DNA from: Hoeflea sp.
Lineage (GTDB): Bacteria; Pseudomonadota; Alphaproteobacteria; Rhizobiales; Rhizobiaceae
Assembly: GCA_019084245.1 (NCBI GenBank)
Contig: JAHRFE010000028.1
Location: 682,001 to 746,000 of the forward strand
DNA length: 64,000 nucleotides
Reading direction: 5' to 3'
Below are positions 1 to 64,000 of this stretch, one piece after another (positions within the stretch are counted from its first letter, which is position 1; each line of letters begins with the position of its first letter). The position numbers and the translations under genes were made by a program. The notes below the pieces were generated by a model. That model ran no database searches and was not told the DNA's origin. It was given only the letters and a program-made list of their open reading frames with translations.

Positions 1-102
1 GACCGGATCGCCGGCATCGATCAGATCGACGAAATTGACACCCTTGACGACGCGGCCATCTTTAACATCCAGACACGGAATAACGCGGGATTTGAGGGTC
101 AT
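1..102 (-). CDS. hisF: Imidazole glycerol phosphate synthase cyclase subunit HisF (partial, N-terminus only)
   Basis: The 34 codons present read [20 protein letters not shown] and onward to the window edge, the characteristic HisF N-terminus; the Asp in CLDVKDG is the family's first catalytic aspartate. HisF is the cyclase half of the HisF-HisH synthase that makes imidazole glycerol phosphate and AICAR. The ATG overlaps the hisA stop as ATGA, so the two are translationally coupled. The rest of the gene lies outside the window; the truncation is an edge effect, not a pseudogene. Confidence 0.93.
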
Positions 103-869
103 GAGCGGTCGGCTTCCTCGAATTTGGCGGCCTCGACCGTAAGCGTGCCGTTGAGGATCGCAAGCGCCTCGGCCGGATCGATGCGGCCATCATAGAGCGC
201 CCTTCCGGAGATCGCGCCTTCGAGACGCGCGGCATCAGGCATTTTCATCCGGACGATGTCGGCAATCGAGGCGAGGCCGCCCGAAGCAATGACCGGGATC
301 GACACGGCGTCGGCCAGCTCGATGGTCGACTCCCAGTTGATGCCGGCAAGGACGCCGTCGCGGTCGATGTCGGTGTAGATGATGGCGGCGACGCCTGCGC
401 CCTCGAAACGCTTGGCCAGCTCAATGACGCCCAATTCGGACGCCGCGGCCCAGCCCTCGACCGCGACCTTGCCGCCCTTGGCGTCAATGCCGACGGCAAC
501 GCGGCCGGGGAACTGCTTGCAGGCTTGTTTCACGAGATCGGGATCGCGCACCGCGATGGTGCCGAGAATCACGCGGGCAAGGCCTTTGTCCAGCCAGGAT
601 TCTATATGGGCGAGCGTCCGGATGCCGCCACCGAGCTGAACCGGGTTTTTTGTCGCTTTGAGGATCGCTTCGACCGCAACGCCATTGACCGACTGGCCTT
701 CGAACGCCCCGTTGAGATCGACCACATGCAGCCACTCAAAGCCCTGGTCCTCGAAGGCGCGCGCCTGAGCCGCCGGGTCTTCGTTGTAGACCGTGGCCGA
801 AGCCATTTCGCCGAGCTTGAGCCGGACGCACTGGCCATCCTTCAAATCGATAGCGGGAAACAGGATCAT
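99..869 (-). CDS. hisA: HisA phosphoribosylformimino-AICAR isomerase
   Basis: A 256-residue (beta/alpha)8 barrel enzyme converting ProFAR to PRFAR, the step before HisFH. The first catalytic aspartate is D8 in PAIDLKDG and the second is D129 in VGIDAKGG; the phosphate-binding GGGIR and ASGG loops are visible. Length is slightly above the usual 240-250 because of a C-terminal extension after the barrel. It follows hisH by one base and overlaps hisF by four bases, inside the minus-strand run hisB-DUF2628-hisH-hisA-hisF. Confidence 0.97.
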
Positions 870-870
870 G

Positions 871-1521
871 TCAGGGCTTCCATTTGAGGAAATTGGCGAT
901 CAGGGCCAGACCCAGCGTCTGGCTCTTCTCCGGGTGGAACTGGGTGCCCGCCCTGTTTTCATGCGCTACGGCGGCGGTCACCGGTCCCCCATACTCCGTT
1001 GTCGCAAGCACATCCGAGGGATTGTTCGCCGCCAAATGATAGGAGTGCACGAAATAGGCGTGCAGCCCGTCCGGTCCGGTGGGGATACCGTCGAACAACG
1101 GGTGCTGACGTGCGAGATCGAGCGTGTTCCAGCCGATCTGCGGAATTTTCAAAGCCGGATTCGATGGCTCGATTTCAACCACATCGCCGGAGATCCAGTC
1201 AAAGCCTTGCGTTACTGTTTTTTCGAGCCCCCTGGTCGACATCAGCTGCATGCCGACACAGATGCCGAGGAACGGACGCGCCCTGGTCTCGACCGCGTGG
1301 CGAAGCGCCGCGCTCATGCCGTCGATGGCGTCAAGTCCCGCGCGGCAATCGGCATAGGCGCCAACGCCTGGCAGGACGACGCGATCGGCTTTGGCGACAT
1401 GTTCGGCATCGGCGCTCAATGTGATGGTGGCGGAGACGCCCGATTCGCGGGCGGCGCGCTCGAACGCCTTGAGCGCGGAGCGAAGATTGCCCGATCCGTA
1501 GTCAACGATGACGACCTGCAT
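871..1521 (-). CDS. hisH: Imidazole glycerol phosphate synthase glutaminase subunit HisH
   Basis: Class I glutamine amidotransferase that feeds ammonia to HisF. The triad is visible as C88 in GICVGMQL and H196/E198 in TQFHPEKS; the oxyanion-side PGVGAY motif is also present. A longer reading from a TTG at 1530 is possible, but I choose the ATG at 1521 (216 aa): the purine-rich AAGGAA lies about nine bases upstream of it, whereas it abuts the TTG, and this start clears the upstream gene's stop. hisA follows directly. Confidence 0.96.
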
Positions 1522-1526
1522 CGGGC

Positions 1527-2009
1527 TCAATTCCTTTCCACCGGCACCATCCCGATGGAGCCTGCTACGCCTGTGCCCGGACGGCCCGGCATCAAACGAT
1601 GTCGGTTGGTCCGGGGGCTGGCAGGCATGGGTGATGCCTCATTTCTGACAGCACGGGCTGCATGGATTTCGAAGGCTGTATCGGACGAATCGGTTTCCAC
1701 AACATCGACCAGCCGCCAGCCGCGGCGCTGCAGGGCGGCCACGCGCCAGTTGCGGCCTTCGAGCCCGGTGATCACCTGCAGCGCGAGGCCAATCGCAAGG
1801 CCCAAGACCGGCTGTCCAGCGGCGCCCGCCAGCATGCTCGCCGCAACGGTCACCAGCGCAGCCGCAAACGCTTCAAGCCAGAGCCGGTTGAACAGGAGCC
1901 AGATCACCGGCGCGATAAAGCCGAGAAATGCGAAACGGTCGGCAATCACCACAGAGCGCTCGTCCGGTTCCCGCGCCCCAGGGCTGGCCAAGACTAGATA
2001 GGAGGTCAT
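1527..2009 (-). CDS. DUF2628-family small membrane protein in the his cluster
   Basis: A 160-residue protein with two or three hydrophobic helices at about residues 28-75 ([20 protein letters not shown] and the Ala/Val-rich segment after it) and a polar C-terminal tail rich in Pro and Arg. Its composition and its position between hisB and hisH match the DUF2628 proteins found there in rhizobia. The function is unknown and no catalytic motif is visible. The start is 37 bases after hisB ends and its stop lies just before hisH, so it is probably cotranscribed with the his genes. Confidence 0.8.
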
Positions 2010-2045
2010 GTCAAATATCTCCGTTCGGCCTGATGCCGGGCAGGG

Positions 2046-2654
2046 TCAGGCCAGTGATCCCTTGGTCGAGGGGATCCGGTCCCTCTGGCGCGGGTCGACT
2101 TCGCACGCCGTGCGCAAGACCCTCGCCACCGCCTTGAAGCATGTTTCGGCAATATGGTGGCTGTTGGCGCCATAGAGATTGGTCACATGCAGGGTAATGC
2201 CGCCATGCTGCGCCAGGGCCTGGAAGAATTCGCGGACCAGCTCGCTGTCAAAGGATCCGATCTTGGGCGAGGTGAACGCCACATCCCAGACCAGGAAGGG
2301 CCGTCCTGAAATGTCGATCGCCGCTCGTGTCAGGGTCTCATCCATCGCCAGATCCAGCGAGGCATAGCGCGTGATGCCTTTCCGGTCCCCGAGCGCCTTC
2401 GACAGCGCCTGGCCGATGGCAATGCCGGTATCCTCGACTGTGTGGTGATCATCGATATGCAGGTCGCCCTTGGCCTTGACGTCCAGATCGATCAGGGAAT
2501 GGCGGCTGAGCTGCTCGAGCATGTGGTCAAAGAACCCGATGCCGGTTGAAATCGACCCCGTGCCGGTGCCATCAACCGACAGAGATACGGAAATATCGGT
2601 TTCATTGGTCTTGCGGGCGACAGCGGCGGCGCGCGCGGTTTGAGTCTGGGCCAT
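2046..2654 (-). CDS. hisB: Imidazoleglycerol-phosphate dehydratase HisB
   Basis: Monofunctional 202-residue IGP dehydratase, sixth step of histidine synthesis. The duplicated metal-binding motifs are present: [13 protein letters not shown] and [11 protein letters not shown] in the first half and QHGGITLH and NSHHIAE in the second, supplying the His/Glu ligands of the Mn centres. No phosphatase domain is fused, unlike in enterobacteria. It is the first gene of the minus-strand his run and is divergent from hslV across a 181-bp gap. Confidence 0.97.
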
Positions 2655-2755
2655 CAGCGGTCTCCGAGCAAGGCTTTGGCGCGGTCAATACCAGTCCGCA
2701 CGGTAAATATCCAGATGGCTTTGGTCGGACGCCGGCGTTAGAAAGCGGCGACCGT

Positions 2756-2783
2756 TTGCAATCATATTCCCTGCGCTTACATA
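2756..2783 (+). promoter_or_regulatory. Possible promoter for hslV
   Basis: TTGCAA at 2756-2761 and TACATA at 2778-2783 are separated by 16 bases, a weak housekeeping-type pair 52 bases before the hslV start. The gap between hisB and hslV must hold two divergent promoters, but I see no clear heat-shock consensus here. This is a guess from spacing and hexamer resemblance. Confidence 0.25.
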
Positions 2784-2835
2784 GAGCGAAGATCAAGACA
2801 GTGCGGCCTGCCGCCGCTTCTCGGAAGGAGGCCCC

Positions 2836-3396
2836 ATGGGCGAGCAAAATCCCTTTGGCGCGATGCATGCCACCACAATCATCACCGTCCGCAAGGGCAA
2901 CCAGGTGGTCATGGCCGGAGACGGCCAGGTCAGCCTGGGCCAGACGGTGATGAAGGGCAATGCGCGCAAGGTCCGCCGTATCGGCAAGGACGATGCCGTT
3001 ATCGCAGGCTTTGCAGGCGCCACCGCCGACGCCTTCACGCTGCTCGAACGGCTCGAAGCCAAGCTTGAGCAGTATCAGGGCCAATTGACCCGCGCCGCGG
3101 TCGAACTAGCCAAGGACTGGCGCACCGACCGCTATCTCAGGCGGCTCGAGGCGATGATGCTGGTAGCGGACAAGAGCGTGACGCTGGCGATCACCGGCAA
3201 TGGCGATGTGCTTGAACCCGAACATGGCACCATGGCCATCGGCTCGGGCGGCAATTACGCCTATGCCGCCGCCCGCGCGCTGATGGACACGGACAAGACT
3301 GCCGAGGAAATCGCCCGACGGGCCATGGAAATTGCCGGCGACATCTGCGTCTACACCAACTCCAATATCGTGATCGAAACCCTTGAGCTCGATTGA
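2836..3396 (+). CDS. hslV: HslV (ClpQ) peptidase subunit of the HslUV protease
   Basis: The 186-residue proteolytic dodecamer subunit of the ATP-dependent HslUV protease. The N-terminal segment [12 protein letters not shown] is a short propeptide; the next residue, T13 of TTIITVRKG, is the expected N-terminal nucleophile after processing. The family GDGQVSLG motif follows. AAGGAGG at 2825-2831 sets the ATG start. Its partner hslU is downstream at 5123, but two other genes lie between, overlapping or nearly abutting, which implies one transcript. Confidence 0.97.
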
Positions 3397-3955
3397 CACC
3401 ACCCGGATCGAATTCCGGCCGGTCGGATCAGACGACTTGTCCCTGCTTGAGGGGTGGCTGAAGACGCCGCATTGGCAGGAATGGTGGGGCGAGAAGTGGG
3501 AAACGGAACTTGCCCATATCCGCGACATGGTCGAGGGCAGGGATTCGACCCGGCCGTTTCTGATCCTGCTCGACGGCCGGCCCGCAGGTTACATCCAGAA
3601 CTGGATCATCGCTGACGCCCTGTGCGAGCCGTGGTTGACCGAAGCGCCCTGGCTGCGGCAAGTGCCGGCCCATGGCGTCGGCGTGGATCTGTCGATCGGC
3701 GACGCGGCCGATCTTTCGCAAGGCATCGGCAGCGCTGCGCTGAAGGCGTTTGTCGAGCGCTTGATCACCGAGGGCCATGACTGCATCATCATCGATCCGG
3801 ATGCCGCCAATGGCCGGGCCGTCCGGGCCTATGAGAAGGTCGGGTTCCGGCCGCTTCTGGTTTCTCCCGAACCTGGCGGCGACGCTACACAGGCCACGCT
3901 TATCATGACATATGCGCCAGATGATGCAGCACCCAATGACAGGACATCCGCATGA
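3383..3955 (+). CDS. GNAT acetyltransferase (aminoglycoside 6'-acetyltransferase/IucB-like)
   Basis: A 190-residue GCN5-related acetyltransferase. The acetyl-CoA pyrophosphate loop is visible as [14 protein letters not shown] around residues 115-128, followed by the family pattern [21 protein letters not shown]; the FRPV and HWQEWW segments resemble the AAC(6')-Ib/IucB branch. The substrate cannot be told from sequence, so no resistance role is claimed. The TTG start lies inside the end of hslV (14-base overlap) with no obvious ribosome-binding site; no better in-frame start is seen. It ends ATGA-coupled to the next gene. Confidence 0.82.
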
Positions 3956-5115
3956 TTGATGAAGCGACGCTCGAGCGCGCAGTTCTCCAGGGCATTCTGA
4001 GGCCCGGGCAACGCGATGCGCTGCTGGTGCTGGCGGCCGAGACTGACGGATCCGGACGCATGTCCGATGCCACGACGTCGCTGTCGGTCGATGATCAAAT
4101 GCGGCTGGTGGGTGGCGGCAATGATATTTTCGTCACCGTCGGCATCGTTCTGTTGTTTTCCGGCGCCTTTTTCGCGCTGCGTGCAATTTTTCCTGAAGGA
4201 AGCCTCACCATCGCGCCGGTGCTCGCGCTGGCAAGCTGGATTGTCGCGGAAATCGTCACACGGCAGAAGCGGATGCGGCTGTCGAGCACCTTGCTCGCCC
4301 TCGTGTTCAGCGCGGCGGCCTTGTCGTTGCTGGTCGACTTCATCCGCTCACGCTACGAACTGCCGGAGACGCTCAATGCCTTTTCCCTGCTCGCATTGCG
4401 CGCGGATGCCTGGCCAATCGGGCTGGTTCTCGGTGGCGGCATGATCACCGCGTCCATCATTTATTTTTTCCGGTTCAAAGTCCCCGTCCTGGCTGCCGTC
4501 ACAGCCATTGCCGCAACCGGTCTGGCGTTTCTTGGCGCGGTCCTTGTCTATCATGACCGCATGACCAGCGGCGCCATCGCAGCACCAGCACCCGATCAGC
4601 TGGCGGAGGTTCTTTCCAATGCGCTGGCGGTGCCGCTGATTTGCGGCCTGATCATCTTTGCCGTTGCGGTCATGCTCGATCTGCGCGATCGCGAGCGGCA
4701 GACGGTGTGGTCGGACTGCGCCTTCTGGCTGCACGTGGTTTCGGCGCCGCTTCTGGTGCATCCACTGTTCATTCTGGCGACCGGCCAGGAGGTGCTGTCA
4801 GGCCGGATCGAGCCGGGGATGACCGCCGGCATTCTGCTTGCCCTGATGATGGCCATGTTCGTCCTGGTGGCTCTGGCCATCGACCGGCGGTCGCTGCTGG
4901 CGCCGACGCTCGCCTATTTCGGCTCCGTCGGGATCTACTACCTCGTCAACGGTGCCGCCAACACCACCGGAATACCGCCATTTGCGTTGATTCTGATCGC
5001 TGTCGGGGCCATCGTGATCCTGTTCGGCGCCGGCTGGCAGCGCATTCGGCGCTTGATTATCCGCCCGCTTCTTCCCACATCGCTGTTGAACAGGCTTCCC
5101 CCGATAAAGGCATGA
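3952..5115 (+). CDS. Multi-pass membrane protein of unknown function between hslV and hslU
   Basis: A 387-residue protein with about ten hydrophobic segments, starting with residues 60-80 ([20 protein letters not shown]) and ending with [19 protein letters not shown], after a roughly 55-residue soluble N-terminus. It resembles DUF2157-type predicted membrane proteins, but I cannot assign the family firmly. No transporter signature or catalytic residues are evident. It overlaps the acetyltransferase stop by ATGA and stops 7 bases before hslU, so it looks like a fixed member of the hslV-hslU operon. Confidence 0.75.
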
Positions 5116-5122
5116 TCCCCAC

Positions 5123-6430
5123 ATGAGCAATTTCTCCCCCCGCGAAACGGTCACCGAGCTTGACCGGTTCATTATCGGCCAGAACGACGCCAAGCGCGCT
5201 GTCGCGATTGCGCTGAGGAACCGCTGGCGGCGACAGCAGCTGGAAGGCCTGCTGCGCGAAGAGGTGATGCCGAAGAACATCCTGATGATCGGGCCAACAG
5301 GCGTCGGCAAGACCGAGATCTCGCGCCGCCTGGCGCGGCTCGCCGGCGCGCCTTTCGTCAAGGTCGAGGCGACCAAGTTCACCGAGGTGGGCTATGTCGG
5401 CCGCGACGTCGAACAGATCATCCGCGACCTGGTCGAGGTCGGCATCACGCTTGTTCGCGACCGCAAGCGTGGCGAGGTCGAGGCCAAGGCCCGGCTCAAC
5501 GCCGAGGAACGCGTGCTCGATGCCCTGGTGGGCAACACCGCTTCTCCCGGCACCCGCGATTCCTTCCGCAAGAAACTGCGCGACGGGCAGCTTGACGACA
5601 AGGACATCGAGATCGAGGTGGCGGATACGTCCTCGGGCATGCCGCAATTCGAACTGCCCGGAATGCCGGGCGCCAATGTCGGCGTGCTCAACATTGGCGA
5701 TTTGTTCGGCAAGGCGATGGGCGGACGGACCCGCAAGATCAAGACCACCGTGCGCGAATCCTATGATTCGCTGATCAACGACGAGTCCGACAAGCTTCTG
5801 GATATGGAGCAGATCCATCAGGAAGCGCTCAAATCCGCCCAGGACGACGGCATTGTCTTCATCGACGAGATCGACAAGATCGCATCACGCGAAGGCGGCA
5901 TGGGCGCAGGCGTCTCCCGCGAGGGTGTGCAGCGGGATCTGCTGCCGCTGGTCGAAGGCACGACGGTGGCGACCAAGTACGGCCCGGTCAAAACCGATCA
6001 CATTTTGTTTATCGCGTCCGGCGCCTTTCATGTTTCCAAGCCATCCGACCTGCTGCCCGAGCTGCAGGGCCGCCTTCCGATCCGGGTTGAACTCAGGGCG
6101 CTGGGCAAGGATGATTTCCGCCGGATCCTGACGGAAACCGAAGCCAGCTTGATCAAGCAATACGTGGCCTTGATGGCCACAGAGAACCTGACGCTCGAAT
6201 TTACCGAGGACGCCATTGATGCGCTTGCCGAGGTCGCCGTGCATCTCAATTCGAGCATCGAGAACATCGGCGCCCGCCGTTTGCAGACGGTGATGGAACG
6301 GGTTCTTGACGAGATTTCTTTCAACGCGCCAGATCAGCCGGGCTCGACAATCACAATTGATTCGGACTATGTCCGGGATCATGTTGGTGATCTTGCACAG
6401 AATACCGATCTTTCGCGTTTCATCCTTTAG
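5123..6430 (+). CDS. hslU: HslU (ClpY) ATPase subunit of the HslUV protease
   Basis: AAA+ unfoldase of 435 residues that feeds substrates to HslV. Walker A GPTGVGKT is at 57-64, the GYVG pore loop at 90-93 and Walker B IVFIDEID at 244-251; the intermediate I-domain lies between them. The C-terminus LSRFIL matches the tail that HslU inserts between HslV subunits to activate it. Length fits the family. It is the last gene of the run beginning at hslV, starting 7 bases after the preceding membrane protein. Confidence 0.98.
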
Positions 6431-6524
6431 TCCGCGATGACACGATAGGTTTAGCACTTGCAAGACGTGGTTTGCCGCCTGCGGGATTCGGGATCTGGCA
6501 ACGCTGTTGGAGAGGATCCTCGAA

Positions 6525-7508
6525 GTGGCCAGTTGCAAGCTCAAATCCGTGATGGCGATTCTCATCGCGCTCACCATGAGCTTGACGTGGGCGCCTCAAG
6601 CCTTCTCGGCCGAACTGGTGCCTCCTGGCAACCGGAATGCCAAGCAACCTGACATTCCCGGCGCTTCCACGCGCCGGACCCAAGCGACCAAATCCACCTT
6701 TGACGCAAAGTATGAAAGAATCCGCGACCTGATCGCAGATGACGCAAAACTCCGCGGGAAAATCGTCAGCGTCTCGAAGCTGTACAAGATTGACCCGATT
6801 CACATTGTCGGGGCGCTTGTCGGCGAACATACCTACAACGTTGACGCCTACGACCGGCTACAGACCTATTATGTCAAGGCGATTTCCTATGCCGGCGAGC
6901 GGTTCCGGTTCGAACATGGCGGCGAAAGCGTGGTTGAATTCGTGGAGCGGCCGGAATTCGAGGTATGCAAGGAGTTTTCGGCTTCCGCCAAGTTATGGGG
7001 TTGCCGTGAGGAGGTGTGGGAGGCTGAATTCCGTGGCAAGAAGGTATCAGGAAAATCCTTTCCGGATGACCGTTTCGGGGCAGTGTTCTTCCAGCCGTTC
7101 TATGCCGGACAGACTTTCGGACTGGGCCAGCTCAACCCGTTGACTGCACTCACCCACACCGACCGGGTCAACAAGGTTTCGCGGCTGAGAAAACTCGACG
7201 CCGGCAACGCGTCGGAGGTCTACAAGGCGATTATGGATCCGGATTCGACCCTGGCCTACATGGCGGCGACAATTGTCGATTCCATTGAGAATTACCGCGA
7301 CATCGCCGGGTTCGACATTTCAGGGAACCCTGGGCTAACCGCCACATTGTACAATATCGGCAGTCCCGCTCGCCGGGCGGAAGTGCTGGCGGCGGAAAAC
7401 AAGAGCCGGAAAAGCCGTGGACAGAAGCTCAAGCTTCCCAGCGAAAACTACTATGGCTGGCTGGTCAACACACACGAAGATGAGTTGCGGGCCATCATCG
7501 AACGGTGA
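6525..7508 (+). CDS. DUF1402-family secreted protein with lytic-transglycosylase-like motifs
   Basis: A secreted protein of about 327 residues, recognised as DUF1402, a rhizobial family of unknown role. An N-terminal signal peptide (LKSVMAILIALTMSLTW, cleavage near AFSA-E) directs export. Four segments recall the SLT fold in order: IDPIHIVGALVGEHTYN with Glu about 101, GLGQLNPLTA at about 199-208, DPDSTLAYMA at about 238-247, and TLYNIG at about 274-279. A TTG at 6507 would add six residues; I prefer GTG 6525 because GGAGAGG sits nine bases upstream of it. It lies downstream of hslU with a 94-bp gap. Confidence 0.8.
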   Translation: MASCKLKSVMAILIALTMSLTWAPQAFSAELVPPGNRNAKQPDIPGASTRRTQATKSTFDAKYERIRDLIADDAKLRGKIVSVSKLYKIDPIHIVGALVGEHTYNVDAYDRLQTYYVKAISYAGERFRFEHGGESVVEFVERPEFEVCKEFSASAKLWGCREEVWEAEFRGKKVSGKSFPDDRFGAVFFQPFYAGQTFGLGQLNPLTALTHTDRVNKVSRLRKLDAGNASEVYKAIMDPDSTLAYMAATIVDSIENYRDIAGFDISGNPGLTATLYNIGSPARRAEVLAAENKSRKSRGQKLKLPSENYYGWLVNTHEDELRAIIER

Positions 7509-7591
7509 TTGGCATCCCTTCTCCCCAGCCTGACGATTAAAGCGCCGCGCATCCGTCCGGATACGCAAAGGTCGCTGTGAGTCTTTGAATT

Positions 7592-7645
7592 GTGCATGTA
7601 CGTTCTCGCTCAAATGAATCCATTTGAGCGTGAACGTACATGCAC
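7592..7645. repeat. Near-perfect 25-bp inverted repeat between convergent genes
   Basis: Left arm 7592-7616 begins GTGCATGTACGTTC and right arm 7621-7645 ends GAACGTACATGCAC. The arms pair at 24 of 25 positions around a four-base AATC loop. It is not GC-rich and no T-tract follows, so it is not a typical intrinsic terminator, though it sits exactly where convergent transcription meets (DUF1402 ends 7508; the XRE gene's stop begins at 7645). It may be a bidirectional terminator, a small mobile palindrome or a protein-binding dyad. Confidence 0.85.
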
Positions 7646-8070
7646 TAGGGTTTCCCGGACGGCTTTCGTTTGCCGCGGAGCACCTTTTCTTCAATCTTGT
7701 CAACTTCGGTTTGAGCGGCTGAGGCTTCGATCAAACTGCCTATTGCCGCGAGGGTTTCTCCATCGAGGCGGCTGATGGCGGAAGCCAGTTTATTGGCTAT
7801 TTCCGTCGCCTTGGGGGTGAGACCGGATGTATCTATGGTCACCTTTGGCCGGGACAGACCGCCCAGCATCTGCAATTCCTCGGCTTCGTCCCAGATGATG
7901 TTGAAATAGCCGATCACGCGCTGGATGAACTCCCAGCTGGGCTCGGAGCGGTTGCCGTGCTCGAGCGCGGACAGATAGGCCGGTGAGACGCCAAGGGCGC
8001 TGGCCATCTGGCGCTGAGTCACGCCACGTTCGGCGCGCAAACGGCGCACGGCCGCCCCGAACGGCGTCAT
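7645..8070 (-). CDS. XRE-family helix-turn-helix regulator
   Basis: A 141-residue DNA-binding protein. The Cro/C1-type HTH occupies about residues 5-60 (LRAERGVTQRQMASALGVSP then AYLSALEHGNRSEPSWEFI). The remainder is a helical region with a lysine-rich tail (KVLRGKRKPSGKP) and no sensor domain. It is the last gene of the minus-strand set Tim44-MltA-Smr-XRE, overlapping Smr by four bases (ATGA). Its target is unknown; the large dyad that abuts its stop codon is one candidate site, but that is only a positional guess. Confidence 0.88.
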   Translation of the reverse strand: MTPFGAAVRRLRAERGVTQRQMASALGVSPAYLSALEHGNRSEPSWEFIQRVIGYFNIIWDEAEELQMLGGLSRPKVTIDTSGLTPKATEIANKLASAISRLDGETLAAIGSLIEASAAQTEVDKIEEKVLRGKRKPSGKP

Positions 8071-8615
8071 TTCGGGTTGCCCCTTTCCCTGCGCAGCCGG
8101 ATGTAAAGGGCGCCTTCGCCACCATGACTGCGTGCGGCATCCTCATAGCCGGAAATCAGGAACCGGAACTCGGGCTTGCCCAGCCAATCCGGGACAATCC
8201 GCTTGAGCACGCCTTCACTGCCTCTCGAGCTGCCCTTGCCGGTAATGACGAGGACATGCCTGAGCCCGCGTTCATGGGCGCCGGCAAGAAAGCCGAACAG
8301 CAGATTGTGAGCTTCGCTCTGGGTCAGGCCATGCAGGTCGATGCGGCCGTCAATCGGCAATCTGCCGCGGGCCAGCTTGCGAATGACCGGCTTTTCTATC
8401 GGATGCGCCCTGGGCTTTGTTGGCGGGTTCACACTCAGAATCGAGGGGGGGTGCTTGGCCTTGTTTTCCGGTGCCGCCGCTGGTTCGGGAGGGATTTCGA
8501 CAGCGAACCAATCTTCGACCTCGACCTCTTTGCCGGGAAAGGCTTCCACCGTGCGGGCGACACGCGCCCAGATGATCCGGTCCTCATGGCTGAGTTTGGA
8601 CTTGTCATCGCTCAT
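8067..8615 (-). CDS. Smr-domain protein
   Basis: A 182-residue stand-alone Smr protein. The first 85 residues are a Pro/Lys-rich variable region; the Smr domain follows with DLHGLTQSEA (LHG at 94-96) and the loop VITGKGSSRGSEG (TGKG at 125-128), ending in a basic tail. Smr domains nick or bind nucleic acids, including stalled-ribosome mRNA in some bacteria. The substrate here is unknown. It overlaps MltA upstream by 11 bases and XRE downstream by four, so translation is tightly coupled. Confidence 0.9.
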   Translation of the reverse strand: MSDDKSKLSHEDRIIWARVARTVEAFPGKEVEVEDWFAVEIPPEPAAAPENKAKHPPSILSVNPPTKPRAHPIEKPVIRKLARGRLPIDGRIDLHGLTQSEAHNLLFGFLAGAHERGLRHVLVITGKGSSRGSEGVLKRIVPDWLGKPEFRFLISGYEDAARSHGGEGALYIRLRRERGNPK

Positions 8616-9726
8616 GACCGGCCCGCCTTGCCAAAGGAGACCCCGCCGGAGCCAGGATCACAAACCGGGCTGCGGCCTTGATCGACCCGGCCTTTTCACC
8701 GGCCGCGGGCCCCGAGCCGGCAAACAGATCGCCGCGCACCGGTCCGGTGATTGCTGTGCCCGTGTCCTGGGCGATCATCAGCCGGGCAAATGGCCGCTTC
8801 GCATCAAAATCCTCAAGCGTGGGCGCCGAAACAAAGATCGGCGTCCCGAAACTGTGGATGCGGCGGTCCACCGCAAGAGAACGCCCGGGTTCCAACGGAA
8901 CCTTGGCGGCGGCGACCGGACCCAGCCGCTCGTCCTCGACATCGGCTTCCCTGAAGAAGATGTAGGAGCGGTTCTCGCGCATCAGGAGATCGGCGCGCTC
9001 CGCACCCGCGGCCAACCAGTCGCGGATCGCAGCCATGGATACCGCCTCGGGGCAGATCTCACCGCGATCGACCAGCAATCGTCCGATGCCGGTGAAGGGA
9101 TGGCCGCTCTTGGCCGCATAGGTGATCCGCCTGACGCAGCCATCGGGAAAGCGCAGGCGGGCGCAGCCTTGCACATGGGCAAAGAACACATCAACTCTTG
9201 AAGCGGCCCAGGCAATCTCGAGACCCTGGCCATCGAACGCGCCGGTCTCGATCGCCTGGCGGTCAGGGCAAACCCGCGGCGCACCGCCGTCCTCGAGCAT
9301 GAAGGCATAGCCTTGCGGGATCGGATCGGGCGGTTGCGCGGGATCGGGGACTTTTACGAGATTGGCCGGCTGTCGCAAAAACGGAAACCGATAGCCGGAT
9401 TCACACCGCGTGCTGACATCGACATCCGGTTCGTAATAGCCGGTGACAAGCCCGTCGCGGGCGTCCGGACACAGGGCAACCGGCCGGAACCAGGTCTGAA
9501 AGAAGTTGCGGGCCAGGCCGTCCGATACATAGCCGGATTCTGCCAAAGCCGCAGTGTAGGCAGGCTCGAAGCCGGCGTGATCGAGACCGAGGGAGCCTGT
9601 CCGGTACGGCCCTGACTTCATGGCATGGCCGGCCGAGCGCCGAAACGCAGCGAAGGCCTGCGCCGGCGTATCATCCGCCCAGCCGGGAAGCGTTGAAAAC
9701 TCCTCCCGGCGGAGCGACAGTTCCAT
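8605..9726 (-). CDS. mltA: MltA-type lytic murein transglycosylase
   Basis: A 373-residue enzyme that cleaves peptidoglycan glycan strands to give 1,6-anhydro-muropeptides. The MltA domain is seen in GYYEPDVDVS, FFAHVQGCARLRF and GRLLVDRGEI; the C-terminal 3D domain carries the aspartates of MIAQDTGTAITGPVRGDLF. No clear lipoprotein signal or classical signal peptide is visible at the predicted start, which is odd for a periplasmic enzyme, so export or the start codon needs care. Its start overlaps the Tim44 stop by one base (TAATG). Confidence 0.92.
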   Translation of the reverse strand: MELSLRREEFSTLPGWADDTPAQAFAAFRRSAGHAMKSGPYRTGSLGLDHAGFEPAYTAALAESGYVSDGLARNFFQTWFRPVALCPDARDGLVTGYYEPDVDVSTRCESGYRFPFLRQPANLVKVPDPAQPPDPIPQGYAFMLEDGGAPRVCPDRQAIETGAFDGQGLEIAWAASRVDVFFAHVQGCARLRFPDGCVRRITYAAKSGHPFTGIGRLLVDRGEICPEAVSMAAIRDWLAAGAERADLLMRENRSYIFFREADVEDERLGPVAAAKVPLEPGRSLAVDRRIHSFGTPIFVSAPTLEDFDAKRPFARLMIAQDTGTAITGPVRGDLFAGSGPAAGEKAGSIKAAARFVILAPAGSPLARRAGHER

Positions 9727-10424
9727 TACTGATCGGCTTCCGTCGCGATCAGGCGCCAGTTCGGATCGCGCGAGCGGGTATCGCGGGCAAACGTCCAGAC
9801 ATCATTGACGTCGGTGACCTCCACCAGATCGCCTTCGATGACCTCGCCGTCCTTGTCGAGGGTGGCGGAAATCAGCTGGCTGACGATCCGCAGCGTGATG
9901 TTGGCTTCCGCGCCCTTCATCTCGGCCTGGATGATGCTGGATTTTTCAATGCCAACGAAATTCGACCGGACAACCTCGCCGCGCTTCTCGCGCTCATCGA
10001 TGGCCGCGACGAAACCGTCATAGACTTCCCGCGACAAAAGTCCCTTGAGGGTCTTGCGATCACCTTCCGCGAACGCCGACACGATCATCTCGTAGGCGGT
10101 GGTGGCTCCGGCGACAAACTCCTTCGGATCGAAGGTCGGATCGGCGGTCACCACTTCACGAAGACCCTTGTTGAGCTCGCTGCCCGGTTCCGCATAGGCA
10201 TCGACCGCGGCAAACGCATCAGTGTCTGCTGCGTCTCGGCCTCGGCGCGGCAAGGTGACGACTTTCGGGTCATCCATGCCTTCGGCAGCCTGGTCACGGC
10301 GGGCCATCTGGTCGCGCGGCGGGCGCTCATGCCCGGTCCGCTTGCCAAGCACAGACCGCAGCTGGACGAATATGATCACCGCCGCCACAAAAAAGAAGAA
10401 CGTCACAAAATCAAAGGAACCCAT
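9726..10424 (-). CDS. Tim44/TimA-domain membrane-anchored protein
   Basis: A 232-residue protein with one N-terminal transmembrane helix (FDFVTFFFFVAAVIIFVQL, about 4-22), a charged linker, and a C-terminal Tim44-like domain of about 150 residues (from DPTFDPKEFVAGATTAYEMI). In alphaproteobacteria such proteins are inner-membrane anchored and are relatives of the mitochondrial import factor Tim44. It is the first gene of the minus-strand set followed by MltA, Smr and XRE, and is divergent from fxsA across 130 bp. Confidence 0.88.
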   Translation of the reverse strand: MGSFDFVTFFFFVAAVIIFVQLRSVLGKRTGHERPPRDQMARRDQAAEGMDDPKVVTLPRRGRDAADTDAFAAVDAYAEPGSELNKGLREVVTADPTFDPKEFVAGATTAYEMIVSAFAEGDRKTLKGLLSREVYDGFVAAIDEREKRGEVVRSNFVGIEKSSIIQAEMKGAEANITLRIVSQLISATLDKDGEVIEGDLVEVTDVNDVWTFARDTRSRDPNWRLIATEADQ

Positions 10425-10554
10425 TCCCGCCTTCTTTCGGTTTCATCATTGCTCAGGATGCATATAATCCCCAAGAGCCGATCATTCAAATGGTCGATCA
10501 TTCTATTTCACACTGCCTGTATACACGGGCCGGGCCGATTGCGGACACCAAAGC

Positions 10555-11124
10555 ATGAGATTTTCCGTTATTCCGTTTTTTCTGCTCGTCGTGCCGATGG
10601 CCGAAATCGCGGCGTTTGTCGTCATTGGCGGGCAGATTGGTGTCTGGGCGACTCTCGGAATGGTGCTTCTCACCGCCATCATAGGGAGCTTTTTGCTCAG
10701 GTGGCAGGGAATTGGCCTGTTCAACCGGATCAATGCGGAAATGCGCGCCAACCGTATTCCGGGCCGTGATCTTGTTCATGGCGTCATGATCCTGATTGCC
10801 GGCGTGCTGCTGCTGACGCCGGGATTTGTCACTGATTCCCTCGGCTTCCTGCTGTTCGTGCCCGCCGTCAGGGATTCTGTCTGGCGTCTGGTCAAGGGTC
10901 GCGTTGTTGTTCAAACAATGTCGGCCGGCTTTGGTTCCGGAGCGCGCCCATCCGGCATGGATCCCAGAGGCGGGGTCAGGCCCGACGGTGTGGTGGATCT
11001 CGATGAGGATGAGTTCGAACGTCACAACGAGAGGGACTCGCCCTGGTCGGAAGACAGCGAGCGCTTGACAAAACCCGACAAAGGGCCTGACCGGCAAGGC
11101 GGAGGCAGTGCAAACGGGTTGTAA
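10555..11124 (+). CDS. fxsA: FxsA-family cytoplasmic membrane protein
   Basis: A 189-residue FxsA protein with hydrophobic segments at about 5-45 (IPFFLLVVPMAEIAAFVVIG and the following GMVLLTAIIGSFLL) and about 78-100 (GVLLLTPGFVTDSLGFLL), including the typical LTPGFVTDxLGFLL pattern. The C-terminal 70 residues are hydrophilic and acidic. In E. coli, FxsA (YjeG) overproduction relieves F-plasmid exclusion of phage T7; the native role is unclear. It precedes secB on the same strand with an 80-bp gap. Confidence 0.92.
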   Translation: MRFSVIPFFLLVVPMAEIAAFVVIGGQIGVWATLGMVLLTAIIGSFLLRWQGIGLFNRINAEMRANRIPGRDLVHGVMILIAGVLLLTPGFVTDSLGFLLFVPAVRDSVWRLVKGRVVVQTMSAGFGSGARPSGMDPRGGVRPDGVVDLDEDEFERHNERDSPWSEDSERLTKPDKGPDRQGGGSANGL

Positions 11125-11204
11125 GCCGGGCGACGAAATGCTAGCCCATGCCGGACAATTTTCCGGACGACCGCACAGGCGGATGAAAAACAGGGAAGAG
11201 CCAA

Positions 11205-11720
11205 ATGGCAAAGACGACGACCGACAAGAGCGCTGGCGCGGCAACTGATTCAAAGGGCAATGGCGAAGCCGCGACACTGAATGTCTTGGCGCAATACATC
11301 AAGGATTTGTCCTTTGAAAACCCCGGCGCGCCAAAATCTCTTGGTCCGCGCGAAAAAGCGCCCAACATCAACATCAACGTCAATGTGAATGCCAATCCGA
11401 TCAGCGAGACGGAATTCGATGTTCTTCTGACGATGAGTGCTGAAGCAAAATCCGGCGACGCTGTCGTTTTCAATGTCGAGCTGGTCTATGGCGGTGTCTT
11501 CCGGGTAGCGAACTTCCCGCAGGAGCACATGCTGCCGCTGCTGTTCATCGAATGCCCGCGCATTCTGTTCCCGTTTGCCCGTCAGATCATTGCTGACGCA
11601 ACCCGCAATGGCGGCTTTCCACCGCTGTTGATCGACCCGATCGATTTCGGTCAGATGTTCCAGCAGCGCATGGCCGAGGAAAAGACCAAGGCGCAGGTTG
11701 CGGCCAACCAGGTCAATTAA
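11205..11720 (+). CDS. secB: SecB protein-export chaperone
   Basis: A 171-residue tetrameric chaperone that keeps precursors unfolded and hands them to SecA. The SecB core starts at [16 protein letters not shown] and continues through [14 protein letters not shown] and the C-terminal [14 protein letters not shown] segment. An alphaproteobacterial-type N-terminal extension precedes the core. GGAAGAG lies just before the ATG. A short hairpin (11151-11166, CCGGA/TCCGG) separates it from fxsA, and a strong terminator follows. Confidence 0.97.
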
Positions 11721-11725
11721 ATCTC

Positions 11726-11745
11726 AAGGGGCCGACAAAGCCCCT
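11726..11745 (+). repeat. Small hairpin just after secB
   Basis: AGGGGC at 11726-11731 pairs with GCCCCT at 11740-11745 around an eight-base loop, starting five bases after the secB stop. It lacks a T-tract and precedes the stronger terminator at 11757, so it may protect the 3' end of the message or simply be part of the terminator region. Confidence 0.5.
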
Positions 11746-11756
11746 GTCTGATCAAG

Positions 11757-11793
11757 TGCCGCCCCGAGGGAACTGCCTGGGGCGGCATTTTTT
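11757..11793 (+). terminator. Rho-independent terminator of secB
   Basis: TGCCGCCCC (11757-11765) pairs perfectly with GGGGCGGCA (11779-11787) across a 13-base loop and is followed by a run of six T (11788-11793). This is a canonical intrinsic terminator on the plus strand, about 40 bases after secB. The remaining gap to dnaQ (11794-11915) holds nothing I can name. Confidence 0.9.
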
Positions 11794-11915
11794 GTTCTGG
11801 CCCAGATTTGCCGGGGTTCGCAGGTCCGGAATTCCTGTCCGACCTTGGAAACTGGAAGAGCGGATCCGTACTCGGGGTATGGAATGCGATCTCAACCCAG
11901 CTCGGGTGTCCCGTT

Positions 11916-12611
11916 TCAGCCGGACTTGCGCCACAGGGCTTCCGCGCCGATACGGTCGACAAGGGCTGCATGCGCCTGAATGTCCGACGCGCTCACCCTT
12001 GGCGGCAGAGGAGTCGGCCGTTCGCCGATGACGACAACCTCGTCATCTGAACTGCGCTCCACTTCGACCGTGGTGCTTGCCGACAGGCCAAGGGCCGCCT
12101 GACGGCCGCCGAGCATCTCGATATATACATCCGTAAGCAGTTCGGCATCCAGAAGCGCGCCGTGTTTGGAGCGGTGGGAATTGTCGATGCCATAGCGGCG
12201 GCAAAGCGCGTCGAGGCTGTTGGGACCCATCGGGTGACGGCGGCGGGCAAGCGCCAGTGTGTCAATCACCAGATCAGCCGCGACCGGCGGCCGGCCAAGA
12301 CGCCTGTATTCGGAATTGAGAAATCCCATGTCGAAAGTCGCGTTGTGGGCGACATAATGCGCCCCCTCAAAGAATGCCGCTATCTCTTCCGCCACATCGG
12401 CAAACACCGGCTTGTCGGCCAGGAAGGCATCGGTGATGCCATGCACGGCAAGCGCGTCGGGATGCACCTTGCGACCATCGGGATTGATGAACAGGTGCAG
12501 CGAACGGCCGGTCGGGAACTGGTTCTCGAGCTCGATGCAGCCTATTTCGATGATCCGATCCGTCTGGTTATCCAGCCCGGTGGTCTCGGTGTCGAAAACA
12601 ATCTCACGCAT
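11916..12611 (-). CDS. dnaQ: DNA polymerase III epsilon subunit (3'-5' proofreading exonuclease)
   Basis: A 231-residue DEDDh exonuclease that proofreads for the replicative polymerase. Metal and catalytic residues are D7 and E9 (FDTETTG), D94 (HNATFDMGF), H150 and D155 (KHGALLDAE). The C-terminal 60 residues are a linker and tail expected to contact the alpha subunit. It overlaps coaE by eight bases and lies in the minus-strand run dnaQ-coaE-aroE-maf-ppsR read from ppsR downward, close to the proposed origin. Confidence 0.96.
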   Translation of the reverse strand: MREIVFDTETTGLDNQTDRIIEIGCIELENQFPTGRSLHLFINPDGRKVHPDALAVHGITDAFLADKPVFADVAEEIAAFFEGAHYVAHNATFDMGFLNSEYRRLGRPPVAADLVIDTLALARRRHPMGPNSLDALCRRYGIDNSHRSKHGALLDAELLTDVYIEMLGGRQAALGLSASTTVEVERSSDDEVVVIGERPTPLPPRVSASDIQAHAALVDRIGAEALWRKSG

Positions 12612-13212
12612 CTTGTCGGCTCCGCTGCTTTGAGCCCTTCAGCTCTTCGACGATATCGGCAACCTGTTGTCTCGCCGCATCGATCCCATTGCCGGTGTCG
12701 ATGACATAATCAGCGCGTTGACGCTTGTCAGCGTCGGGCGTCTGGCGGGACAGGATAGCGGCGAATTTCGCCTCCGTCATTCCAGCGCGCGCAAGTACCC
12801 GTTCGCGCTGGATCTCCGGCGCGCAGCTGACGACGACGATACGGTCAACCCGATCCGCTGCGCCGGTTTCGAACAGCAGCGGGATATCAAGCACCACCAT
12901 GGGCTCGCCCCGAGAGCGCGCCCGGGCAATGAATTCCTGCTCGCGCGCCCGCACCAGCGGATGAATGATGGCTTCAAGCCGGGCAAAACCATCGGGCGCG
13001 GCCATCAATTGTTCCGACAAGAGCCTGCGATCAACCACGCCATCGGGCGCAGTGCCCGGAAATGCCTCTTCAATGAGGGGCGCTGCCTCGCCTTCGTAAA
13101 GCTGATGCACGACCGCGTCCGCGCTGTTGACCGGGATGCCCATGGCCTCGAACATTTCAGCCGTTGTCGATTTGCCCATGCCGATTGAGCCGGTCAGTCC
13201 GATGATGATCAT
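12604..13212 (-). CDS. coaE: Dephospho-CoA kinase
   Basis: A 202-residue P-loop kinase catalysing the last step of coenzyme A synthesis. The P-loop GSIGMGKS is at residues 8-15, and the LDIPLLFETG motif of the family follows. A longer frame extends upstream to 13284, but the ATG at 13212 gives the standard N-terminus [11 protein letters not shown] and overlaps the aroE stop as ATGA, so I start there. Its end overlaps dnaQ by eight bases. Confidence 0.96.
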   Translation of the reverse strand: MIIIGLTGSIGMGKSTTAEMFEAMGIPVNSADAVVHQLYEGEAAPLIEEAFPGTAPDGVVDRRLLSEQLMAAPDGFARLEAIIHPLVRAREQEFIARARSRGEPMVVLDIPLLFETGAADRVDRIVVVSCAPEIQRERVLARAGMTEAKFAAILSRQTPDADKRQRADYVIDTGNGIDAARQQVADIVEELKGSKQRSRQDA

Positions 13213-14060
13213 GCCTTGGTCTCCATGTCCGAGATGATCAGTCGGCGCAATTCCGGGGTGACTTGCGGCCTGACCCCGAACCATCTTTCAAATCCCGGCA
13301 CCGCCTGGTGCAGGAGCATGCCCAGCCCATCGACAGTGGCCAGGCCCTGCCGCTTGGCCATCGAAAGCAAGGGCGTTTCCAGCGGAACATAGACGATGTC
13401 GGTGACCAGCGCCTTGTCGGACATGACCGTGAAATCGATGTGTGGCGTTTCCGTTCCGCCCATTCCGAGCGACGTCGTGTTGACGAACAGGTCAGCTCCC
13501 CTGACCAGATCCTGCAGGCTGTCCAGTCCCCAGCCCTTCACCCGCGGACCGAACCGGTCGGCGAGGGCCCGGGCTCGGGCTTCGGTGCGGTTGGCAAGGG
13601 CGATCGAATCGAAGCCGCGGTTCAGCAATGCATGAATGACTGCTCGGCTGGCGCCGCCGGCACCGAGAATGACAGCCGCTTTTCCAGTGTCCCAACCTGG
13701 GGCGGCTTCATCGAGATTGGCGGCAAAGCCATGGGTATCGGTGTTTGTCGCCAGCAGCCGGCCATCTTCGAGCCACAGCGTGTTGGCCGCGCCGATGTCG
13801 CGGGCAGTGGGATCGGCCTCGTCGACCAGATCGAGGATCGCTTCCTTGTGCGGAATGGTGACGTTGCCGCCGCAGAAACCGGATGTTCCATCCTTTAGTG
13901 CAGCGACAAAGGTTGTGAGGTCTGATGCCGTGACTGCAACCGGATCATACCCGCCAGCAAGACCAGCGCTTTCAAGCCAGTATCGGTGGATCAGCGGAGA
14001 CCGTGAATGGCTGATCGGATCACCGATGATAAAGGCCCGCCGGTCAAGCGTACTAGCCAT
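13209..14060 (-). CDS. aroE: Shikimate dehydrogenase
   Basis: A 283-residue NADP-dependent enzyme reducing 3-dehydroshikimate in aromatic amino acid synthesis. The shikimate-binding SHSRSP motif is at 18-22, catalytic K72 lies in NVTIPHKEA and D108 in ATNTDTHG; the nucleotide loop is GAGGASRAV. Length fits AroE. It overlaps maf by eight bases upstream and coaE by four downstream, a compact coupled run. Confidence 0.96.
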
Positions 14061-14646
14061 CGATAGCCCCCAGGTCCCGCAATTGCGACAGCAGAGGCAT
14101 CAGTGGCAATCCGATGATGGTAAAATAATCCCCTTCGAAACGATCGAACAGCTGAATGCCTTGGCCTTCGAACTGATAGGCGCCAACGGAAGAGAGAGCT
14201 CTATCCCCGACATGGGACAGATGGCGGCCGATGAAGCCGGGATCGAGTTGTCGCATGGTCATGCGCGCAATCGAGACATGGCGCCAGATGGTCTCGCCGT
14301 CCCGCGCCAGGACCACGGCGCTGTTGAGTTCGTGCGTGCGGCCCGAGAGATCCAGCAACCGACGGCGCGCCTGCTCCATGTCCTCGGGTTTGTGGAAGAC
14401 ATCGCCATCAAGCGACAGGGTCTGGTCCGATCCGATGACGAGTGCGCCGGGGTTCCGGCTTGAGACATCCTGGGCCTTTGCTTCTGCGAGAATCAGGGCC
14501 GTGTCTTCCGCATCCAGGCCTTGGAGCGTCTGCTCGATGGCGCGCTCATCCACGAGGGCGGGCTCAACGTCAAAAGACAGCCCTGCATTTGCCAGCAAAG
14601 CTTTTCTGTAGGGACTCGCCGAGGCGAGCACGAGGCGCGGCGCCAT
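14053..14646 (-). CDS. maf: Maf-family nucleotide pyrophosphatase
   Basis: A 197-residue Maf/Ham1-fold house-cleaning enzyme that hydrolyses noncanonical or modified nucleoside triphosphates. The substrate loop [12 protein letters not shown] is at the N-terminus and the catalytic [10 protein letters not shown] motif is in the middle. An upstream in-frame extension to 14736 is possible; the ATG at 14646 is preferred because GGAGAC lies just upstream and it gives the standard [11 protein letters not shown] start. It overlaps aroE by eight bases. Confidence 0.93.
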
Positions 14647-14686
14647 GAGTGTCTCCTGAATAATGTCTCTGACCGATGTCACCGGG

Positions 14687-15508
14687 TTAGCGCCACTTTG
14701 GCCGCAAGGCAAGGATTGCAGCGGCCGTCTCCTCAATCGAACGGCGGGTCACGTCGATGACAGGCCAGTTGTGCCGTTCGCACAGCGATCTCGCATATTT
14801 CAGTTCTTCACTGATCAGCGCACGATCAGTGTAATGATCGCCCTGATATCCAGCCGTTGCGCCCAACACCCGGTTTTGCCGAACCTGAGAAATCCGTTCG
14901 ACCGATGCGATGAGGCCGACAACAAGCGGCTTCTTAGCCTCGATCAAGGCCTCGGGAAGCGGTACCCCGTAGACGATCGGAATATTGGCGGTCTTAATGC
15001 CGCGGTTTGCCAGATAGATGCTGGTCGGTGTTTTCGAGGTTCGGCTGATGCCGAGAATCACAAGATCGGCCTCGTCAAAATCGGCCGGCAACTGGCCGTC
15101 ATCATGGTCCAGGGTGAAATTCAAAGCATCGATACGCTTGAAATACTCCTCGCCCATCGTGTGTTGCGCCCCGACGCGCCGGCGTGAGGGCGCGCCAAGA
15201 TAGGTCTGGAACACGTTGATGACCGGTTCGAGCACCGAGACGCTGGGCAGACCCATGTCCCGGCATTTCAGTTCGATGATGGCAGACAGTTCCGCGTCGA
15301 CGATGGTGTAAAGCACGATCCCCGGCGCGCCATCGATGGCGTCGAGCACGGCGAACAATTGCTTGCGGGTGCGGATCAGTGGGTAGACGTGCTCCAGTGC
15401 CTGGGCGCCCTGGAATTGTGCAGCGGCGGCGCGGCCGGCGGCCATCAGGGTCTCGCCGGTCGAATCGGAGATGAGGTGCAGGTGGAAATAGTTTTTTGTC
15501 TGCTCCAC
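14687..15508 (-). CDS. ppsR: Pyruvate phosphate dikinase regulatory protein (DUF299; bifunctional kinase/phosphorylase)
   Basis: A 273-residue regulatory protein of the DUF299 family, which phosphorylates and dephosphorylates PPDK (or PEP synthase in enterobacteria) using ADP and phosphate. The P-loop-like GISRTSKT is at 153-160, preceded by FDEADLVIL. The start is a GTG at 15508 with GGAG several bases upstream. The gene faces away from hemE; in Caulobacter and relatives, a gene of this family and hemE flank the replication origin, and the same gap here has origin-like motifs. Confidence 0.93.
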
Positions 15509-15726
15509 AGGATTCTCCGTGGCATGTTGATAAAGCGGGACAGAGGTGAGCTAAGGGGCAGCGGGGTCCGAATGCAAGGGATAACCCGGCAGGTTCTCCA
15601 CATCGGCAGTCCTCATGACAGTTTTGGAGGGGTTATGACCTGGTTTGTGGAAAATTTCATGCAGCGCCATTCAGGTGAAATGCTCGGCCAGCCGAATTGC
15701 CTGAATCCAAAAGCTTTTTGGAGAGC

Positions 15727-15770
15727 TGACACTCATGGTGTCAAATCGGATTGTCCTTCCGGTTTGACAC
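15727..15770. repeat. Triple GTGTCA/TGACAC element in the oriC gap
   Basis: TGACAC (15727-15732) and GTGTCA (15738-15743) form a perfect six-base dyad with a five-base spacer. A third copy, TTTGACAC (15763-15770), is an inverted match to GTGTCAAA (15738-15745). The spacing suggests a repeated protein-binding half-site. No known alphaproteobacterial origin-binding factor with this recognition sequence comes to mind. Confidence 0.6.
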
Positions 15771-15798
15771 GGTTTATATGGGCAAGCTGTGGACGGGC

Positions 15799-15807
15799 TG
15801 TGGATAA
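15799..15807. promoter_or_regulatory. Perfect DnaA box
   Basis: TGTGGATAA is the exact complement of the canonical TTATCCACA box. It lies 77 bases upstream of the hemE ATG and three bases from a degenerate same-orientation box at 15788-15796. Confidence 0.8.
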
Positions 15808-15883
15808 ATCGCAATCCCCGTAAAACACAGAGTCTAAGAATCAGAATCCTAAATCAATAAGGATTTGTTTTAAGGAAGTGGTG

Positions 15884-16924
15884 ATGACCAAAGCTGGTGA
15901 ACGCAAGGTGATGAAGGTCCTGGCTGGGGAGACCGTGTTTCCGCCACCTGTCTGGCTGATGCGACAGGCTGGGCGGTATTTGCCGGAGTACCGGGCAACG
16001 CGGGCGAAGGCGAAGGGCTTTCTCGATCTGTGTTACACGCCTGACCTGGCCGTCGAAGTCACGATGCAGCCGATCCGCCGGTTCGGCTTTGATGCGGCCA
16101 TCCTGTTTTCCGATATCCTGGTCATTCCAGATGCTCTTGACCGGAATGTGCGGTTTGTCGAAGGCACCGGACCTCTGATGGATCCGATAACGCCTGAGGG
16201 TATTGCTGGGCTGAACGCAGCTGGCATGCATGCGCATCTTGCTCCGGTCTATGAGACGGTCCGGCGGTTGCGTGCCGAGCTGCCTGCGGAAACCACGTTG
16301 CTGGGCTTCTGTGGCGCCCCGTGGACAGTCGCCACCTACATGATCGCAGGCCACGGAACGCCGGACCAGGCGCCGGCGCGGCTGTTCGCGATGCAGCACC
16401 CCGAAGCGTTTGCGGCGCTGCTCGATCTGCTCTCGGAGATTTCAACGGACTATCTGATTGCCCAGATCGATGCCGGCGCGGATGCGGTGCAGATCTTTGA
16501 TTCCTGGGCCGGGGTCTTGAGTGAACGCGATTTTGCGAAATTCTCCATCGGGCCGGTGAAGCGCATGGTGGATCGCATCCGCAAGGAACGGCCGGGTGTG
16601 CCGGTGATCGGGTTTGCCAAGGGCGCCGGCGCGTTGCTGGAGAATTACCGTACGGCAACCGGGGTCGATTGCGTCGGGCTGGATTGGACGGTTCCCGCCA
16701 GGCTTGGCCGGCAGATACAGGCCGGTGGCGCGGTCCAGGGTAATCTTGATCCGCTGCGCATGGTTGCGGGTGGCAAGGCGCTTGATGAAGGCGTTGATGA
16801 AGTGCTTGAGACCCTTGGTGACGGTCCGCTGATCTTCAATCTCGGGCACGGGATCACGCCGCAGGCGGATCCGGAAAACGTGACCCGTCTGATGCAGCGG
16901 ATCAGAGGTGCTGAGAAACGCTGA
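15884..16924 (+). CDS. hemE: Uroporphyrinogen decarboxylase
   Basis: A 346-residue enzyme decarboxylating uroporphyrinogen III to coproporphyrinogen III in heme synthesis. The N-terminal signature [17 protein letters not shown] (about 21-37) carries the substrate-binding Arg and Asp-loop region, followed by [13 protein letters not shown] with the key aspartate. GTG codons at 15878 and 15881 are in frame, but AAGGAAG at 15872-15878 is correctly spaced for the ATG at 15884. hemJ overlaps by one base (TGATG). Its promoter must lie in the proposed origin, so transcription and initiation may interact. Confidence 0.97.
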
Positions 16925-17466
16925 TGTCAGACAAGGCGACAAGTGCGAGTGAAGGCAGCAAGGCCCGGCTGAAAGCCTATGTGTCTGTTGGGGCGGTGGT
17001 GATCCTGGCGCTGCTTGCCTGGTGGTTCGATCCGGACTGGCTTTACGGCTGGCTCAAGGTGCTGCACGTGGTCGCGGTGATTTCCTGGATGGTCGGGCTG
17101 TTCTATCTGCCGCGGTTGTTTGTCTATCATGCCGATGCGCCAACCGGCAGCGAGCCTGCAACGACCTTCGTGGTGATGGAACAACGGCTTGTCAAAGTGA
17201 TCATGACACCGGCCATGATGGTGTCATGGGTGGTTGGCCTCTGGCTCGCCTGGAGCGGCTTCGGCTTCCTGGGTCTGTGGTTGTGGATCAAGATCGCCGG
17301 GGTCGTCGGGCTCACGGTGTTTCACGTGTATCTCAGCCGGGCGGCGCGAAAATTTGCTGCCGGCCAGAACACCATGACCGCCCGGCAATGGCGCATGGCC
17401 AATGAAATCCCGACCGTGCTGATGATCGTCGTGATCATCATGGTGATCATCAAGCCCTTTGCCTGA
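16924..17466 (+). CDS. hemJ: HemJ protoporphyrinogen IX oxidase
   Basis: A 180-residue membrane protein that oxidises protoporphyrinogen IX, replacing HemG/HemY in most alphaproteobacteria. Four hydrophobic helices are visible, beginning with [15 protein letters not shown]; the conserved histidine lies in [17 protein letters not shown] and the conserved lysine in [12 protein letters not shown]. The family's usual length is about 140-180. It is coupled to hemE by a TGATG overlap, placing two heme steps on one transcript. Confidence 0.93.
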
Positions 17467-17531
17467 TCTGGCGGCAATGTCCCTATTCGGCTCGCTGTGG
17501 CTTCACTTTGCCGCATGACGGGGCTTGCAGC

Positions 17532-17545
17532 GTTTCACGTGAATC
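17532..17545. other. parS: parS-like ParB binding site upstream of rho
   Basis: GTTTCACGTGAATC matches the 14-base parS core GTTTCACGTGAAAC except at one position. It lies in the gap between hemJ and rho, about 1.7 kb from the proposed origin and about 2.7 kb before the main parS cluster. Confidence 0.65.
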
Positions 17546-17663
17546 GCTATCTATCAACTCACGTCCTTATGGCGGGCGCCAGTGTCGCTCTGGCCGGCTT
17601 TCCCGAGCCGGATCGAAATGCCCGCTTTTCCCCTCGTCGATACAATCAAATTTTGGATTTTCC

Positions 17664-18929
17664 ATGCAGGAAATGAAGCTTCAAGAGCTCAAGAACAAAA
17701 CGCCTACCGATCTGTTGGCGTTCGCCGAATCAGTCGAGGTCGAGAACGCCGGTGTGATGCGCAAGCAGGAACTGATGTTTGCGATCCTGAAGCAACTGGC
17801 GGCTCAAGAAGTCGAGATTATCGGTGAGGGCGTCGTCGAAGTCCTGCAGGATGGCTTCGGCTTCATGCGCTCCGCAAATGCAAACTATCTTCCCGGCCCG
17901 GATGACATCTACATCTCACCTTCGCAGATCCGGCGCTTCTCGCTGAAAACCGGCGATACAGTTGAGGGCCCGATTCGGGGTCCGAAGGAAGGCGAGCGAT
18001 ATTTCGCGCTGCTCAAGGTCAACACGATCAATTTCGAGGATCCGGAAAAGATCAAGCACAAGGTGCATTTCGACAATCTGACGCCGCTCTATCCCGATGA
18101 GCGGTTCAAGATGGAGATCGACAATCCCACCACCAAGGATATTTCGGCGCGGGTGATCGACCTTATCGCACCGCTCGGCAAGGGTCAGCGCGGCTTGATC
18201 GTGGCGCCGCCACGCACCGGCAAGACCGTTCTGCTGCAAAATATTGCGCATTCGATCACGGCCAATCATCCCGACTGCTATCTGATCGTCCTGCTGATTG
18301 ACGAACGGCCGGAGGAAGTCACCGACATGCAGCGCTCGGTCAAGGGGGAGGTTGTCGCCTCGACCTTTGACGAACCCGCGGTGCGCCACGTGCAGGTGGC
18401 TGAAATGGTCATCGAAAAGGCCAAGCGGCTGGTCGAGCATGGACGCGATGTGGTCATCCTGCTTGATTCGATCACGCGCCTGGGCCGCGCCTACAACACG
18501 GTTGTGCCTTCATCAGGCAAGGTGCTGACCGGCGGTGTCGACGCCAATGCGCTGCAGAGGCCGAAACGATTCTTCGGCGCGGCGCGCAATATCGAAGAAG
18601 GCGGCTCACTGACAATCATCGCCACGGCGTTGATCGACACGGGTTCGCGCATGGACGAAGTCATCTTCGAGGAGTTCAAGGGTACCGGCAACTCGGAAAT
18701 CGTGCTTGACCGGAAGGTTGCAGACAAACGCATTTACCCGTCAATGGATATTCTCAAATCCGGAACCCGAAAAGAGGATCTACTTGTGCCGAAGCAGGAT
18801 CTGCAGAAGATCTTTGTGCTGCGCCGCATCCTCGCGCCGATGGGAACCACCGACGCCATCGAGTTCTTGATCGACAAATTGAAGCAGACCAAGACCAACA
18901 GCGACTTCTTCGATTCGATGAATACCTGA
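17664..18929 (+). CDS. rho: Transcription termination factor Rho
   Basis: A 421-residue hexameric RNA helicase. The N-terminal RNA-binding domain includes [10 protein letters not shown]; the ATPase domain has Walker A APPRTGKT at 181-188, [13 protein letters not shown], and the [16 protein letters not shown] Walker B/Q-loop region. A longer frame starts at 17508, but [18 protein letters not shown] from ATG 17664 matches rhizobial Rho. The roughly 200-bp leader (17467-17663) could carry Rho autoregulation, but I see no defined element besides the parS-like site. Confidence 0.97.
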
Positions 18930-18967
18930 CGAATCCGACACCAACTCGATTCGATACCGGTACGGTT

Positions 18968-20290
18968 ATGCGGGATACGATCTACGCGCTGTCATCTGGG
19001 CATCCACCGGCCGGCGTTGCGGTGATCCGGATCTCTGGCCCCGGTGTTCGATTCGGACTCGAAACAGTCGCTGGGTCGGTGCCGGCGCCGCGATCGGCAA
19101 AATTGTCGAATATGAGAGATAGTGCAGGCCAACTGCTTGATCAGGGCTTGGTAATCTATTTTCCGGAGCCGCATTCCTTTACCGGTGAAGATGTAGCTGA
19201 ACTTCAGATCCATGGCAGCCGCGCCTCGATTTCAGCAGTTTTATCTGCGCTGTCAGAGATCTCCGGCTTTCGGCCGGCGGAGGCAGGAGAATTCACCCGA
19301 CGCGCATTCGAGAACGGGCGGATGGACCTGACCGCGGTTGAGGGCCTATCAGACCTGATCCGCGCAGAGACTGAATCGCAACGCAAACAGGCGCTCGGGC
19401 AGGCCGGCGGTCACCTCAGGCTATTGTATGAAGGATGGGCCAAGCGTCTGACCTATGCACGAGCAATGATCGAGGCGGAAATCGATTTCTCGGATGAAGA
19501 GGACATCCCGGGATCAGTCGCCGATCGGGTGTGGCCGGACATGCAGACCCTTGCTGATGAGATCAAACAGCATCTGGCGGGTGCGCGTACCGGAGAAATC
19601 CTCCGTTCAGGGTTCCAGGTCGCGCTGGTCGGCGCGCCGAACGTCGGAAAATCGTCGCTTCTGAACGCCCTGGCGCAGCGGGATGTGGCGATTGTCTCGG
19701 ACGTTCCCGGCACCACCAGGGACGTGATCCAAACCCGCTTGGATATTGGCGGGCATCTTGTCTTACTGATGGATACGGCGGGCATCCGGGCATCGGACAA
19801 TCCTGTTGAGCTTGAGGGTATGCGGCGTACGCTGATGACAGCTGAGTCGGCGGATCTGGTTCTCGAACTGCGAAGCCTGATAGACAGAACAGAGACGACC
19901 CCGGTCGACACTCTGGCGTCAGAGAGGCTTGTTGTATGGACCAAGTCTGATCTCGTTGACAACGCGACGCTGGAGCTTCCGGGTACAGAACTCGCGGTTT
20001 CGAGCAAGACGGGGTATGGTCTTGATGCATTGCTTCAGTCGATTGCTGGTCGTCTTTCCAGCCTGGACCAAACCAGCGATGAAGCGCTGCCCACACGAGA
20101 GCGGCATATCACCCTCTTGAAAGATTGTCTGAAAGAGGTACAAGCCGCTGTTATTGGCGTTGACGCTCCAATTGAGATACGGTCTGAACTCTTACGCGTG
20201 GCGTCTGGCGCGCTCGGGAAGATTACCGGTTCGGTAGATGTCGAGCAGTTGCTTGGTGTGATCTTTTCTGAATTCTGCGTGGGGAAGTGA
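18968..20290 (+). CDS. mnmE: MnmE (TrmE) tRNA modification GTPase
   Basis: A 440-residue GTPase that, with MnmG, forms the 5-carboxymethylaminomethyl group on U34 of certain tRNAs. The N-terminal tetrahydrofolate domain starts TIYALSSGHPPAGVAVIRIS; the G domain has G1 GAPNVGKS at 222-229, G2 DVPGTTRD at 245-252 and G3 DTAG at 269-272; the C-terminal FCVGK supplies the conserved Cys437. It begins 38 bases after rho. Its TGA stop forms the first bases of a parS site. Confidence 0.97.
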   Translation: MRDTIYALSSGHPPAGVAVIRISGPGVRFGLETVAGSVPAPRSAKLSNMRDSAGQLLDQGLVIYFPEPHSFTGEDVAELQIHGSRASISAVLSALSEISGFRPAEAGEFTRRAFENGRMDLTAVEGLSDLIRAETESQRKQALGQAGGHLRLLYEGWAKRLTYARAMIEAEIDFSDEEDIPGSVADRVWPDMQTLADEIKQHLAGARTGEILRSGFQVALVGAPNVGKSSLLNALAQRDVAIVSDVPGTTRDVIQTRLDIGGHLVLLMDTAGIRASDNPVELEGMRRTLMTAESADLVLELRSLIDRTETTPVDTLASERLVVWTKSDLVDNATLELPGTELAVSSKTGYGLDALLQSIAGRLSSLDQTSDEALPTRERHITLLKDCLKEVQAAVIGVDAPIEIRSELLRVASGALGKITGSVDVEQLLGVIFSEFCVGK

Positions 20291-20303
20291 TTCACGTGAA
20301 ACA
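20288..20303. other. parS: parS site overlapping the mnmE stop codon
   Basis: TGATTCACGTGAAACA differs from the 16-base parS consensus TGTTTCACGTGAAACA at one position. Its first three bases are the mnmE stop codon. It is the first of three sites in a 101-bp stretch between mnmE and mnmG. Confidence 0.88.
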
Positions 20304-20327
20304 CCGCTCGGTCAGCGACCACGCTCT

Positions 20328-20343
20328 TGACTCACGTGAAACA
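20328..20343. other. parS: parS site between mnmE and mnmG
   Basis: TGACTCACGTGAAACA differs from the parS consensus at two positions in the left half; the CACGTG centre and right half are intact. It starts 40 bases after the start of the preceding site. Confidence 0.8.
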
Positions 20344-20372
20344 TCATCGATCCAGATCTGACGCCCGTTGTC

Positions 20373-20388
20373 TGTTTCACGTGAAACG
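20373..20388. other. parS: parS site with perfect 14-base core upstream of mnmG
   Basis: TGTTTCACGTGAAACG contains the perfect palindromic core GTTTCACGTGAAAC at 20374-20387. It is 45 bases from the preceding site and 56 bases before the mnmG start. Confidence 0.92.
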
Positions 20389-20443
20389 TTTTTCTGGGCA
20401 CTGACGCTTATACACCCGAGACGGATGCCTCCGGAGATTTGAT

Positions 20444-22315
20444 ATGCATTATGATGTTATTGTGATCGGTGGCGGGCATGCGGGGAGTGAAGCAGCCGCT
20501 GCCTCTGCGCGGATGGGCGCCAGAACCGCTTTGATCACGCATAAACTAGACACCATTGGAACGATGTCCTGCAATCCGGCGATAGGCGGACTTGGCAAAG
20601 GCCATCTTGTCCGTGAGATCGATGCCATGGACGGGCTTATGGGACTGGCCGCGGACAAGTCCGGCATTCAGTTTCGGATGCTCAATCGTCGCAAGGGACC
20701 GGCAGTATGGGGCCCTCGCACCCAGGCCGATCGTAAGCTCTACCGCCGGGCAATCCAGTCCTTTCTGAACGCAATCCCAAACCTTGATATCATCGAGGCC
20801 GATGTTGATGACCTTCACACTGACGGCGGCGTCGTAAGTGGTGTGGTCCTGAAAGACGAAACTGTGGTTGGTGCGTCCGCGGTTGTCTTGACCACTGGCA
20901 CCTTCCTCCGTGGCTTGATTCATATTGGAGACCGAAAAATCCCCGCGGGGCGACTCAACGAGAATCCGTCGCTGGGACTTTCGGCGACGCTTGAGCGCGC
21001 TGGTTTTGTGCTTGGACGGTTGAAGACCGGGACGCCCGCGCGCCTGGATGGCGACACCATTGATTGGAACAAGGTGGAATGGCAGGAAGCGGATGCGGCG
21101 CCGATTCCATTTTCCTTCATGAGCGACAAGATCGAGGTTCCGCAAATCCGCTGCGGAATTACCCGGACCACGGCGGAGACGCATAAGATCATTCAGGATA
21201 ACATTCATCGATCTGCCATGTATTCCGGCCAGATCGAAGGCGTCGGACCACGGTATTGTCCCTCGATCGAAGACAAAATCGTTCGCTTTGGCGAGCGCGA
21301 CGGACACCAGATCTTTCTCGAGCCCGAGGGGCTGGATGATTCGACCGTCTATCCGAACGGCATATCCACCTCCCTTCCGGAAGAGGTCCAGGACGAGTTC
21401 CTGAGAACCATTCCGGGTTTGGAGAATGTGCGGATCATCCAACCTGGTTACGCGATCGAATATGACCACGTTGATCCGCGGGAGCTGTCGCAATCGCTGG
21501 AGACAAGACGAATCTCTGGACTTTTCCTGGCAGGCCAGATCAATGGAACCACAGGCTACGAGGAAGCTGCGGCGCAGGGTCTGGTTGCCGGTCTGAACGC
21601 CGCGCTCAAGGTTCAGGACCGGCCGGCGTTTCTGTTCAGCCGGACTGATTCCTACATTGGGGTGATGATCGACGATCTGACGACAAAGGGCGTCAGCGAA
21701 CCGTATCGCATGTTCACCTCCCGTGCCGAATACCGCCTGTCCCTTCGTGCTGACAATGCCGAGCTGCGGCTGACGCCCAAGGCCATCGAGTTGGGGTGCA
21801 TTGCAGACGACCGAAAGACAAAGTTTCTGGGCTATCTCGATTCGCTAACGAAATGTTTGGCAGAATTGAAAGATCGCACTTTGACGCCGTCGGAGGCTGC
21901 CAGACATGGTCTGGCGCTGAACCAGGACGGCATTCGCAGATCGGCGTTCCAATTGCTGTCCTATCCGAATGTAACCGTCGATCAGTTGATTTCGATCTGG
22001 CCGGACCTCGCTTACCATGATGATAAGGTTTTGAAAGCCGCGGCAGTCGACGCAGCCTATGCGGTCTATCTGGACCGGCAGATGGAGGATATAAAGCAAC
22101 GTCGCCGAGAGGAAGATCGACTCATCCCGGACGACTTCCGCTATGACAATCTGCCAGGCCTCTCGCAGGAACTGAAGTTGAAGCTCGATCGGGTGCGACC
22201 ACCTTCAATAGGTCACGCAGAACGGATTGAGGGCATGACACCCGCAGCAGTGGCACTTTTGCTGGCCTATTTGCGCAAGGGTCCGGCAAGCCGCCGCACC
22301 GGGATCGCGGTCTGA
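20444..22315 (+). CDS. mnmG: MnmG (GidA) tRNA uridine-5-carboxymethylaminomethyl modification enzyme
   Basis: A 623-residue FAD protein, partner of MnmE. The FAD-binding [12 protein letters not shown] is at 9-20; [18 protein letters not shown] and the [16 protein letters not shown] signature are present, and the C-terminal helical domain with LSREL-type repeats follows ([15 protein letters not shown]). The length is normal. The 153-bp gap after mnmE is filled by three parS sites. rsmG follows after one base. Confidence 0.98.
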
Positions 22316-22316
22316 T

Positions 22317-22961
22317 ATGGCGTTCGATTCAAAGGCTCATGGGTTTCTCCCGGATTCCGGGTTTGTTTCACGTGAAACATGGGACAGGCTTCGGGTTCAC
22401 GCGGATCTTGTTCGAAAGTGGCAATCCTCGATCAACCTGATTTCTCCCAAGACGCTGCCGGATCTATGGGAGCGGCATGTTCTCGACAGTCTGCAGTTGT
22501 TCCGGCTCCGGCCGGATCCCCTGACCTGGATAGACATGGGTAGTGGCGCGGGGTTTCCGGGCCTGGTAACGGCGATATGTCTGACTGATCTCGATGCTGG
22601 CTGGGTTCATCTGGTGGAGAGCAACAACAAGAAGGCCGCATTTCTGCGCCAGGTCATCTCGAAAACCGGAGCACGGGCGAGCGTCCACCCGATGCGCATG
22701 GAAGCCATGCATGGAGAGCTTGGAGATGTGGAGGCGATATCCGCCCGTGCCCTGGCGTCCCTGCCCGAACTGCTGGAGTATGCGGCTCCCTTTGCCTCGA
22801 AAAACCCTGCGCTCGAATTGTGGTTTCACAAAGGTATGGATTATCCGGGAGAAGTGCGATCAGCGCGTGACCTTTGGGGTTTTGATCTGATAGAACATCA
22901 AAGTCTGGCGCGGGATGGATCGGCGATCCTGCAGATCAGCAATCTTTCCAAGCGCAACTAG
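22317..22961 (+). CDS. rsmG: RsmG (GidB) 16S rRNA 7-methylguanosine methyltransferase
   Basis: A 214-residue SAM-dependent enzyme that methylates G527 of 16S rRNA; its loss gives low-level streptomycin resistance in other bacteria. The SAM loop is DMGSGAGFPGLV at 73-84, and ISARALASLPELL follows. Residues 17-21 (VSRET) are encoded by a perfect parS sequence, so this N-terminal segment is constrained as both protein and centromere. It ends 16 bases before the parA start. Confidence 0.96.
   Translation: MAFDSKAHGFLPDSGFVSRETWDRLRVHADLVRKWQSSINLISPKTLPDLWERHVLDSLQLFRLRPDPLTWIDMGSGAGFPGLVTAICLTDLDAGWVHLVESNNKKAAFLRQVISKTGARASVHPMRMEAMHGELGDVEAISARALASLPELLEYAAPFASKNPALELWFHKGMDYPGEVRSARDLWGFDLIEHQSLARDGSAILQISNLSKRN
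22364..22379. other. parS: Perfect 16-base parS site inside rsmG
   Basis: TGTTTCACGTGAAACA matches the parS consensus at all 16 positions. It encodes residues 17-21 of RsmG and is about 600 bases upstream of parA and 6.5 kb from the proposed origin. Confidence 0.95.
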
Positions 22962-22977
22962 CCCGCGGACCTTCTCG

Positions 22978-23772
22978 ATGCACCTTTCGAAGAACCGGAT
23001 CATCACCATCGCCAATCAAAAGGGTGGTGTTGGCAAGACAACCACCGCCATCAATCTGGCCACCGCTTTGGCGGCGATCGGAGAGGAAGTGCTGATCGTC
23101 GACATCGACCCGCAGGGCAATGCCAGCACGGGTCTTGGGATTGACCGCAAGGACCGCGGTATCTCGGCCTATGACCTGCTGACCCAGAACGCAACGGTCA
23201 GCGAAACAGTGATGCAGACCGCCGTGCCGCATTTGAGCATCATTCCGTCGACCATGGATCTGCTCGGTGTGGAGATGGAAATCGCCGGCACGCCGGACCG
23301 CGTGTTCCGACTGCGCAAAGCTCTGCAGGCGGCGGATGCGCAGCGATACAACTACGTTTTGATCGATTGCCCGCCATCGCTCAATCTCCTGACCATGAAT
23401 GCCATGGCAGCGGCCCATTCCATACTGGTGCCGTTGCAGTGTGAATTTTTCGCGCTCGAAGGGCTCAGCCAGCTGCTGGAAACGGTCGAACAGGTGCGCG
23501 ACTCGCTCAATCCGACGCTGGATATCCAGGGCATCGTCATGACGATGTATGACCCGCGCAACAATCTGGCGCTGCAGGTTGTCGAGGATGTCCGGTCGCA
23601 TCTGGGGGAGAAGGTCTACCGCACACTGATTCCGCGCAATGTCAGGGTCTCCGAAGCGCCGTCCTATGGCAAGCCGGCTATCTTGTATGATCTGAAATGC
23701 GCGGGCAGTCAGGCCTATCTGCAACTGGCCTCGGAAGTGATCCAGCGCGAACGTAACCGAAAAGCTGCCTGA
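22978..23772 (+). CDS. parA: ParA chromosome-partitioning ATPase
   Basis: A 264-residue Walker-type ATPase that, with ParB-parS, moves replicated origins to the poles. The deviant Walker A KGGVGKTT is at 15-22 with the signature lysine K15; VLIVDIDPQGNAST and YVLIDCPPSLN complete the nucleotide site. A longer frame from 22915 overlaps rsmG; the ATG at 22978 gives the standard MHLSKNRIITIANQKGG start. parB follows 34 bases downstream by my chosen start. Confidence 0.97.
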   Translation: MHLSKNRIITIANQKGGVGKTTTAINLATALAAIGEEVLIVDIDPQGNASTGLGIDRKDRGISAYDLLTQNATVSETVMQTAVPHLSIIPSTMDLLGVEMEIAGTPDRVFRLRKALQAADAQRYNYVLIDCPPSLNLLTMNAMAAAHSILVPLQCEFFALEGLSQLLETVEQVRDSLNPTLDIQGIVMTMYDPRNNLALQVVEDVRSHLGEKVYRTLIPRNVRVSEAPSYGKPAILYDLKCAGSQAYLQLASEVIQRERNRKAA

Positions 23773-23806
23773 CCCGGAAAGGGCTGTAGCAAGAGTGGAT
23801 GTGACG

Positions 23807-24703
23807 ATGTCAGAAGAAGTTTCGAAAAAGCGCCTCGGACGAGGCCTGGCAGCCCTGATCGGAGAAATTGACCAACCGGCCTCGGCCCAATCCAGGCCGA
23901 CCATTTCGGCCGACCGCCTGGTGCCGATCGAACATGTCAGCCGCAATCCCCGCAATCCGCGGCGCTCATTTGATCCGGCTGATCTTGAGGATCTGTCCCG
24001 CTCGATCCGTCAGCATGGCATCGTCCAGCCCATCATGGTCCGCAGTGCAGGCACTGAGCGTTTTGAGATAATCGCCGGTGAACGCCGCTGGCGCGCCGCG
24101 CAAATGGCAGGCCTGGTCGAAATCCCGGTCATTGTCCGCGACGTGGACGACAAGACCGCGCTCGAAATCGCAATCGTCGAAAACGTGCAGCGTGCGGATC
24201 TTAACGCACTTGAAGAGGCGCAAGGCTATGAGCAGCTCATAGCGCAATATGGCTACACGCAGAATGATCTGGGCGAAGTCATCGGCAAAAGCCGCAGCCA
24301 TGTCGCCAATTCGCTTCGACTGCTCAAATTGCCCGAAGAAGTCCGCACCATGCTGGCTGAAGGGGCTTTGTCGGCCGGTCATGCGCGAGCCATCGTCTCG
24401 ACGTCAGACCCGGTGGCGCTGGCCAAGCAGATTGCCCAGGGCGGGTTGTCGGTGCGCGATGCCGAAAAGCTAGCACAGAAAGACGCCGACCAGGCCAACC
24501 GGCCGGCTGGTCTTGAAACAAAGTCAGCCGGAAACGCCGATGCAAAAGATGCCGACACCGTCGCGCTTGAGAGAAGTCTGACGGACTATCTTGGCCTCAA
24601 GGTTCAATTGGCGCACAAGGGCCAAGGCGGCCAGATGCGTATAGAGTATAAATCGCTTGAGCAGTTGGACGAACTTTGCCGGCTATTGGGTGATAAACGA
24701 TAA
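23807..24703 (+). CDS. parB: ParB chromosome-partitioning protein
   Basis: A 298-residue CTP-dependent DNA clamp that loads at parS. The N-terminal KKRLGRGLAALIGE motif (ParA stimulation) is followed by the NPRNPRRSFD segment, the CTPase/ERRW box GERRWRAAQMAG, the HTH region (LGEVIGKSRSHVANSLRLL) and a C-terminal dimerisation domain. GTG codons at 23795 and 23801 are in frame; I use ATG 23807 because it gives the usual MSEEVSKKRLGRG terminus, but no strong ribosome-binding site decides it. Confidence 0.96.
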   Translation: MSEEVSKKRLGRGLAALIGEIDQPASAQSRPTISADRLVPIEHVSRNPRNPRRSFDPADLEDLSRSIRQHGIVQPIMVRSAGTERFEIIAGERRWRAAQMAGLVEIPVIVRDVDDKTALEIAIVENVQRADLNALEEAQGYEQLIAQYGYTQNDLGEVIGKSRSHVANSLRLLKLPEEVRTMLAEGALSAGHARAIVSTSDPVALAKQIAQGGLSVRDAEKLAQKDADQANRPAGLETKSAGNADAKDADTVALERSLTDYLGLKVQLAHKGQGGQMRIEYKSLEQLDELCRLLGDKR

Positions 24704-24716
24704 TAATATCAGAAAG

Positions 24717-25745
24717 TTAGCGGCTTAGCAGACAGGTGCGCAGCAGAGCCTGACGGGCGATGGCTGCTTCAAGCTGCGGCCGGCGGCGTGTTTCCAGAAC
24801 CGCGTCGGCAAGCCGGCGCATTTCTCTGTTGATGGCTTCCAGCCGCCAGTGGCGAAGTGCGCGTTCAATGACCGGCTTGCGCTTGAAATGAATGCCGCGT
24901 CCCCTTTCTGTCATCACCTGGGCGGGTTGCCGATTGTGATTTTCGACCAGGGAGCGCATGGCGTCGAGTTGCTCGAACAGCACGATGCAGCCGCGCAAAA
25001 CCAGAAACACCGATGTCTTGGAAGCAAGAATGCGCTCCAGTGCGGCTTCAAGCCCCGCGGCATCGCCCGAAAAGACGGCATCCACGGCGTCATCCACCGA
25101 CAGGGCGGCGACGTCGCCCATTGCTTCAATCACATCGGTATCGGTCACCGTTCCGGTGCCATGGCAATAGAGCGCGAGTTTCCGGAGCTCGTTGCGGCTT
25201 GCAAGACGATCACCGCCGAGAAGCTGGGACAGGCGCTGGCGGGCATCGCCCTGGATGGCAAGACCGGCGCTTCCCAGTTCCTCATCGATCAGGGTCTGAA
25301 TGCCGCGGGCATCATCGGAATAGCAGGGAACGGCCAAAGCCGAGCGGCTGGTTTCGATGGTCTTGCGCAGAGCGCTGCCCTTCTTGAGATCGCCTGCTTC
25401 AATGATGAGATGGGACGACCCGTGATCGGTGTCGGCAATCGCAGCCAGAGACTCGATCAGGCCGCGCTCGTTGCCGGCATTGCGAAGCCAGACAAGCCTG
25501 TCTCCGCCAAACAGGCTTATGGCGCCGAACTCATCGGCCAGGCGTCCCGGGTCACCCGAAAGATCGGAAGCCTCGAGCTTGTGAACGGCGAAATCATCCT
25601 TGAGATCGACACCGGTCTTTGCCGCGATCTGCGCCGCACGTTCCGAAACGAGGCCCCGATCAGGGCCATAGACCAGCACGATCCGGTAGGGCGTGCCTTC
25701 GCGGCGAAGGAAACCGGAAAATTCATGGGATTTTATCTCTGCCAT
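24717..25745 (-). CDS. holA: DNA polymerase III delta subunit
   Basis: A 342-residue clamp-loader subunit that opens the beta sliding clamp. The family N-terminus RIVLVYGPDRGLVSERAA and the GGDRLVWLRNAG segment are present, and the helical domain III is Ala/Leu-rich to the end. A frame extends up to 25829, but MAEIKSHEFSGFLRR from ATG 25745 is the natural start. It converges on parB with a 13-bp gap and follows lptE by 123 bp that hold no feature I can name. Confidence 0.93.
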   Translation of the reverse strand: MAEIKSHEFSGFLRREGTPYRIVLVYGPDRGLVSERAAQIAAKTGVDLKDDFAVHKLEASDLSGDPGRLADEFGAISLFGGDRLVWLRNAGNERGLIESLAAIADTDHGSSHLIIEAGDLKKGSALRKTIETSRSALAVPCYSDDARGIQTLIDEELGSAGLAIQGDARQRLSQLLGGDRLASRNELRKLALYCHGTGTVTDTDVIEAMGDVAALSVDDAVDAVFSGDAAGLEAALERILASKTSVFLVLRGCIVLFEQLDAMRSLVENHNRQPAQVMTERGRGIHFKRKPVIERALRHWRLEAINREMRRLADAVLETRRRPQLEAAIARQALLRTCLLSR

Positions 25746-25868
25746 GGGTCCCGCCGAACTGTCCCGTGTCCCGGAGCGTGCGTCACAGCTGTTCTCAGAG
25801 GGCGTATGAGCCCCTTGAAACCACGACACTTGTCCCCGACGGGCGATTGCGCCTGCCCACAGGACGAT

Positions 25869-26372
25869 CTATCGCGCAAGGGCTGCGGCAACATCAGCCC
25901 GGACAAGAGCCGCGACTTCCCGGGCCGCGCGGTCCTCTGCCTCGCTTCGCGCCCGGATCTGGGCGAATTGCTGCGAGGGAAGGTCAAGCTGTGCATCGGC
26001 AAACCGCGATCCATCTTTCAATGTTTCGCCGGTGGACGCTGATTTGAGCACATAGGTCGCGGTCACCGTGACGCGCGCCGCTGAAAACTCATTGTCGACG
26101 CCACCTGGGAGGAGGCCGGACATGTTGGAAGAGACGGACAGATCGAGCTGGTAGGCTGCGTGGGTTTGCTCGCCGCCGAACCCGAGGACGAGTTCATTGC
26201 GGACCGTCTGTTCGACGCGCGAATCGGCCGTCGAGACCGAGACGGACTGCGTTTCACCCTGGATGGAACCATAAAGCGGCTGCGCCTGGCAGCCTGCCAA
26301 CATAACCAGAGCCAGACCGGCCGAGAGAGCCCTTGCTTTCCAGCCCGATCCTGCAGCTTCAGATAACAACAT
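25869..26372 (-). CDS. lptE: LPS-assembly lipoprotein LptE
   Basis: A 167-residue outer-membrane lipoprotein partner of LptD in lipopolysaccharide insertion. The signal sequence ends in the lipobox LAGC with Cys28 as the acylated residue, followed by QPLYGS, the usual LptE start of the mature part. Upstream in-frame codons reach 26492 inside leuS; I choose ATG 26372, which places the signal peptide at the terminus and overlaps the leuS stop by 14 bases. Position between leuS and holA matches other proteobacteria. Confidence 0.9.
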
Positions 26373-28989
26373 TGACGATCCTCTGGGGTACGATAATGAG
26401 TTTGCGCGGCGGATTGCCTCCGGTCGCGGCCCGAACAAAATCAAGAGCCAGAACCGCCGCCTCGACGGCAGCTTGATCGGCATTGCGGTCAATTGTCAAT
26501 TCGCCCCGCTTCTTGCCGTTGATCTGAACCGGCAGAACGACCTGTTCGTCAGTCACTAGGCTGGAATCATGGTCCGGCCAGGCCGTTGTCGCCACCATGC
26601 CGTCATTGCCCAGCAATTTCCAGCATTCTTCCGCCAGATGCGGCATCATCGGCGCGATCAGCAGCACGACCATGTCAGCTGCCTGCTTGCAGGCGGATGT
26701 GAGGTCGGGGTCCGCCTTGCCGGCAGCTACATCGGACAGCGGGGCGGCGAGGGTGTTGACGAGTTCATAGAGCCGCGCCACAGCCTTGTTGAAGGCGAGC
26801 TTTTCAATGTCCTCGCCGACAGCCTTGACGGTCTTGTGGGCGTGGCGCGATACGGCCAAGGCAAGCCCTTCGGTTCCGGTCTTCGCCTCGATCCCCTTCA
26901 AATTGGCGGAGGCTTCACCGAGCAGGCGCCAGATCCTCTGGACGAAGCGGTGCGCGCCTTCGACGCCGGCCTCGGTCCAGATCACGTCACGGTCCGGCGG
27001 CGAATCCGACAGCATGAAGAAGCGCGCGGTGTCGGCGCCGTAGCTGTCGATGATGTCGTCGGGATCAACCACGTTCTTCTTCGACTTCGACATCTTTTCG
27101 ATCGAGCCGATGGTGAGCGACTCGCCGGTCCCGGCGCGCCGCGCGGTGCGAACGCCGTCGATCTCCTCGATTTCCACTTCTGCAGGCGGGACCCATTCTC
27201 CCTTGCCGCCATTCTCGGCACGATAGGTCTCGTGAACCACCATGCCTTGCGTGAACAGCCCGCGGAAGGGCTCCTTCAGATCAACATGCCCGGTCTGGCG
27301 CATGGCGCGGGTGAAGAAGCGTGAATAGAGCAGGTGCAGGATCGCATGCTCGATACCGCCGATATACTGATCCACCGGCAGCCAGGCGCTGGCAACCGCC
27401 GGATCTGTCGGGCTTGCGTGGTGCGGCGCGGTGAAACGGGCGAAATACCAGGACGAATCGACGAACGTGTCCATGGTGTCCGTTTCCCGGCGTGCGGGCT
27501 TTCCGCATGTCGGGCAATCGACATGTTTCCACGTTGGATGGTGGTCGAGCGGATTGCCCGGCTTGTCGAGCGTCACGTCGTCGGGTAGCCGCACCGGCAG
27601 ATCCTCGGCCGGTACCGGAACCACGCCGCAATCATCGCAATGGATCACGGGGATGGGCGCACCCCAGTAGCGCTGGCGGGACAGGCCCCAGTCGCGCAGG
27701 CGGTAATTGGTCCGGCGCGCGGCTTGCGGCGCGTTGCCAAGCGTCTTGCCCTCGAGACGGCTTGCAACCGCGTCAAAAGCCTGGTCCGGTGACATGCCGT
27801 CAAGTTCACGCGAATTGATCATCACGCCATCGCCGACATAGGCCGTGTCGGTGATGACGAAGCTTGCAGCATCGGCTTCCGCCGGCATCACCACCGGGGT
27901 GACCGGAAGATTGTACTTGCGGGCAAAATCAAGGTCGCGCTGGTCACCCGACGGACAGCCGAAAATTGCGCCGGTTCCATAATCCATCAGCACGAAATTG
28001 GCGATGAAGACCGGGACGGTCCAGTCCGGGTCGAGCGGATGGGTGACATTGACGGCGGTCTTGAAACCAATCTTGTCTGCGGTTTCCAGCGCCGCCAGCG
28101 ATGTGCCGGCGCGGCGGCATTGGTCGCAGAACTCGGCAATGGCCGGATCCTTGGCCGCAAGCTCCTTGGCGAGAGGATGATCGGCGGCAATCGCCATGAA
28201 GGATGCGCCATAGAGCGTGTCCGGCCTGGTGGTATAGACCTCGATGTCGGTCGCGCCGCCGGCCTCGGCTGGATTGATGATTTCCCAGCGGATGGTCAGG
28301 CCTTCGGATTTGCCGATCCAGTTCTTCTGCATCAGCCGGACTTTTTCCGGCCACTGGTCCAGTTCATCGAGCGACTGAAGCAGATCTTCGGCGAAATCGG
28401 TAATCCGGAAAAACCATTGCGTCAGTTCGCGCTGTTCGACCAGGGCGCCCGAGCGCCAGCCGCGTCCGTCGATGACCTGCTCATTGGCGAGCACGGTCAT
28501 GTCGACCGGATCCCAGTTGACCTTGGAATTGCGCCTGTAGATCAGGCCGGCTTTCAGAAAATCCAGAAACAGCGCCTGCTGCTGCGCATAATACTCGACA
28601 TCGCAAGTGGCGAATTCCCGGCTCCAGTCAAGCGACAGGCCCATGGATTTGAGCTGTTTGCGCATGGCGTCGATATTGGCGTAGGTCCAGTCGCGCGGAT
28701 GCACCTTGTTCTGGATGGCCGCGTTTTCCGCCGGCATGCCGAAGGCATCCCAGCCCATCGGATGCAGCACGTTGAAGCCGCGGGCGCGCTTGTAGCGCGC
28801 CACCACGTCGCCCATGGCATAGTTGCGCACATGGCCCATGTGAATCCGCCCGGACGGATAGGGAAACATCTCGAGCACATAGTATTTCGGATCCGGACTG
28901 TCGTTGTCCGTCTCGAAGATGCGCGCCTCTTCCCAGACCTGCTGCCAGCGGGTTTCCGCCTGTTTGGGATTGTATCGTTCCATTGCCAT
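26359..28989 (-). CDS. leuS: Leucyl-tRNA synthetase
   Basis: An 876-residue class I synthetase charging tRNA-Leu. The HIGH-type motif HMGH is at 50-53 within [19 protein letters not shown], and KMSKS is at 632-636. The CP1 editing domain ([20 protein letters not shown]) lies between them. [10 protein letters not shown] offers two ATG starts, 28989 or 28983. It is divergent from the YggS gene across about 220 bp that hold no recognisable regulatory structure. Confidence 0.98.
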
Positions 28990-29209
28990 GAAGGGTCACC
29001 AGAAAACCGTCAGATTTTGCCGCGACCTTCACCATGAAACCCGGCAAGCGTCAACCATTGAGCCGTCCGTGAGCCGAAGTTCCGGCGCAATGATGTGACC
29101 TGACCTGCCGATGGCGCGACAAAGCGGCCAGCCGCTGATAGATTGGCAAGGTCCTCCGGCTGCGGTAACACCGGGTGGTAAATCTGAAGGCAATGGAAGG
29201 AAGCAACGC

Positions 29210-29878
29210 TTGGACGTGCGGGATAATCTTGAAAAAGTGCGGGCGGCAATTGCCGCGGCGGCAGTTGAGGCCGATCGTAAGCCGGATTCGGTTCGGCTGG
29301 TGGCGGTCTCAAAGACGAAGCCCGCCGAGGACATCAGGCTGGTGATTGAAGCCGGACAACGGATCTTCGGTGAAAATCGCGTTCAGGAAGCCCAATCCAA
29401 ATGGCCCGGGCTGAAGGCCGAAACGCCTGATCTGGAACTCCATCTCATCGGACCGCTGCAATCCAACAAGACCGCTGACGCCGTGGCGCTGTTCGATGTG
29501 ATCCAGACCGTCGACCGGGAGAAGATCGCGCGGGAAATCGCCCGGGAAATCGAGAAGCAGGGCAAGAGCCCCCGTCTTTATGTTCAGGTCAACACCGGGT
29601 CGGAACCGCAAAAGGCCGGGATAGAACCGGATCAGGCGGATGCATTCCTTGCGTTGTGCCGCACCGAGCTGGGTCTCACCATCACCGGGCTGATGTGCAT
29701 CCCGCCGGTGGATGAGAATCCCGGACCGCATTTTGCCCTGCTCTCCAAAATTGCCCGGGAAAATGGCATCGAGACCCTGTCGATGGGCATGTCGGATGAT
29801 TTCGAGACGGCGATCGGCTTCGGCGCAACGGAGGTTCGGATCGGATCTGCAATTTTTGGCGCGCGCTCATCGACGTGA
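29210..29878 (+). CDS. YggS/PROSC-family pyridoxal phosphate homeostasis protein
   Basis: A 222-residue PLP-binding single barrel protein of the YggS/PLPBP family, which buffers free PLP and affects amino acid and vitamin B6 balance. The PLP lysine is K35 in LVAVSKTKP; GENRVQEAQSKW and LIGPLQSNK, plus the C-terminal MGMSDDFETAIGFGATEVRIG motif, are typical. The start is probably TTG 29210, as GGAAGGAAG lies six bases upstream; an in-frame extension to 29111 has no such support. Confidence 0.92.
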   Translation: MDVRDNLEKVRAAIAAAAVEADRKPDSVRLVAVSKTKPAEDIRLVIEAGQRIFGENRVQEAQSKWPGLKAETPDLELHLIGPLQSNKTADAVALFDVIQTVDREKIAREIAREIEKQGKSPRLYVQVNTGSEPQKAGIEPDQADAFLALCRTELGLTITGLMCIPPVDENPGPHFALLSKIARENGIETLSMGMSDDFETAIGFGATEVRIGSAIFGARSST

Positions 29879-29901
29879 TGGGATCTGGTGGTGTGACCGA
29901 A

Positions 29902-29919
29902 ACAGATGCTAACATCTGT
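29902..29919. repeat. Perfect 7-bp dyad between yggS and prpE
   Basis: ACAGATG (29902-29908) and CATCTGT (29913-29919) pair perfectly around CTAA, 24 bases after the yggS-family stop and about 140 bases before prpE. It could be a weak terminator hairpin or an operator for prpE. The rest of the 181-bp gap shows no clear promoter. Confidence 0.45.
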
Positions 29920-30059
29920 CAGGACAAATTGCCCCACTAGTCCAAGGTCTAGTTTCCCGAGCGGATGGAGGCCCCTAGGGTGCCGCACATTCGGGACATC
30001 GCAGGCCTGGACGTTGGATTGCCGGCGCCGCGATGCGGGGTTTTAGGGAGGACATGATC

Positions 30060-31970
30060 ATGTCGAGCAGCTATGCCGAGGTCTACAAGAGCTGGCAGGA
30101 GGATCCGGAAGGATTCTGGATGACTCAGGCCGCGGCGCTTGATTGGTTTGAGCCCCCCAAGACAGCCTTTGATCCAAAGGCCGGCGCCTATGGCCGATGG
30201 TTCCCGGACGGGGTGACCAACACCTGCCACAACTGCCTGGACCGTCATGTGGCGTCGGGCCGCGGCGAACAGGCCGCGATCATCTATGACAGCCCGATCA
30301 CCGGCGCCAAGCGCACCATAAGCTATGCCGCCATGCTGGCGGAGGTCGAGGCCTTTGCCTCGGCGCTTGCCGACAAGGGAATCGTCAAGGGTGACAGGGT
30401 TGTCCTTTATATGCCGATGGTGCCCGAAGCGATTGTCGCCATGCTCGCCTGCGCGCGGCTTGGCGCAATCCATTCGGTCGTTTTCGGCGGCTTCGCGGCC
30501 TCGGAACTGGCCACCCGCATCGACGACAGCCGGGCCAAGCTCGTGGTGACCGCGTCCTGCGGCATCGAACCAGGACGGATCGTCGCCTACAAGCCGCTGC
30601 TCGATGCAGCCATCGAGCATTGCCGCCACAAGCCTGACGCGACCATCGTTCTGCAACGCGAGCAGCATCGCTGCGAGCTGATCGACGGCCGGGATTTTGA
30701 TTACGCGGAGCTGATCAAGGCCAATGCAGGGCGCAGGATCGCCTGCACGCCGGTTTCGGCGACTGATCCGCTTTATATCCTCTACACTTCCGGAACCACC
30801 GGCCAGCCCAAGGGCGTGGTGCGCGACAATGGCGGCCACATGGTAGCGCTCGAATGGTCCATGCATGCGATGTACGGGCTCAAGCCGGGCGAAGTGTTCT
30901 GGGCCGCCTCCGACATCGGCTGGGTGGTGGGCCATTCCTATATCGTTTACGCGCCGCTTTTGCATGGCAACACCACCATCGTGTTCGAGGGCAAGCCTGT
31001 GGGCACGCCCGATGCCGGTACGTTCTGGCGGGTGATCGCCGAGCATGATGTCGCGGTGCTGTTCACCGCGCCGACCGCGTTCCGCGCCATTCGCAAGGAA
31101 GACCCGCCAGGAAGCCTGATCGGCAATTACGATCTGTCAGGCTTCCGGGCGCTGTTCCTGGCCGGCGAGCGGGCCGATCCGGACACGATCCAGTGGGCCG
31201 AGCGGGTGCTTAAAGTTCCTGTCATCGACCACTGGTGGCAGACCGAAACCGGCTGGACCATCGCCGGCAACCCGATGGGCCTGGGCCTGTTGCCGGTCAA
31301 ATATGGCTCTCCCGCGGTTCCGATGCCGGGCTACGATGTCCAGGTGATTGACGATGCGGGCCATCCGGTGCCTGCCGGAACGCTGGGCAATGTCGTGGTC
31401 AAGCTGCCGCTGCCGCCGGGCTGTCTGCCGACGCTCTGGAATGCCGAAGAACGCTTCCATGAGTCCTACCTCGCGGAGTTTCCGGGTTTCTACAAAACCG
31501 CCGATGCGGGTTTTGTCGATGAGGACGGCTATCTGTTCATCATGGCGCGGACCGACGACATCATCAATGTGGCGGGCCACCGCTTGTCGACAGGCGGCAT
31601 GGAAGAAGCGGTTTCCGGCCATCCCGATGTCGCCGAATGCGCTGTCATCGGCATTGCCGACAGCATGAAGGGACAGATCCCGGCGGGCTTCATCGTGATC
31701 AACTCCGGCGTCGACAAGAGCGACGAGGAGATCGAGAAGGAAGTCGTGAAGCTGGTGCGCGACCAGATCGGTCCGGTGGCGGCGTTCAAGATGGTCATGG
31801 TGGTCAAACGCCTTCCCAAGACCCGGTCAGGCAAGATCCTGCGCGCAACCATGCAGAAGATCGCCGACGGCGAAGACTGGAAGATGCCGGCCACCATTGA
31901 TGATCCTGGCATTCTGGATGAAATCAGCGAAGTGATGGCCAAGCACGGGATCGCCAGAAAGGGCGATTGA
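30060..31970 (+). CDS. prpE: Propionyl-CoA synthetase (acyl-CoA synthetase family)
   Basis: A 636-residue AMP-forming acyl-CoA synthetase resembling PrpE more than Acs. The adenylation P-loop is YTSGTTGQPKG, the ARTDD hinge precedes NVAGHRLSTGGMEE, and the acetylation-regulated catalytic lysine is K592 in TRSGKIL, so the enzyme may be controlled by Lys acylation. Codons at 30033 and 30054 are in frame; GGAGG at 30047-30051 best suits ATG 30060. No methylcitrate genes are nearby, so propionate may instead feed the methylmalonyl-CoA route. Confidence 0.9.
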   Translation: MSSSYAEVYKSWQEDPEGFWMTQAAALDWFEPPKTAFDPKAGAYGRWFPDGVTNTCHNCLDRHVASGRGEQAAIIYDSPITGAKRTISYAAMLAEVEAFASALADKGIVKGDRVVLYMPMVPEAIVAMLACARLGAIHSVVFGGFAASELATRIDDSRAKLVVTASCGIEPGRIVAYKPLLDAAIEHCRHKPDATIVLQREQHRCELIDGRDFDYAELIKANAGRRIACTPVSATDPLYILYTSGTTGQPKGVVRDNGGHMVALEWSMHAMYGLKPGEVFWAASDIGWVVGHSYIVYAPLLHGNTTIVFEGKPVGTPDAGTFWRVIAEHDVAVLFTAPTAFRAIRKEDPPGSLIGNYDLSGFRALFLAGERADPDTIQWAERVLKVPVIDHWWQTETGWTIAGNPMGLGLLPVKYGSPAVPMPGYDVQVIDDAGHPVPAGTLGNVVVKLPLPPGCLPTLWNAEERFHESYLAEFPGFYKTADAGFVDEDGYLFIMARTDDIINVAGHRLSTGGMEEAVSGHPDVAECAVIGIADSMKGQIPAGFIVINSGVDKSDEEIEKEVVKLVRDQIGPVAAFKMVMVVKRLPKTRSGKILRATMQKIADGEDWKMPATIDDPGILDEISEVMAKHGIARKGD

Positions 31971-32125
31971 CCTTGCCTTCCAGCCGGGTCACTGTCGCGC
32001 CCGCGCGACTGGTTACCGGCCTGAACATCGACTTGGGACCAGGATTATCGGGTGCACGATATCAATGAGTTAAAGCGTCTTCGTCTCTCCCAGGCGATGA
32101 ATGGCGCTGCATGGAAGGAAAGACT

Positions 32126-32911
32126 ATGAGACTGGACGGACGAACAGCCATCGTAACCGGCGGCGCCAAGGGTATCGGGCTGGCGATCGTGCGGCGCCTG
32201 GCCGCCGAGGGCGCCCGCGTGATGATCGCCGATATTGATGAAGCGGCCGGCGCCGCTGCGGTGGAAACGGCATCAAGCGACGGAGAGGTCCGGTTTACTG
32301 CAACCGACGTGTCCGAGAGGCTGGATGTCCACAATCTGGTGGCCAAGACGATTGATGCCTTCGGCTCCATCAATGCGCTGGTCAACAATGCCGGCATCGT
32401 CCACGCCGCGGATTTTCTCGACCTCAAGGAAGAAGATTTCGACCGGGTCATGGGGGTCAATCTCAAGAGCGTGCTCCTGTGCGGCCAGGCCGTGGCGCGG
32501 CACATGGTGGACCAGATCGGCAAGGGCGAGGAGCCCGGCTCGATCGTCAACATGTCCTCGATCAACGACACCTTCGCGATCGCCAACCAGGTTCCTTATT
32601 CCGTGTCAAAGGGTGGCGTGAGCCAGATGACCAAGGTGATGGCGCTGTCGCTTGCGCCCCACGGTATCCGGGTAAATTCTGTCGGGCCCGGCTCGATCAT
32701 GACCGACATGCTGGCCTCCGTCGCTGACAATCCTGAAGCGAAAACCAGGATACTGTCGCGCACGCCGCTGGGCCGAATCGGCGAACCGTCCGAGATAGCC
32801 TCAGTGGTGGCTTTCCTGCTTTCCTCGGATGCAAGCTATGTCACCGGCCAGACAATTTATGCAGATGGCGGACGCATGCCGCTGAATTATACGGTTCCGG
32901 TCAAGGAATAG
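32126..32911 (+). CDS. Short-chain dehydrogenase/reductase (FabG-like)
   Basis: A 261-residue classical SDR. The NAD(P) loop TGGAKGIG is at 11-18, NNAG at 87-90, and the catalytic set S144/S145, Y158 and K162 is seen in NMSSIND and PYSVSKGG. The C-terminal region has the usual GPGSIMTDML and DASYVTGQTIYADGG segments. The substrate is not predictable. An in-frame ATG at 32111 exists, but AAGGAAAG just upstream favours 32126. It follows prpE by 155 bp and may be a separate unit. Confidence 0.9.
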   Translation: MRLDGRTAIVTGGAKGIGLAIVRRLAAEGARVMIADIDEAAGAAAVETASSDGEVRFTATDVSERLDVHNLVAKTIDAFGSINALVNNAGIVHAADFLDLKEEDFDRVMGVNLKSVLLCGQAVARHMVDQIGKGEEPGSIVNMSSINDTFAIANQVPYSVSKGGVSQMTKVMALSLAPHGIRVNSVGPGSIMTDMLASVADNPEAKTRILSRTPLGRIGEPSEIASVVAFLLSSDASYVTGQTIYADGGRMPLNYTVPVKE

Positions 32912-32965
32912 CAGACCCATAAGGCCCGCGAGGGCGGGGCCAAGCCGGGACAGGCAAAACAGAAT

Positions 32966-32996
32966 CTTCGCCTCACGCCGAATCGGTGGGGCGAAG
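32966..32996. terminator. Possible bidirectional terminator hairpin
   Basis: CTTCGCC (32966-32972) pairs with GGCGAAG (32990-32996) across 17 bases, between the SDR gene and the convergent nuclease gene. The loop is long and no strong T-tract follows, so this is tentative. Confidence 0.35.
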
Positions 32997-33037
32997 GTCT
33001 TCAGGGAACACGCTCACAACCTCACGTTTGCGCAGAA

Positions 33038-33505
33038 TTAGTCGCAGCTTGGCTTTTCGCGCCTGCCGCCCTCATAAGGCGTCGCCAGTCCGCTTTCGAG
33101 CATGGCCGTGGCAACATCCTGGGTGCCTGCCTTGAGATCCGCGAGAACCCGGCCGTAGTACTTCCCGCCGGAGACATTGATCAGGTCGACTGTTGTAAAG
33201 CCCGATACAAGCCGCTCAAGCTCGCTGCGCGCCCGGTCGGCAGCCAGGCGCTCGGCCGAACACCGCGAACGGCGTTCCGGCGCATCGATTCCGCGCAGCC
33301 TCACCGAAACCCGCACTGCATGGCCCGGCCAGGGATGGGCATCCACCACAAGCGTATCACCATCAATGATCTTGATGATGCGCGCCGACACCGGCCCGGC
33401 GACGCTGCGCCACGGGTTCTCGGTTGCAAGAGCTACATTGATCAAAGCCAGGCCCAGACATAGAGCAATGGTGATGACAGATATTAAGGATCGGGCGATT
33501 CCCAT
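33038..33505 (-). CDS. Secreted staphylococcal-nuclease-like (SNase/TNase) protein
   Basis: A 155-residue exported nuclease-fold protein. A signal peptide covers about residues 1-28 (ISVITIALCLGLALINVALA). The SNase domain has the Ca-binding DGDT (D48, D50), RLRGIDAPER with Arg71 and Glu77 in the catalytic positions, and Arg119 in YYGRVLADL; so the full catalytic set of the family appears present. It probably degrades extracellular or periplasmic nucleic acid. It converges on the SDR gene. Confidence 0.88.
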   Translation of the reverse strand: MGIARSLISVITIALCLGLALINVALATENPWRSVAGPVSARIIKIIDGDTLVVDAHPWPGHAVRVSVRLRGIDAPERRSRCSAERLAADRARSELERLVSGFTTVDLINVSGGKYYGRVLADLKAGTQDVATAMLESGLATPYEGGRREKPSCD

Positions 33506-33554
33506 GATAGAGGAATATATTCCTTTATCATTGCTGTATCAACAACCATGAACC

Positions 33555-33818
33555 CTAAAAATCGATGGCACGGCCATTGATTTCCCAGTCACCGAACCGT
33601 GCCGGGTCTGCGCCGCCGCGGCCGCCGATTTCCCTTTCGGCGCGGAGAGCCTCGTCCTTGTGCGCCTGGCGCCTGGCTTCCGCCTCGGCTAGGGCGCGCT
33701 GGGCTGCCGGGCTGAGCACACGCTCAGACGCACCGTGATTTGCCACTGCGTCTGAGGAATCGGCGCTAGCGTCTGGTGCATTCTCGGCGCTCGTGCCGGG
33801 CTCGGGATTCGTGGTCAT
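33555..33818 (-). CDS. DUF1674 protein, SDHAF4-like succinate dehydrogenase assembly factor
   Basis: A small protein of about 87 residues. The C-terminus IGGRGGADPARFGDWEINGR followed by AIDF is the DUF1674 signature shared with mitochondrial SDHAF4/Sdh8, which binds flavinylated SdhA during assembly. The N-terminal half is acidic and low complexity. In-frame codons reach 33998, but ATG 33818 with GGAG upstream gives a normal length. It lies 50 bases upstream of the nuclease gene; no sdh genes are in the window. Confidence 0.85.
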   Translation of the reverse strand: MTTNPEPGTSAENAPDASADSSDAVANHGASERVLSPAAQRALAEAEARRQAHKDEALRAEREIGGRGGADPARFGDWEINGRAIDF

Positions 33819-33945
33819 GGGGCTTGCTCCGCCGGATTGGCCGTCACATTGAAGAATAGCTTGAAACACCCCATGTTTATCGCCACAAGCGACAAAAACC
33901 AAATCGCTGTCGACGGACAATTGGTCGCTGGAAAGGATGACAGGC

Positions 33946-34866
33946 ATGAACCTTGTTCGCACTGCCATGTTGATTGCATTGATGACCGCCCTTTTCATGG
34001 GCGTGGGTTACCTGATCGGCGGCGCCGGGGGGATGATGATCGCGTTCTTTGTCGCCGCGGCGATGAACCTGTTTTCCTACTGGAATTCCGACAAGATGGT
34101 GCTGCGCATGCATCATGCCGTCGAGGTGGATCAACGCACCGCGCCCGAATTCTATCAGATCGTCGCCGATCTGGCGCAGAATGCCGGGCTTCCGATGCCG
34201 AAGGTCTTTGTCATCCGCAACGCGCAGCCCAATGCCTTTGCCACCGGTCGCAATCCGGAGAATGCCGCGGTCGCGGCCTCCACCGGGCTTCTGGAAGCCT
34301 TGACCGATGAAGAAGTGGCCGCCGTGATGGCGCATGAGTTGGCGCATGTGCAGAACCGCGATACGCTGATCATGACCATCACCGCGACGCTGGCCGGGGC
34401 AATTTCCATGCTGGGCAATTTCGCCTTCTTTTTCGGAGGCAACCGCAACAATAACAACCCGCTGGGCTTCATTGGCGTGCTGGTGGCGATGCTGGTTGCC
34501 CCGTTTGCCGCCATGCTGGTGCAGATGACCATCAGCCGGACCCGGGAATATGCCGCCGACCGGCGCGGCGCAGAGATCTGCGGCAATCCGCTGTGGCTGG
34601 CCTCGGCCTTGCGGAAGATTGCCATGGGGGCCGGCCGCATCGTCAACGAGGACGCCGAACGCAATCCGGCCACGGCGCACATGTTCATCATCAATCCTCT
34701 GAATGGCCAGCGCATGGACAGCCTTTTCTCCACCCATCCGGCCACGGAAAACCGCATCGCAGCGCTGGAGGCGATGGTGGAGGAGTTTGCGCCGGTGCGG
34801 CCGCAGCCATCCGGACCCGGTCCCTGGGGCCGTGATGGCAAGGTCTCCAAGGGACCGTGGTCTTGA
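33946..34866 (+). CDS. htpX: HtpX membrane zinc metalloprotease
   Basis: A 306-residue M48 protease for membrane protein quality control. Two N-terminal helices ([18 protein letters not shown] and [15 protein letters not shown]) precede the zinc motif HELAH at 130-134; the third ligand Glu lies in [14 protein letters not shown], and two further helices sit between them. AAGGA at 33933-33937 supports ATG 33946 over the in-frame ATG at 33937. Its stop overlaps the start of rsmB. It is divergent from the DUF1674 gene. Confidence 0.95.
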
Positions 34867-36248
34867 GCGGCGCCCGGTCTGCCAGAGCGCGTTCGAGACC
34901 TGAAAACCATGAAAATCGCCGCGGGCCGACCGATTTGAAGCCTGGTCTCGCAGCCCGGCAGGCGGCTTCGCGGCTCCTGTCGGCGGTGACCGAAAGCCGC
35001 GCCTCGCTCGACGGGCTGCTCGATCCGGCAGGCGGAAATCCGGCCTTCACCAATCTTGGCGATCAGGACCGGTTGCTGGTGCGGGCAATTCTGCTGTCAG
35101 CGCTGCGGCATCTGAGGGTGATTGACGCCTTCATCGACAGGCTGGTCGACAATCCGCTGCCCGATGGCGCCCGGGCCCTGCGCCAGGTGCTGCGCGTCGC
35201 CGCCGCGCAGATCCTTTATCTTGACGTGCCCGACCGGGCCGCGGTGGACCTGGCCGTCACCCAGGCGGATTCCGATCCCCGCAACCGGCGCTTTGCCGGG
35301 CTGGTCAATGCCCTGTTGCGGCGTATGGCGCGGGAGAAGAATGTTCTGCTTCCGGTCGTCGCTGCCGAGACGCCCGACTTTCCGGACTGGTTCGAGGACC
35401 GGCTCAGGTCGAGCTATGGGGCCGACGCGGCTGCCATCCTGAAAATCCTGTCGGAACCGCCGGCGATCGACTTGACGGTCAAGTCCGATGCCGCGGGCTG
35501 GGCCGAACGGCTGGGCGGACTGGTGCTGCCGACGGGTTCCGTCCGCATCGGACGGCCGGAGGGTCCGGTGTCGGGCCTTGCAGGTTTTGCGGATGGCGAA
35601 TGGTGGGTCCAGGATGCGGCCGCCAGCATTCCGGCTCAATTGTTTTCGAAACTTGATGGTCTCGAGATTGTCGACCTGTGTGCTGCGCCGGGTGGCAAGA
35701 CCGCGCAATTGGCGCTTGCCGGGGCGAAAGTGACGGCCTGCGACCAGTCCGCCAACCGGCTCGAGCGCTTGCGCGGCAATCTGGAGAGGCTTGGTCTTGA
35801 TGTGGAAACCCGGTTGAGCCGAGCCCAGGACCTGGCGGCGCCGGACGGATTTGACGGCGTGCTTCTCGATGCGCCGTGCTCGTCGACCGGTACGGTCCGT
35901 CGCCATCCCGACATTCCCTACACCAAGACGCCCGAAGACATCATGCGCCTGGCGCAGGTGCAGCGCGACCTGCTCGATCATGCCGCAAGCCTGGTGCGTC
36001 CCGAAGGCGAGCTGGTGTTTTCCAATTGCTCGCTCGACCCGCAGGAGGGCGAGGAAATGGTGGCCGGCTTCCTGGCCGATCATCCGTCCTGGAAAATCAA
36101 GCCTGTCGATCCGACGCGCTGGCCCGGGCTTGAGACGGCGATCACGCCTTTGGGCGAAGTCCGGACCCATCCGGCGATGCTCGGTCATGAAGATGCGCGG
36201 CTTGCCGGTCTGGACGGGTTTTATGCCGTCGTCTTGACACGCCGGTAA
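34857..36248 (+). CDS. rsmB: RsmB-type rRNA 5-methylcytosine methyltransferase (NOL1/NOP2/Sun)
   Basis: A 463-residue enzyme expected to methylate a cytosine in 16S rRNA (C967 in E. coli). An N-terminal NusB-like domain spans about 30-150; the SAM loop is [14 protein letters not shown], and the two cysteines of the mechanism are C341 (DAPCSSTG) and C391 ([12 protein letters not shown]). The GTG start lies within the last codons of htpX (10-base overlap). A heparinase-like gene and purH follow on the same strand. Confidence 0.93.
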
Positions 36249-36341
36249 GGGTTTGGGCGATAAATCGGGCCAGCTGAACTGTCTGCTGGGCAAATTTGCC
36301 TTCTCCCGCCACATTAGCAGCAGTTGAACAATTAACCCACT

Positions 36342-38105
36342 GTGTTACGATTCCTGTCCGGTGGAGGGCCGGGACCCGTTTTCAGGATTTCCCGTTTGGC
36401 ATTTTCGGTACTCGATTCGCAACGCTCGGCGTATTTTTACGGGGCGGAGATATGGCGGCGGTTTGCCCGTCGCATGGCGTTGGGACGGATCAACGCCATG
36501 CGGTTTGCTGGCGGGACGCCGGATCGGCTTGTCGTTGCGCCGATCGATCTCAGAATCGCCGATTCCCACATTGCCGAGGAGATCTATTCGGGACGCTTCG
36601 CCATGGGCGGCACAATGGTCGATACCGGCGGCGGCAGTCCCTTCCAGCTCGAAGCGCCAAGCCCGGCTTTTGCGCGCAGCCTGCACGGATTTGGCTGGCT
36701 CAGGCACATGCGTGCGGCCGACCATGATCTAGCATTCGCCAATGCGCGAGCGCTGGTCGATGACTGGATCACGGTCGAGGGACGCCATCTGGGCGGGTTG
36801 TCCTTCGAGCCCGACGTTCTTTCCAGCCGGCTTATTGCCTGGTTTTCCCATTCGCCGATCGTGCTGCGCGGCGCCGATCACGGGTTTTACCGGCGGTTTC
36901 TCAAAAGCATCGCCCTTCAGACCCGGTATCTCAGACATGTGGCTGCGGCTTTGCCCGCCGATGCGGTTCGCTTCCGGGTTCGGATTGCGCTGGCCATGGC
37001 GAGCCTTTGTCTTCCTGCCAGCGCAGGCACCATCCGGTCGGCCGCGCGGCATCTCGATGCCGAGTTCGATCTGCAGATCCTGCCTGATGGCGGGCATTCC
37101 TCGCGCAACCCGATGGTGTTGATCGATCTGCTGACCGATCTGCTGCCGCTCAGGCAAACCTATGTCAATCTCGGCCAGAAACCACCGGCCAGAATGGCGG
37201 CGGGGATGGACCGGATGTTCTCCGCCCTGCGGTTCTTCCGCCACGCCAATGGCGAGCTGGCCCTGTTCAATGGTGCCTCCGCGGTGTCCGCGGACCGGAT
37301 GCTGGGTGTCTTGCGCTATGATGAAACCTCCGGGACGGCCTACCGGGAGATGCCGCACTCGCATTACCAAAGGCTGAGGGCCGGCAATGTGGTGCTGATC
37401 GCTGACACCGGTGCACCGCCGAAAGGCAGGATGTCGGCGAGAGCCCATGCCGGATGTCTTTCCTTCGAGCTCTCGTCAGGTTTCAACCGCTTTGTCGTCA
37501 ATGCAGGCGCGCCGGCGTCCTACCACCCGCACCACGCCGAATTTGCCCGGCTGACGGCGGCGCACAGCACGGTAACGCTCAGTGACAGATCGTCCTTGAA
37601 GATTTCGCACTCATCGTTCCTGGGGCCGATCGTGACTGGCGGCGTGCGGCGGGTCGTTGTTGGTTCGCTCGATGAAGAGGCAAAGCAGCTCGGTTTTGTT
37701 GCGACCCATGACGGCTATGTCAGCAGTCTGAAGCTTCTCCACCGCCGCAAGGTACGATTGCTTGTCTCCGGGCACGAGGTGCAGGGGCGCGACGAGGTGC
37801 TCAGGCCGGATGAAACTGTGCCCGGGCCCGAGAACCGTACAATTGGCGTGGCGCGGTTTCATGTCCATCCAAAGATTTCGGTCTCGCAGGATGAGGACGG
37901 TACGGTTCACCTGACCGCCGGCGACGGCGAATCCTGGGCCTTTGTCGCCCGCGAACTCATGCCGCGTATCGAAGAGGATGTGCATTTTGCCGATCTTGCC
38001 GGGGCGCGGACCAGCAAACAGATCGTGCTCGAGTTCACTGCGGGTGAAACTCCGCAGATCGACTGGAAGCTGATCCGCACCACTTTGCCGCGGGCCGAAG
38101 GCTGA
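36342..38105 (+). CDS. Heparinase II/III-like protein
   Basis: A 587-residue protein of the heparinase II/III family: an N-terminal alpha-helical toroid-like region (to about 330) and a C-terminal beta-rich region containing HPHHAEFARLTAAHSTVTL, the usual conserved segment with His residues. No signal peptide is seen, so its glycan substrate and cell location are unclear. The GTG start has no strong ribosome-binding site; the in-frame ATG at about 36477 is an alternative. It sits between rsmB and purH, as in other rhizobia. Confidence 0.85.
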   Translation: MLRFLSGGGPGPVFRISRLAFSVLDSQRSAYFYGAEIWRRFARRMALGRINAMRFAGGTPDRLVVAPIDLRIADSHIAEEIYSGRFAMGGTMVDTGGGSPFQLEAPSPAFARSLHGFGWLRHMRAADHDLAFANARALVDDWITVEGRHLGGLSFEPDVLSSRLIAWFSHSPIVLRGADHGFYRRFLKSIALQTRYLRHVAAALPADAVRFRVRIALAMASLCLPASAGTIRSAARHLDAEFDLQILPDGGHSSRNPMVLIDLLTDLLPLRQTYVNLGQKPPARMAAGMDRMFSALRFFRHANGELALFNGASAVSADRMLGVLRYDETSGTAYREMPHSHYQRLRAGNVVLIADTGAPPKGRMSARAHAGCLSFELSSGFNRFVVNAGAPASYHPHHAEFARLTAAHSTVTLSDRSSLKISHSSFLGPIVTGGVRRVVVGSLDEEAKQLGFVATHDGYVSSLKLLHRRKVRLLVSGHEVQGRDEVLRPDETVPGPENRTIGVARFHVHPKISVSQDEDGTVHLTAGDGESWAFVARELMPRIEEDVHFADLAGARTSKQIVLEFTAGETPQIDWKLIRTTLPRAEG

Positions 38106-38253
38106 TTGATCCCGGCGTTGCTGATGCCATGGCCTTTGTTCAGCCGGCGACGCTCCACAGATAAGCCCGATCCCCATGTTTTACAGCGCTTCGGGCTGTG
38201 CTAACCCAAGCGCGCGCCGCCAGGATGATGCGGCACTACCTCAGGGGATCTCC

Positions 38254-39867
38254 ATGGCAGTTGTTTCCAAAAACCATCCTGTGCCGGATCTGGTGCGTAT
38301 TCGCCGGGCCCTGCTCTCGGTTTCGGACAAGTCCGGATTGGTCGATTTCGCCCGCGGTCTTGCCGCTGCTGGCGTCGAACTGGTCTCGACCGGCGGAACA
38401 AGGACCGCGCTTGAAAAGGCCGGGCTTGCCGTGCGCGATGTCTCGGACCTGACTGCGTTTCCCGAAATCATGGATGGCCGGGTCAAGACCCTGCATCCGG
38501 GCGTGCATGGCGGCCTGCTCGCCATTCGCGACGATTCCGAGCACAGGGCGGCGATGGAAGAGCACGCGATCGCCGAAATCGACCTGGCTGTCGTCAATCT
38601 TTATCCGTTCGAAGAGACCGTTGCCGGTGGCGCTGATTCAGCGACCACCATCGAGAATATAGATATCGGCGGTCCCGCGATGATCCGCGCCTCGGCCAAG
38701 AACCATGCCTATGTCACCATCTTGACCGATCCGGAAGATTACGCCCGCGTGCTCGCTGCGCTTGAAACCCATGACGGCGCCATTCCCCTGGCCCTGCGTC
38801 GCGAACTGGCTGCGCTCGCCTTCGCCCGGACCGCCGCCTACGATGCTGCGGTCTCGGGATGGTTTGCCGGTGAACTCGGGCTGGAAGCGCCGCGTCACCG
38901 GGCCTTTGGAGGCCGGCTCATTGATGTGATGCGTTACGGCGAAAATCCGCATCAGGCGGCAGCGTTCTATGCGACCGGCGAAAACCGCCCCGGTGTGGCA
39001 ACCGCCACGCTGCTGCAGGGCAAGCAATTGTCCTACAACAACATCAACGACACTGATGCGGCCTTCGAACTGGTGAGCGAATTCGACCCGTCGGTGGCGG
39101 CATGCGCCATCATCAAGCATGCCAATCCCTGTGGCGTGGCGGCTGGCGACAGTCTGGTGGATGCTTACCGGCGGGCGCTCGAATGTGACCAGACGTCGGC
39201 GTTCGGCGGCATCATCGCCCTCAACCGTCCGCTTGACGCGGAGACCGCCACCGAGATCGTCAAGATTTTTACCGAAGTGATCATCGCGCCGGACGCGAGC
39301 GACGAGGCGCGCGCCATCCTGTCGTCCAAGAAGAACCTGCGGCTGATGACCACCGGCGGCCTCGCCGATCCGCGCCAGCCCGGCATCACGGTGAAAACGG
39401 TTGCCGGCGGGCTGCTGGTCCAGGGCCGCGACAATGGCATCGTCCTGCCGGAAGATTTCAAGGTGGTGACGAAGCGGGCGCCGGATGCGCGCGAGCTTGC
39501 CGATCTGGCCTTTGCCTTCCGCGTCGCCAAGCACGTCAAGTCCAACGCCATCGTCTATGTTCTCAACGGCGCCACGGTGGGGATCGGCGCTGGCCAGATG
39601 AGCCGGGTCGATTCGGCCCGGATCGCGGCGCGCAAGGCTGTCGACGCTGCCGAGGCGCTCGGGCTTGATGCACCGCTGACAAGGGGCAGTGTTGTCGCCT
39701 CGGACGCGTTCTTCCCCTTTGCCGACGGGCTGCTGTCAGCCATCGAAGCGGGTGCGACCGCCGTCATCCAGCCGGGCGGATCGATGCGCGACCAGGATGT
39801 GATCGATGCAGCCGATGCGGCCGGCGTCGCCATGGTGTTTACCGGCATGCGGCATTTCCGCCACTGA
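38254..39867 (+). CDS. purH: Bifunctional AICAR formyltransferase/IMP cyclohydrolase PurH
   Basis: A 537-residue enzyme for the last two steps of IMP synthesis. The N-terminal MGS-like cyclohydrolase domain ([31 protein letters not shown]) is followed by the formyltransferase domain with [15 protein letters not shown] and [11 protein letters not shown]. In-frame codons reach 38176, but AGGGG at 38243 and the [12 protein letters not shown] start support ATG 38254. The 148-bp leader after the heparinase-like gene has only a small ACAGC/GCTGT dyad. AICAR from HisF in this window is one of its substrates. Confidence 0.97.
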
Positions 39868-39882
39868 TCGGATCTCCTGTGT

Positions 39883-39955
39883 CCTGAATTCCCTGGTTAT
39901 TCAGGAATTTCGGTCTCCATACTCTGGGTACAGAGATCCCCATACCTTGAGTATG
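39883..39955. repeat. Nested dyads between convergent purH and an MFS gene
   Basis: CCTGAAT (39883-39889) pairs with ATTCAGG (39899-39905). Next, CATACTC (39918-39924) can pair with GAGTATG (39949-39955), which also competes with CATAC (39941-39945) to pair with GTATG (39951-39955). These may terminate transcription from both sides, but no strong T-tract is present. Confidence 0.5.
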
Positions 39956-39988
39956 TTAGCTTCAGGCTCCGACTTTTTGTCCTGATTG

Positions 39989-41392
39989 TCAGGTTGCGGC
40001 GGGTTTGCCTTTCGGCTGGTCTGCCGGGTAGGGTGTGGTCCACAGGATTGCCAGACCAGCTGCAAAAAAGACGATGATGGTGGCCATGCCAAGCCGGGGA
40101 GATCCCGAGAGCGCCGTGACGGTGGCGACCAGGAAGGGCGCGAGAAAACTCGTGGCGCGACCGGCCAGGGCATAAATGCCGAAATAGCGGCCTGCCTCGT
40201 CCTCGGTGACACTGCGCGCCATATAGGCGCGCGACGAGGCCTGGACCGGACCGAAGGCAATCCCGATCAGCAGCCCGAATGCGATATAGGCCTTTTCTGC
40301 AGCGGTCCCGAACAGCCCTCCCGAATCCGCGTCGCCCAGCACAAGGCCGCCAAAGAAGGTAAATCCGGGACCGGTCGACACGATGCCGATGGTGGCGATC
40401 AGCAGCAGGAAGATCGAGATCAGAACCACCGATTTGGAGCCGAGCTGGGTGTCAAGGCGGCTGGCATAGAGGCAGGAGAAGATTGCCACGACGTTGAGCA
40501 TGATGCCGTAGACGCCGATCTCGGTGATTGACCAGGCGAACATGGCCGCGGCAAAACCGCCGCCCAGCGCCAGCAGCGCGTTGACACCGTCCTGATAGAT
40601 CATCCGGGCTATCAGAAACCGGAAAATGCCGGCGCGCTGGCGAACCTCGCCGATCGTTGATTTCAATTCGCTCAGGCCGTCGCGAATGGCGACCCCCATG
40701 GCGCGGCGGCCGCCAGCGTCGGGCGTGAAGAAGAACATCGGCAGGATGAAGATGGCGTACCAGAGCGCCGAGATCGGACCCGAGGCGCGGGCGTCTTCGC
40801 CCTGCAGCGGATCCAGCCCGAACAGCGGTTCAATACCGATGATGGTTTTTCCGGTCTCGGGTGAGGCAGCAAGACAGGCGATGATGAAGATCAACACGAT
40901 CATGCCGCCAAGATATCCAAGTCCCCAGGCGAGGTTGGACACGCGGCCGATCTGCGCCTTGGGCACCAGCCTGAGCAGCATCGAATCATTGAACACGATC
41001 GAGAATTCGGCTGCGACCGACGCAAGCGTGAACAGGGCTACGACAGCGACGAGATTGGAGCCAGGTGCGGCAAACCACAATCCGCACAGCGCAAGGATCT
41101 TGACGAGCGCAAAGGTGGCGATCCAGGGCTTGCGCGGCCCGGTCTGATCGGCGATCGAGCCGAGCACCGGCGACAGCACGGCGATGATGAAGCCGCCGGC
41201 GGCAATGCCGTAGCCCCAGGCCGCCTGGCCGGTGGCGGGATCGCTGGCCATCCGGCTGATGAAGTAGGGTCCGAAGATGAAGGTGGTGACGACGGTGAAG
41301 AACGGCTGCGCCGCCCAGTCGAACATCATCCAGCCAAAAACGCCCCGGCGGCGCACAGTCGTGACCGGCGGCAACCCGATTGCTTCAGACAT
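39989..41392 (-). CDS. MFS transporter of the UMF1/Atg22-like family
   Basis: A 467-residue permease with about twelve hydrophobic helices. The N-terminus GWMMFDWAAQPFFTVVTTFI is the UMF1 (Atg22-like) signature (W-F/Y-DWA motif), and ADQTGPRKPW forms the loop 2-3 MFS motif. Eukaryotic Atg22 exports amino acids from vacuoles; the bacterial substrate is unknown. It lies 39 bases after the glutamate dehydrogenase gene on the same strand, so the two may be cotranscribed. Confidence 0.87.
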   Translation of the reverse strand: MSEAIGLPPVTTVRRRGVFGWMMFDWAAQPFFTVVTTFIFGPYFISRMASDPATGQAAWGYGIAAGGFIIAVLSPVLGSIADQTGPRKPWIATFALVKILALCGLWFAAPGSNLVAVVALFTLASVAAEFSIVFNDSMLLRLVPKAQIGRVSNLAWGLGYLGGMIVLIFIIACLAASPETGKTIIGIEPLFGLDPLQGEDARASGPISALWYAIFILPMFFFTPDAGGRRAMGVAIRDGLSELKSTIGEVRQRAGIFRFLIARMIYQDGVNALLALGGGFAAAMFAWSITEIGVYGIMLNVVAIFSCLYASRLDTQLGSKSVVLISIFLLLIATIGIVSTGPGFTFFGGLVLGDADSGGLFGTAAEKAYIAFGLLIGIAFGPVQASSRAYMARSVTEDEAGRYFGIYALAGRATSFLAPFLVATVTALSGSPRLGMATIIVFFAAGLAILWTTPYPADQPKGKPAAT

Positions 41393-41431
41393 TCACATCG
41401 TCCCCCGTCAGTCCTGACCGCCGCGATCCTG

Positions 41432-44400
41432 TCACGGGCGCAGGGATCGGGCAAGATCGCTCAGCATTCCCGCTGCCACCGTAAGTTTGGCGACCGACAA
41501 TTCGCCAGTGTCGGTCAGCGTCAGGATCTGGCCACGGACATGGGCAATCCGGTCCTTGTTGGCCGCAAGCCAGTCGCCAGCCGGATCGGCGGCTTTCGGA
41601 TTTCCATCCAGCGCCAGGGCGGCAATGATCCGCCGCGCTTCGAAGATCTCGTCCAGTCCGCGCGCCAGCGCCAGTCCCTCGAAATGATCCGACACCGGGA
41701 TGCGGTCCACCGCGGCGACGATTCTGCCAACGCGGAACGCATCGGTGACGGCAAAGAAGGCCTCCGTCGCGCGGGCGAGGTCGGTCTTGGAGAACGCCGC
41801 CACATGGCAAATGTCGGGCGCCAGCGCCAATCCGCCAAATCCGGCGATCTGCTCAGCGAGATCGGCGGGAACCGATTCCGATACGAGATCTGATTGGATG
41901 GTCTCGGCTTCGTTGCGCATGAATTCGGGCATCGCCGCTTCCAGTGCGCCGCCAAGCTTGGCAACGCCTGCCTGCATCGACTTGATCGCCGTGCCAAGAT
42001 CACCTTGCGCCGCGCCGGTCTTGAGCGCCCAGCTGGTGACGTCCTTCAGGGTGTTGCCGATCCGGGCGTAGAGGCGGTTCTGAACGGCGCCGGAAACCTT
42101 CGTGTCGAGTGCGTCGACCCGTGCGTACAGCTGATCCAGCGAAAGACCGTCACGGGCGAGAATGAACGCCTTGACGATATCGGCCGCGGTTGCGCCCGAC
42201 TTGTCCCCGAGGCCAATGACAAAGGCCGGGCCGCCGCGATTGATCGCGTCATTGCCGAGAAGCGTGGAAATGATCTCGCGGCGCAGACGATGGCTGGCTA
42301 TGTCGGAAGAATGCGGCTTCTGCATTTTCCTGGGAAAATAGGATCTGAGCGTCTGATCGAAATAGGGATCATCGGGCAGGGAGCTGGCGACGATTTCATC
42401 AAACAGCACCAGCTTTGCATAGGAGAGCAGAACGCCGATCTCCGGGCGGGTCAGCGCGTGACCGCTGGCGACGCGTTCGGCGATGGCCGGATCTTCCGGA
42501 AGGTCCTCGACCTTGCGATTGAGAAGGCCGCGGGCTTCAAGGTTCCCCATCACCCGGTTGAGCTCGCCCACCCCGGACACGCCATCGGCCTCGGCAATCG
42601 AGATGGCGAGCGTTTGCAGATAATTGTTGCGCAGCACCAGTTCGGCCACTTCGTCGGTCATAGACGCCAGCAATGTGTTGCGCTTGGGTCGGGTCAGGCG
42701 ATCCTCGCGCATCGCGTTGGCCAGGGCGATCTTGATGTTGACCTCGACGTCTGAGGAATTGACCCCGGCGGAGTTGTCGATGGCGTCGGAATTGCAGCGG
42801 CCACCGCCCAGCGCATAGGCAATGCGGCCCTTCTGGGTGACGCCGAGATTGGCGCCTTCACCGATCACCTTGGCGCGCACCTGATGCGCGGTGACCCGGA
42901 TCGCATCATTGGCGCGGTCGCCGACATCGGCGTCGTTCTCGATTGCATCCTTGATGTAAGTGCCGATGCCGCCAAACCACAACAGATCCGTTTCCATCGA
43001 CAGGATCGCGGTCATGATGTCCTGCGGTGTCGCCCGGAGGTGACTGAGCCCGATCGCGGCCGCCGCCTCGGGTGTCAGGTCAACCGACTTGAGCGACCTG
43101 GGGATGATCATGCCGCCCTTTGACAGCTTCGCCTTGTCATAGTCCTGCCAGCTCGACCGGCCGAGATCAAACAGCCGGCTTCGTTCGGCAAAGCTCGAGG
43201 CGCAATCGGGATCGGGATCGATGAAGATGTCGCGGTGGTCGAACGCGGCAATCAGCCGGATTTTTTCCGACAGCAGCATGCCGTTTCCGAAGACGTCGCC
43301 CGACATGTCGCCGACGCCGGCGACGGTGAAGGGCTGTGTCTGGATATCGATGTCCATTTCGCGGAAATGCCGCTTGACGGCCTCCCAGGCGCCGCGCGCG
43401 GTGATGCCCATCTTCTTGTGGTCGTAGCCCGCGGATCCGCCGGAGGCGAAGGCGTCATCGAGCCAGAAATCCTGTTCCTGGCTCAGCCCATTGGCGGTGT
43501 CGGAGAAGGTCGCCGTGCCCTTGTCGGCGGCCACCACGAAATAGGGGTCATCGGAATCGTGGCGAACGGTGTTCGCCGGTGGCACGATGGCGTCGTCGAC
43601 GATATTGTCGGTCACCGACAGCAAGGTGCGGATTAACAGCTTGTAGGCCTCGCGACCGGCCTCGAACACCGCATCGCGACCGGCGTCCGTGGGCAGCTTC
43701 TTGGGGTAGAAGCCGCCCTTGGCGCCAACCGGCACGATCACCGCATTCTTGACCTGCTGCGCCTTGACCAGTCCCAGCACCTCGGTGCGGTAATCCTGTG
43801 CCCGGTCTGACCAGCGCAAACCGCCGCGGGCAACCGGACCGAAGCGCAGGTGGACGCCTTCGACTTCGGATCCGTAGACAAAGATTTCGCGGAAGGGCTT
43901 TGGCTGGGGCAGTCCCTCAAGCGCCTTCGGATCCAGCTTGAACGCCATCGCCGGGCGCGGTGCTCCATCATCGCCGGTCTGGAAATAATTGGTCCTGAGC
44001 GAGGCGACGATGGCATTGACGTAGCGCCTGAGAATCTTGTCATCATCGATGCTCGGGACTTCAGCCAGTGCGGTTTCGATCTCCTCCATAAGCCTTGCGC
44101 TCAGATCCGTCCGCTTTTCGGCGTCGATGCCTGTATCAAACCGGACCCGGAACAATTCCAGCAATTTGCCGGCAATATCCGCATGACGATTGAGGCTGTG
44201 CGCAATATATTCTTGGGAATAGGGAATACCAGCCTGCCGCAGGTAACGCGCATAGGCACGCAGCACTGTTGCTTCGCGAACTGACAGTCCGGCATTGGTG
44301 ACAAGCCGATTGTAGGCATCATTGTCGGTTTCCCCGCGCCAGACCGACAGGAAGGCTTCCTCGAGACGGGCTCCATCGATTGTCAGATCGATGATGCGCC

Positions 44401-46222
44401 CATCCTCATGGGCGATCTCCATGTCGTGAACGAATACCGTGCCCGAAGCGCCGGCTTGATCGTCGAGGAAAATCTCGTGGGTCTGTTCGCTGATCACCTT
44501 GAAGCCGAGATTTTCCAGAAGTGGAACGCGGCGCGACAGGGAAACAGGCTCGCCGGCATGAAAGATCTTCAACGCCAGATGGTCTTCGGGTGTATCCTCG
44601 TTGCGGTAAAGCGCAATCCGGATCGAGCCAGGCGCCTTGCAGGCGAGGATATTGCCAAGATCCGCCAGTGCCTCTTCCGGCCGAAAACGCTCTTTATAGG
44701 ACGGGCTGACGCTCATCCGGGCAGCGCTGCTGCCACCCAGCGAGCGGAACTGATCCTCCCATCGGGTGACAATGGATCGGACGTCGCGTTCGAGCTGCTC
44801 CTGCGGGATTTGCGGTGTCCTGCCTTCGGACCGGCCGATGATGAAATGCACGCGCGCGACACCACCCTCCGGAAAAGCGGGATAGTAAGCCGACACACGA
44901 CCGTTGTAGACAGTCTTGAGATAGGCGCCGATCCGCTCACGCGCGATCGAATCATACTGGTCGCGCGGTACATAGACGATCACCGATACAAACCGGTCGA
45001 ACCGGTCGATCCGCGGCAACACCCTGACTCGCGGCCGATCGGCCAGTTCATTGATCTGGTTGCAGAAGCGCGCGAGCAAGTGGGCATCGATCTGAAACAG
45101 ATCGTCGCGCGGATAGGCCTCGAGCGTGTTGAGCAGCAACTTGCCGGAGTGGCTTTGCGGATCGTAGCCGAACTCCGAGACAACTGCCTGCACCTTGGAG
45201 CGAAGCAACGGAATCCGGGTGACCGAGCTTGTGTAGGCGGTGGAGGTGAAAAGCCCCACCACGCGCAACTCGCCGATGACCTTGCCTTTGGAATTGAACC
45301 GCTTGATGCCGATATAATCCATATAGGCGCGACGATGGACCACCGAGCGGGCATTGGCCTTGGTGACAATCAGAAAATCCGGTCCCTGCAGAAAATCCAG
45401 GATCTCCGGCGTCGTCGTGACCTGATCCTTGCCGAGCCTGAGCACCAGCACATCCGGATCTGACAGAATACCGAGGCCTTCCGAGGAGGCCCTGCTCAGT
45501 TCCGCGGTCTCGCCATCGCCGGAATAGACATACTCGCGCATGCCGAGAAATGTGAAATTGTTGTCACGAAGCCAGGCGATGAAGGCTTGGGCCTCCTGCC
45601 GTGCCGGTTCGGCCTGCTTGTCGACATCGAGCGCCACCAGATCGGCGGCGCTGTGATCGATCATCGCCAGCATGGCCTTCCAGTCACTGACTGCCGCCCG
45701 GACCTGGTCAAGAACATAGCGGACGCGCATCGCGAGATGCTTAGCGGCTTCCTCGCCGAGCCGCGGCATGTGGATCTGGATGTGGCTGACCCGCTGGCTA
45801 TGGTCGCTGCCATCGCCATGGGAGAACAGAACTGCCGGCGCCTTGCCGGACACGACCAGGATCGGGTGCAGCGCCATGAGAATGTCGCGCACCTCCGACG
45901 TCACCTCGCCCATCACCGAATCATAGAGGAACGGCTTGTTGAGCGTGGTGATGGCAAGAATGGAGACATCCTGGCCATCCTTGGTGGCCTGATCAACGTC
46001 GATCAGGCTCATCCGTGAGATCTTGCCGTCCCAGGCGCGGATCTCGGATTCCGCCAGAACTGCCGATTCGGCGAGGCTCGCGGCTGGGAAAAGCCCCAGA
46101 TCATCCATGCTGACACGGGAAAAAAGAACATGTGGCTCGACATGCGGCTTCTTGTTCCTGGACGCGATCGTCGCAGCCTCCGCCAGCAGTGTTTCCGCGC
46201 CGCGGGTGTTCCTGACCCCCAT
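41432..46222 (-). CDS. NAD-specific glutamate dehydrogenase, large (GDH-180) class
   Basis: A 1596-residue enzyme of the Bac_GDH class that deaminates glutamate to 2-oxoglutarate using NAD, mainly catabolic. The long N-terminal half holds ACT-like regulatory segments (HIQIHMPRLGEEAAKH). The catalytic domain has GGLRWSDRAQDYRTEVLGLV and the lysine motif VGAKGGF, then the nucleotide-binding segment with FGNGMLLSEKIRLIAAFDHR. In-frame codons reach 46390, but GGGAGG upstream of ATG 46222 sets the start. It is divergent from the peroxidase-like gene across 100 bp. Confidence 0.95.
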   Translation of the reverse strand: MGVRNTRGAETLLAEAATIASRNKKPHVEPHVLFSRVSMDDLGLFPAASLAESAVLAESEIRAWDGKISRMSLIDVDQATKDGQDVSILAITTLNKPFLYDSVMGEVTSEVRDILMALHPILVVSGKAPAVLFSHGDGSDHSQRVSHIQIHMPRLGEEAAKHLAMRVRYVLDQVRAAVSDWKAMLAMIDHSAADLVALDVDKQAEPARQEAQAFIAWLRDNNFTFLGMREYVYSGDGETAELSRASSEGLGILSDPDVLVLRLGKDQVTTTPEILDFLQGPDFLIVTKANARSVVHRRAYMDYIGIKRFNSKGKVIGELRVVGLFTSTAYTSSVTRIPLLRSKVQAVVSEFGYDPQSHSGKLLLNTLEAYPRDDLFQIDAHLLARFCNQINELADRPRVRVLPRIDRFDRFVSVIVYVPRDQYDSIARERIGAYLKTVYNGRVSAYYPAFPEGGVARVHFIIGRSEGRTPQIPQEQLERDVRSIVTRWEDQFRSLGGSSAARMSVSPSYKERFRPEEALADLGNILACKAPGSIRIALYRNEDTPEDHLALKIFHAGEPVSLSRRVPLLENLGFKVISEQTHEIFLDDQAGASGTVFVHDMEIAHEDGRIIDLTIDGARLEEAFLSVWRGETDNDAYNRLVTNAGLSVREATVLRAYARYLRQAGIPYSQEYIAHSLNRHADIAGKLLELFRVRFDTGIDAEKRTDLSARLMEEIETALAEVPSIDDDKILRRYVNAIVASLRTNYFQTGDDGAPRPAMAFKLDPKALEGLPQPKPFREIFVYGSEVEGVHLRFGPVARGGLRWSDRAQDYRTEVLGLVKAQQVKNAVIVPVGAKGGFYPKKLPTDAGRDAVFEAGREAYKLLIRTLLSVTDNIVDDAIVPPANTVRHDSDDPYFVVAADKGTATFSDTANGLSQEQDFWLDDAFASGGSAGYDHKKMGITARGAWEAVKRHFREMDIDIQTQPFTVAGVGDMSGDVFGNGMLLSEKIRLIAAFDHRDIFIDPDPDCASSFAERSRLFDLGRSSWQDYDKAKLSKGGMIIPRSLKSVDLTPEAAAAIGLSHLRATPQDIMTAILSMETDLLWFGGIGTYIKDAIENDADVGDRANDAIRVTAHQVRAKVIGEGANLGVTQKGRIAYALGGGRCNSDAIDNSAGVNSSDVEVNIKIALANAMREDRLTRPKRNTLLASMTDEVAELVLRNNYLQTLAISIAEADGVSGVGELNRVMGNLEARGLLNRKVEDLPEDPAIAERVASGHALTRPEIGVLLSYAKLVLFDEIVASSLPDDPYFDQTLRSYFPRKMQKPHSSDIASHRLRREIISTLLGNDAINRGGPAFVIGLGDKSGATAADIVKAFILARDGLSLDQLYARVDALDTKVSGAVQNRLYARIGNTLKDVTSWALKTGAAQGDLGTAIKSMQAGVAKLGGALEAAMPEFMRNEAETIQSDLVSESVPADLAEQIAGFGGLALAPDICHVAAFSKTDLARATEAFFAVTDAFRVGRIVAAVDRIPVSDHFEGLALARGLDEIFEARRIIAALALDGNPKAADPAGDWLAANKDRIAHVRGQILTLTDTGELSVAKLTVAAGMLSDLARSLRP

Positions 46223-46322
46223 TCCAATGCCTCCCAGACTTGATCTTTGGCCGAAACCTATCAGAAGTATCGTGCAAAGCGACCTGATTTCGTCATCGCA
46301 GCCACCAATGGGAGCAAAAATA

Positions 46323-46898
46323 ATGGAAAAAGTATCAGAGACCGTCACGGCTTTGTCATGTGACGAGGAAACACCCTTGAGCGCAGCCATGAAGGCCTAT
46401 TTCGCCAAATGTGACGAAAAACTCGGCATGGTGCCCAATGTGCTCAAGGCCTATGCATTCAACAATGAAAAGCTTGAAGCCTTCGTCGCATTCTACAATG
46501 ATCTCATGCTCGGCGCCTCCAATCTGAGCAAGCTCGACCGCGAATTGATCGCCGTTGCAGTGTCTTCCATCAACAACTGCTATTATTGCCTGACCGCCCA
46601 TGGCGCAGCGGTCAGGCAATTGTCCGGTAATCCGGCGCTTGGCGAACAGATGGTGATGAACCACCGTGTGGCCGATCTGAAGCCGGCTCAACGCGCGATG
46701 ATCGATTTTGCGGTGCTGGTGACCGAAGATCCAGGCCGCATCGTCGAGGCAGACAGGCAGCGGTTGCGCGATGTCGGCTTCAGCGACCGCGATATCTGGG
46801 ATATTTCCGCAGTTGCTGCGTTTTTCAACATGACCAACCGGATGGCATCGGCCACTGACATGCAGCCAAATCCCGAGTATCACAGCCTTGCGCGGTAA
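46323..46898 (+). CDS. Peroxidase-related protein (AhpD/carboxymuconolactone decarboxylase-like)
   Basis: A 191-residue alkylhydroperoxidase-like protein. The redox motif INNCYYCLTAHG gives C86, C89 and H93 in the AhpD-type CxxC-xxx-H pattern; the surrounding helices (LDRELIAVAVS, LKPAQRAMIDFAVLVT) match the peroxidase-related (PA0565-like) subfamily. It probably reduces peroxides, with an unknown reductant. GGGAG at 46310 places the start at ATG 46323. Divergent from the large glutamate dehydrogenase. Confidence 0.88.
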   Translation: MEKVSETVTALSCDEETPLSAAMKAYFAKCDEKLGMVPNVLKAYAFNNEKLEAFVAFYNDLMLGASNLSKLDRELIAVAVSSINNCYYCLTAHGAAVRQLSGNPALGEQMVMNHRVADLKPAQRAMIDFAVLVTEDPGRIVEADRQRLRDVGFSDRDIWDISAVAAFFNMTNRMASATDMQPNPEYHSLAR

Positions 46899-47018
46899 TA
46901 TCTGAACAGTGACTGCCGTTCCCGGGACCGGATTGCAGCATCGGCCTGATAGGTGCTGTCGCTCGATCATCGGGATGCTATGCTGCAACATATTCCATCA
47001 GGGCCGGGAGCCCAGCAC

Positions 47019-47258
47019 ATGAAAGACGACGAAACTGTACGCCAGGCTAAACGCGATCTCGACCGTCTCGGCGAGGAAGGCGGTTTGTCCTCGACGCCGA
47101 TCATGAAATCCGCCGCCACCGGCGTTCGGGATCATTTTGCCGCCAAGGACGCCGACAAGTCCGACAGGGTCGAGGTGTGGGGCACGCGGATCGCTCGCGG
47201 GCTGGCGCTTGTCGCCTTCATCGGTCTGGTGTTCTGGCTGGTTGGGCAGATCTCGTGA
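47019..47258 (+). CDS. Small single-pass membrane protein upstream of pdxY
   Basis: A 79-residue protein with a charged N-terminal region (KDDETVRQAKRDLDRLGEEG) and one C-terminal transmembrane helix (GLALVAFIGLVFWLVGQIS), so it is tail-anchored in form. I do not recognise a named function. GGGAG at 47006 supports the ATG at 47019, and its TGA overlaps the pdxY ATG (TGATG), strongly suggesting cotranslation and that the reading frame is real. Confidence 0.75.
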   Translation: MKDDETVRQAKRDLDRLGEEGGLSSTPIMKSAATGVRDHFAAKDADKSDRVEVWGTRIARGLALVAFIGLVFWLVGQIS

Positions 47259-48151
47259 TGACAGTTGAGCACCAGCGCAATCCCGATATCCGCCCCTCGG
47301 TTATTGTGATTTCGAGCCACGTCGTGCGCGGCTCTGTCGGCAACCGGGCGGCGGTTTTTGCGCTGGAAACGCTGGGCTTTCCCGTCTGGGCGGTGCCGAC
47401 GGTCATCCTGCCTTGGCATCCCGGTCATTCGCGGGCGACCCGGATCGTGCCGCCGCCCGAGGACTTCGCATCCTTGATGGATGATCTGTGCGGCGCGCCA
47501 TGGCTTGGCGAAGTTGGCGCGGTGCTCAGCGGATATCTGGGGGACGCCCGCCAGGCGGATGATGTCGCGCGGTTGGTCAGTGCGGTGCGCAATGCAAATC
47601 CCCAGGCGATCTACATGTGTGATCCGGTGATCGGCGATACCGGCGGACTTTATGTGCCTGAATCGGTCGCATCGGCAATCGGGACCAAACTGATCCCGAT
47701 TGCCGACATCGCCACGCCCAATGTGCACGAACTGGCGTGGCTCGCGGGTGCGCCGATGACGGATGCCGCGTCCATCATGGCGGCTGCGGAAACGCTGGGT
47801 CCGGCCCGGGTGCTGGTGACCTCTGCGCCGGCCATGATGAGCGGAAGCACCGGCAACCTGCTGGTCAGCGGCCGCCAGTCGCTGATGGCGGAACATCGGC
47901 TTATCCCCGATGCCCCGAATGGACTGGGGGATCTGATGGCGGCAACGCTGCTTGCCCGTCTGCTGGAAGGGGTGGCGGAGGAAAAGGCTTTGCAAATGGC
48001 CACCGGAGCGGTGTTTGAGATCCTCGCCAGGACAGCACGGCGCGGCGCTGATGAATTGACACTGGAAACCGATGCGCAAAGCCTGCGCACGCCGATGGCC
48101 ATGGTCAATATGCGCCATGTCCGGTCGATGGCGGACCGCAAGAAGACGTGA
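47258..48151 (+). CDS. pdxY: Pyridoxal kinase PdxY
   Basis: A 297-residue ribokinase-fold kinase that phosphorylates pyridoxal in the B6 salvage route. VISSHVVRGSVGNRAAVFAL is the substrate-binding region, YMCDPVIGDTGGLYVPE the family midsection, and PNGLGDLMAATLLARLL the catalytic loop, with Leu in place of the more usual Thr before GD. It is coupled to the small membrane protein upstream and to the DUF429 gene downstream by a four-base overlap. Confidence 0.92.
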   Translation: MTVEHQRNPDIRPSVIVISSHVVRGSVGNRAAVFALETLGFPVWAVPTVILPWHPGHSRATRIVPPPEDFASLMDDLCGAPWLGEVGAVLSGYLGDARQADDVARLVSAVRNANPQAIYMCDPVIGDTGGLYVPESVASAIGTKLIPIADIATPNVHELAWLAGAPMTDAASIMAAAETLGPARVLVTSAPAMMSGSTGNLLVSGRQSLMAEHRLIPDAPNGLGDLMAATLLARLLEGVAEEKALQMATGAVFEILARTARRGADELTLETDAQSLRTPMAMVNMRHVRSMADRKKT

Positions 48152-48897
48152 GCCAGGCCGCGCCGCCCTTGAGCCGGGTGATTGCCGGGGTCGATGGCTG
48201 CCGGGCCGGATGGATTGCGCTGGCGCTTGTCCCCGGCGATCCCCGCCCTCGGCTCATGGTTCGGGCACGTTTTGCCGATCTGGTGGATGAGCTCGGTCCC
48301 GGCGCGATCGTGGCCGTCGACATGCCGATCGGGCTGCCCGACCGGATCAGCGGTCCGGGACGGGGTCCGGAACAGGCGATACGGCCCTGTCTCGGCGCAC
48401 GGCAATCGAGCGTGTTTTCCATCCCGGCGCGCGCGGCGGTCGAGGCGACGACTTACCAAGAGGCGTGCGATCTGGCCCAGCAAACCTCCGATCCGCCGAA
48501 GAAGGTGTCCAAGCAGGCGTTCTTTCTGTTTGGCAGGATCCTTGAGATCGACCGGTTGCTGCAGGCGGATCCGGATTTGCGCGATCGCGTCTTCGAATGT
48601 CATCCCGAATTTGCCTTCTGCCGCCTCAATGGCATGGTGGCGATGGCGACCCCCAAGAAGGTCCGTGGAGCCGTTAATCCGGCAGGCGTTGCCGAACGAA
48701 AGCACTTGCTCGAGCGGCATGGCCTGGATCCGGACCTTTTTGCAGGGGGCCCGCCACGCGGGGCGGCAATGGACGATCTTCTCGACGCCGCGGTCAATCT
48801 GGTCATGGCCGGCCGTCATGCGCGCGGCCTGACTGAACCCTTTCCCGCGGAGCCCGCCCGCGACCGGCATGGGATCATGATAGCGATTCATGGATGA
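48148..48897 (+). CDS. DUF429 protein
   Basis: A 249-residue DUF429 protein with an RNase H-like fold pattern: GVDGCRAGWIA at the N-terminus, IVAVDMPIGLPD in the middle and a conserved ECHPEFAF segment. The acidic residues look like a metal site, but the activity is unknown. The GTG start overlaps the pdxY stop by four bases, so it shares its transcript. No nuclease partner lies nearby. Confidence 0.88.
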   Translation: MSQAAPPLSRVIAGVDGCRAGWIALALVPGDPRPRLMVRARFADLVDELGPGAIVAVDMPIGLPDRISGPGRGPEQAIRPCLGARQSSVFSIPARAAVEATTYQEACDLAQQTSDPPKKVSKQAFFLFGRILEIDRLLQADPDLRDRVFECHPEFAFCRLNGMVAMATPKKVRGAVNPAGVAERKHLLERHGLDPDLFAGGPPRGAAMDDLLDAAVNLVMAGRHARGLTEPFPAEPARDRHGIMIAIHG

Positions 48898-48986
48898 GCT
48901 GACGATTGCCGGCTTTTCTCTCGTTTTTAACGTTGGCAGCGTGCGAGACGCAAAAAGGTTGATTGATCTTGGCCGCTCACGCGATT

Positions 48987-49649
48987 ATGAGCGAAGCCAT
49001 GTCGAGTTTTCCTACCCGCCTTCTTGAAGGCTATCAGAGTTTCATGGACGGCCGCTACACGGCCGAGCGCCAGCGTTACCGGGACCTCGCCGAGAGTGGT
49101 CAGGAGCCGCACACGCTGGTGATTGCCTGTTGCGATTCCCGCGCCGCGCCCGAAACCATCTTTGATTGCGGTCCCGGCGAATTGTTCGTGGTTCGCAATG
49201 TGGCCAATCTGGTGCCGCCCTATGCGCCCGACACCAACTATCACGCCACCTCCGCCGCTCTGGAATTCGCCGTTCAGTCGCTGAAGATCCGGCAGATCGT
49301 GGTGATGGGCCATGGCCGTTGCGGCGGCATCAAGGCAGCGCTTGATCCGAATGCGTCTCCTCTCTCGCCGGGTGATTTCATCGGACAGTGGATGGGCTTG
49401 CTCAAACCGGCGGCGCAGCAGATCCAGGATAGCCAGTTGATGACCGGCGGCGAACGCCAGGTCGCGCTCGAACGGATCTCGATCCGCAATTCGCTTTCGA
49501 ATTTGCGGACATTCCCCTGCGTCAAGATCCTTGAGGATCGCGGCAGGATGGCGTTGCACGGTGCATGGTTTGACATTTCGACCGGTGAATTGTGGGTCAT
49601 GGACCCCAAAACCGGTGATTTTTTCAGGCCTGACCCCGGGCTTGCTTGA
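48987..49649 (+). CDS. Beta-class carbonic anhydrase
   Basis: A 220-residue enzyme interconverting CO2 and bicarbonate. Zinc ligands are C49 in ACCDSR (with the Asp-Arg dyad D50/R52), H109 and C112 in GHGRCGG. The start is uncertain: TTG 48963, ATG 48987 and ATG 48999 are in frame; GAGCGAAG lies just before 48999. It follows the DUF429 gene by 89 bp, with no visible promoter. Confidence 0.9.
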   Translation: MSEAMSSFPTRLLEGYQSFMDGRYTAERQRYRDLAESGQEPHTLVIACCDSRAAPETIFDCGPGELFVVRNVANLVPPYAPDTNYHATSAALEFAVQSLKIRQIVVMGHGRCGGIKAALDPNASPLSPGDFIGQWMGLLKPAAQQIQDSQLMTGGERQVALERISIRNSLSNLRTFPCVKILEDRGRMALHGAWFDISTGELWVMDPKTGDFFRPDPGLA

Positions 49650-49728
49650 CAGCCGGCCACGCTCTCCGCTTCCATGGACTCATCAACGCCTCGCGCTTCA
49701 TTGAATGCGCCTTGTTTGGGAGCCCAAG

Positions 49729-50151
49729 ATGAGTGCAATACGGCCCTTGATTGCAGCCCTGGCCCTTGCCGTGGCGCTGAGCGGTTCCACTGCTGTTGCG
49801 CAAACCCCTCTTCTCGAGCGGTGGTATACGGCGATGTTTGACGTCAATCGCGTGGCGATCGCCGATCTGCTCGCAGATGACGCGGTCGTCACGCTTGAGG
49901 ATCTTGGCATATCCCAGACCAAGGCCGAGTACCTGGAAGCGCTCGACGAATGGGAAGACATCGTCAAGACGGCCAATTTCGCCTGGCAAGTCGAAGAAGA
50001 CGCCACGGCTGATGACACCAGGGCCACCGTCCTGGTCTGCTATCAATTCCCGGACAACGAGTTGATGATCCGCGAGGCTTTCACGTTTCGCGACGGAAAA
50101 ATCATCAGCAGTGTCCAGACCACAGTCAGCGACAGCTGCGAAGATTTCTGA
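49729..50151 (+). CDS. Secreted NTF2/SnoaL-like protein
   Basis: A 140-residue exported protein. The signal peptide PLIAALALAVALSGSTAVA ends near AQ-TP. The mature part, starting LERWYTAMFDVNRVAIADLL, looks like an NTF2-like cone fold (LLADDAVVTLEDLG, REAFTFRDGKIIS). No catalytic residue set is evident. GGGAG at 49718 selects ATG 49729 over the in-frame ATG at 49705. It converges on the lytic transglycosylase gene with a 20-bp gap. Confidence 0.75.
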   Translation: MSAIRPLIAALALAVALSGSTAVAQTPLLERWYTAMFDVNRVAIADLLADDAVVTLEDLGISQTKAEYLEALDEWEDIVKTANFAWQVEEDATADDTRATVLVCYQFPDNELMIREAFTFRDGKIISSVQTTVSDSCEDF

Positions 50152-50171
50152 ATCCATCCCGGCACGTAGGA

Positions 50172-50990
50172 TCAGCCGTCGATTTCGGCCCCGATCGCGG
50201 CGATGGCTTTTTGATAGACCCCCGCGGCATTCCACCCCTGGATCGCACGGAAATTGGCTTGGCCCGGCTGATATCCGCCGCCCCGGCTCCAGCCGTGTCC
50301 ACGCAGAAAATTGGCTGTCGAAGCCAGCGCATCGGCGGTTGATGCCAGATTGACGCTGCCATTGCGGTCGCCGTCCACGCCAAACCGCACCACATTGGCG
50401 GGCAGGAACTGGGTCTGGCCGATTTCGCCATGGGCGGCGCCCTTGAAATCCGGGCTCAGCCAGCCTTTCTGGATCAGCTGAAGCAGAGCGTAGAGCTGTT
50501 CGGTAAAGAAGGCCGACCGTCGGCAATCATAGGCCAGTGTCGCGACCGCCGAGACGGTGTGCTGGTTTCCGGAGAAGGCGCCGAAGCCCGATTCCATGCC
50601 CCAGATCGCAATCAATGGCCCTGCCGGCACCCCGTAGGTTTTCTCAAGGGCGGCAAACAGCCCGGCATTTTGTTGCTTGAGTCGCTTGCCCTTTGAAATG
50701 ATCGTGGATGCGCCGCGTTTTTGCATGAACTGTTCAAAGGACAGCTTGAAGCTTTTCTGATTGCGATCGGCTGAAATGGTCTTGGTGGCATACCGTGCGT
50801 TCTTGAAGGCACTATCAAGGGTGCGCTGCGAAATGCCTGCCCGTGCCGCTTCCTGCTTGAACTGCTGGACCCAGGCCTCAAACCCGCTCGCGGTGTTGCC
50901 GCACTGCGCGGCCTGCGCCGTCGTGCCCAGTCCGAAGGTCATGAGCGCTGCAACACCCAATGCTGCCAGTCTTTGACGATTGCCATTCAT
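50172..50990 (-). CDS. Secreted MltB-like lytic murein transglycosylase
   Basis: A 272-residue SLT-2/MltB-type transglycosylase. A signal peptide ends near TAQA-AQC. The catalytic Glu is E133 in IWGMESGFGAFSG; GEIGQTQFLPANVVRFGVDG is the family substrate-binding loop. No C-terminal peptidoglycan-binding domain is present. Upstream in-frame codons reach 51308 across the asd terminator and are not supported; ATG 50990 gives the signal peptide. Confidence 0.92.
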   Translation of the reverse strand: MNGNRQRLAALGVAALMTFGLGTTAQAAQCGNTASGFEAWVQQFKQEAARAGISQRTLDSAFKNARYATKTISADRNQKSFKLSFEQFMQKRGASTIISKGKRLKQQNAGLFAALEKTYGVPAGPLIAIWGMESGFGAFSGNQHTVSAVATLAYDCRRSAFFTEQLYALLQLIQKGWLSPDFKGAAHGEIGQTQFLPANVVRFGVDGDRNGSVNLASTADALASTANFLRGHGWSRGGGYQPGQANFRAIQGWNAAGVYQKAIAAIGAEIDG

Positions 50991-51076
50991 GCTGTTGAGC
51001 CCTTTGCCACGTAAAACCGGTCCTTTGCTGACTCTGCCAGCGATTCGGGAAAAAGTCACGGTCCCCCGCAGGACCA

Positions 51077-51107
51077 AAACCCTCGCCATTGGTGCCAATG
51101 GCGAGGG
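51077..51107 (-). terminator. Intrinsic terminator of asd
   Basis: Perfect 13-base arms at 51080-51092 and 51095-51107 form a hairpin with a two-base nominal loop. On the minus strand the stem is followed by TTTT (51079-51076) and it lies 24 bases after the asd stop, ahead of the transglycosylase gene. It is a good intrinsic terminator for asd. Confidence 0.85.
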
Positions 51108-51130
51108 CTCGGAGATTGTTCCTGCCTGAA

Positions 51131-52162
51131 TCAGGCCGCGAGGCGCGGCTTGATCAGGCGGCGGTTGAGCAGAAGCTCCGCGATCTGGATGGTGTTGAGG
51201 GCTGCACCCTTGCGCAGATTGTCGGACACCACCCAGATATTGAGGCCGTTTTCGACGGTGGCGTCTTCGCGAATGCGCGAAATGAAGGTCGCGTCTTCGC
51301 CGGCGCATTCATAGGGCGTGATGTAGCCGCCGTCCTCGTGCTTGTCGATCACCTGGCATCCGGGCGCGTCGCGCAGGATATCACGGGCTTCCTCGGCGCT
51401 GATCTCGTTTTCAAACTCGATATTGACGGATTCGGAATGGCCGATGAACACCGGCACGCGCACGGCGGTGCAGGTGACCCTGATCTTCGGATCGAGGATC
51501 TTCTTGGTTTCGGCCAGCACCTTCCATTCTTCCTTGGTGTAGCCATCCTCCATGAACTCATCGATATGCGGGATGACATTGAAAGCGATGCGCTTGGTGA
51601 ACTTCTTGTTCGAGATCGGGTCGGCGACAAACACGGCCCGGGTCTGGTTGAACAGCTCATCCATCCCGTCCTTGCCGGCGCCGGAAACCGACTGATAGGT
51701 GGAGATCACCAGACGCTTGATCCTGGCATGGTCATGCAGCGGCTTGAGCGCCACCACCAGCTGGGCCGTAGAACAGTTCGGGTTGGCGATGATATTGCGC
51801 TTGGTGTAGCCGGAAATCGCGTCCGGGTTCACTTCCGGCACGATCAGCGGCACATCGGCGTCGTAGCGCCAGGCCGAGGAATTGTCGATGACGATGCAGC
51901 CTTGCGCGCCGATCTTGGGCGACCATTTCTTGGAGACCGCGCCGCCGGCTGACATCAGGCAGATGTCGGTGTCGGAAAAATCATAGGTTTCGAGGTTCTT
52001 GACCTTCAGGGTCTTGTCGCCGAAGGACACTTCGGTGCCGACCGAACGGCTTGAAGCGAGCGCCACGACTTCGCTGACAGGGAAGGCGCGCTCTGCAAGG
52101 ATATTGAGCATTTCGCGGCCGACATTGCCTGTCGCCCCGGCGATTGCGATTTTGAAACCCAT
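51131..52162 (-). CDS. asd: Aspartate-semialdehyde dehydrogenase
   Basis: A 343-residue NADP enzyme producing aspartate semialdehyde, the branch point to lysine, diaminopimelate, threonine and methionine. GATGNVG is at 9-15, the catalytic Cys is C130 in NPNCSTAQL, and the active-site region with QSVSGAGKDGMDEL follows. The ATG at 52162 has AGGAG at 52177-52173 and lies in a leader with alternative hairpins. A strong terminator follows it. Confidence 0.97.
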   Translation of the reverse strand: MGFKIAIAGATGNVGREMLNILAERAFPVSEVVALASSRSVGTEVSFGDKTLKVKNLETYDFSDTDICLMSAGGAVSKKWSPKIGAQGCIVIDNSSAWRYDADVPLIVPEVNPDAISGYTKRNIIANPNCSTAQLVVALKPLHDHARIKRLVISTYQSVSGAGKDGMDELFNQTRAVFVADPISNKKFTKRIAFNVIPHIDEFMEDGYTKEEWKVLAETKKILDPKIRVTCTAVRVPVFIGHSESVNIEFENEISAEEARDILRDAPGCQVIDKHEDGGYITPYECAGEDATFISRIREDATVENGLNIWVVSDNLRKGAALNTIQIAELLLNRRLIKPRLAA

Positions 52163-52240
52163 GGTTCCCGTGCTCCTCTCTCCCCTTGTTAGCGGTCAAG
52201 CGCCACTCTTCCCGCCCCGGGGAGAGTGAGGGGCGGAACG
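52163..52240 (-). promoter_or_regulatory. asd leader with competing hairpins near the ribosome-binding site
   Basis: Plus-strand positions: CCGCCCC (52212-52218) can pair with GGGGCGG (52230-52236), or CACTCTTCCC (52204-52213) with GGGGAGAGTG (52219-52228) with one mismatch; these exclude each other. In the asd transcript the second element contains CUCUCCCC, which can also pair with GGGGAGAG (52185-52178) beside the ribosome-binding site. This geometry fits translation or attenuation control, but no ligand or protein is identified. Confidence 0.35.
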
Positions 52241-52367
52241 GGTCAGATCGTGGTTTTGGTCTTGATCGTGGTGCGCATGGTGGCGGTGTTTTGATGGAAC
52301 TGCGCACAAATGTCAATTGGCCGCCAATCCGGACTTCAAGCGGAGGGAGATGATCCCGCCGAGCGCA

Positions 52368-52865
52368 TCAAGGTCTTCTGGATGTCATGGTCTGCCGGAT
52401 ATATTTGACAGCCGAGCGATAGTGGCTGGGTCCTGCGGCTTCCGCCCAGCGGCCTGGCGTCCAGGCGTTATTGGCGCCCTTCATCGGGCCGCCATAGAGA
52501 TCGGCATTGTCGTGGCTGCGGATGAATTCGAGCAATTGCGCATGATTGTCTGACAACAACTGTCTGACTTCACGCCAACTCAGTCCGGACTGGCTGCGGC
52601 GCAGTTCGGCATTATAGGCCTTCAGCTGGTTCCATTTGTAGCCCGGCGCCGGAAAGAAGACCGGTTTCCCGGCGATGCCGTCGGCATACCAGCCAAGAAA
52701 CAGGCCGATCCAGTGGGCGCGATGCCCGATGACATCCTTGATCGAGGTGTCATCGAGGTCCTTTATGACAGCCTCGGCGTCGGACATATCGGCGATCAAG
52801 ACATCAAGCTTGCCATATTCCTTTTGCGTTGCCGCCAAGAGTTCGTCTTTGGAATGTGCGGGCAT
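52368..52865 (-). CDS. ClbS/DfsB-family four-helix bundle protein
   Basis: A 165-residue helical protein. MPAHSKDELLAATQKEYGKL, the HRAHWIGLFLGWYADG segment and GYKWNQLKAYN are typical of ClbS/DfsB proteins. ClbS itself protects colibactin producers by hydrolysing the cyclopropane warhead; most relatives, including this one, have no known substrate. No colibactin-type genes are present. AGGAG upstream supports ATG 52865 over an in-frame start at 52889. Confidence 0.8.
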   Translation of the reverse strand: MPAHSKDELLAATQKEYGKLDVLIADMSDAEAVIKDLDDTSIKDVIGHRAHWIGLFLGWYADGIAGKPVFFPAPGYKWNQLKAYNAELRRSQSGLSWREVRQLLSDNHAQLLEFIRSHDNADLYGGPMKGANNAWTPGRWAEAAGPSHYRSAVKYIRQTMTSRRP

Positions 52866-53005
52866 ATATCGCTCTCCTGAGCATACCATGTCTTCCTTGT
52901 GACGCCGCGGCCTTGATGGAGATCAACATCCCGGCATTGCCGGGTTGCATGCTCATCCTCCGTCATGCCGTTTTGGGTCGCAATGCGGCCCGGTTGCACG
53001 GAGAG

Positions 53006-53842
53006 TCACACCATCTTTCGCGTGGAGCCGGAGACCCGGATCGAGCTGCCCGGTTCATCGGTGAACTCCGCTTCGATGCGTGATTTGGCCCCCATATCCT
53101 CACCCTGGATGATCTCGATCCTGTTGCCGTGCCGCCATTTGAGATCGCGCAGGTATCCGGCAAAAGCCGCGGCGGCGGCCCCTGTCGCGGGATCTTCCAG
53201 CACCCCGCCCGAGGCAAAGGCGTTGCGCGCGTCAAACTCGGTGTCGCTTCTCACATGAACCAGCATGATGGTAACAAGGCCGTGGTCGCGCATCAGCGCG
53301 CGGCCTGCGTCAAGCTCATAGGTCATGGCGGCAAGATCACGGCGATGCTTGAGCGCCAACACCAGATGATCCGCGCCGGCATGGATTTCGGCCGGCGGAA
53401 GCGCCGGATCGAGTTGATCCGTGCCGTAGCCGAACAAGGCGAGAGTCTGATCAACAAGGTCCAACCGGGCAGCAGCGCTGCGCGTCGGCGGTGACTGGAG
53501 CGCGGCCCTGTATCCGGAAGCCGTGGCTTCCGCCTCGACGGTGATTTCGGCGGAATTGAGCCGCAATGCAAACCGTCCCTCTCCGGCATGAGCGGCAAGG
53601 GCCGCGCCGAGGGCAATGGTGGCATGGCCGCAGAAGGGTACTTCCGATTCCGGCGAGAAATAGCGAACCCGCCACCGGTCCGCCGCGCCATCGGGCATGG
53701 CGAAAGCCGTTTCGGAATAGCCGACCTCCATCGCGATCCGGCGCATCTCCGCCTCATCGGGAAAATGGTCGGCTATCACGATGCCGGCCGGATTGCCGCC
53801 CGCTCCGGCGTCTGAAAAGGCGGCAATGCGCTGAATGGTCAT
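53006..53842 (-). CDS. PhzF-family isomerase/epimerase-like protein
   Basis: A 278-residue protein of the PhzF superfamily (diaminopimelate epimerase fold). The catalytic glutamate is E44 in GYSETAFAMP; FSPESEVPFCGHATIALG and DPATGAAAAAFAGYL match the two conserved loops. No phenazine genes are present, so it is a PhzF homolog with unknown substrate. It is divergent from an Lrp-type regulator across 129 bp, the usual arrangement for a regulator and its target. Confidence 0.9.
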   Translation of the reverse strand: MTIQRIAAFSDAGAGGNPAGIVIADHFPDEAEMRRIAMEVGYSETAFAMPDGAADRWRVRYFSPESEVPFCGHATIALGAALAAHAGEGRFALRLNSAEITVEAEATASGYRAALQSPPTRSAAARLDLVDQTLALFGYGTDQLDPALPPAEIHAGADHLVLALKHRRDLAAMTYELDAGRALMRDHGLVTIMLVHVRSDTEFDARNAFASGGVLEDPATGAAAAAFAGYLRDLKWRHGNRIEIIQGEDMGAKSRIEAEFTDEPGSSIRVSGSTRKMV

Positions 53843-53971
53843 GTCGGTTCCCTTCCTCTCAAGTCCGGCCCTGAGAATAACGGACCTTTACCCCGCTGGC
53901 CTTGAAATATCTTAGGGAAGACGCATAATTCTGGTCGAAATTCGAACCCAGATGATGGCACGGGCTTGAAA

Positions 53972-54406
53972 ATGAATATCGATGAGAAAGATCGCCTGAT
54001 TCTCAAACTGTTGAGCGACAATGCCTGGATGCCGGTCACCGAGCTTGCCGGGAAGGTCGGTCTGTCGGGCCCGTCAACCAGCGAGCGGATACGGCGGCTG
54101 GAGAACAACGGGATCATATCGCGGTTCACCGTTGAACTGGATCTTGCGGCGCTGGGCTATCCGCTGCAAGCCATTGTCCGGATCAAGCCCAGGCCCGGCA
54201 ACATGCACATTGTCGAGGACATGATCCTGAGCAATCCAGGATTTCTCGACTGCGACAAGGTGACCGGCGACGATTGCTTTGTCGCACGGCTGGCGCTGCG
54301 CTCGATCGCCGATCTCGATCCCATTCTGCTGCCTTTCCACGAGAAGGCGGAAACGAACACCGCAATCGTCAAGTCATCGCCGTTGCGGAGCCGGATTCCT
54401 GTTTGA
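53972..54406 (+). CDS. Lrp/AsnC-family transcriptional regulator
   Basis: A 144-residue regulator. The winged HTH is at about 3-60 (IDEKDRLILKLLSDNAWMPV, with recognition helix SGPSTSERIRRLE), followed by the RAM effector domain from about 63. Such proteins often sense amino acids. The ATG at 53972 is preferred over an in-frame TTG at 53966. It probably regulates the divergent PhzF gene; its possible operators lie in the 53843-53971 gap, where I see no clear dyad. Confidence 0.88.
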   Translation: MNIDEKDRLILKLLSDNAWMPVTELAGKVGLSGPSTSERIRRLENNGIISRFTVELDLAALGYPLQAIVRIKPRPGNMHIVEDMILSNPGFLDCDKVTGDDCFVARLALRSIADLDPILLPFHEKAETNTAIVKSSPLRSRIPV

Positions 54407-54419
54407 TTGGCACATGACA

Positions 54420-54448
54420 AAACCGGCCCGGAAGTTCCGGACCGGTTT
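54420..54448. terminator. Bidirectional terminator between an Lrp gene and leuB
   Basis: Arms 54420-54433 and 54435-54448 pair with one mismatch (C54427/A54441) around G54434; outer parts are AAACCGG and CCGGTTT, inner parts CCGGAA and TTCCGG. With the A-run on the left and T-run on the right it can serve both convergent genes. Confidence 0.8.
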
Positions 54449-54474
54449 GGTAGGCTCTTTGCCGACAGGCTGCC

Positions 54475-55578
54475 TCAGCCGGCGTAGGCGGCGAGGATTT
54501 CGTCACCCATTTCGGCCGTGGTGATCTGCTGGCAGCCATCGGACATGATGTCGGCGGTGCGCAGGCCCTTGTCCAGAACCGTGGCGATGGCCGCTTCGAG
54601 CCGGTCGGCTTCCGCCACCATGTTGAAGGAATAGCGCAGGCACATGGCAAAGGACGCGATCATGGCGATCGGGTTGGCGATGCCCTGACCGGCGATGTCG
54701 GGAGCCGAGCCGTGCACCGGCTCGTAGAGTGCCTTGCGCTTGCCGGTCTTCGGATCCGGCGCGCCGAGCGAGGCCGAAGGCAGCATGCCAAGCGAACCGG
54801 TGAGCATCGCGGCCACGTCCGAGAGCATGTCTCCGAACAGGTTGTCGGTGACGATGACGTCGAACTGCTTGGGCCAGCGCACCAGTTGCATGCCGCCGGC
54901 GTCGGCCAGCATGTGGCTCAGCTTGACGTCGGAGAAGCGTTCCTTGTGGGTGGCGGTCACCACCTCGTTCCACAAAACGCCGGATTTCATGACGTTGCGC
55001 TTTTCCATCGAGCAGACTTCGTTGCGGCGGGTGCGCGCCAGCTCAAAGGCAACCGCCGAGATGCGCTCGATCTCGTAGGTGTCGTAGACTTGGGTGTCGA
55101 TGCCGCGCTTCTGGCCATTGCCGAGATCGATGATCTCCTTGGGTTCGCCGAAATAGACGCCGCCGGTGAGTTCGCGCACGATCAGGATGTCGAGGCCTTC
55201 GACCACGTCCTGCTTGAGCGAGGACGAGCCGGCCAGTGCCGGATAGCAGATCGCCGGCCGCAGATTGGCGAACAGCTCCATGTCTTTCCTCAGTCGCAGC
55301 AGGCCGGCTTCAGGACGGACCTCATAGGGTACATCGTCCCACTTGGGCCCGCCAACGGCGCCAAACAGCACAGCATCCGCCGCCATCGCCTTTTCCATGT
55401 CGGCGTCAGAGATCGCCTGACCATGGGCGTCATAGGCGGATCCGCCAACCAGTCCTTCATCAATGACGAAGCCTGCGGCTTCCTTTTCATTCATCAGGGC
55501 GATGATCTTGCGGACCTCAGTCATGGCTTCCGGGCCGATACCGTCGCCTGGGAGAAGGAAGAGAGTGCGTGTTGCCAT
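54475..55578 (-). CDS. leuB: 3-isopropylmalate dehydrogenase
   Basis: A 367-residue NAD enzyme for the third leucine-pathway step. [15 protein letters not shown] at the N-terminus, [11 protein letters not shown] and the Mg-binding [19 protein letters not shown] are the family signatures. In-frame codons continue to 56175, overlapping the M23 peptidase gene on the other strand, but ATG 55578 ([13 protein letters not shown]) is the natural start. leuD is about 2.7 kb upstream on the same strand with three other genes between. Confidence 0.97.
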
Positions 55579-55668
55579 TTTGAAGTCCCCGGAGCAAAAT
55601 CGAAAAGATGAAGCGTCCTTAAACACCCTTCGGAGGGTTTTCAACTGTCTGGGCTGTTCACATGCATT

Positions 55669-56661
55669 TTGAACCTGATCAGCCGGTCGGTTCCGCTTGT
55701 GGTTCTGGTCGCGCTGCCTGTTTCGGCGGAGCCGCTGTTCGGTCTCCCGCTTGTCTGTCCGCTGGGCGCGGTCTGTCCGATCCAGCAATTTGTCGATCTC
55801 GATCCCGGTCCGGGCGCCCGGGACCCGTGGTGCGGAACCAAGACCTATGACGGTCACAAGGGCACGGATTTCCGGGTGCTGTCGATGCGCGATGTTGATC
55901 GCGGCGTCGAGGTTGTCGCCATGGCCGACGGGGTCGTCAAGGCCGGCCGCGACGGGATGGCCGACCGGCTGGTGGCCACCGATCAGGATCGGCAGGCGAT
56001 CAGCTCGCGCGAATGCGGCAACGGCCTGGTGCTGGACCATGGCGGCGGGTTCGAGACCCAGTATTGTCATATGCGCCAGGGCTCGCTCAGGCTCGCGCCC
56101 GGCGCCCAGGTGCGCAAGGGCGACGTCCTCGGCTTCGTCGGGGCGTCCGGACTGGCTGCCTTTCCGCATGTTCACGTGTCGCTCCGCCGTGACGGCAAGG
56201 AGATTGATCCCTTTACCGGATTGAGTGCAGGGGAAGCCTGCACGAAGTATGATGCCAGTGGGACCGGGGCGGGCCTGCTCGATGCGGAAGCGATGGCCGC
56301 TCTCGGTGCGCCTGATTTTCCAACGGTATTGTCTGCCGGATTTGCGGATGGGCCGGTGAATGACAGGCAGTTCATGAGTACGGGGCTTCCAGGTTCGCCG
56401 GACCGGCGCTCACCGGCGCTGGTCGGTTACATCTGGGCGATAAACCTTGCGGAGGGAGACAGGTTCATGCTCCGGATCGAAAAGGACGGGCAGTTGTTCA
56501 GCGAGCAGATCACCGAGCCGCTGGACCGATCCAAGGCGGTCTATGTCGCCTTTGCCGGAAAGAAAGGCGCCCCGCAGCCCGGACAATACCGGCTGGAAGT
56601 CGCCATCGTGAGGCAGGGTGGAAAGATTGCCATCGAAATCAAAGACCTGAGGGTCGACTGA
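55669..56661 (+). CDS. Secreted M23-family peptidase (LytM-like)
   Basis: A 330-residue exported protein with signal-like residues at about 5-20 ([16 protein letters not shown]). The M23 zinc site is H63 and D67 in GHKGTDFR and H167/H169 in FPHVHVSL, with H134 in QYCHMRQG; all expected ligands are present, so it is likely an active peptidoglycan endopeptidase. The C-terminal 130 residues form an extra beta-rich domain. The start is a TTG with no strong ribosome-binding site and is uncertain. It is divergent from leuB. Confidence 0.88.
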
Positions 56662-56698
56662 CGCAGGGCGCCTTGGATCCAATCAGCGAAGGCTGTTG

Positions 56699-57916
56699 TC
56701 AGACCTTGCCCAATGCGATGACCGCATTGGTGCCGCCGAAGGCAAAGGCATTGGAGATGGCGATGCTGACACTTTTCTCCCGCGCCACGTTCGGCGTGAC
56801 GTCGAGATCGCACAGCGGGTCGGGGGTCGTGTAATTGATGGTCGGCGGGATCACGCCTTCCCGGATCGCGTTGACGCAGGCAATCAGCTCGATCGCGCTT
56901 GAGGCGCCGAGGCAATGGCCATGCATGGATTTGGTGGAAGACACCGATACCGTATCGGCGGCCGATCCGAAGACCTGTCGGATCGCGCGGGTTTCGGTCT
57001 GGTCATTGGCCTGGGTGGCGGTGCCGTGGGCGTTGATATAATCCACCTGCACCGCCGAAATCCCCGCATCTTCGAGGCAGTTGCGCATGGCTGCTGACGG
57101 GCCTTCGACTGTCGGATTGACGATGTCTGAGGCATCAGCCGAAAGTCCGACGCCGATGATTTCGGCCAGGATGTTGGCGCCGCGCGCTCGTGCGTGGTCG
57201 TAGGATTCCAGTACCGCGATCGCCGCGCCGTCGCCCAGCACCAGCCCGTCGCGATCGGCCGAGAACGGACGGCACACCGAACGGGCCAGAACACGCAGCG
57301 ATTCCCAGGCCTTGAGCGGGCCATAGACCAGCGCCAATTCAGCGCCGCCTGCGAGCATCACATCGGCGCGGCCAAGCCGGATCTGGTCGACCGCGGAGAT
57401 GAAGGCATGGTTGCCCGAGGCGCAGGCCGAAGTGACGCCGAACACAGGGCCCTCAAGCCCCATGGCAATGGAGACATGACCGGAGGGTCCGCTCGGCATC
57501 ACCCGCGGGACGGTGAAGATGTGGGTGCGCTTCTTGTGCTCGACAAAGACATCGACATAGCTCTGGTCGACGGCGTCGGTGCCGAAAATGCCGACACCCA
57601 CCACAGCGCCGGATCGCTTCGGATCGAAACTCCCCTTTTCCAGGCCCGCCTGCTGCATGGCCTGGCGCGCGGCAATCACCGAGATGCGGCTGATGCCGCT
57701 CATCGTCAGACCCTGACGCTTGTCGATGCCGTCATCTTCCGGATAATCGACAATGCCGCAGCCGACGCCGATCTTGAGATCCCGGGTGATGATCGACAAC
57801 GGCCTGCAGCCGTCGCGGCCTTCTTTCATGCTGCTCCAGATCGTGTCGGCATTACTGCCCAGCGCGCAAATTCCGCCGATGCCGGTGATGACGACGCGCC
57901 GATGGCCCATACTCAA
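56699..57916 (-). CDS. Beta-ketoacyl-ACP synthase II-type (FabF/NodE-like)
   Basis: A 405-residue condensing enzyme with the complete C-H-H set: C165 in TSACASGNHA, H297 in INAHGTATQAND and H334 in STKSMHGHCLGAS. It extends an acyl chain carried on an ACP by malonyl-ACP condensation. It overlaps its own ACP gene by four bases and lacks neighbouring fabD, fabG or fabZ, so it appears to be a dedicated secondary condensing enzyme rather than primary FabF. NodE-like and AcpXL-like systems are the closest known ideas. Confidence 0.9.
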   Translation of the reverse strand: MSMGHRRVVITGIGGICALGSNADTIWSSMKEGRDGCRPLSIITRDLKIGVGCGIVDYPEDDGIDKRQGLTMSGISRISVIAARQAMQQAGLEKGSFDPKRSGAVVGVGIFGTDAVDQSYVDVFVEHKKRTHIFTVPRVMPSGPSGHVSIAMGLEGPVFGVTSACASGNHAFISAVDQIRLGRADVMLAGGAELALVYGPLKAWESLRVLARSVCRPFSADRDGLVLGDGAAIAVLESYDHARARGANILAEIIGVGLSADASDIVNPTVEGPSAAMRNCLEDAGISAVQVDYINAHGTATQANDQTETRAIRQVFGSAADTVSVSSTKSMHGHCLGASSAIELIACVNAIREGVIPPTINYTTPDPLCDLDVTPNVAREKSVSIAISNAFAFGGTNAVIALGKV

Positions 57917-58167
57917 TGCTGCGCCGCGGCGAGTTTCTTGACCATGTCGACCATGTCACCAACAGTCTTGAGTGATTCCCAGGCCTCGGCGGTGTTGAGG
58001 TCGATCTCGATATCGTGCTGATCCTCGATCTCCATGACGATCTCGGTCAAGGCGAGCGAATCGATCTCGAGTTCCGCAAGCTCGGTGTCGCGCGTGATCT
58101 TGCCGGGTTCGATTTCGCCAGCTTTTGCAATCAGGGCGATCGTCGAGGTTTCGATATCGTTTGCCAT
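57913..58167 (-). CDS. Acyl carrier protein paired with the NodE-like synthase
   Basis: An 84-residue acidic carrier protein. The phosphopantetheine serine is S37 in LEIDSLALTEIVMEIE; helix II after it is acidic, as usual. Primary AcpP in these bacteria usually lies beside fabF/fabG and reads GADSLD, so this DSL context indicates a specialised ACP. It is translationally coupled (ATGA) to the following beta-ketoacyl synthase and lies 76 bases after leuD. Confidence 0.9.
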   Translation of the reverse strand: MANDIETSTIALIAKAGEIEPGKITRDTELAELEIDSLALTEIVMEIEDQHDIEIDLNTAEAWESLKTVGDMVDMVKKLAAAQH

Positions 58168-58243
58168 TGATCTTCCTTCAACTCACATCCTGAGGCGTTG
58201 CGCCGCCAAATTGACCCTGGTGCAGCTTAACTGCGCTCCGATC

Positions 58244-58849
58244 TTAAAGCCAAGGCCTATTGTTCGCTGCCTTGGCTTCGTAATTATCGATGGCGCTTGC
58301 CTTTTCGAGAGTCAATCCAATGTCGTCGAGGCCATTGAGCATGCAGTGCTTTTTGAAGGGATCGATGTCGAAGGTGATCACGCCGCCATCTGGGCCGCGG
58401 ATTTCCTGTTCTTCAAGGTCAATCGACACGGTGGCGTTGGCGCCGCGGCGGGCGTCGTCCATCAGCTTGTCGAGGTCTTCCTGGCTGACAACAATCGGCA
58501 GGATGCCGTTCTTGAAGCAGTTATTGTAGAAAATATCGGCAAAACTCGTGGAAATGACGCAGCGAATGCCAAAATCGAGAAGCGCCCAGGGGGCATGTTC
58601 GCGCGAGGAGCCGCAGCCGAAATTGTCGCCGGCCACCAGGATCGACGCATTGCGCCAGGCCGGCTGGTTGAGCACGAAGTCAGGATTTTCAGATCCATCC
58701 TCATTGTAGCGCGCTTCGGCGAACAGGCCCTTGCCAAGCCCGGTGCGCTTGATGGTCTTGAGATAATCCTTGGGGATGATCATGTCGGTGTCGATATTGA
58801 CGACCGGGAGAGGTGCTGCAACGCCGGTGAGGCGGTTGAATTTTTCCAT
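58244..58849 (-). CDS. leuD: 3-isopropylmalate dehydratase small subunit
   Basis: A 201-residue subunit that, with LeuC (not in this window), isomerises 2- to 3-isopropylmalate. [20 protein letters not shown] and the [17 protein letters not shown] motif are the family signatures. In-frame codons reach 59083, but ATG 58849 gives the standard N-terminus. The ACP/KAS pair follows it on the same strand with a 76-bp gap. Confidence 0.97.
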
Positions 58850-59006
58850 TGTCTGATGGTCCTGTCTGTCTGTGCCGGAGCATTTAACAAACATGGAGCG
58901 GAAAAAGAAGAGGGAGGGCTGCGTTTCGCTGCGGCTTGGCCGATTCAGGCGATATTGCGCGTCGATCCGGCCCTGATCTCGCCGCCACAGCCATGGCGGG
59001 AGACTT

Positions 59007-59246
59007 CTACATGTCGATGATGGTGCCGCGGCCGTCGTTCCAGACCCGGTAATGGCGGGGCGCGCCATCGGCGCCGCGGCCATCGGCCTTGGCGGTCCGG
59101 ACCATCGCCGGCTGAAGCCGGCCGGTCATCCGCGCCACGGCCACGATGCTGGCGGTTAGGACACCCAGAACCACGGCCAGAGCCAAGCCGGCAAAGGCGG
59201 CGGCAACCAGGCCAAGACCCAAAAGGACTGCGACGAGTTTTCTCAT
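59007..59246 (-). CDS. Small membrane protein, unknown function
   Basis: A 79-residue protein with a hydrophobic N-terminal half ([20 protein letters not shown] then [14 protein letters not shown], one or two helices) and a basic hydrophilic C-terminus ending RGTIIDM. AAGGAA lies nine bases before the ATG, which argues that it is expressed. I do not recognise it. It is 157 bp upstream of leuD on the same strand. Confidence 0.6.
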
Positions 59247-59343
59247 GACGATTTGTTCCTTACTTCCTTGCCTGGTATTTGGGGATCATCAGGCTGCCGT
59301 TCAATAGGATGTGCCTGCAACAAAGGCGAGGAGGAGCGGGGCT

Positions 59344-59365
59344 CGGGTCACATCTGCGTGACCCG
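59344..59365. repeat. Hairpin between a small membrane protein gene and citE-like gene
   Basis: CGGGTCA (59344-59350) pairs with TGACCCG (59359-59365) around an eight-base loop, in the 179-bp divergent gap and about 60 bases before the CitE-like start. It might be an operator. No consensus promoter is obvious. Confidence 0.4.
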
Positions 59366-59425
59366 CCAAACTCCCTTTGATGGCGGCCCCTTGCAAGCCG
59401 GCGCCAGCGAAGGCAATAAGGCTGA

Positions 59426-60355
59426 ATGGAACATTCCCTCCCCCCCAGGCCCGTTCGCCCGCGCCGCTCGGTGCTGTATCTGCCCGCGGGCAATGCGAGG
59501 GCGCTTGCCAAATTGCCGGATCTTGGCTGTGACAGCGTGATCTTCGATCTGGAGGATTCCGTTGCGCCCGAGGCCAAGGACGAGGCGCGCGAGAGCCTCA
59601 GAAGTTTCTTTGCCGATGGCCGAGCCAAGGCTTTGCCCACCGGAATGGAAAAGATCATCCGCATCAATTCCCTGTCATCGCCCTGGGGTGCGGAAGACCT
59701 CCTCGCGGCGCGCGGCTGCAGGCCCGATGCCATCCTGATCCCGAAGGTCGATGCGCCCGATGACATTGCCGCGGTCGAAGACGCGCTGGCGCAGACCGAT
59801 GCGCCGGCGGTCTTGCGGCTCTGGGCGATGATCGAAACGCCGCGTGGGGTGATGAATGCGGCCCGGATCGCGAGTCTGGCGCGGACGGATGGCACGCGGC
59901 TAGATTGTTTTGTCACCGGGGCCAATGATCTGATCAAGGAAACCGGTGTTGCAGCAGTGCCGGGGCGGCCGTGGCTGTCATCCTGGCTCATGCAGATCAT
60001 ACTCGCCGCACGCGCCTATGGTCTTGATGTGCTGGATGGTGTCTACAATGATTTCAGGGACGAGGCGGGATTGATCGCGGAATGCCGCGATGGCCAGGCG
60101 ATGGGATTTGACGGCAAGACGCTGATCCACCCGTCCCAGATCACGCTCGCCAACGAGGCTTTCGGCATCGATCCGGACCGCCTGGCGGAAGCCGAAGCCA
60201 TCGCTGCGGCCTTTGCCAGGCCGGAAAACGCCGGACGCGGCGTCATCAGCCTTGACGGCCGCATGGTCGAGCGGCTGCATCTGGAGATGGCCCAAAGGCT
60301 GATGGACAAGGCCGCGCGCATCGCAGCGCGGGATCAGGGAGACCACACGCAATGA
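59426..60355 (+). CDS. CitE-like HpcH/HpaI aldolase/CoA-ester lyase
   Basis: A 309-residue CitE-superfamily protein. RRSVLYLPAGNARALAKLP, CDSVIFDLEDSVAPEAKDEA with the Mg-binding acidic cluster, and AMIETPRGVMNA with a second acidic ligand are typical. It may be a malyl-CoA/citramalyl-CoA lyase or thioesterase; the substrate is not predictable. It overlaps the DUF1737 gene by ATGA and starts a three-gene coupled unit. Confidence 0.9.
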   Translation: MEHSLPPRPVRPRRSVLYLPAGNARALAKLPDLGCDSVIFDLEDSVAPEAKDEARESLRSFFADGRAKALPTGMEKIIRINSLSSPWGAEDLLAARGCRPDAILIPKVDAPDDIAAVEDALAQTDAPAVLRLWAMIETPRGVMNAARIASLARTDGTRLDCFVTGANDLIKETGVAAVPGRPWLSSWLMQIILAARAYGLDVLDGVYNDFRDEAGLIAECRDGQAMGFDGKTLIHPSQITLANEAFGIDPDRLAEAEAIAAAFARPENAGRGVISLDGRMVERLHLEMAQRLMDKAARIAARDQGDHTQ

Positions 60356-60558
60356 AACTCTATCGTTTTCTGACAGGCCCCGATGATTCCGCATTCTGCC
60401 ACAAAGTCAGCCTGGCGCTGTCGAAGGGTTGGCAATTGCACGGCTCTCCCTCTTACGCCTTCAATACCTTCACGGGCATGATGCAATGCGGGCAGGCCGT
60501 CACCAAGGAGGTCGAGGGTGTCGACTATGATCCCGGCATGAAGCTTGGCGAGCAATGA
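60352..60558 (+). CDS. DUF1737 small protein
   Basis: A 68-residue protein with the DUF1737 pattern: KLYRFLTGPDDSAFCHKVSL, then LSKGWQLHGSPSYAFN and QCGQAVTKEV. No hydrophobic segment or catalytic motif is visible. It overlaps the gene before by four bases and the gene after by four bases (both ATGA), so all three are probably translated together. Confidence 0.9.
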   Translation: MKLYRFLTGPDDSAFCHKVSLALSKGWQLHGSPSYAFNTFTGMMQCGQAVTKEVEGVDYDPGMKLGEQ

Positions 60559-61718
60559 GCATGGCGTTGCTCTGCTATGACGACGCCCGGACGCCCGAGC
60601 TGGTGGCGTTGAGGCGCGAGCTGCATCAGATGCCCGAAGTGTCCGGCGATGAGGTGGCCACGGCCTTGCGGGTCGCGGGCTTCCTGGCGGCGCTTGATCC
60701 CGACAGGCTGGTCACCGGGCTTGGCGGTCATGGCGTGGCGGCGGTGTTCGACAGCGGACTGCCGGGCCCGACCATCCTGTTCCGGTGTGAACTGGACGGC
60801 CTGCCGATCCGCGAGATTTCAACACTCGCATGGCGCTCCCGGATTGAAGGCAAGGGTCATTTATGCGGACACGACGGGCACACAGCCATTGTGGCAGGGC
60901 TTGCCACGGCGCTGGCCGTGCGCCGTCCGGCCCGCGGTCGCGCGATCGTGCTGTTCCAACCGGCCGAGGAAACCGGCGCGGGCGCCGCCGCGGTGATCGC
61001 GGATCCGGAGTTTGCGAGCCTGCGTCCGGATTTTTCCTTCGCGCTGCACAATCTTCCGGGCTTGCCGCTTGGAGCCGCGGGCATTCGCCCGGGCGCCTTC
61101 AATTTCGCCTCCGAGGGGCTTCGGATCAGGCTCGAGGGCAAGACCTCGCATGCCTCGCAGCCCGAAAACGGCAAGAGCCCGGCTGCGGCGCTGTGTGCGC
61201 TTGTGGCCGGCCTGCCGGAATTGCCTGCCCGGATGGGGCTCGATTCGGACCGGGCCCTGGTCACCCTGGTGCACGCGCGCCTGGGCGAGGCCGCATTCGG
61301 CATCGCGCCCGGGGAGGCCGATGTCTGGGCGACCCTGCGCAGTGTCGATGACGATCTGCAATCGGGCCTGATGCAGGCCGCGCGCGCGCTGGCCCTGGAG
61401 TCGGCGCGGGCGCACGGTCTTGCGGTCGACATAGGCACCGAGGACCGCTTTGCCGCCTGTCACAATGATCCGGACGCGACCGCTTGCGCCGAGCGCGCTT
61501 TCCAAGCGGAAGGCGTCTCCGTGGTGGCGGTCGACAAGCCGTTCCGCTGGTCGGAGGATTTCGGGCTGTTCGGCTCGGTGTCCAGATCGGCGCTGTTCGT
61601 GCTCGGCGCCGGCGTCGATGCGCCGAGCCTGCACAATCCCGATTATGATTTTCCCGATGACCTGATCCCGCTGGGCGTACGCTTGTTCGAACGGATCGCG
61701 CGGGAGATGTGCGGCTGA
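60555..61718 (+). CDS. M20-family amidohydrolase (IAA-amino acid hydrolase-like)
   Basis: A 387-residue metallopeptidase-type hydrolase of the M20D branch. LRRELHQMPEVSG is the family start, CGHDGHTAIVAGLATAL supplies zinc ligands, and QPAEETGAGAAAVI contains the catalytic Glu pair. It likely hydrolyses N-acyl amino acid or similar amides; the substrate is unknown. ATG 60555 overlaps the DUF1737 stop. It converges on the zincin gene with a 48-bp gap. Confidence 0.9.
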   Translation: MSMALLCYDDARTPELVALRRELHQMPEVSGDEVATALRVAGFLAALDPDRLVTGLGGHGVAAVFDSGLPGPTILFRCELDGLPIREISTLAWRSRIEGKGHLCGHDGHTAIVAGLATALAVRRPARGRAIVLFQPAEETGAGAAAVIADPEFASLRPDFSFALHNLPGLPLGAAGIRPGAFNFASEGLRIRLEGKTSHASQPENGKSPAAALCALVAGLPELPARMGLDSDRALVTLVHARLGEAAFGIAPGEADVWATLRSVDDDLQSGLMQAARALALESARAHGLAVDIGTEDRFAACHNDPDATACAERAFQAEGVSVVAVDKPFRWSEDFGLFGSVSRSALFVLGAGVDAPSLHNPDYDFPDDLIPLGVRLFERIAREMCG

Positions 61719-61766
61719 GGCCGGATGCGGCTGCGTCCGGCTGAATGAGGGATCGCCCCCTTAAGG

Positions 61767-62189
61767 TCAGGGAACGCTGGCTTCGATCCGCTCCATGTCA
61801 TCATCGGACAGGCCGAAATGATGGCCGATCTCGTGGATCAGCACATGGGCGATGATATCGCCGAGCGTCTCGTCGTTCTCGGCCCAGTAGTCGAGGATCG
61901 GCCGCCGGTAGAGCAGGATCTTGTTGGAGAGCTCACCGGTTTCGATGGTGAAACGTTCGCTCAATCCCTTGCCTTCGAAAAGCCCCAGCAGATCAAACGG
62001 GGTTTCCAGGCCCATGTCCTCGAACACATCATCCTCGGGAAAATCGGCAATGACGATGCTTACATCGCCCGTGAGCGAATGGAATTTTACCGGCAGTTTG
62101 CCGTAGGCCTCTATCGCAAGCGATTCGAACTCACCCAGAGAAGGCGCGTGCCGGTCCCGCCAGTCGCCTGTCTGATCACTACGCGCCAT
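61767..62189 (-). CDS. Small zincin-type metallopeptidase family protein
   Basis: A 140-residue protein of the DUF1025-type metallopeptidase family. The zinc motif HEIGHH (H119, E120, H123) is followed by FGLSDDDMERIE, which matches the HExxHxxGxxDxD-like metzincin pattern. Earlier regions VSIVIADFPEDDVFEDMG are conserved in the family. Its substrate is unknown; some relatives act in cell-shape or adhesion processing. The 258-bp gap before the tRNA gene shows nothing further. Confidence 0.85.
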   Translation of the reverse strand: MARSDQTGDWRDRHAPSLGEFESLAIEAYGKLPVKFHSLTGDVSIVIADFPEDDVFEDMGLETPFDLLGLFEGKGLSERFTIETGELSNKILLYRRPILDYWAENDETLGDIIAHVLIHEIGHHFGLSDDDMERIEASVP

Positions 62190-62447
62190 GAAACATCCTT
62201 TGTCTGCATCGACCCGGCATGGTCATGATTTGCAATATAGGAGATGTTACCGGCAGTTTCGAGGGTTTTAGCCCGAGTTCGCAGGTCAAGCGTGTTGGCG
62301 GGGAACAAACGGTGCGACAGGTTGCGGATTGTCTCGATCAGCATCGCCACGTCTCTTGCGCGTCCATGATCCTGTTTGCATCGCAGAGGCTCCGGCTCAC
62401 CGGAGATCTTCGAACCCAGCTCCATCATCAATGTCTATGAGGAAAAC

Positions 62448-62522
62448 TGGAGCGGGCGAGGCGATTCGAACGCCCGACCCCAACCTTGGCAAGGTTGTGC
62501 TCTACCCCTGAGCTACGCCCGC
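62448..62522 (-). tRNA. tRNA-Gly (GCC anticodon)
   Basis: Read on the minus strand, the 75-base gene has acceptor arms GCGGGCG and CGCCCGC, a D-arm GCTCAGGGGTAGAGC, an anticodon arm CAACC-TTGCCAA-GGTTG with anticodon GCC, a T-arm GGGCG-TTCGAAT-CGCCT (one G-U), and an encoded 3' CCA after discriminator T. It decodes GGC and GGU glycine codons. No integrase or phage gene adjoins it. Confidence 0.96.
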
Positions 62523-62686
62523 TCATCATCAGGCCCGTGGGTGTCCGGACCGGAGATCCGTTCCCAATGGGCTCGGACCGGCGCTATATGGCTCAAGCTG
62601 AATTGAATTGCAACAGGGAAATTTTGCGAAGCTTGACCCGATGCCATGCATGCCGGGGTCTTGCAGGATAGAGCCGCGCCGCCCGT

Positions 62687-62717
62687 CTGCCAAACCCGGC
62701 CCGGTGCCGGTTTGCAG
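62687..62717. repeat. Imperfect hairpin in the gap before the ybaK-like gene
   Basis: CTGC-C-AAACC-C-GGC (62687-62700) pairs with GCC-GGTTT-GCAG (62706-62717) around CCGGT, interrupted by two unpaired C. It is about 130 bases before the deacylase start. The rest of the 325-bp gap 62523-62847 shows no gene, and its role as a leader is unproven. Confidence 0.35.
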
Positions 62718-62847
62718 GCGGCAGGCATTGCACCGAGCGCCCGGGTTGCCTATCAAGAAGCCCAATCGGGCAGGAGCGGCGCCGTCGCGCCTCGTTCTGC
62801 TCTCGCATGCCAGAATGCAATTTGCCTGCCTGAACCGGATTTAGACC

Positions 62848-63345
62848 ATGCCCAAGACCCGCGAAGAGCTGTTTGACTGTCTGGATGCGCTTGGCATCGC
62901 GCATTCCACGACGGAGCACCCGCCTGTCTTCACGGTTGCCGAATCGCAAAGCCTGCGCGACCTGATTCCCGGCGGTCACACCAAGAACCTGTTCCTCAAG
63001 GACAAGAAGGGCGCCTGTTTTCTGGTGACGCTGGAAGAAAACGCCGAGGTCGATCTCAAGTCGATCCACACGCTGATCGGCGCCAGCGGCCGGGTCTCAT
63101 TCGGAAAGCCTGAAGCACTGATGGAGAAGCTCGGCGTTGCGCCGGGCTCGGTGACGATCCTTTCGGCGATCAACGATCGCGCGCACGACGTGACGATCGT
63201 CATTGACGCGCCGCTGCTGGACCATGACATTATCAACGCCCACCCCTTGAGCAATGATGCCACCACGTCGATCGGGCGCGAAGATCTGTTGCGTTTCTTG
63301 AGCCATACCGGCCACGAGCCTATGATCTTGAAAGTTTCGGCGTGA
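62848..63345 (+). CDS. YbaK/ProX-type aminoacyl-tRNA deacylase (PrdX-like)
   Basis: A 165-residue trans-editing enzyme of the ProXp/YbaK superfamily that hydrolyses mischarged tRNA-Pro. The HPPVFTVAESQSL segment, the KNLFLKDKKGACFLVTL substrate region with the catalytic lysine, and HPLSNDATTSIGREDLLRF match the ProXp-ala/PrdX type. It is followed by the CnoX-like thioredoxin gene after a 51-bp gap. Confidence 0.9.
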   Translation: MPKTREELFDCLDALGIAHSTTEHPPVFTVAESQSLRDLIPGGHTKNLFLKDKKGACFLVTLEENAEVDLKSIHTLIGASGRVSFGKPEALMEKLGVAPGSVTILSAINDRAHDVTIVIDAPLLDHDIINAHPLSNDATTSIGREDLLRFLSHTGHEPMILKVSA

Positions 63346-63396
63346 AATACGACTTCTGACACAGAATTTTCTTTTGACAGGCACGGGATCAGACCC

Positions 63397-64000
63397 ATGA
63401 GCGACTATGACAACCCCTATGCGCCGGCCTCCGGCGGTCAGATGAGCGGCACGGTGACATTCGGCGACAAGCCGAAGGCGGCGGCCAAGCCGGGCGCGGG
63501 CGCCGGCGATATGATCATGGACACCACGACGGCGGGATTTACCGCCGACGTGATTCAGGCCTCGCGGCATGTCACCGTCCTGGTGGATTTCTGGGCGCCG
63601 TGGTGCGGACCCTGCAAGCAGCTCACGCCGGTGATCGAGAAGGTGGTCCGCGAATCGAATGGCCGGGTCAAGCTGGTCAAGCTCAACATCGACGACCACC
63701 CGGCCATTCCCGGACAGATGGGTATCCAGTCGATTCCCGCCGTCGTGGCGTTTTCGCAAGGCAAGCCGGTCGACGGCTTCATGGGCGCCCTGCCTGAAAG
63801 CCAGATCCGGGAGTTCATCGACAAGGTGGCGGGCCCCGCGACGGCGTCCGCCGATGAGCAGATTGCCGGAGTCCTGGCGCAGGCTCGGGAGGCCCTGGCG
63901 GCCGGCGAGCTTGAAAAGGCGATCCAGGGTTTTGCGGCCATTCTCCAGGTTGATGAGAGCCATCCTGGCGCTGCTGCGGGCATGGCGGCCTGCATGCTGG
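63397..64000 (+). CDS. cnoX: CnoX/YbbN-type thioredoxin with TPR region (partial, 3' end missing)
   Basis: Read from ATG 63397 to the right edge (201 codons). The thioredoxin domain carries the redox pair C70/C73 in WAPWCGPCKQLTP, then a helical, Ala-rich region (EQIAGVLAQAREALAAGELE, QGFAAILQVDESHPGAA) that resembles the tetratricopeptide-like part of CnoX/YbbN. In E. coli, CnoX is a redox-sensing holdase that works with GroEL. The stop lies beyond the window; this is an edge truncation. Confidence 0.9.
   Translation, partial: MSDYDNPYAPASGGQMSGTVTFGDKPKAAAKPGAGAGDMIMDTTTAGFTADVIQASRHVTVLVDFWAPWCGPCKQLTPVIEKVVRESNGRVKLVKLNIDDHPAIPGQMGIQSIPAVVAFSQGKPVDGFMGALPESQIREFIDKVAGPATASADEQIAGVLAQAREALAAGELEKAIQGFAAILQVDESHPGAAAGMAACML

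Follow-up and report, generated by a model that had tools for sequence, protein, structure and literature searches.

The chromosomal origin of Sinorhizobium/Ensifer was reportedly described by Sibley et al. in 2006, and the oriC of E. coli carries GATC sites. In Caulobacter, the experimentally identified origin lies between hemE and COG1806, a gene pair present in several other alphaproteobacteria, and the occurrence of four or more DnaA boxes is held to be indicative of an origin (PMC1914354). A role for SeqA at E. coli oriC is described in a review (PMC10073500). The S. meliloti origin is reported to have no CtrA motifs and not to be bound by CtrA, while depletion of CtrA raises the DNA content about 20-fold; if CtrA governs initiation in this organism, the mechanism is described as indirect and not known, and CtrA binds the ccrM promoter (PMC4433202). 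Enrichment of GANTC sites around ori has already been reported for four alphaproteobacterial orders (PMC9836097).

Here we analyze an intergenic gap in the 4.82-Mb draft genome (46 contigs) of a Hoeflea sp. (Rhizobiaceae; GCA_019084245.1). The window is the whole stretch of 64,000 nucleotides analyzed (contig JAHRFE010000028.1, positions 682,001 to 746,000), and coordinates refer to it unless stated otherwise. An initial annotation of the window proposed that the gap is the chromosomal origin, a call that is supported by Cori-type flanking genes, recurrent DnaA boxes, nearby parS and parAB, and skew breaks in congeners. We regard the gap with high confidence as the oriC of this genome, which is the best explanation of the evidence as a whole, the steps of the mechanism being predicted from sequence features.

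The ppsR-hemE gap and its DnaA boxes

The gap, its flanking genes and its DnaA boxes are as follows.

14687..15508, minus strand: ppsR, kinase/pyrophosphorylase (PF03618, formerly DUF299/COG1806), the left flank gene of Cori-type origins
15509..15883, no strand: proposed oriC, in the intergenic space that separates the divergent genes ppsR and hemE
15525..15533, minus strand: DnaA box TTATCAACA, one mismatch
15594..15602, plus strand: DnaA box TTCTCCACA, one mismatch
15646..15654, minus strand: DnaA box TTTTCCACA, one mismatch
15788..15796, minus strand: degenerate DnaA-like site, three mismatches in the window
15799..15807, minus strand: perfect DnaA box TTATCCACA, hemE-proximal
15884..16924, plus strand: hemE, uroporphyrinogen decarboxylase, the right flank gene of the gap

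The leftward genes are aroE-maf-ppsR, and rightward past the gap lie hemE-hemJ-rho-mnmE-mnmG, a gene that we take from its translation to be rsmG, and parA-parB. Both flanking assignments score above the profile cut-off (PF03618 for ppsR and TIGR01464 for hemE). The gap is thus syntenic with Cori (PMC1914354), in agreement with the Caulobacter-like origin site that had been suggested beside hemE. Its GC content is 49%, compared with 61% for the window, and it had rightly been described as free of genes: none is evident among frames of at least 100 aa, of which two touch the gap besides hemE, one (15359-15823, plus strand) starting inside ppsR on the opposite strand and the other (15854-16399, minus strand) lying antisense to hemE. 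The observation that the rightward genes run away from the gap holds locally; as a genome-wide bias it is modest, with 57-68% of genes co-oriented in four congeners (codon-scored gene prediction).

The perfect box had been recognized beforehand and lies on the minus strand. At least two one-mismatch boxes had also been proposed, and the gap contains three; the two-mismatch box placed in the gap falls at 15501-15509, where it overlaps the ppsR start. One perfect and three one-mismatch boxes within 375 bp give the four or more boxes expected of a Cori-type origin. The number of boxes with at most one mismatch in the window is ordinary, because five are found and 4.63 are expected from shuffles; what is unusual is that four of the five cluster within 375 bp. 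The same contig has 21 such boxes in 289,579 bp, including the four in the gap, and none of 200 permuted 9-mers reached four matches there (mean 0.075, maximum 2).

The boxes recur in the corresponding gaps of relatives, which bears out the proposed comparison with their hemE-upstream regions. A 901-bp ppsR-gap-hemE query matches 54 of 61 genomes (own included), many of the matches spanning genes only, and 46 gaps were extracted (29 including the window, and 17 more; some genomes were reached twice, and for G019 and G031 the 450 bp before hemE were taken as the gap). These contain a mean of 2.7 boxes per gap, compared with 0.06 for 100 permuted 9-mers. Among the 11 other named Hoeflea gaps, the position of the 15594 box is filled in all 11 (12/12 with Hoef_SAT27, which is labelled Hoeflea, aligns with Pseudohoeflea and was kept apart), that of the 15525 box in 10 at no more than one mismatch (10/12 with SAT27), that of the perfect box at 15799 in nine, likewise at no more than one mismatch (9/12 with SAT27), and that of the 15646 box in one. 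The gap of SAT27 has the 15594 box only. A single box at up to one mismatch is found in P. suaedae, SAT27, SP168, S. medicae, G057, G046 and G021, and none in the 450 bp before hemE of G019. The counterpart of the degenerate site at 15788-15796 is TCATCCACA in three relatives, with one mismatch and 11 bp before the hemE-proximal box. The perfect box was considered as the key conserved element and rejected, as its position is filled in 0 of 12 Ensifer/Sinorhizobium gaps and vacant in two of the 11 other named Hoeflea.

Strand skew and the partition locus

A cumulative GC-skew minimum at the gap had been named as a check on the origin call, and its outcome is divided. In the own contig (500001-789579, 290 kb) the cumulative curve bottoms out at 586798, which is 111 kb to the left of the gap; within the window it stays level up to about 15.0 kb, with a minimum of -15 at 10526, and rises afterwards. 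Because the own-contig minimum lies away from the gap, skew was also sampled in near-complete relatives, with twenty 20-kb stretches taken from each of four near-complete Hoeflea chromosomes (G001, G017, G011 and G003), from G055 (one contig, of another family of the order) and from the chromosome scaffold of Ensifer sesbaniae; breaks were located by a two-level circular fit and are resolved to intervals of about 240-290 kb. At this resolution the four Hoeflea chromosomes (-110/178, -89/151, -202/38 and -38/202 kb around the gap) and E. sesbaniae (-167/124 kb) each have a GC-skew break in the interval that contains the gap. For G017, moving the break one sample to the left gives nearly as good a fit (sum of squares 0.00409 vs 0.00403). 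A second break lies opposite or nearly so in the fitted chromosomes. In G055, no GC-skew change is seen at the hemE gap (polar component 0.0014). The one-contig record of the congener G001 has both ends inside the ppsR-hemE gap.

The GC skew of the four Hoeflea chromosomes is one-armed, at +0.042 to +0.056 on the hemE side and -0.008 to +0.005 on the ppsR side (hemE sense), which implies that one strand is G-rich overall, with an offset of about +0.018 to +0.030. The own-contig minimum 111 kb away is in keeping with this near-zero skew of the ppsR-side arm. In the same chromosomes the TA skew is nearly antisymmetric; on the ppsR arm, fourfold sites weakly share the polarity of the other arm (+0.006 to +0.051) and the polarity of intergenic DNA is normal but weak (-0.008 to -0.028). 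The GC skew of E. sesbaniae is symmetric (-0.024/+0.023). In G055:C1, the hemE-sense strand is G-rich on either side of the hemE gap (+0.031 and +0.034), and the mean TA skew switches sign there. SkewDB reports a threefold or greater asymmetry for about 250 chromosomes, and such data are termed hard to explain (PMC8941118).

The rightward genes include a partition locus with the following features.

20288..20303: parS-like site, one mismatch
20328..20343: parS-like site, two mismatches
20373..20388: parS-like site, one mismatch
22364..22379: parS, perfect match to the consensus
22969..23772, plus strand: parA
23810..24703, plus strand: parB

The four parS sites (20288-22379) are 4.4-6.5 kb from the gap, which thus has parS and ParB nearby, a feature by which origins are judged. 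Only six parS-like sites with up to two mismatches occur in the 4.82-Mb genome, the remaining two being located 76 kb leftward and on another contig. In E. sesbaniae, P. suaedae and S. medicae (8, 5 and 7 sites, respectively), all are on the contig of the hemE gap, within about 66 kb. Two further parS-like sites, at 17318 and 17531 and with three mismatches each, lie between the gap and the four stronger ones of the window. An origin linked to dnaA was considered and rejected: dnaA is at own-contig position 382131, about 314 kb from the gap, and its 4.4-kb locus has one near-box.

A conserved core with clustered GANTC sites

The hemE-proximal part of the gap contains the following features.

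15738..15770, no strand: dyad of the initial annotation, arms 15738-15750 and 15758-15770
15813..15850, plus strand: conserved core AATCC..GANTC-WWAGAAWYAGAA, proposed unwinding element
15819..15878, no strand: AT-rich stretch, 68-72% AT in 40-bp windows, proposed DNA unwinding element
15830..15834: GANTC (CcrM) site 1 of the triad
15838..15842: GANTC (CcrM) site 2 of the triad
15844..15848: GANTC (CcrM) site 3 of the triad

The dyad, which had been called AT-rich, has an AT content of about one half, much as in the remainder of the gap. It is an imperfect hairpin with 13-nt arms separated by 7 nt; 10-12 of the 13 pairs form in the window and in four of 28 relatives (MAG81, C1bin4, BAL378 and H. 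olei), and at most seven in the other 24. It also scores as a terminator-like stem, at chance level (shuffles give 0.7). With this composition, and with conservation limited to the nearest relatives, we rejected an AT-rich dyad as an origin element.

The best-conserved stretch besides the boxes is instead 15813-15850, near hemE, which consists of AATCC followed by GANTC and WWAGAA; neither this core nor the AT-rich region at 15819-15878, which supplies the AT-rich region of about 40 bp expected of a Cori-type origin, had been named in the initial annotation. We propose that the core is the unwinding element. GANTCWWAGAA is present in 41 of the 46 gaps and missing from Alpha_BOG, G057, G027, G046 and G021. 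The 17-base core pattern GASTCWWAGAAWYAGAA is present, always as a single copy, in 146 of 297 family genomes and in 61 of 109 genera, while the reversed control pattern gives one hit. In 79 of 80 genomes, 43-175 bp separate the end of the core from a downstream hemE match of a protein search on the same strand (the 80 were chosen by us from the 146; 15 mostly among the 901-bp-query genomes and 51 others were left out).

The gap contains five GANTC sites, three of them within the 19 bp of 15830-15848. All 17 same-genus loci that matched the 901-bp query, the window among them, carry this triad with spacings of 8 and 6 (there was no match in G008), and triads with a start-to-start span of at most 14 occur twice in 1.89 Mb of Hoeflea stretches; SAT27 carries two of the three sites. 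The first GANTC is present in all 146 cores, which is no evidence because the search pattern required it. The second is present in 65 of the 146 and absent from 81, by which a wholly Hoeflea-specific triad is ruled out. The core variants are AAATAGAA (68 genomes), AATCAGAA (65), AATTAGAA (8) and AAACAGAA (5), so that the variable positions W and Y change together across the family: the AAATAGAA state fits a relaxed DnaA-trio, and the AATCAGAA state creates a further GANTC. This pairing may be explained in part by shared ancestry.

The core appears to follow the origin interval rather than either flanking gene, because it stays in place in three genomes in which one of them is displaced or missing. 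In G202, the lone exception among the 80, hemE is on another contig; the ppsR-hemJ-rho interval retains GANTC sites and two DnaA boxes along with the core, while the 1 kb before the relocated hemE contains neither core, GANTC nor DnaA box. In G019 and G031, the assemblies contain no match to ppsR, the core is still at hemE, and maf and aroE abut the origin (with five DnaA boxes in G031 and none in G019). The hemE gene of G202, now away from the origin, follows a frame that we take from its translation to be NhaA-like (G202 loci C22:80001-83000 and C21:109801-111000).

Two other readings of the gap concern what the boxes and the core are for. The cluster might be a region of DnaA-dependent regulation or of DnaA titration that lies close to the true origin without being it: DnaA boxes alone are no proof of an origin, the skew breaks locate it only to within their wide intervals, and the own-contig minimum lies elsewhere. 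This is highly improbable given that, throughout the 289,579 bp of contig, 375-bp stretches taken from each box outside the gap never contain a second box, that the whole genome has only seven perfect boxes, and that the gap is syntenic with Cori and has the parS cluster nearby. Alternatively, the core might serve hemE, or the hem genes after it, as a promoter or leader instead of being an unwinding element, the origin then comprising the leftward boxes only. The position of the core before hemE is promoter-like and a -10 region could lie in the AT-rich stretch, but a search for a promoter from which hemE would be transcribed inside the origin, as suggested in the initial annotation, gives no sigma-70-type match at 15400-16000 (promoters of this group may differ), and in G202 hemE has moved without the core, which stayed with two boxes (a single genome, in which the core may serve hemJ). 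We consider a promoter function in place of unwinding unlikely.

The GANTC sites suggest a further, rather doubtful possibility, namely that CcrM methylation of the core triad gates melting of the origin, the sites being hemimethylated after firing and fully methylated only late in the cycle, and that CtrA gains an indirect hold through ccrM. Such a gate would supply an indirect CtrA route to an S. meliloti-type origin. It is favored by the constancy of the triad within the genus and its rarity elsewhere in Hoeflea DNA, by the second GANTC of 65 family cores, which was not demanded by the search pattern, and by the presence in this genome of GcrA and a RAMA-domain (CcrM-type) protein (in a control panel of 14, the RAMA search matched Caulobacter only). 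It is disfavored by the 81 family cores that lack the second site and by the incomplete triad of SAT27. In A. tumefaciens, CcrM over-expression is reported to have changed the number of ori2 but not significantly that of ori1, and CcrM depletion to have delayed ori2 (PMC11514494); in C. crescentus, CcrM is said in a review to act on replication only indirectly (PMC10073500); and the GANTC enrichment at ori known from four orders could serve transcription (PMC9836097). More doubtful still is the general form of this proposal, in which the single-copy Rhizobiaceae core with GANTC would be a CcrM-gated melting switch and the missing indirect route of CtrA, a switch that in Hoeflea would be strengthened to three sites in 19 bp at the expense of the DnaA-trio pattern.

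The gap is thus very probably the origin, an identity about as secure as sequence allows, with the own-contig skew, G055, the nearly equal alternative fit in G017, the box-poor relatives, the vacant perfect-box position in Ensifer/Sinorhizobium and the lack of a CtrA site and of a convincing IHF site as the points against it. In the initiation process that we infer, DnaA would bind the four boxes over 15525-15807, and an oligomer would spread from the hemE-proximal perfect box; the AT-rich core (15813-15850, AT-rich to 15878) would then melt and take the helicase, two forks would leave through ppsR and hemE, and ParB on the four parS sites would segregate the copies. The novelty is modest: the gap sits where known synteny predicts, and what was not found described in the literature searched is the core and its GANTC triad (among the best-ranked matches in open-licence papers, no title or abstract start dealt with a Hoeflea origin or with the core). 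The 17-base, once-per-genome core serves as an origin marker in roughly half of the family genomes sampled, it stayed in the single case found of hemE moving, and it places methylation sites within the presumed melting region. The restraint of replication by CtrA in rhizobia whose origin is reported not to be CtrA-bound (PMC4433202) would become testable by point mutation of the core.

Comparison with known origins

The Hoeflea gap resembles E. coli oriC in having methyltransferase sites inside or beside the presumed melting region, and differs in that these are GATC/Dam sites in E. coli and GANTC/CcrM sites in Hoeflea. It shares with the DnaA-trio origins of Bacillus and Helicobacter the sequence of a DnaA box, a C-rich AATCCCCG, a purine-rich segment with a mid-triplet A, and AT-rich DNA (PMC8235120, PMC10797057). 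However, the strict 5'-TA[GA] repeat is absent from the window, and the triplets AAG-AAT-CAG-AAT are 28 nt from the DnaA box, compared with the 4-5 bp described in these sources. Two of the four triplets fit a relaxed consensus, 5'-HAR-3', which we derived from the published YTD consensus (PMC8235120), and the relaxed pattern is present in three triplets in 73 of the 146 family cores. Since spacing and triplets both fail, we do not place the window among the DnaA-trio origins.

The gap belongs to the Cori-like class by its flanking genes, several DnaA boxes and short AT-rich region, which it shares with the C. crescentus origin (PMC1914354, PMC4468827). Cori is described as having five CtrA sites, an IHF site and weak G- and W-boxes (PMC1914354, PMC4468827). 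The Hoeflea boxes are nearer to the E. coli consensus than those of Cori, one of them being perfect. Unlike Cori, the gap contains no full CtrA site (TTAA-N7-TTAA) at up to two mismatches, on which ground we rejected direct CtrA control of this origin, and no convincing IHF site: the one IHF-like match, with one mismatch at 15858 (minus strand), is of a type with 26 occurrences in the window. As the S. meliloti origin is likewise reported to lack CtrA motifs (PMC4433202), we do not take CtrA sites to be defining for Rhizobiaceae.

The likeness to the Sinorhizobium/Ensifer origin extends to the interval and to the core family, with GACTCTAAGAAATAGAAACC present in 12 Ensifer/Sinorhizobium gaps. 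The two groups differ in the hemE-proximal DnaA box, absent in Ensifer and present in the Hoeflea window, and in GC skew, which is one-armed in Hoeflea and symmetric in E. sesbaniae. Within the shared core, Ensifer has AAATAGAA, which fits the relaxed trio and has one GANTC, whereas Hoeflea has AATCAGAATC, with three GANTC sites.
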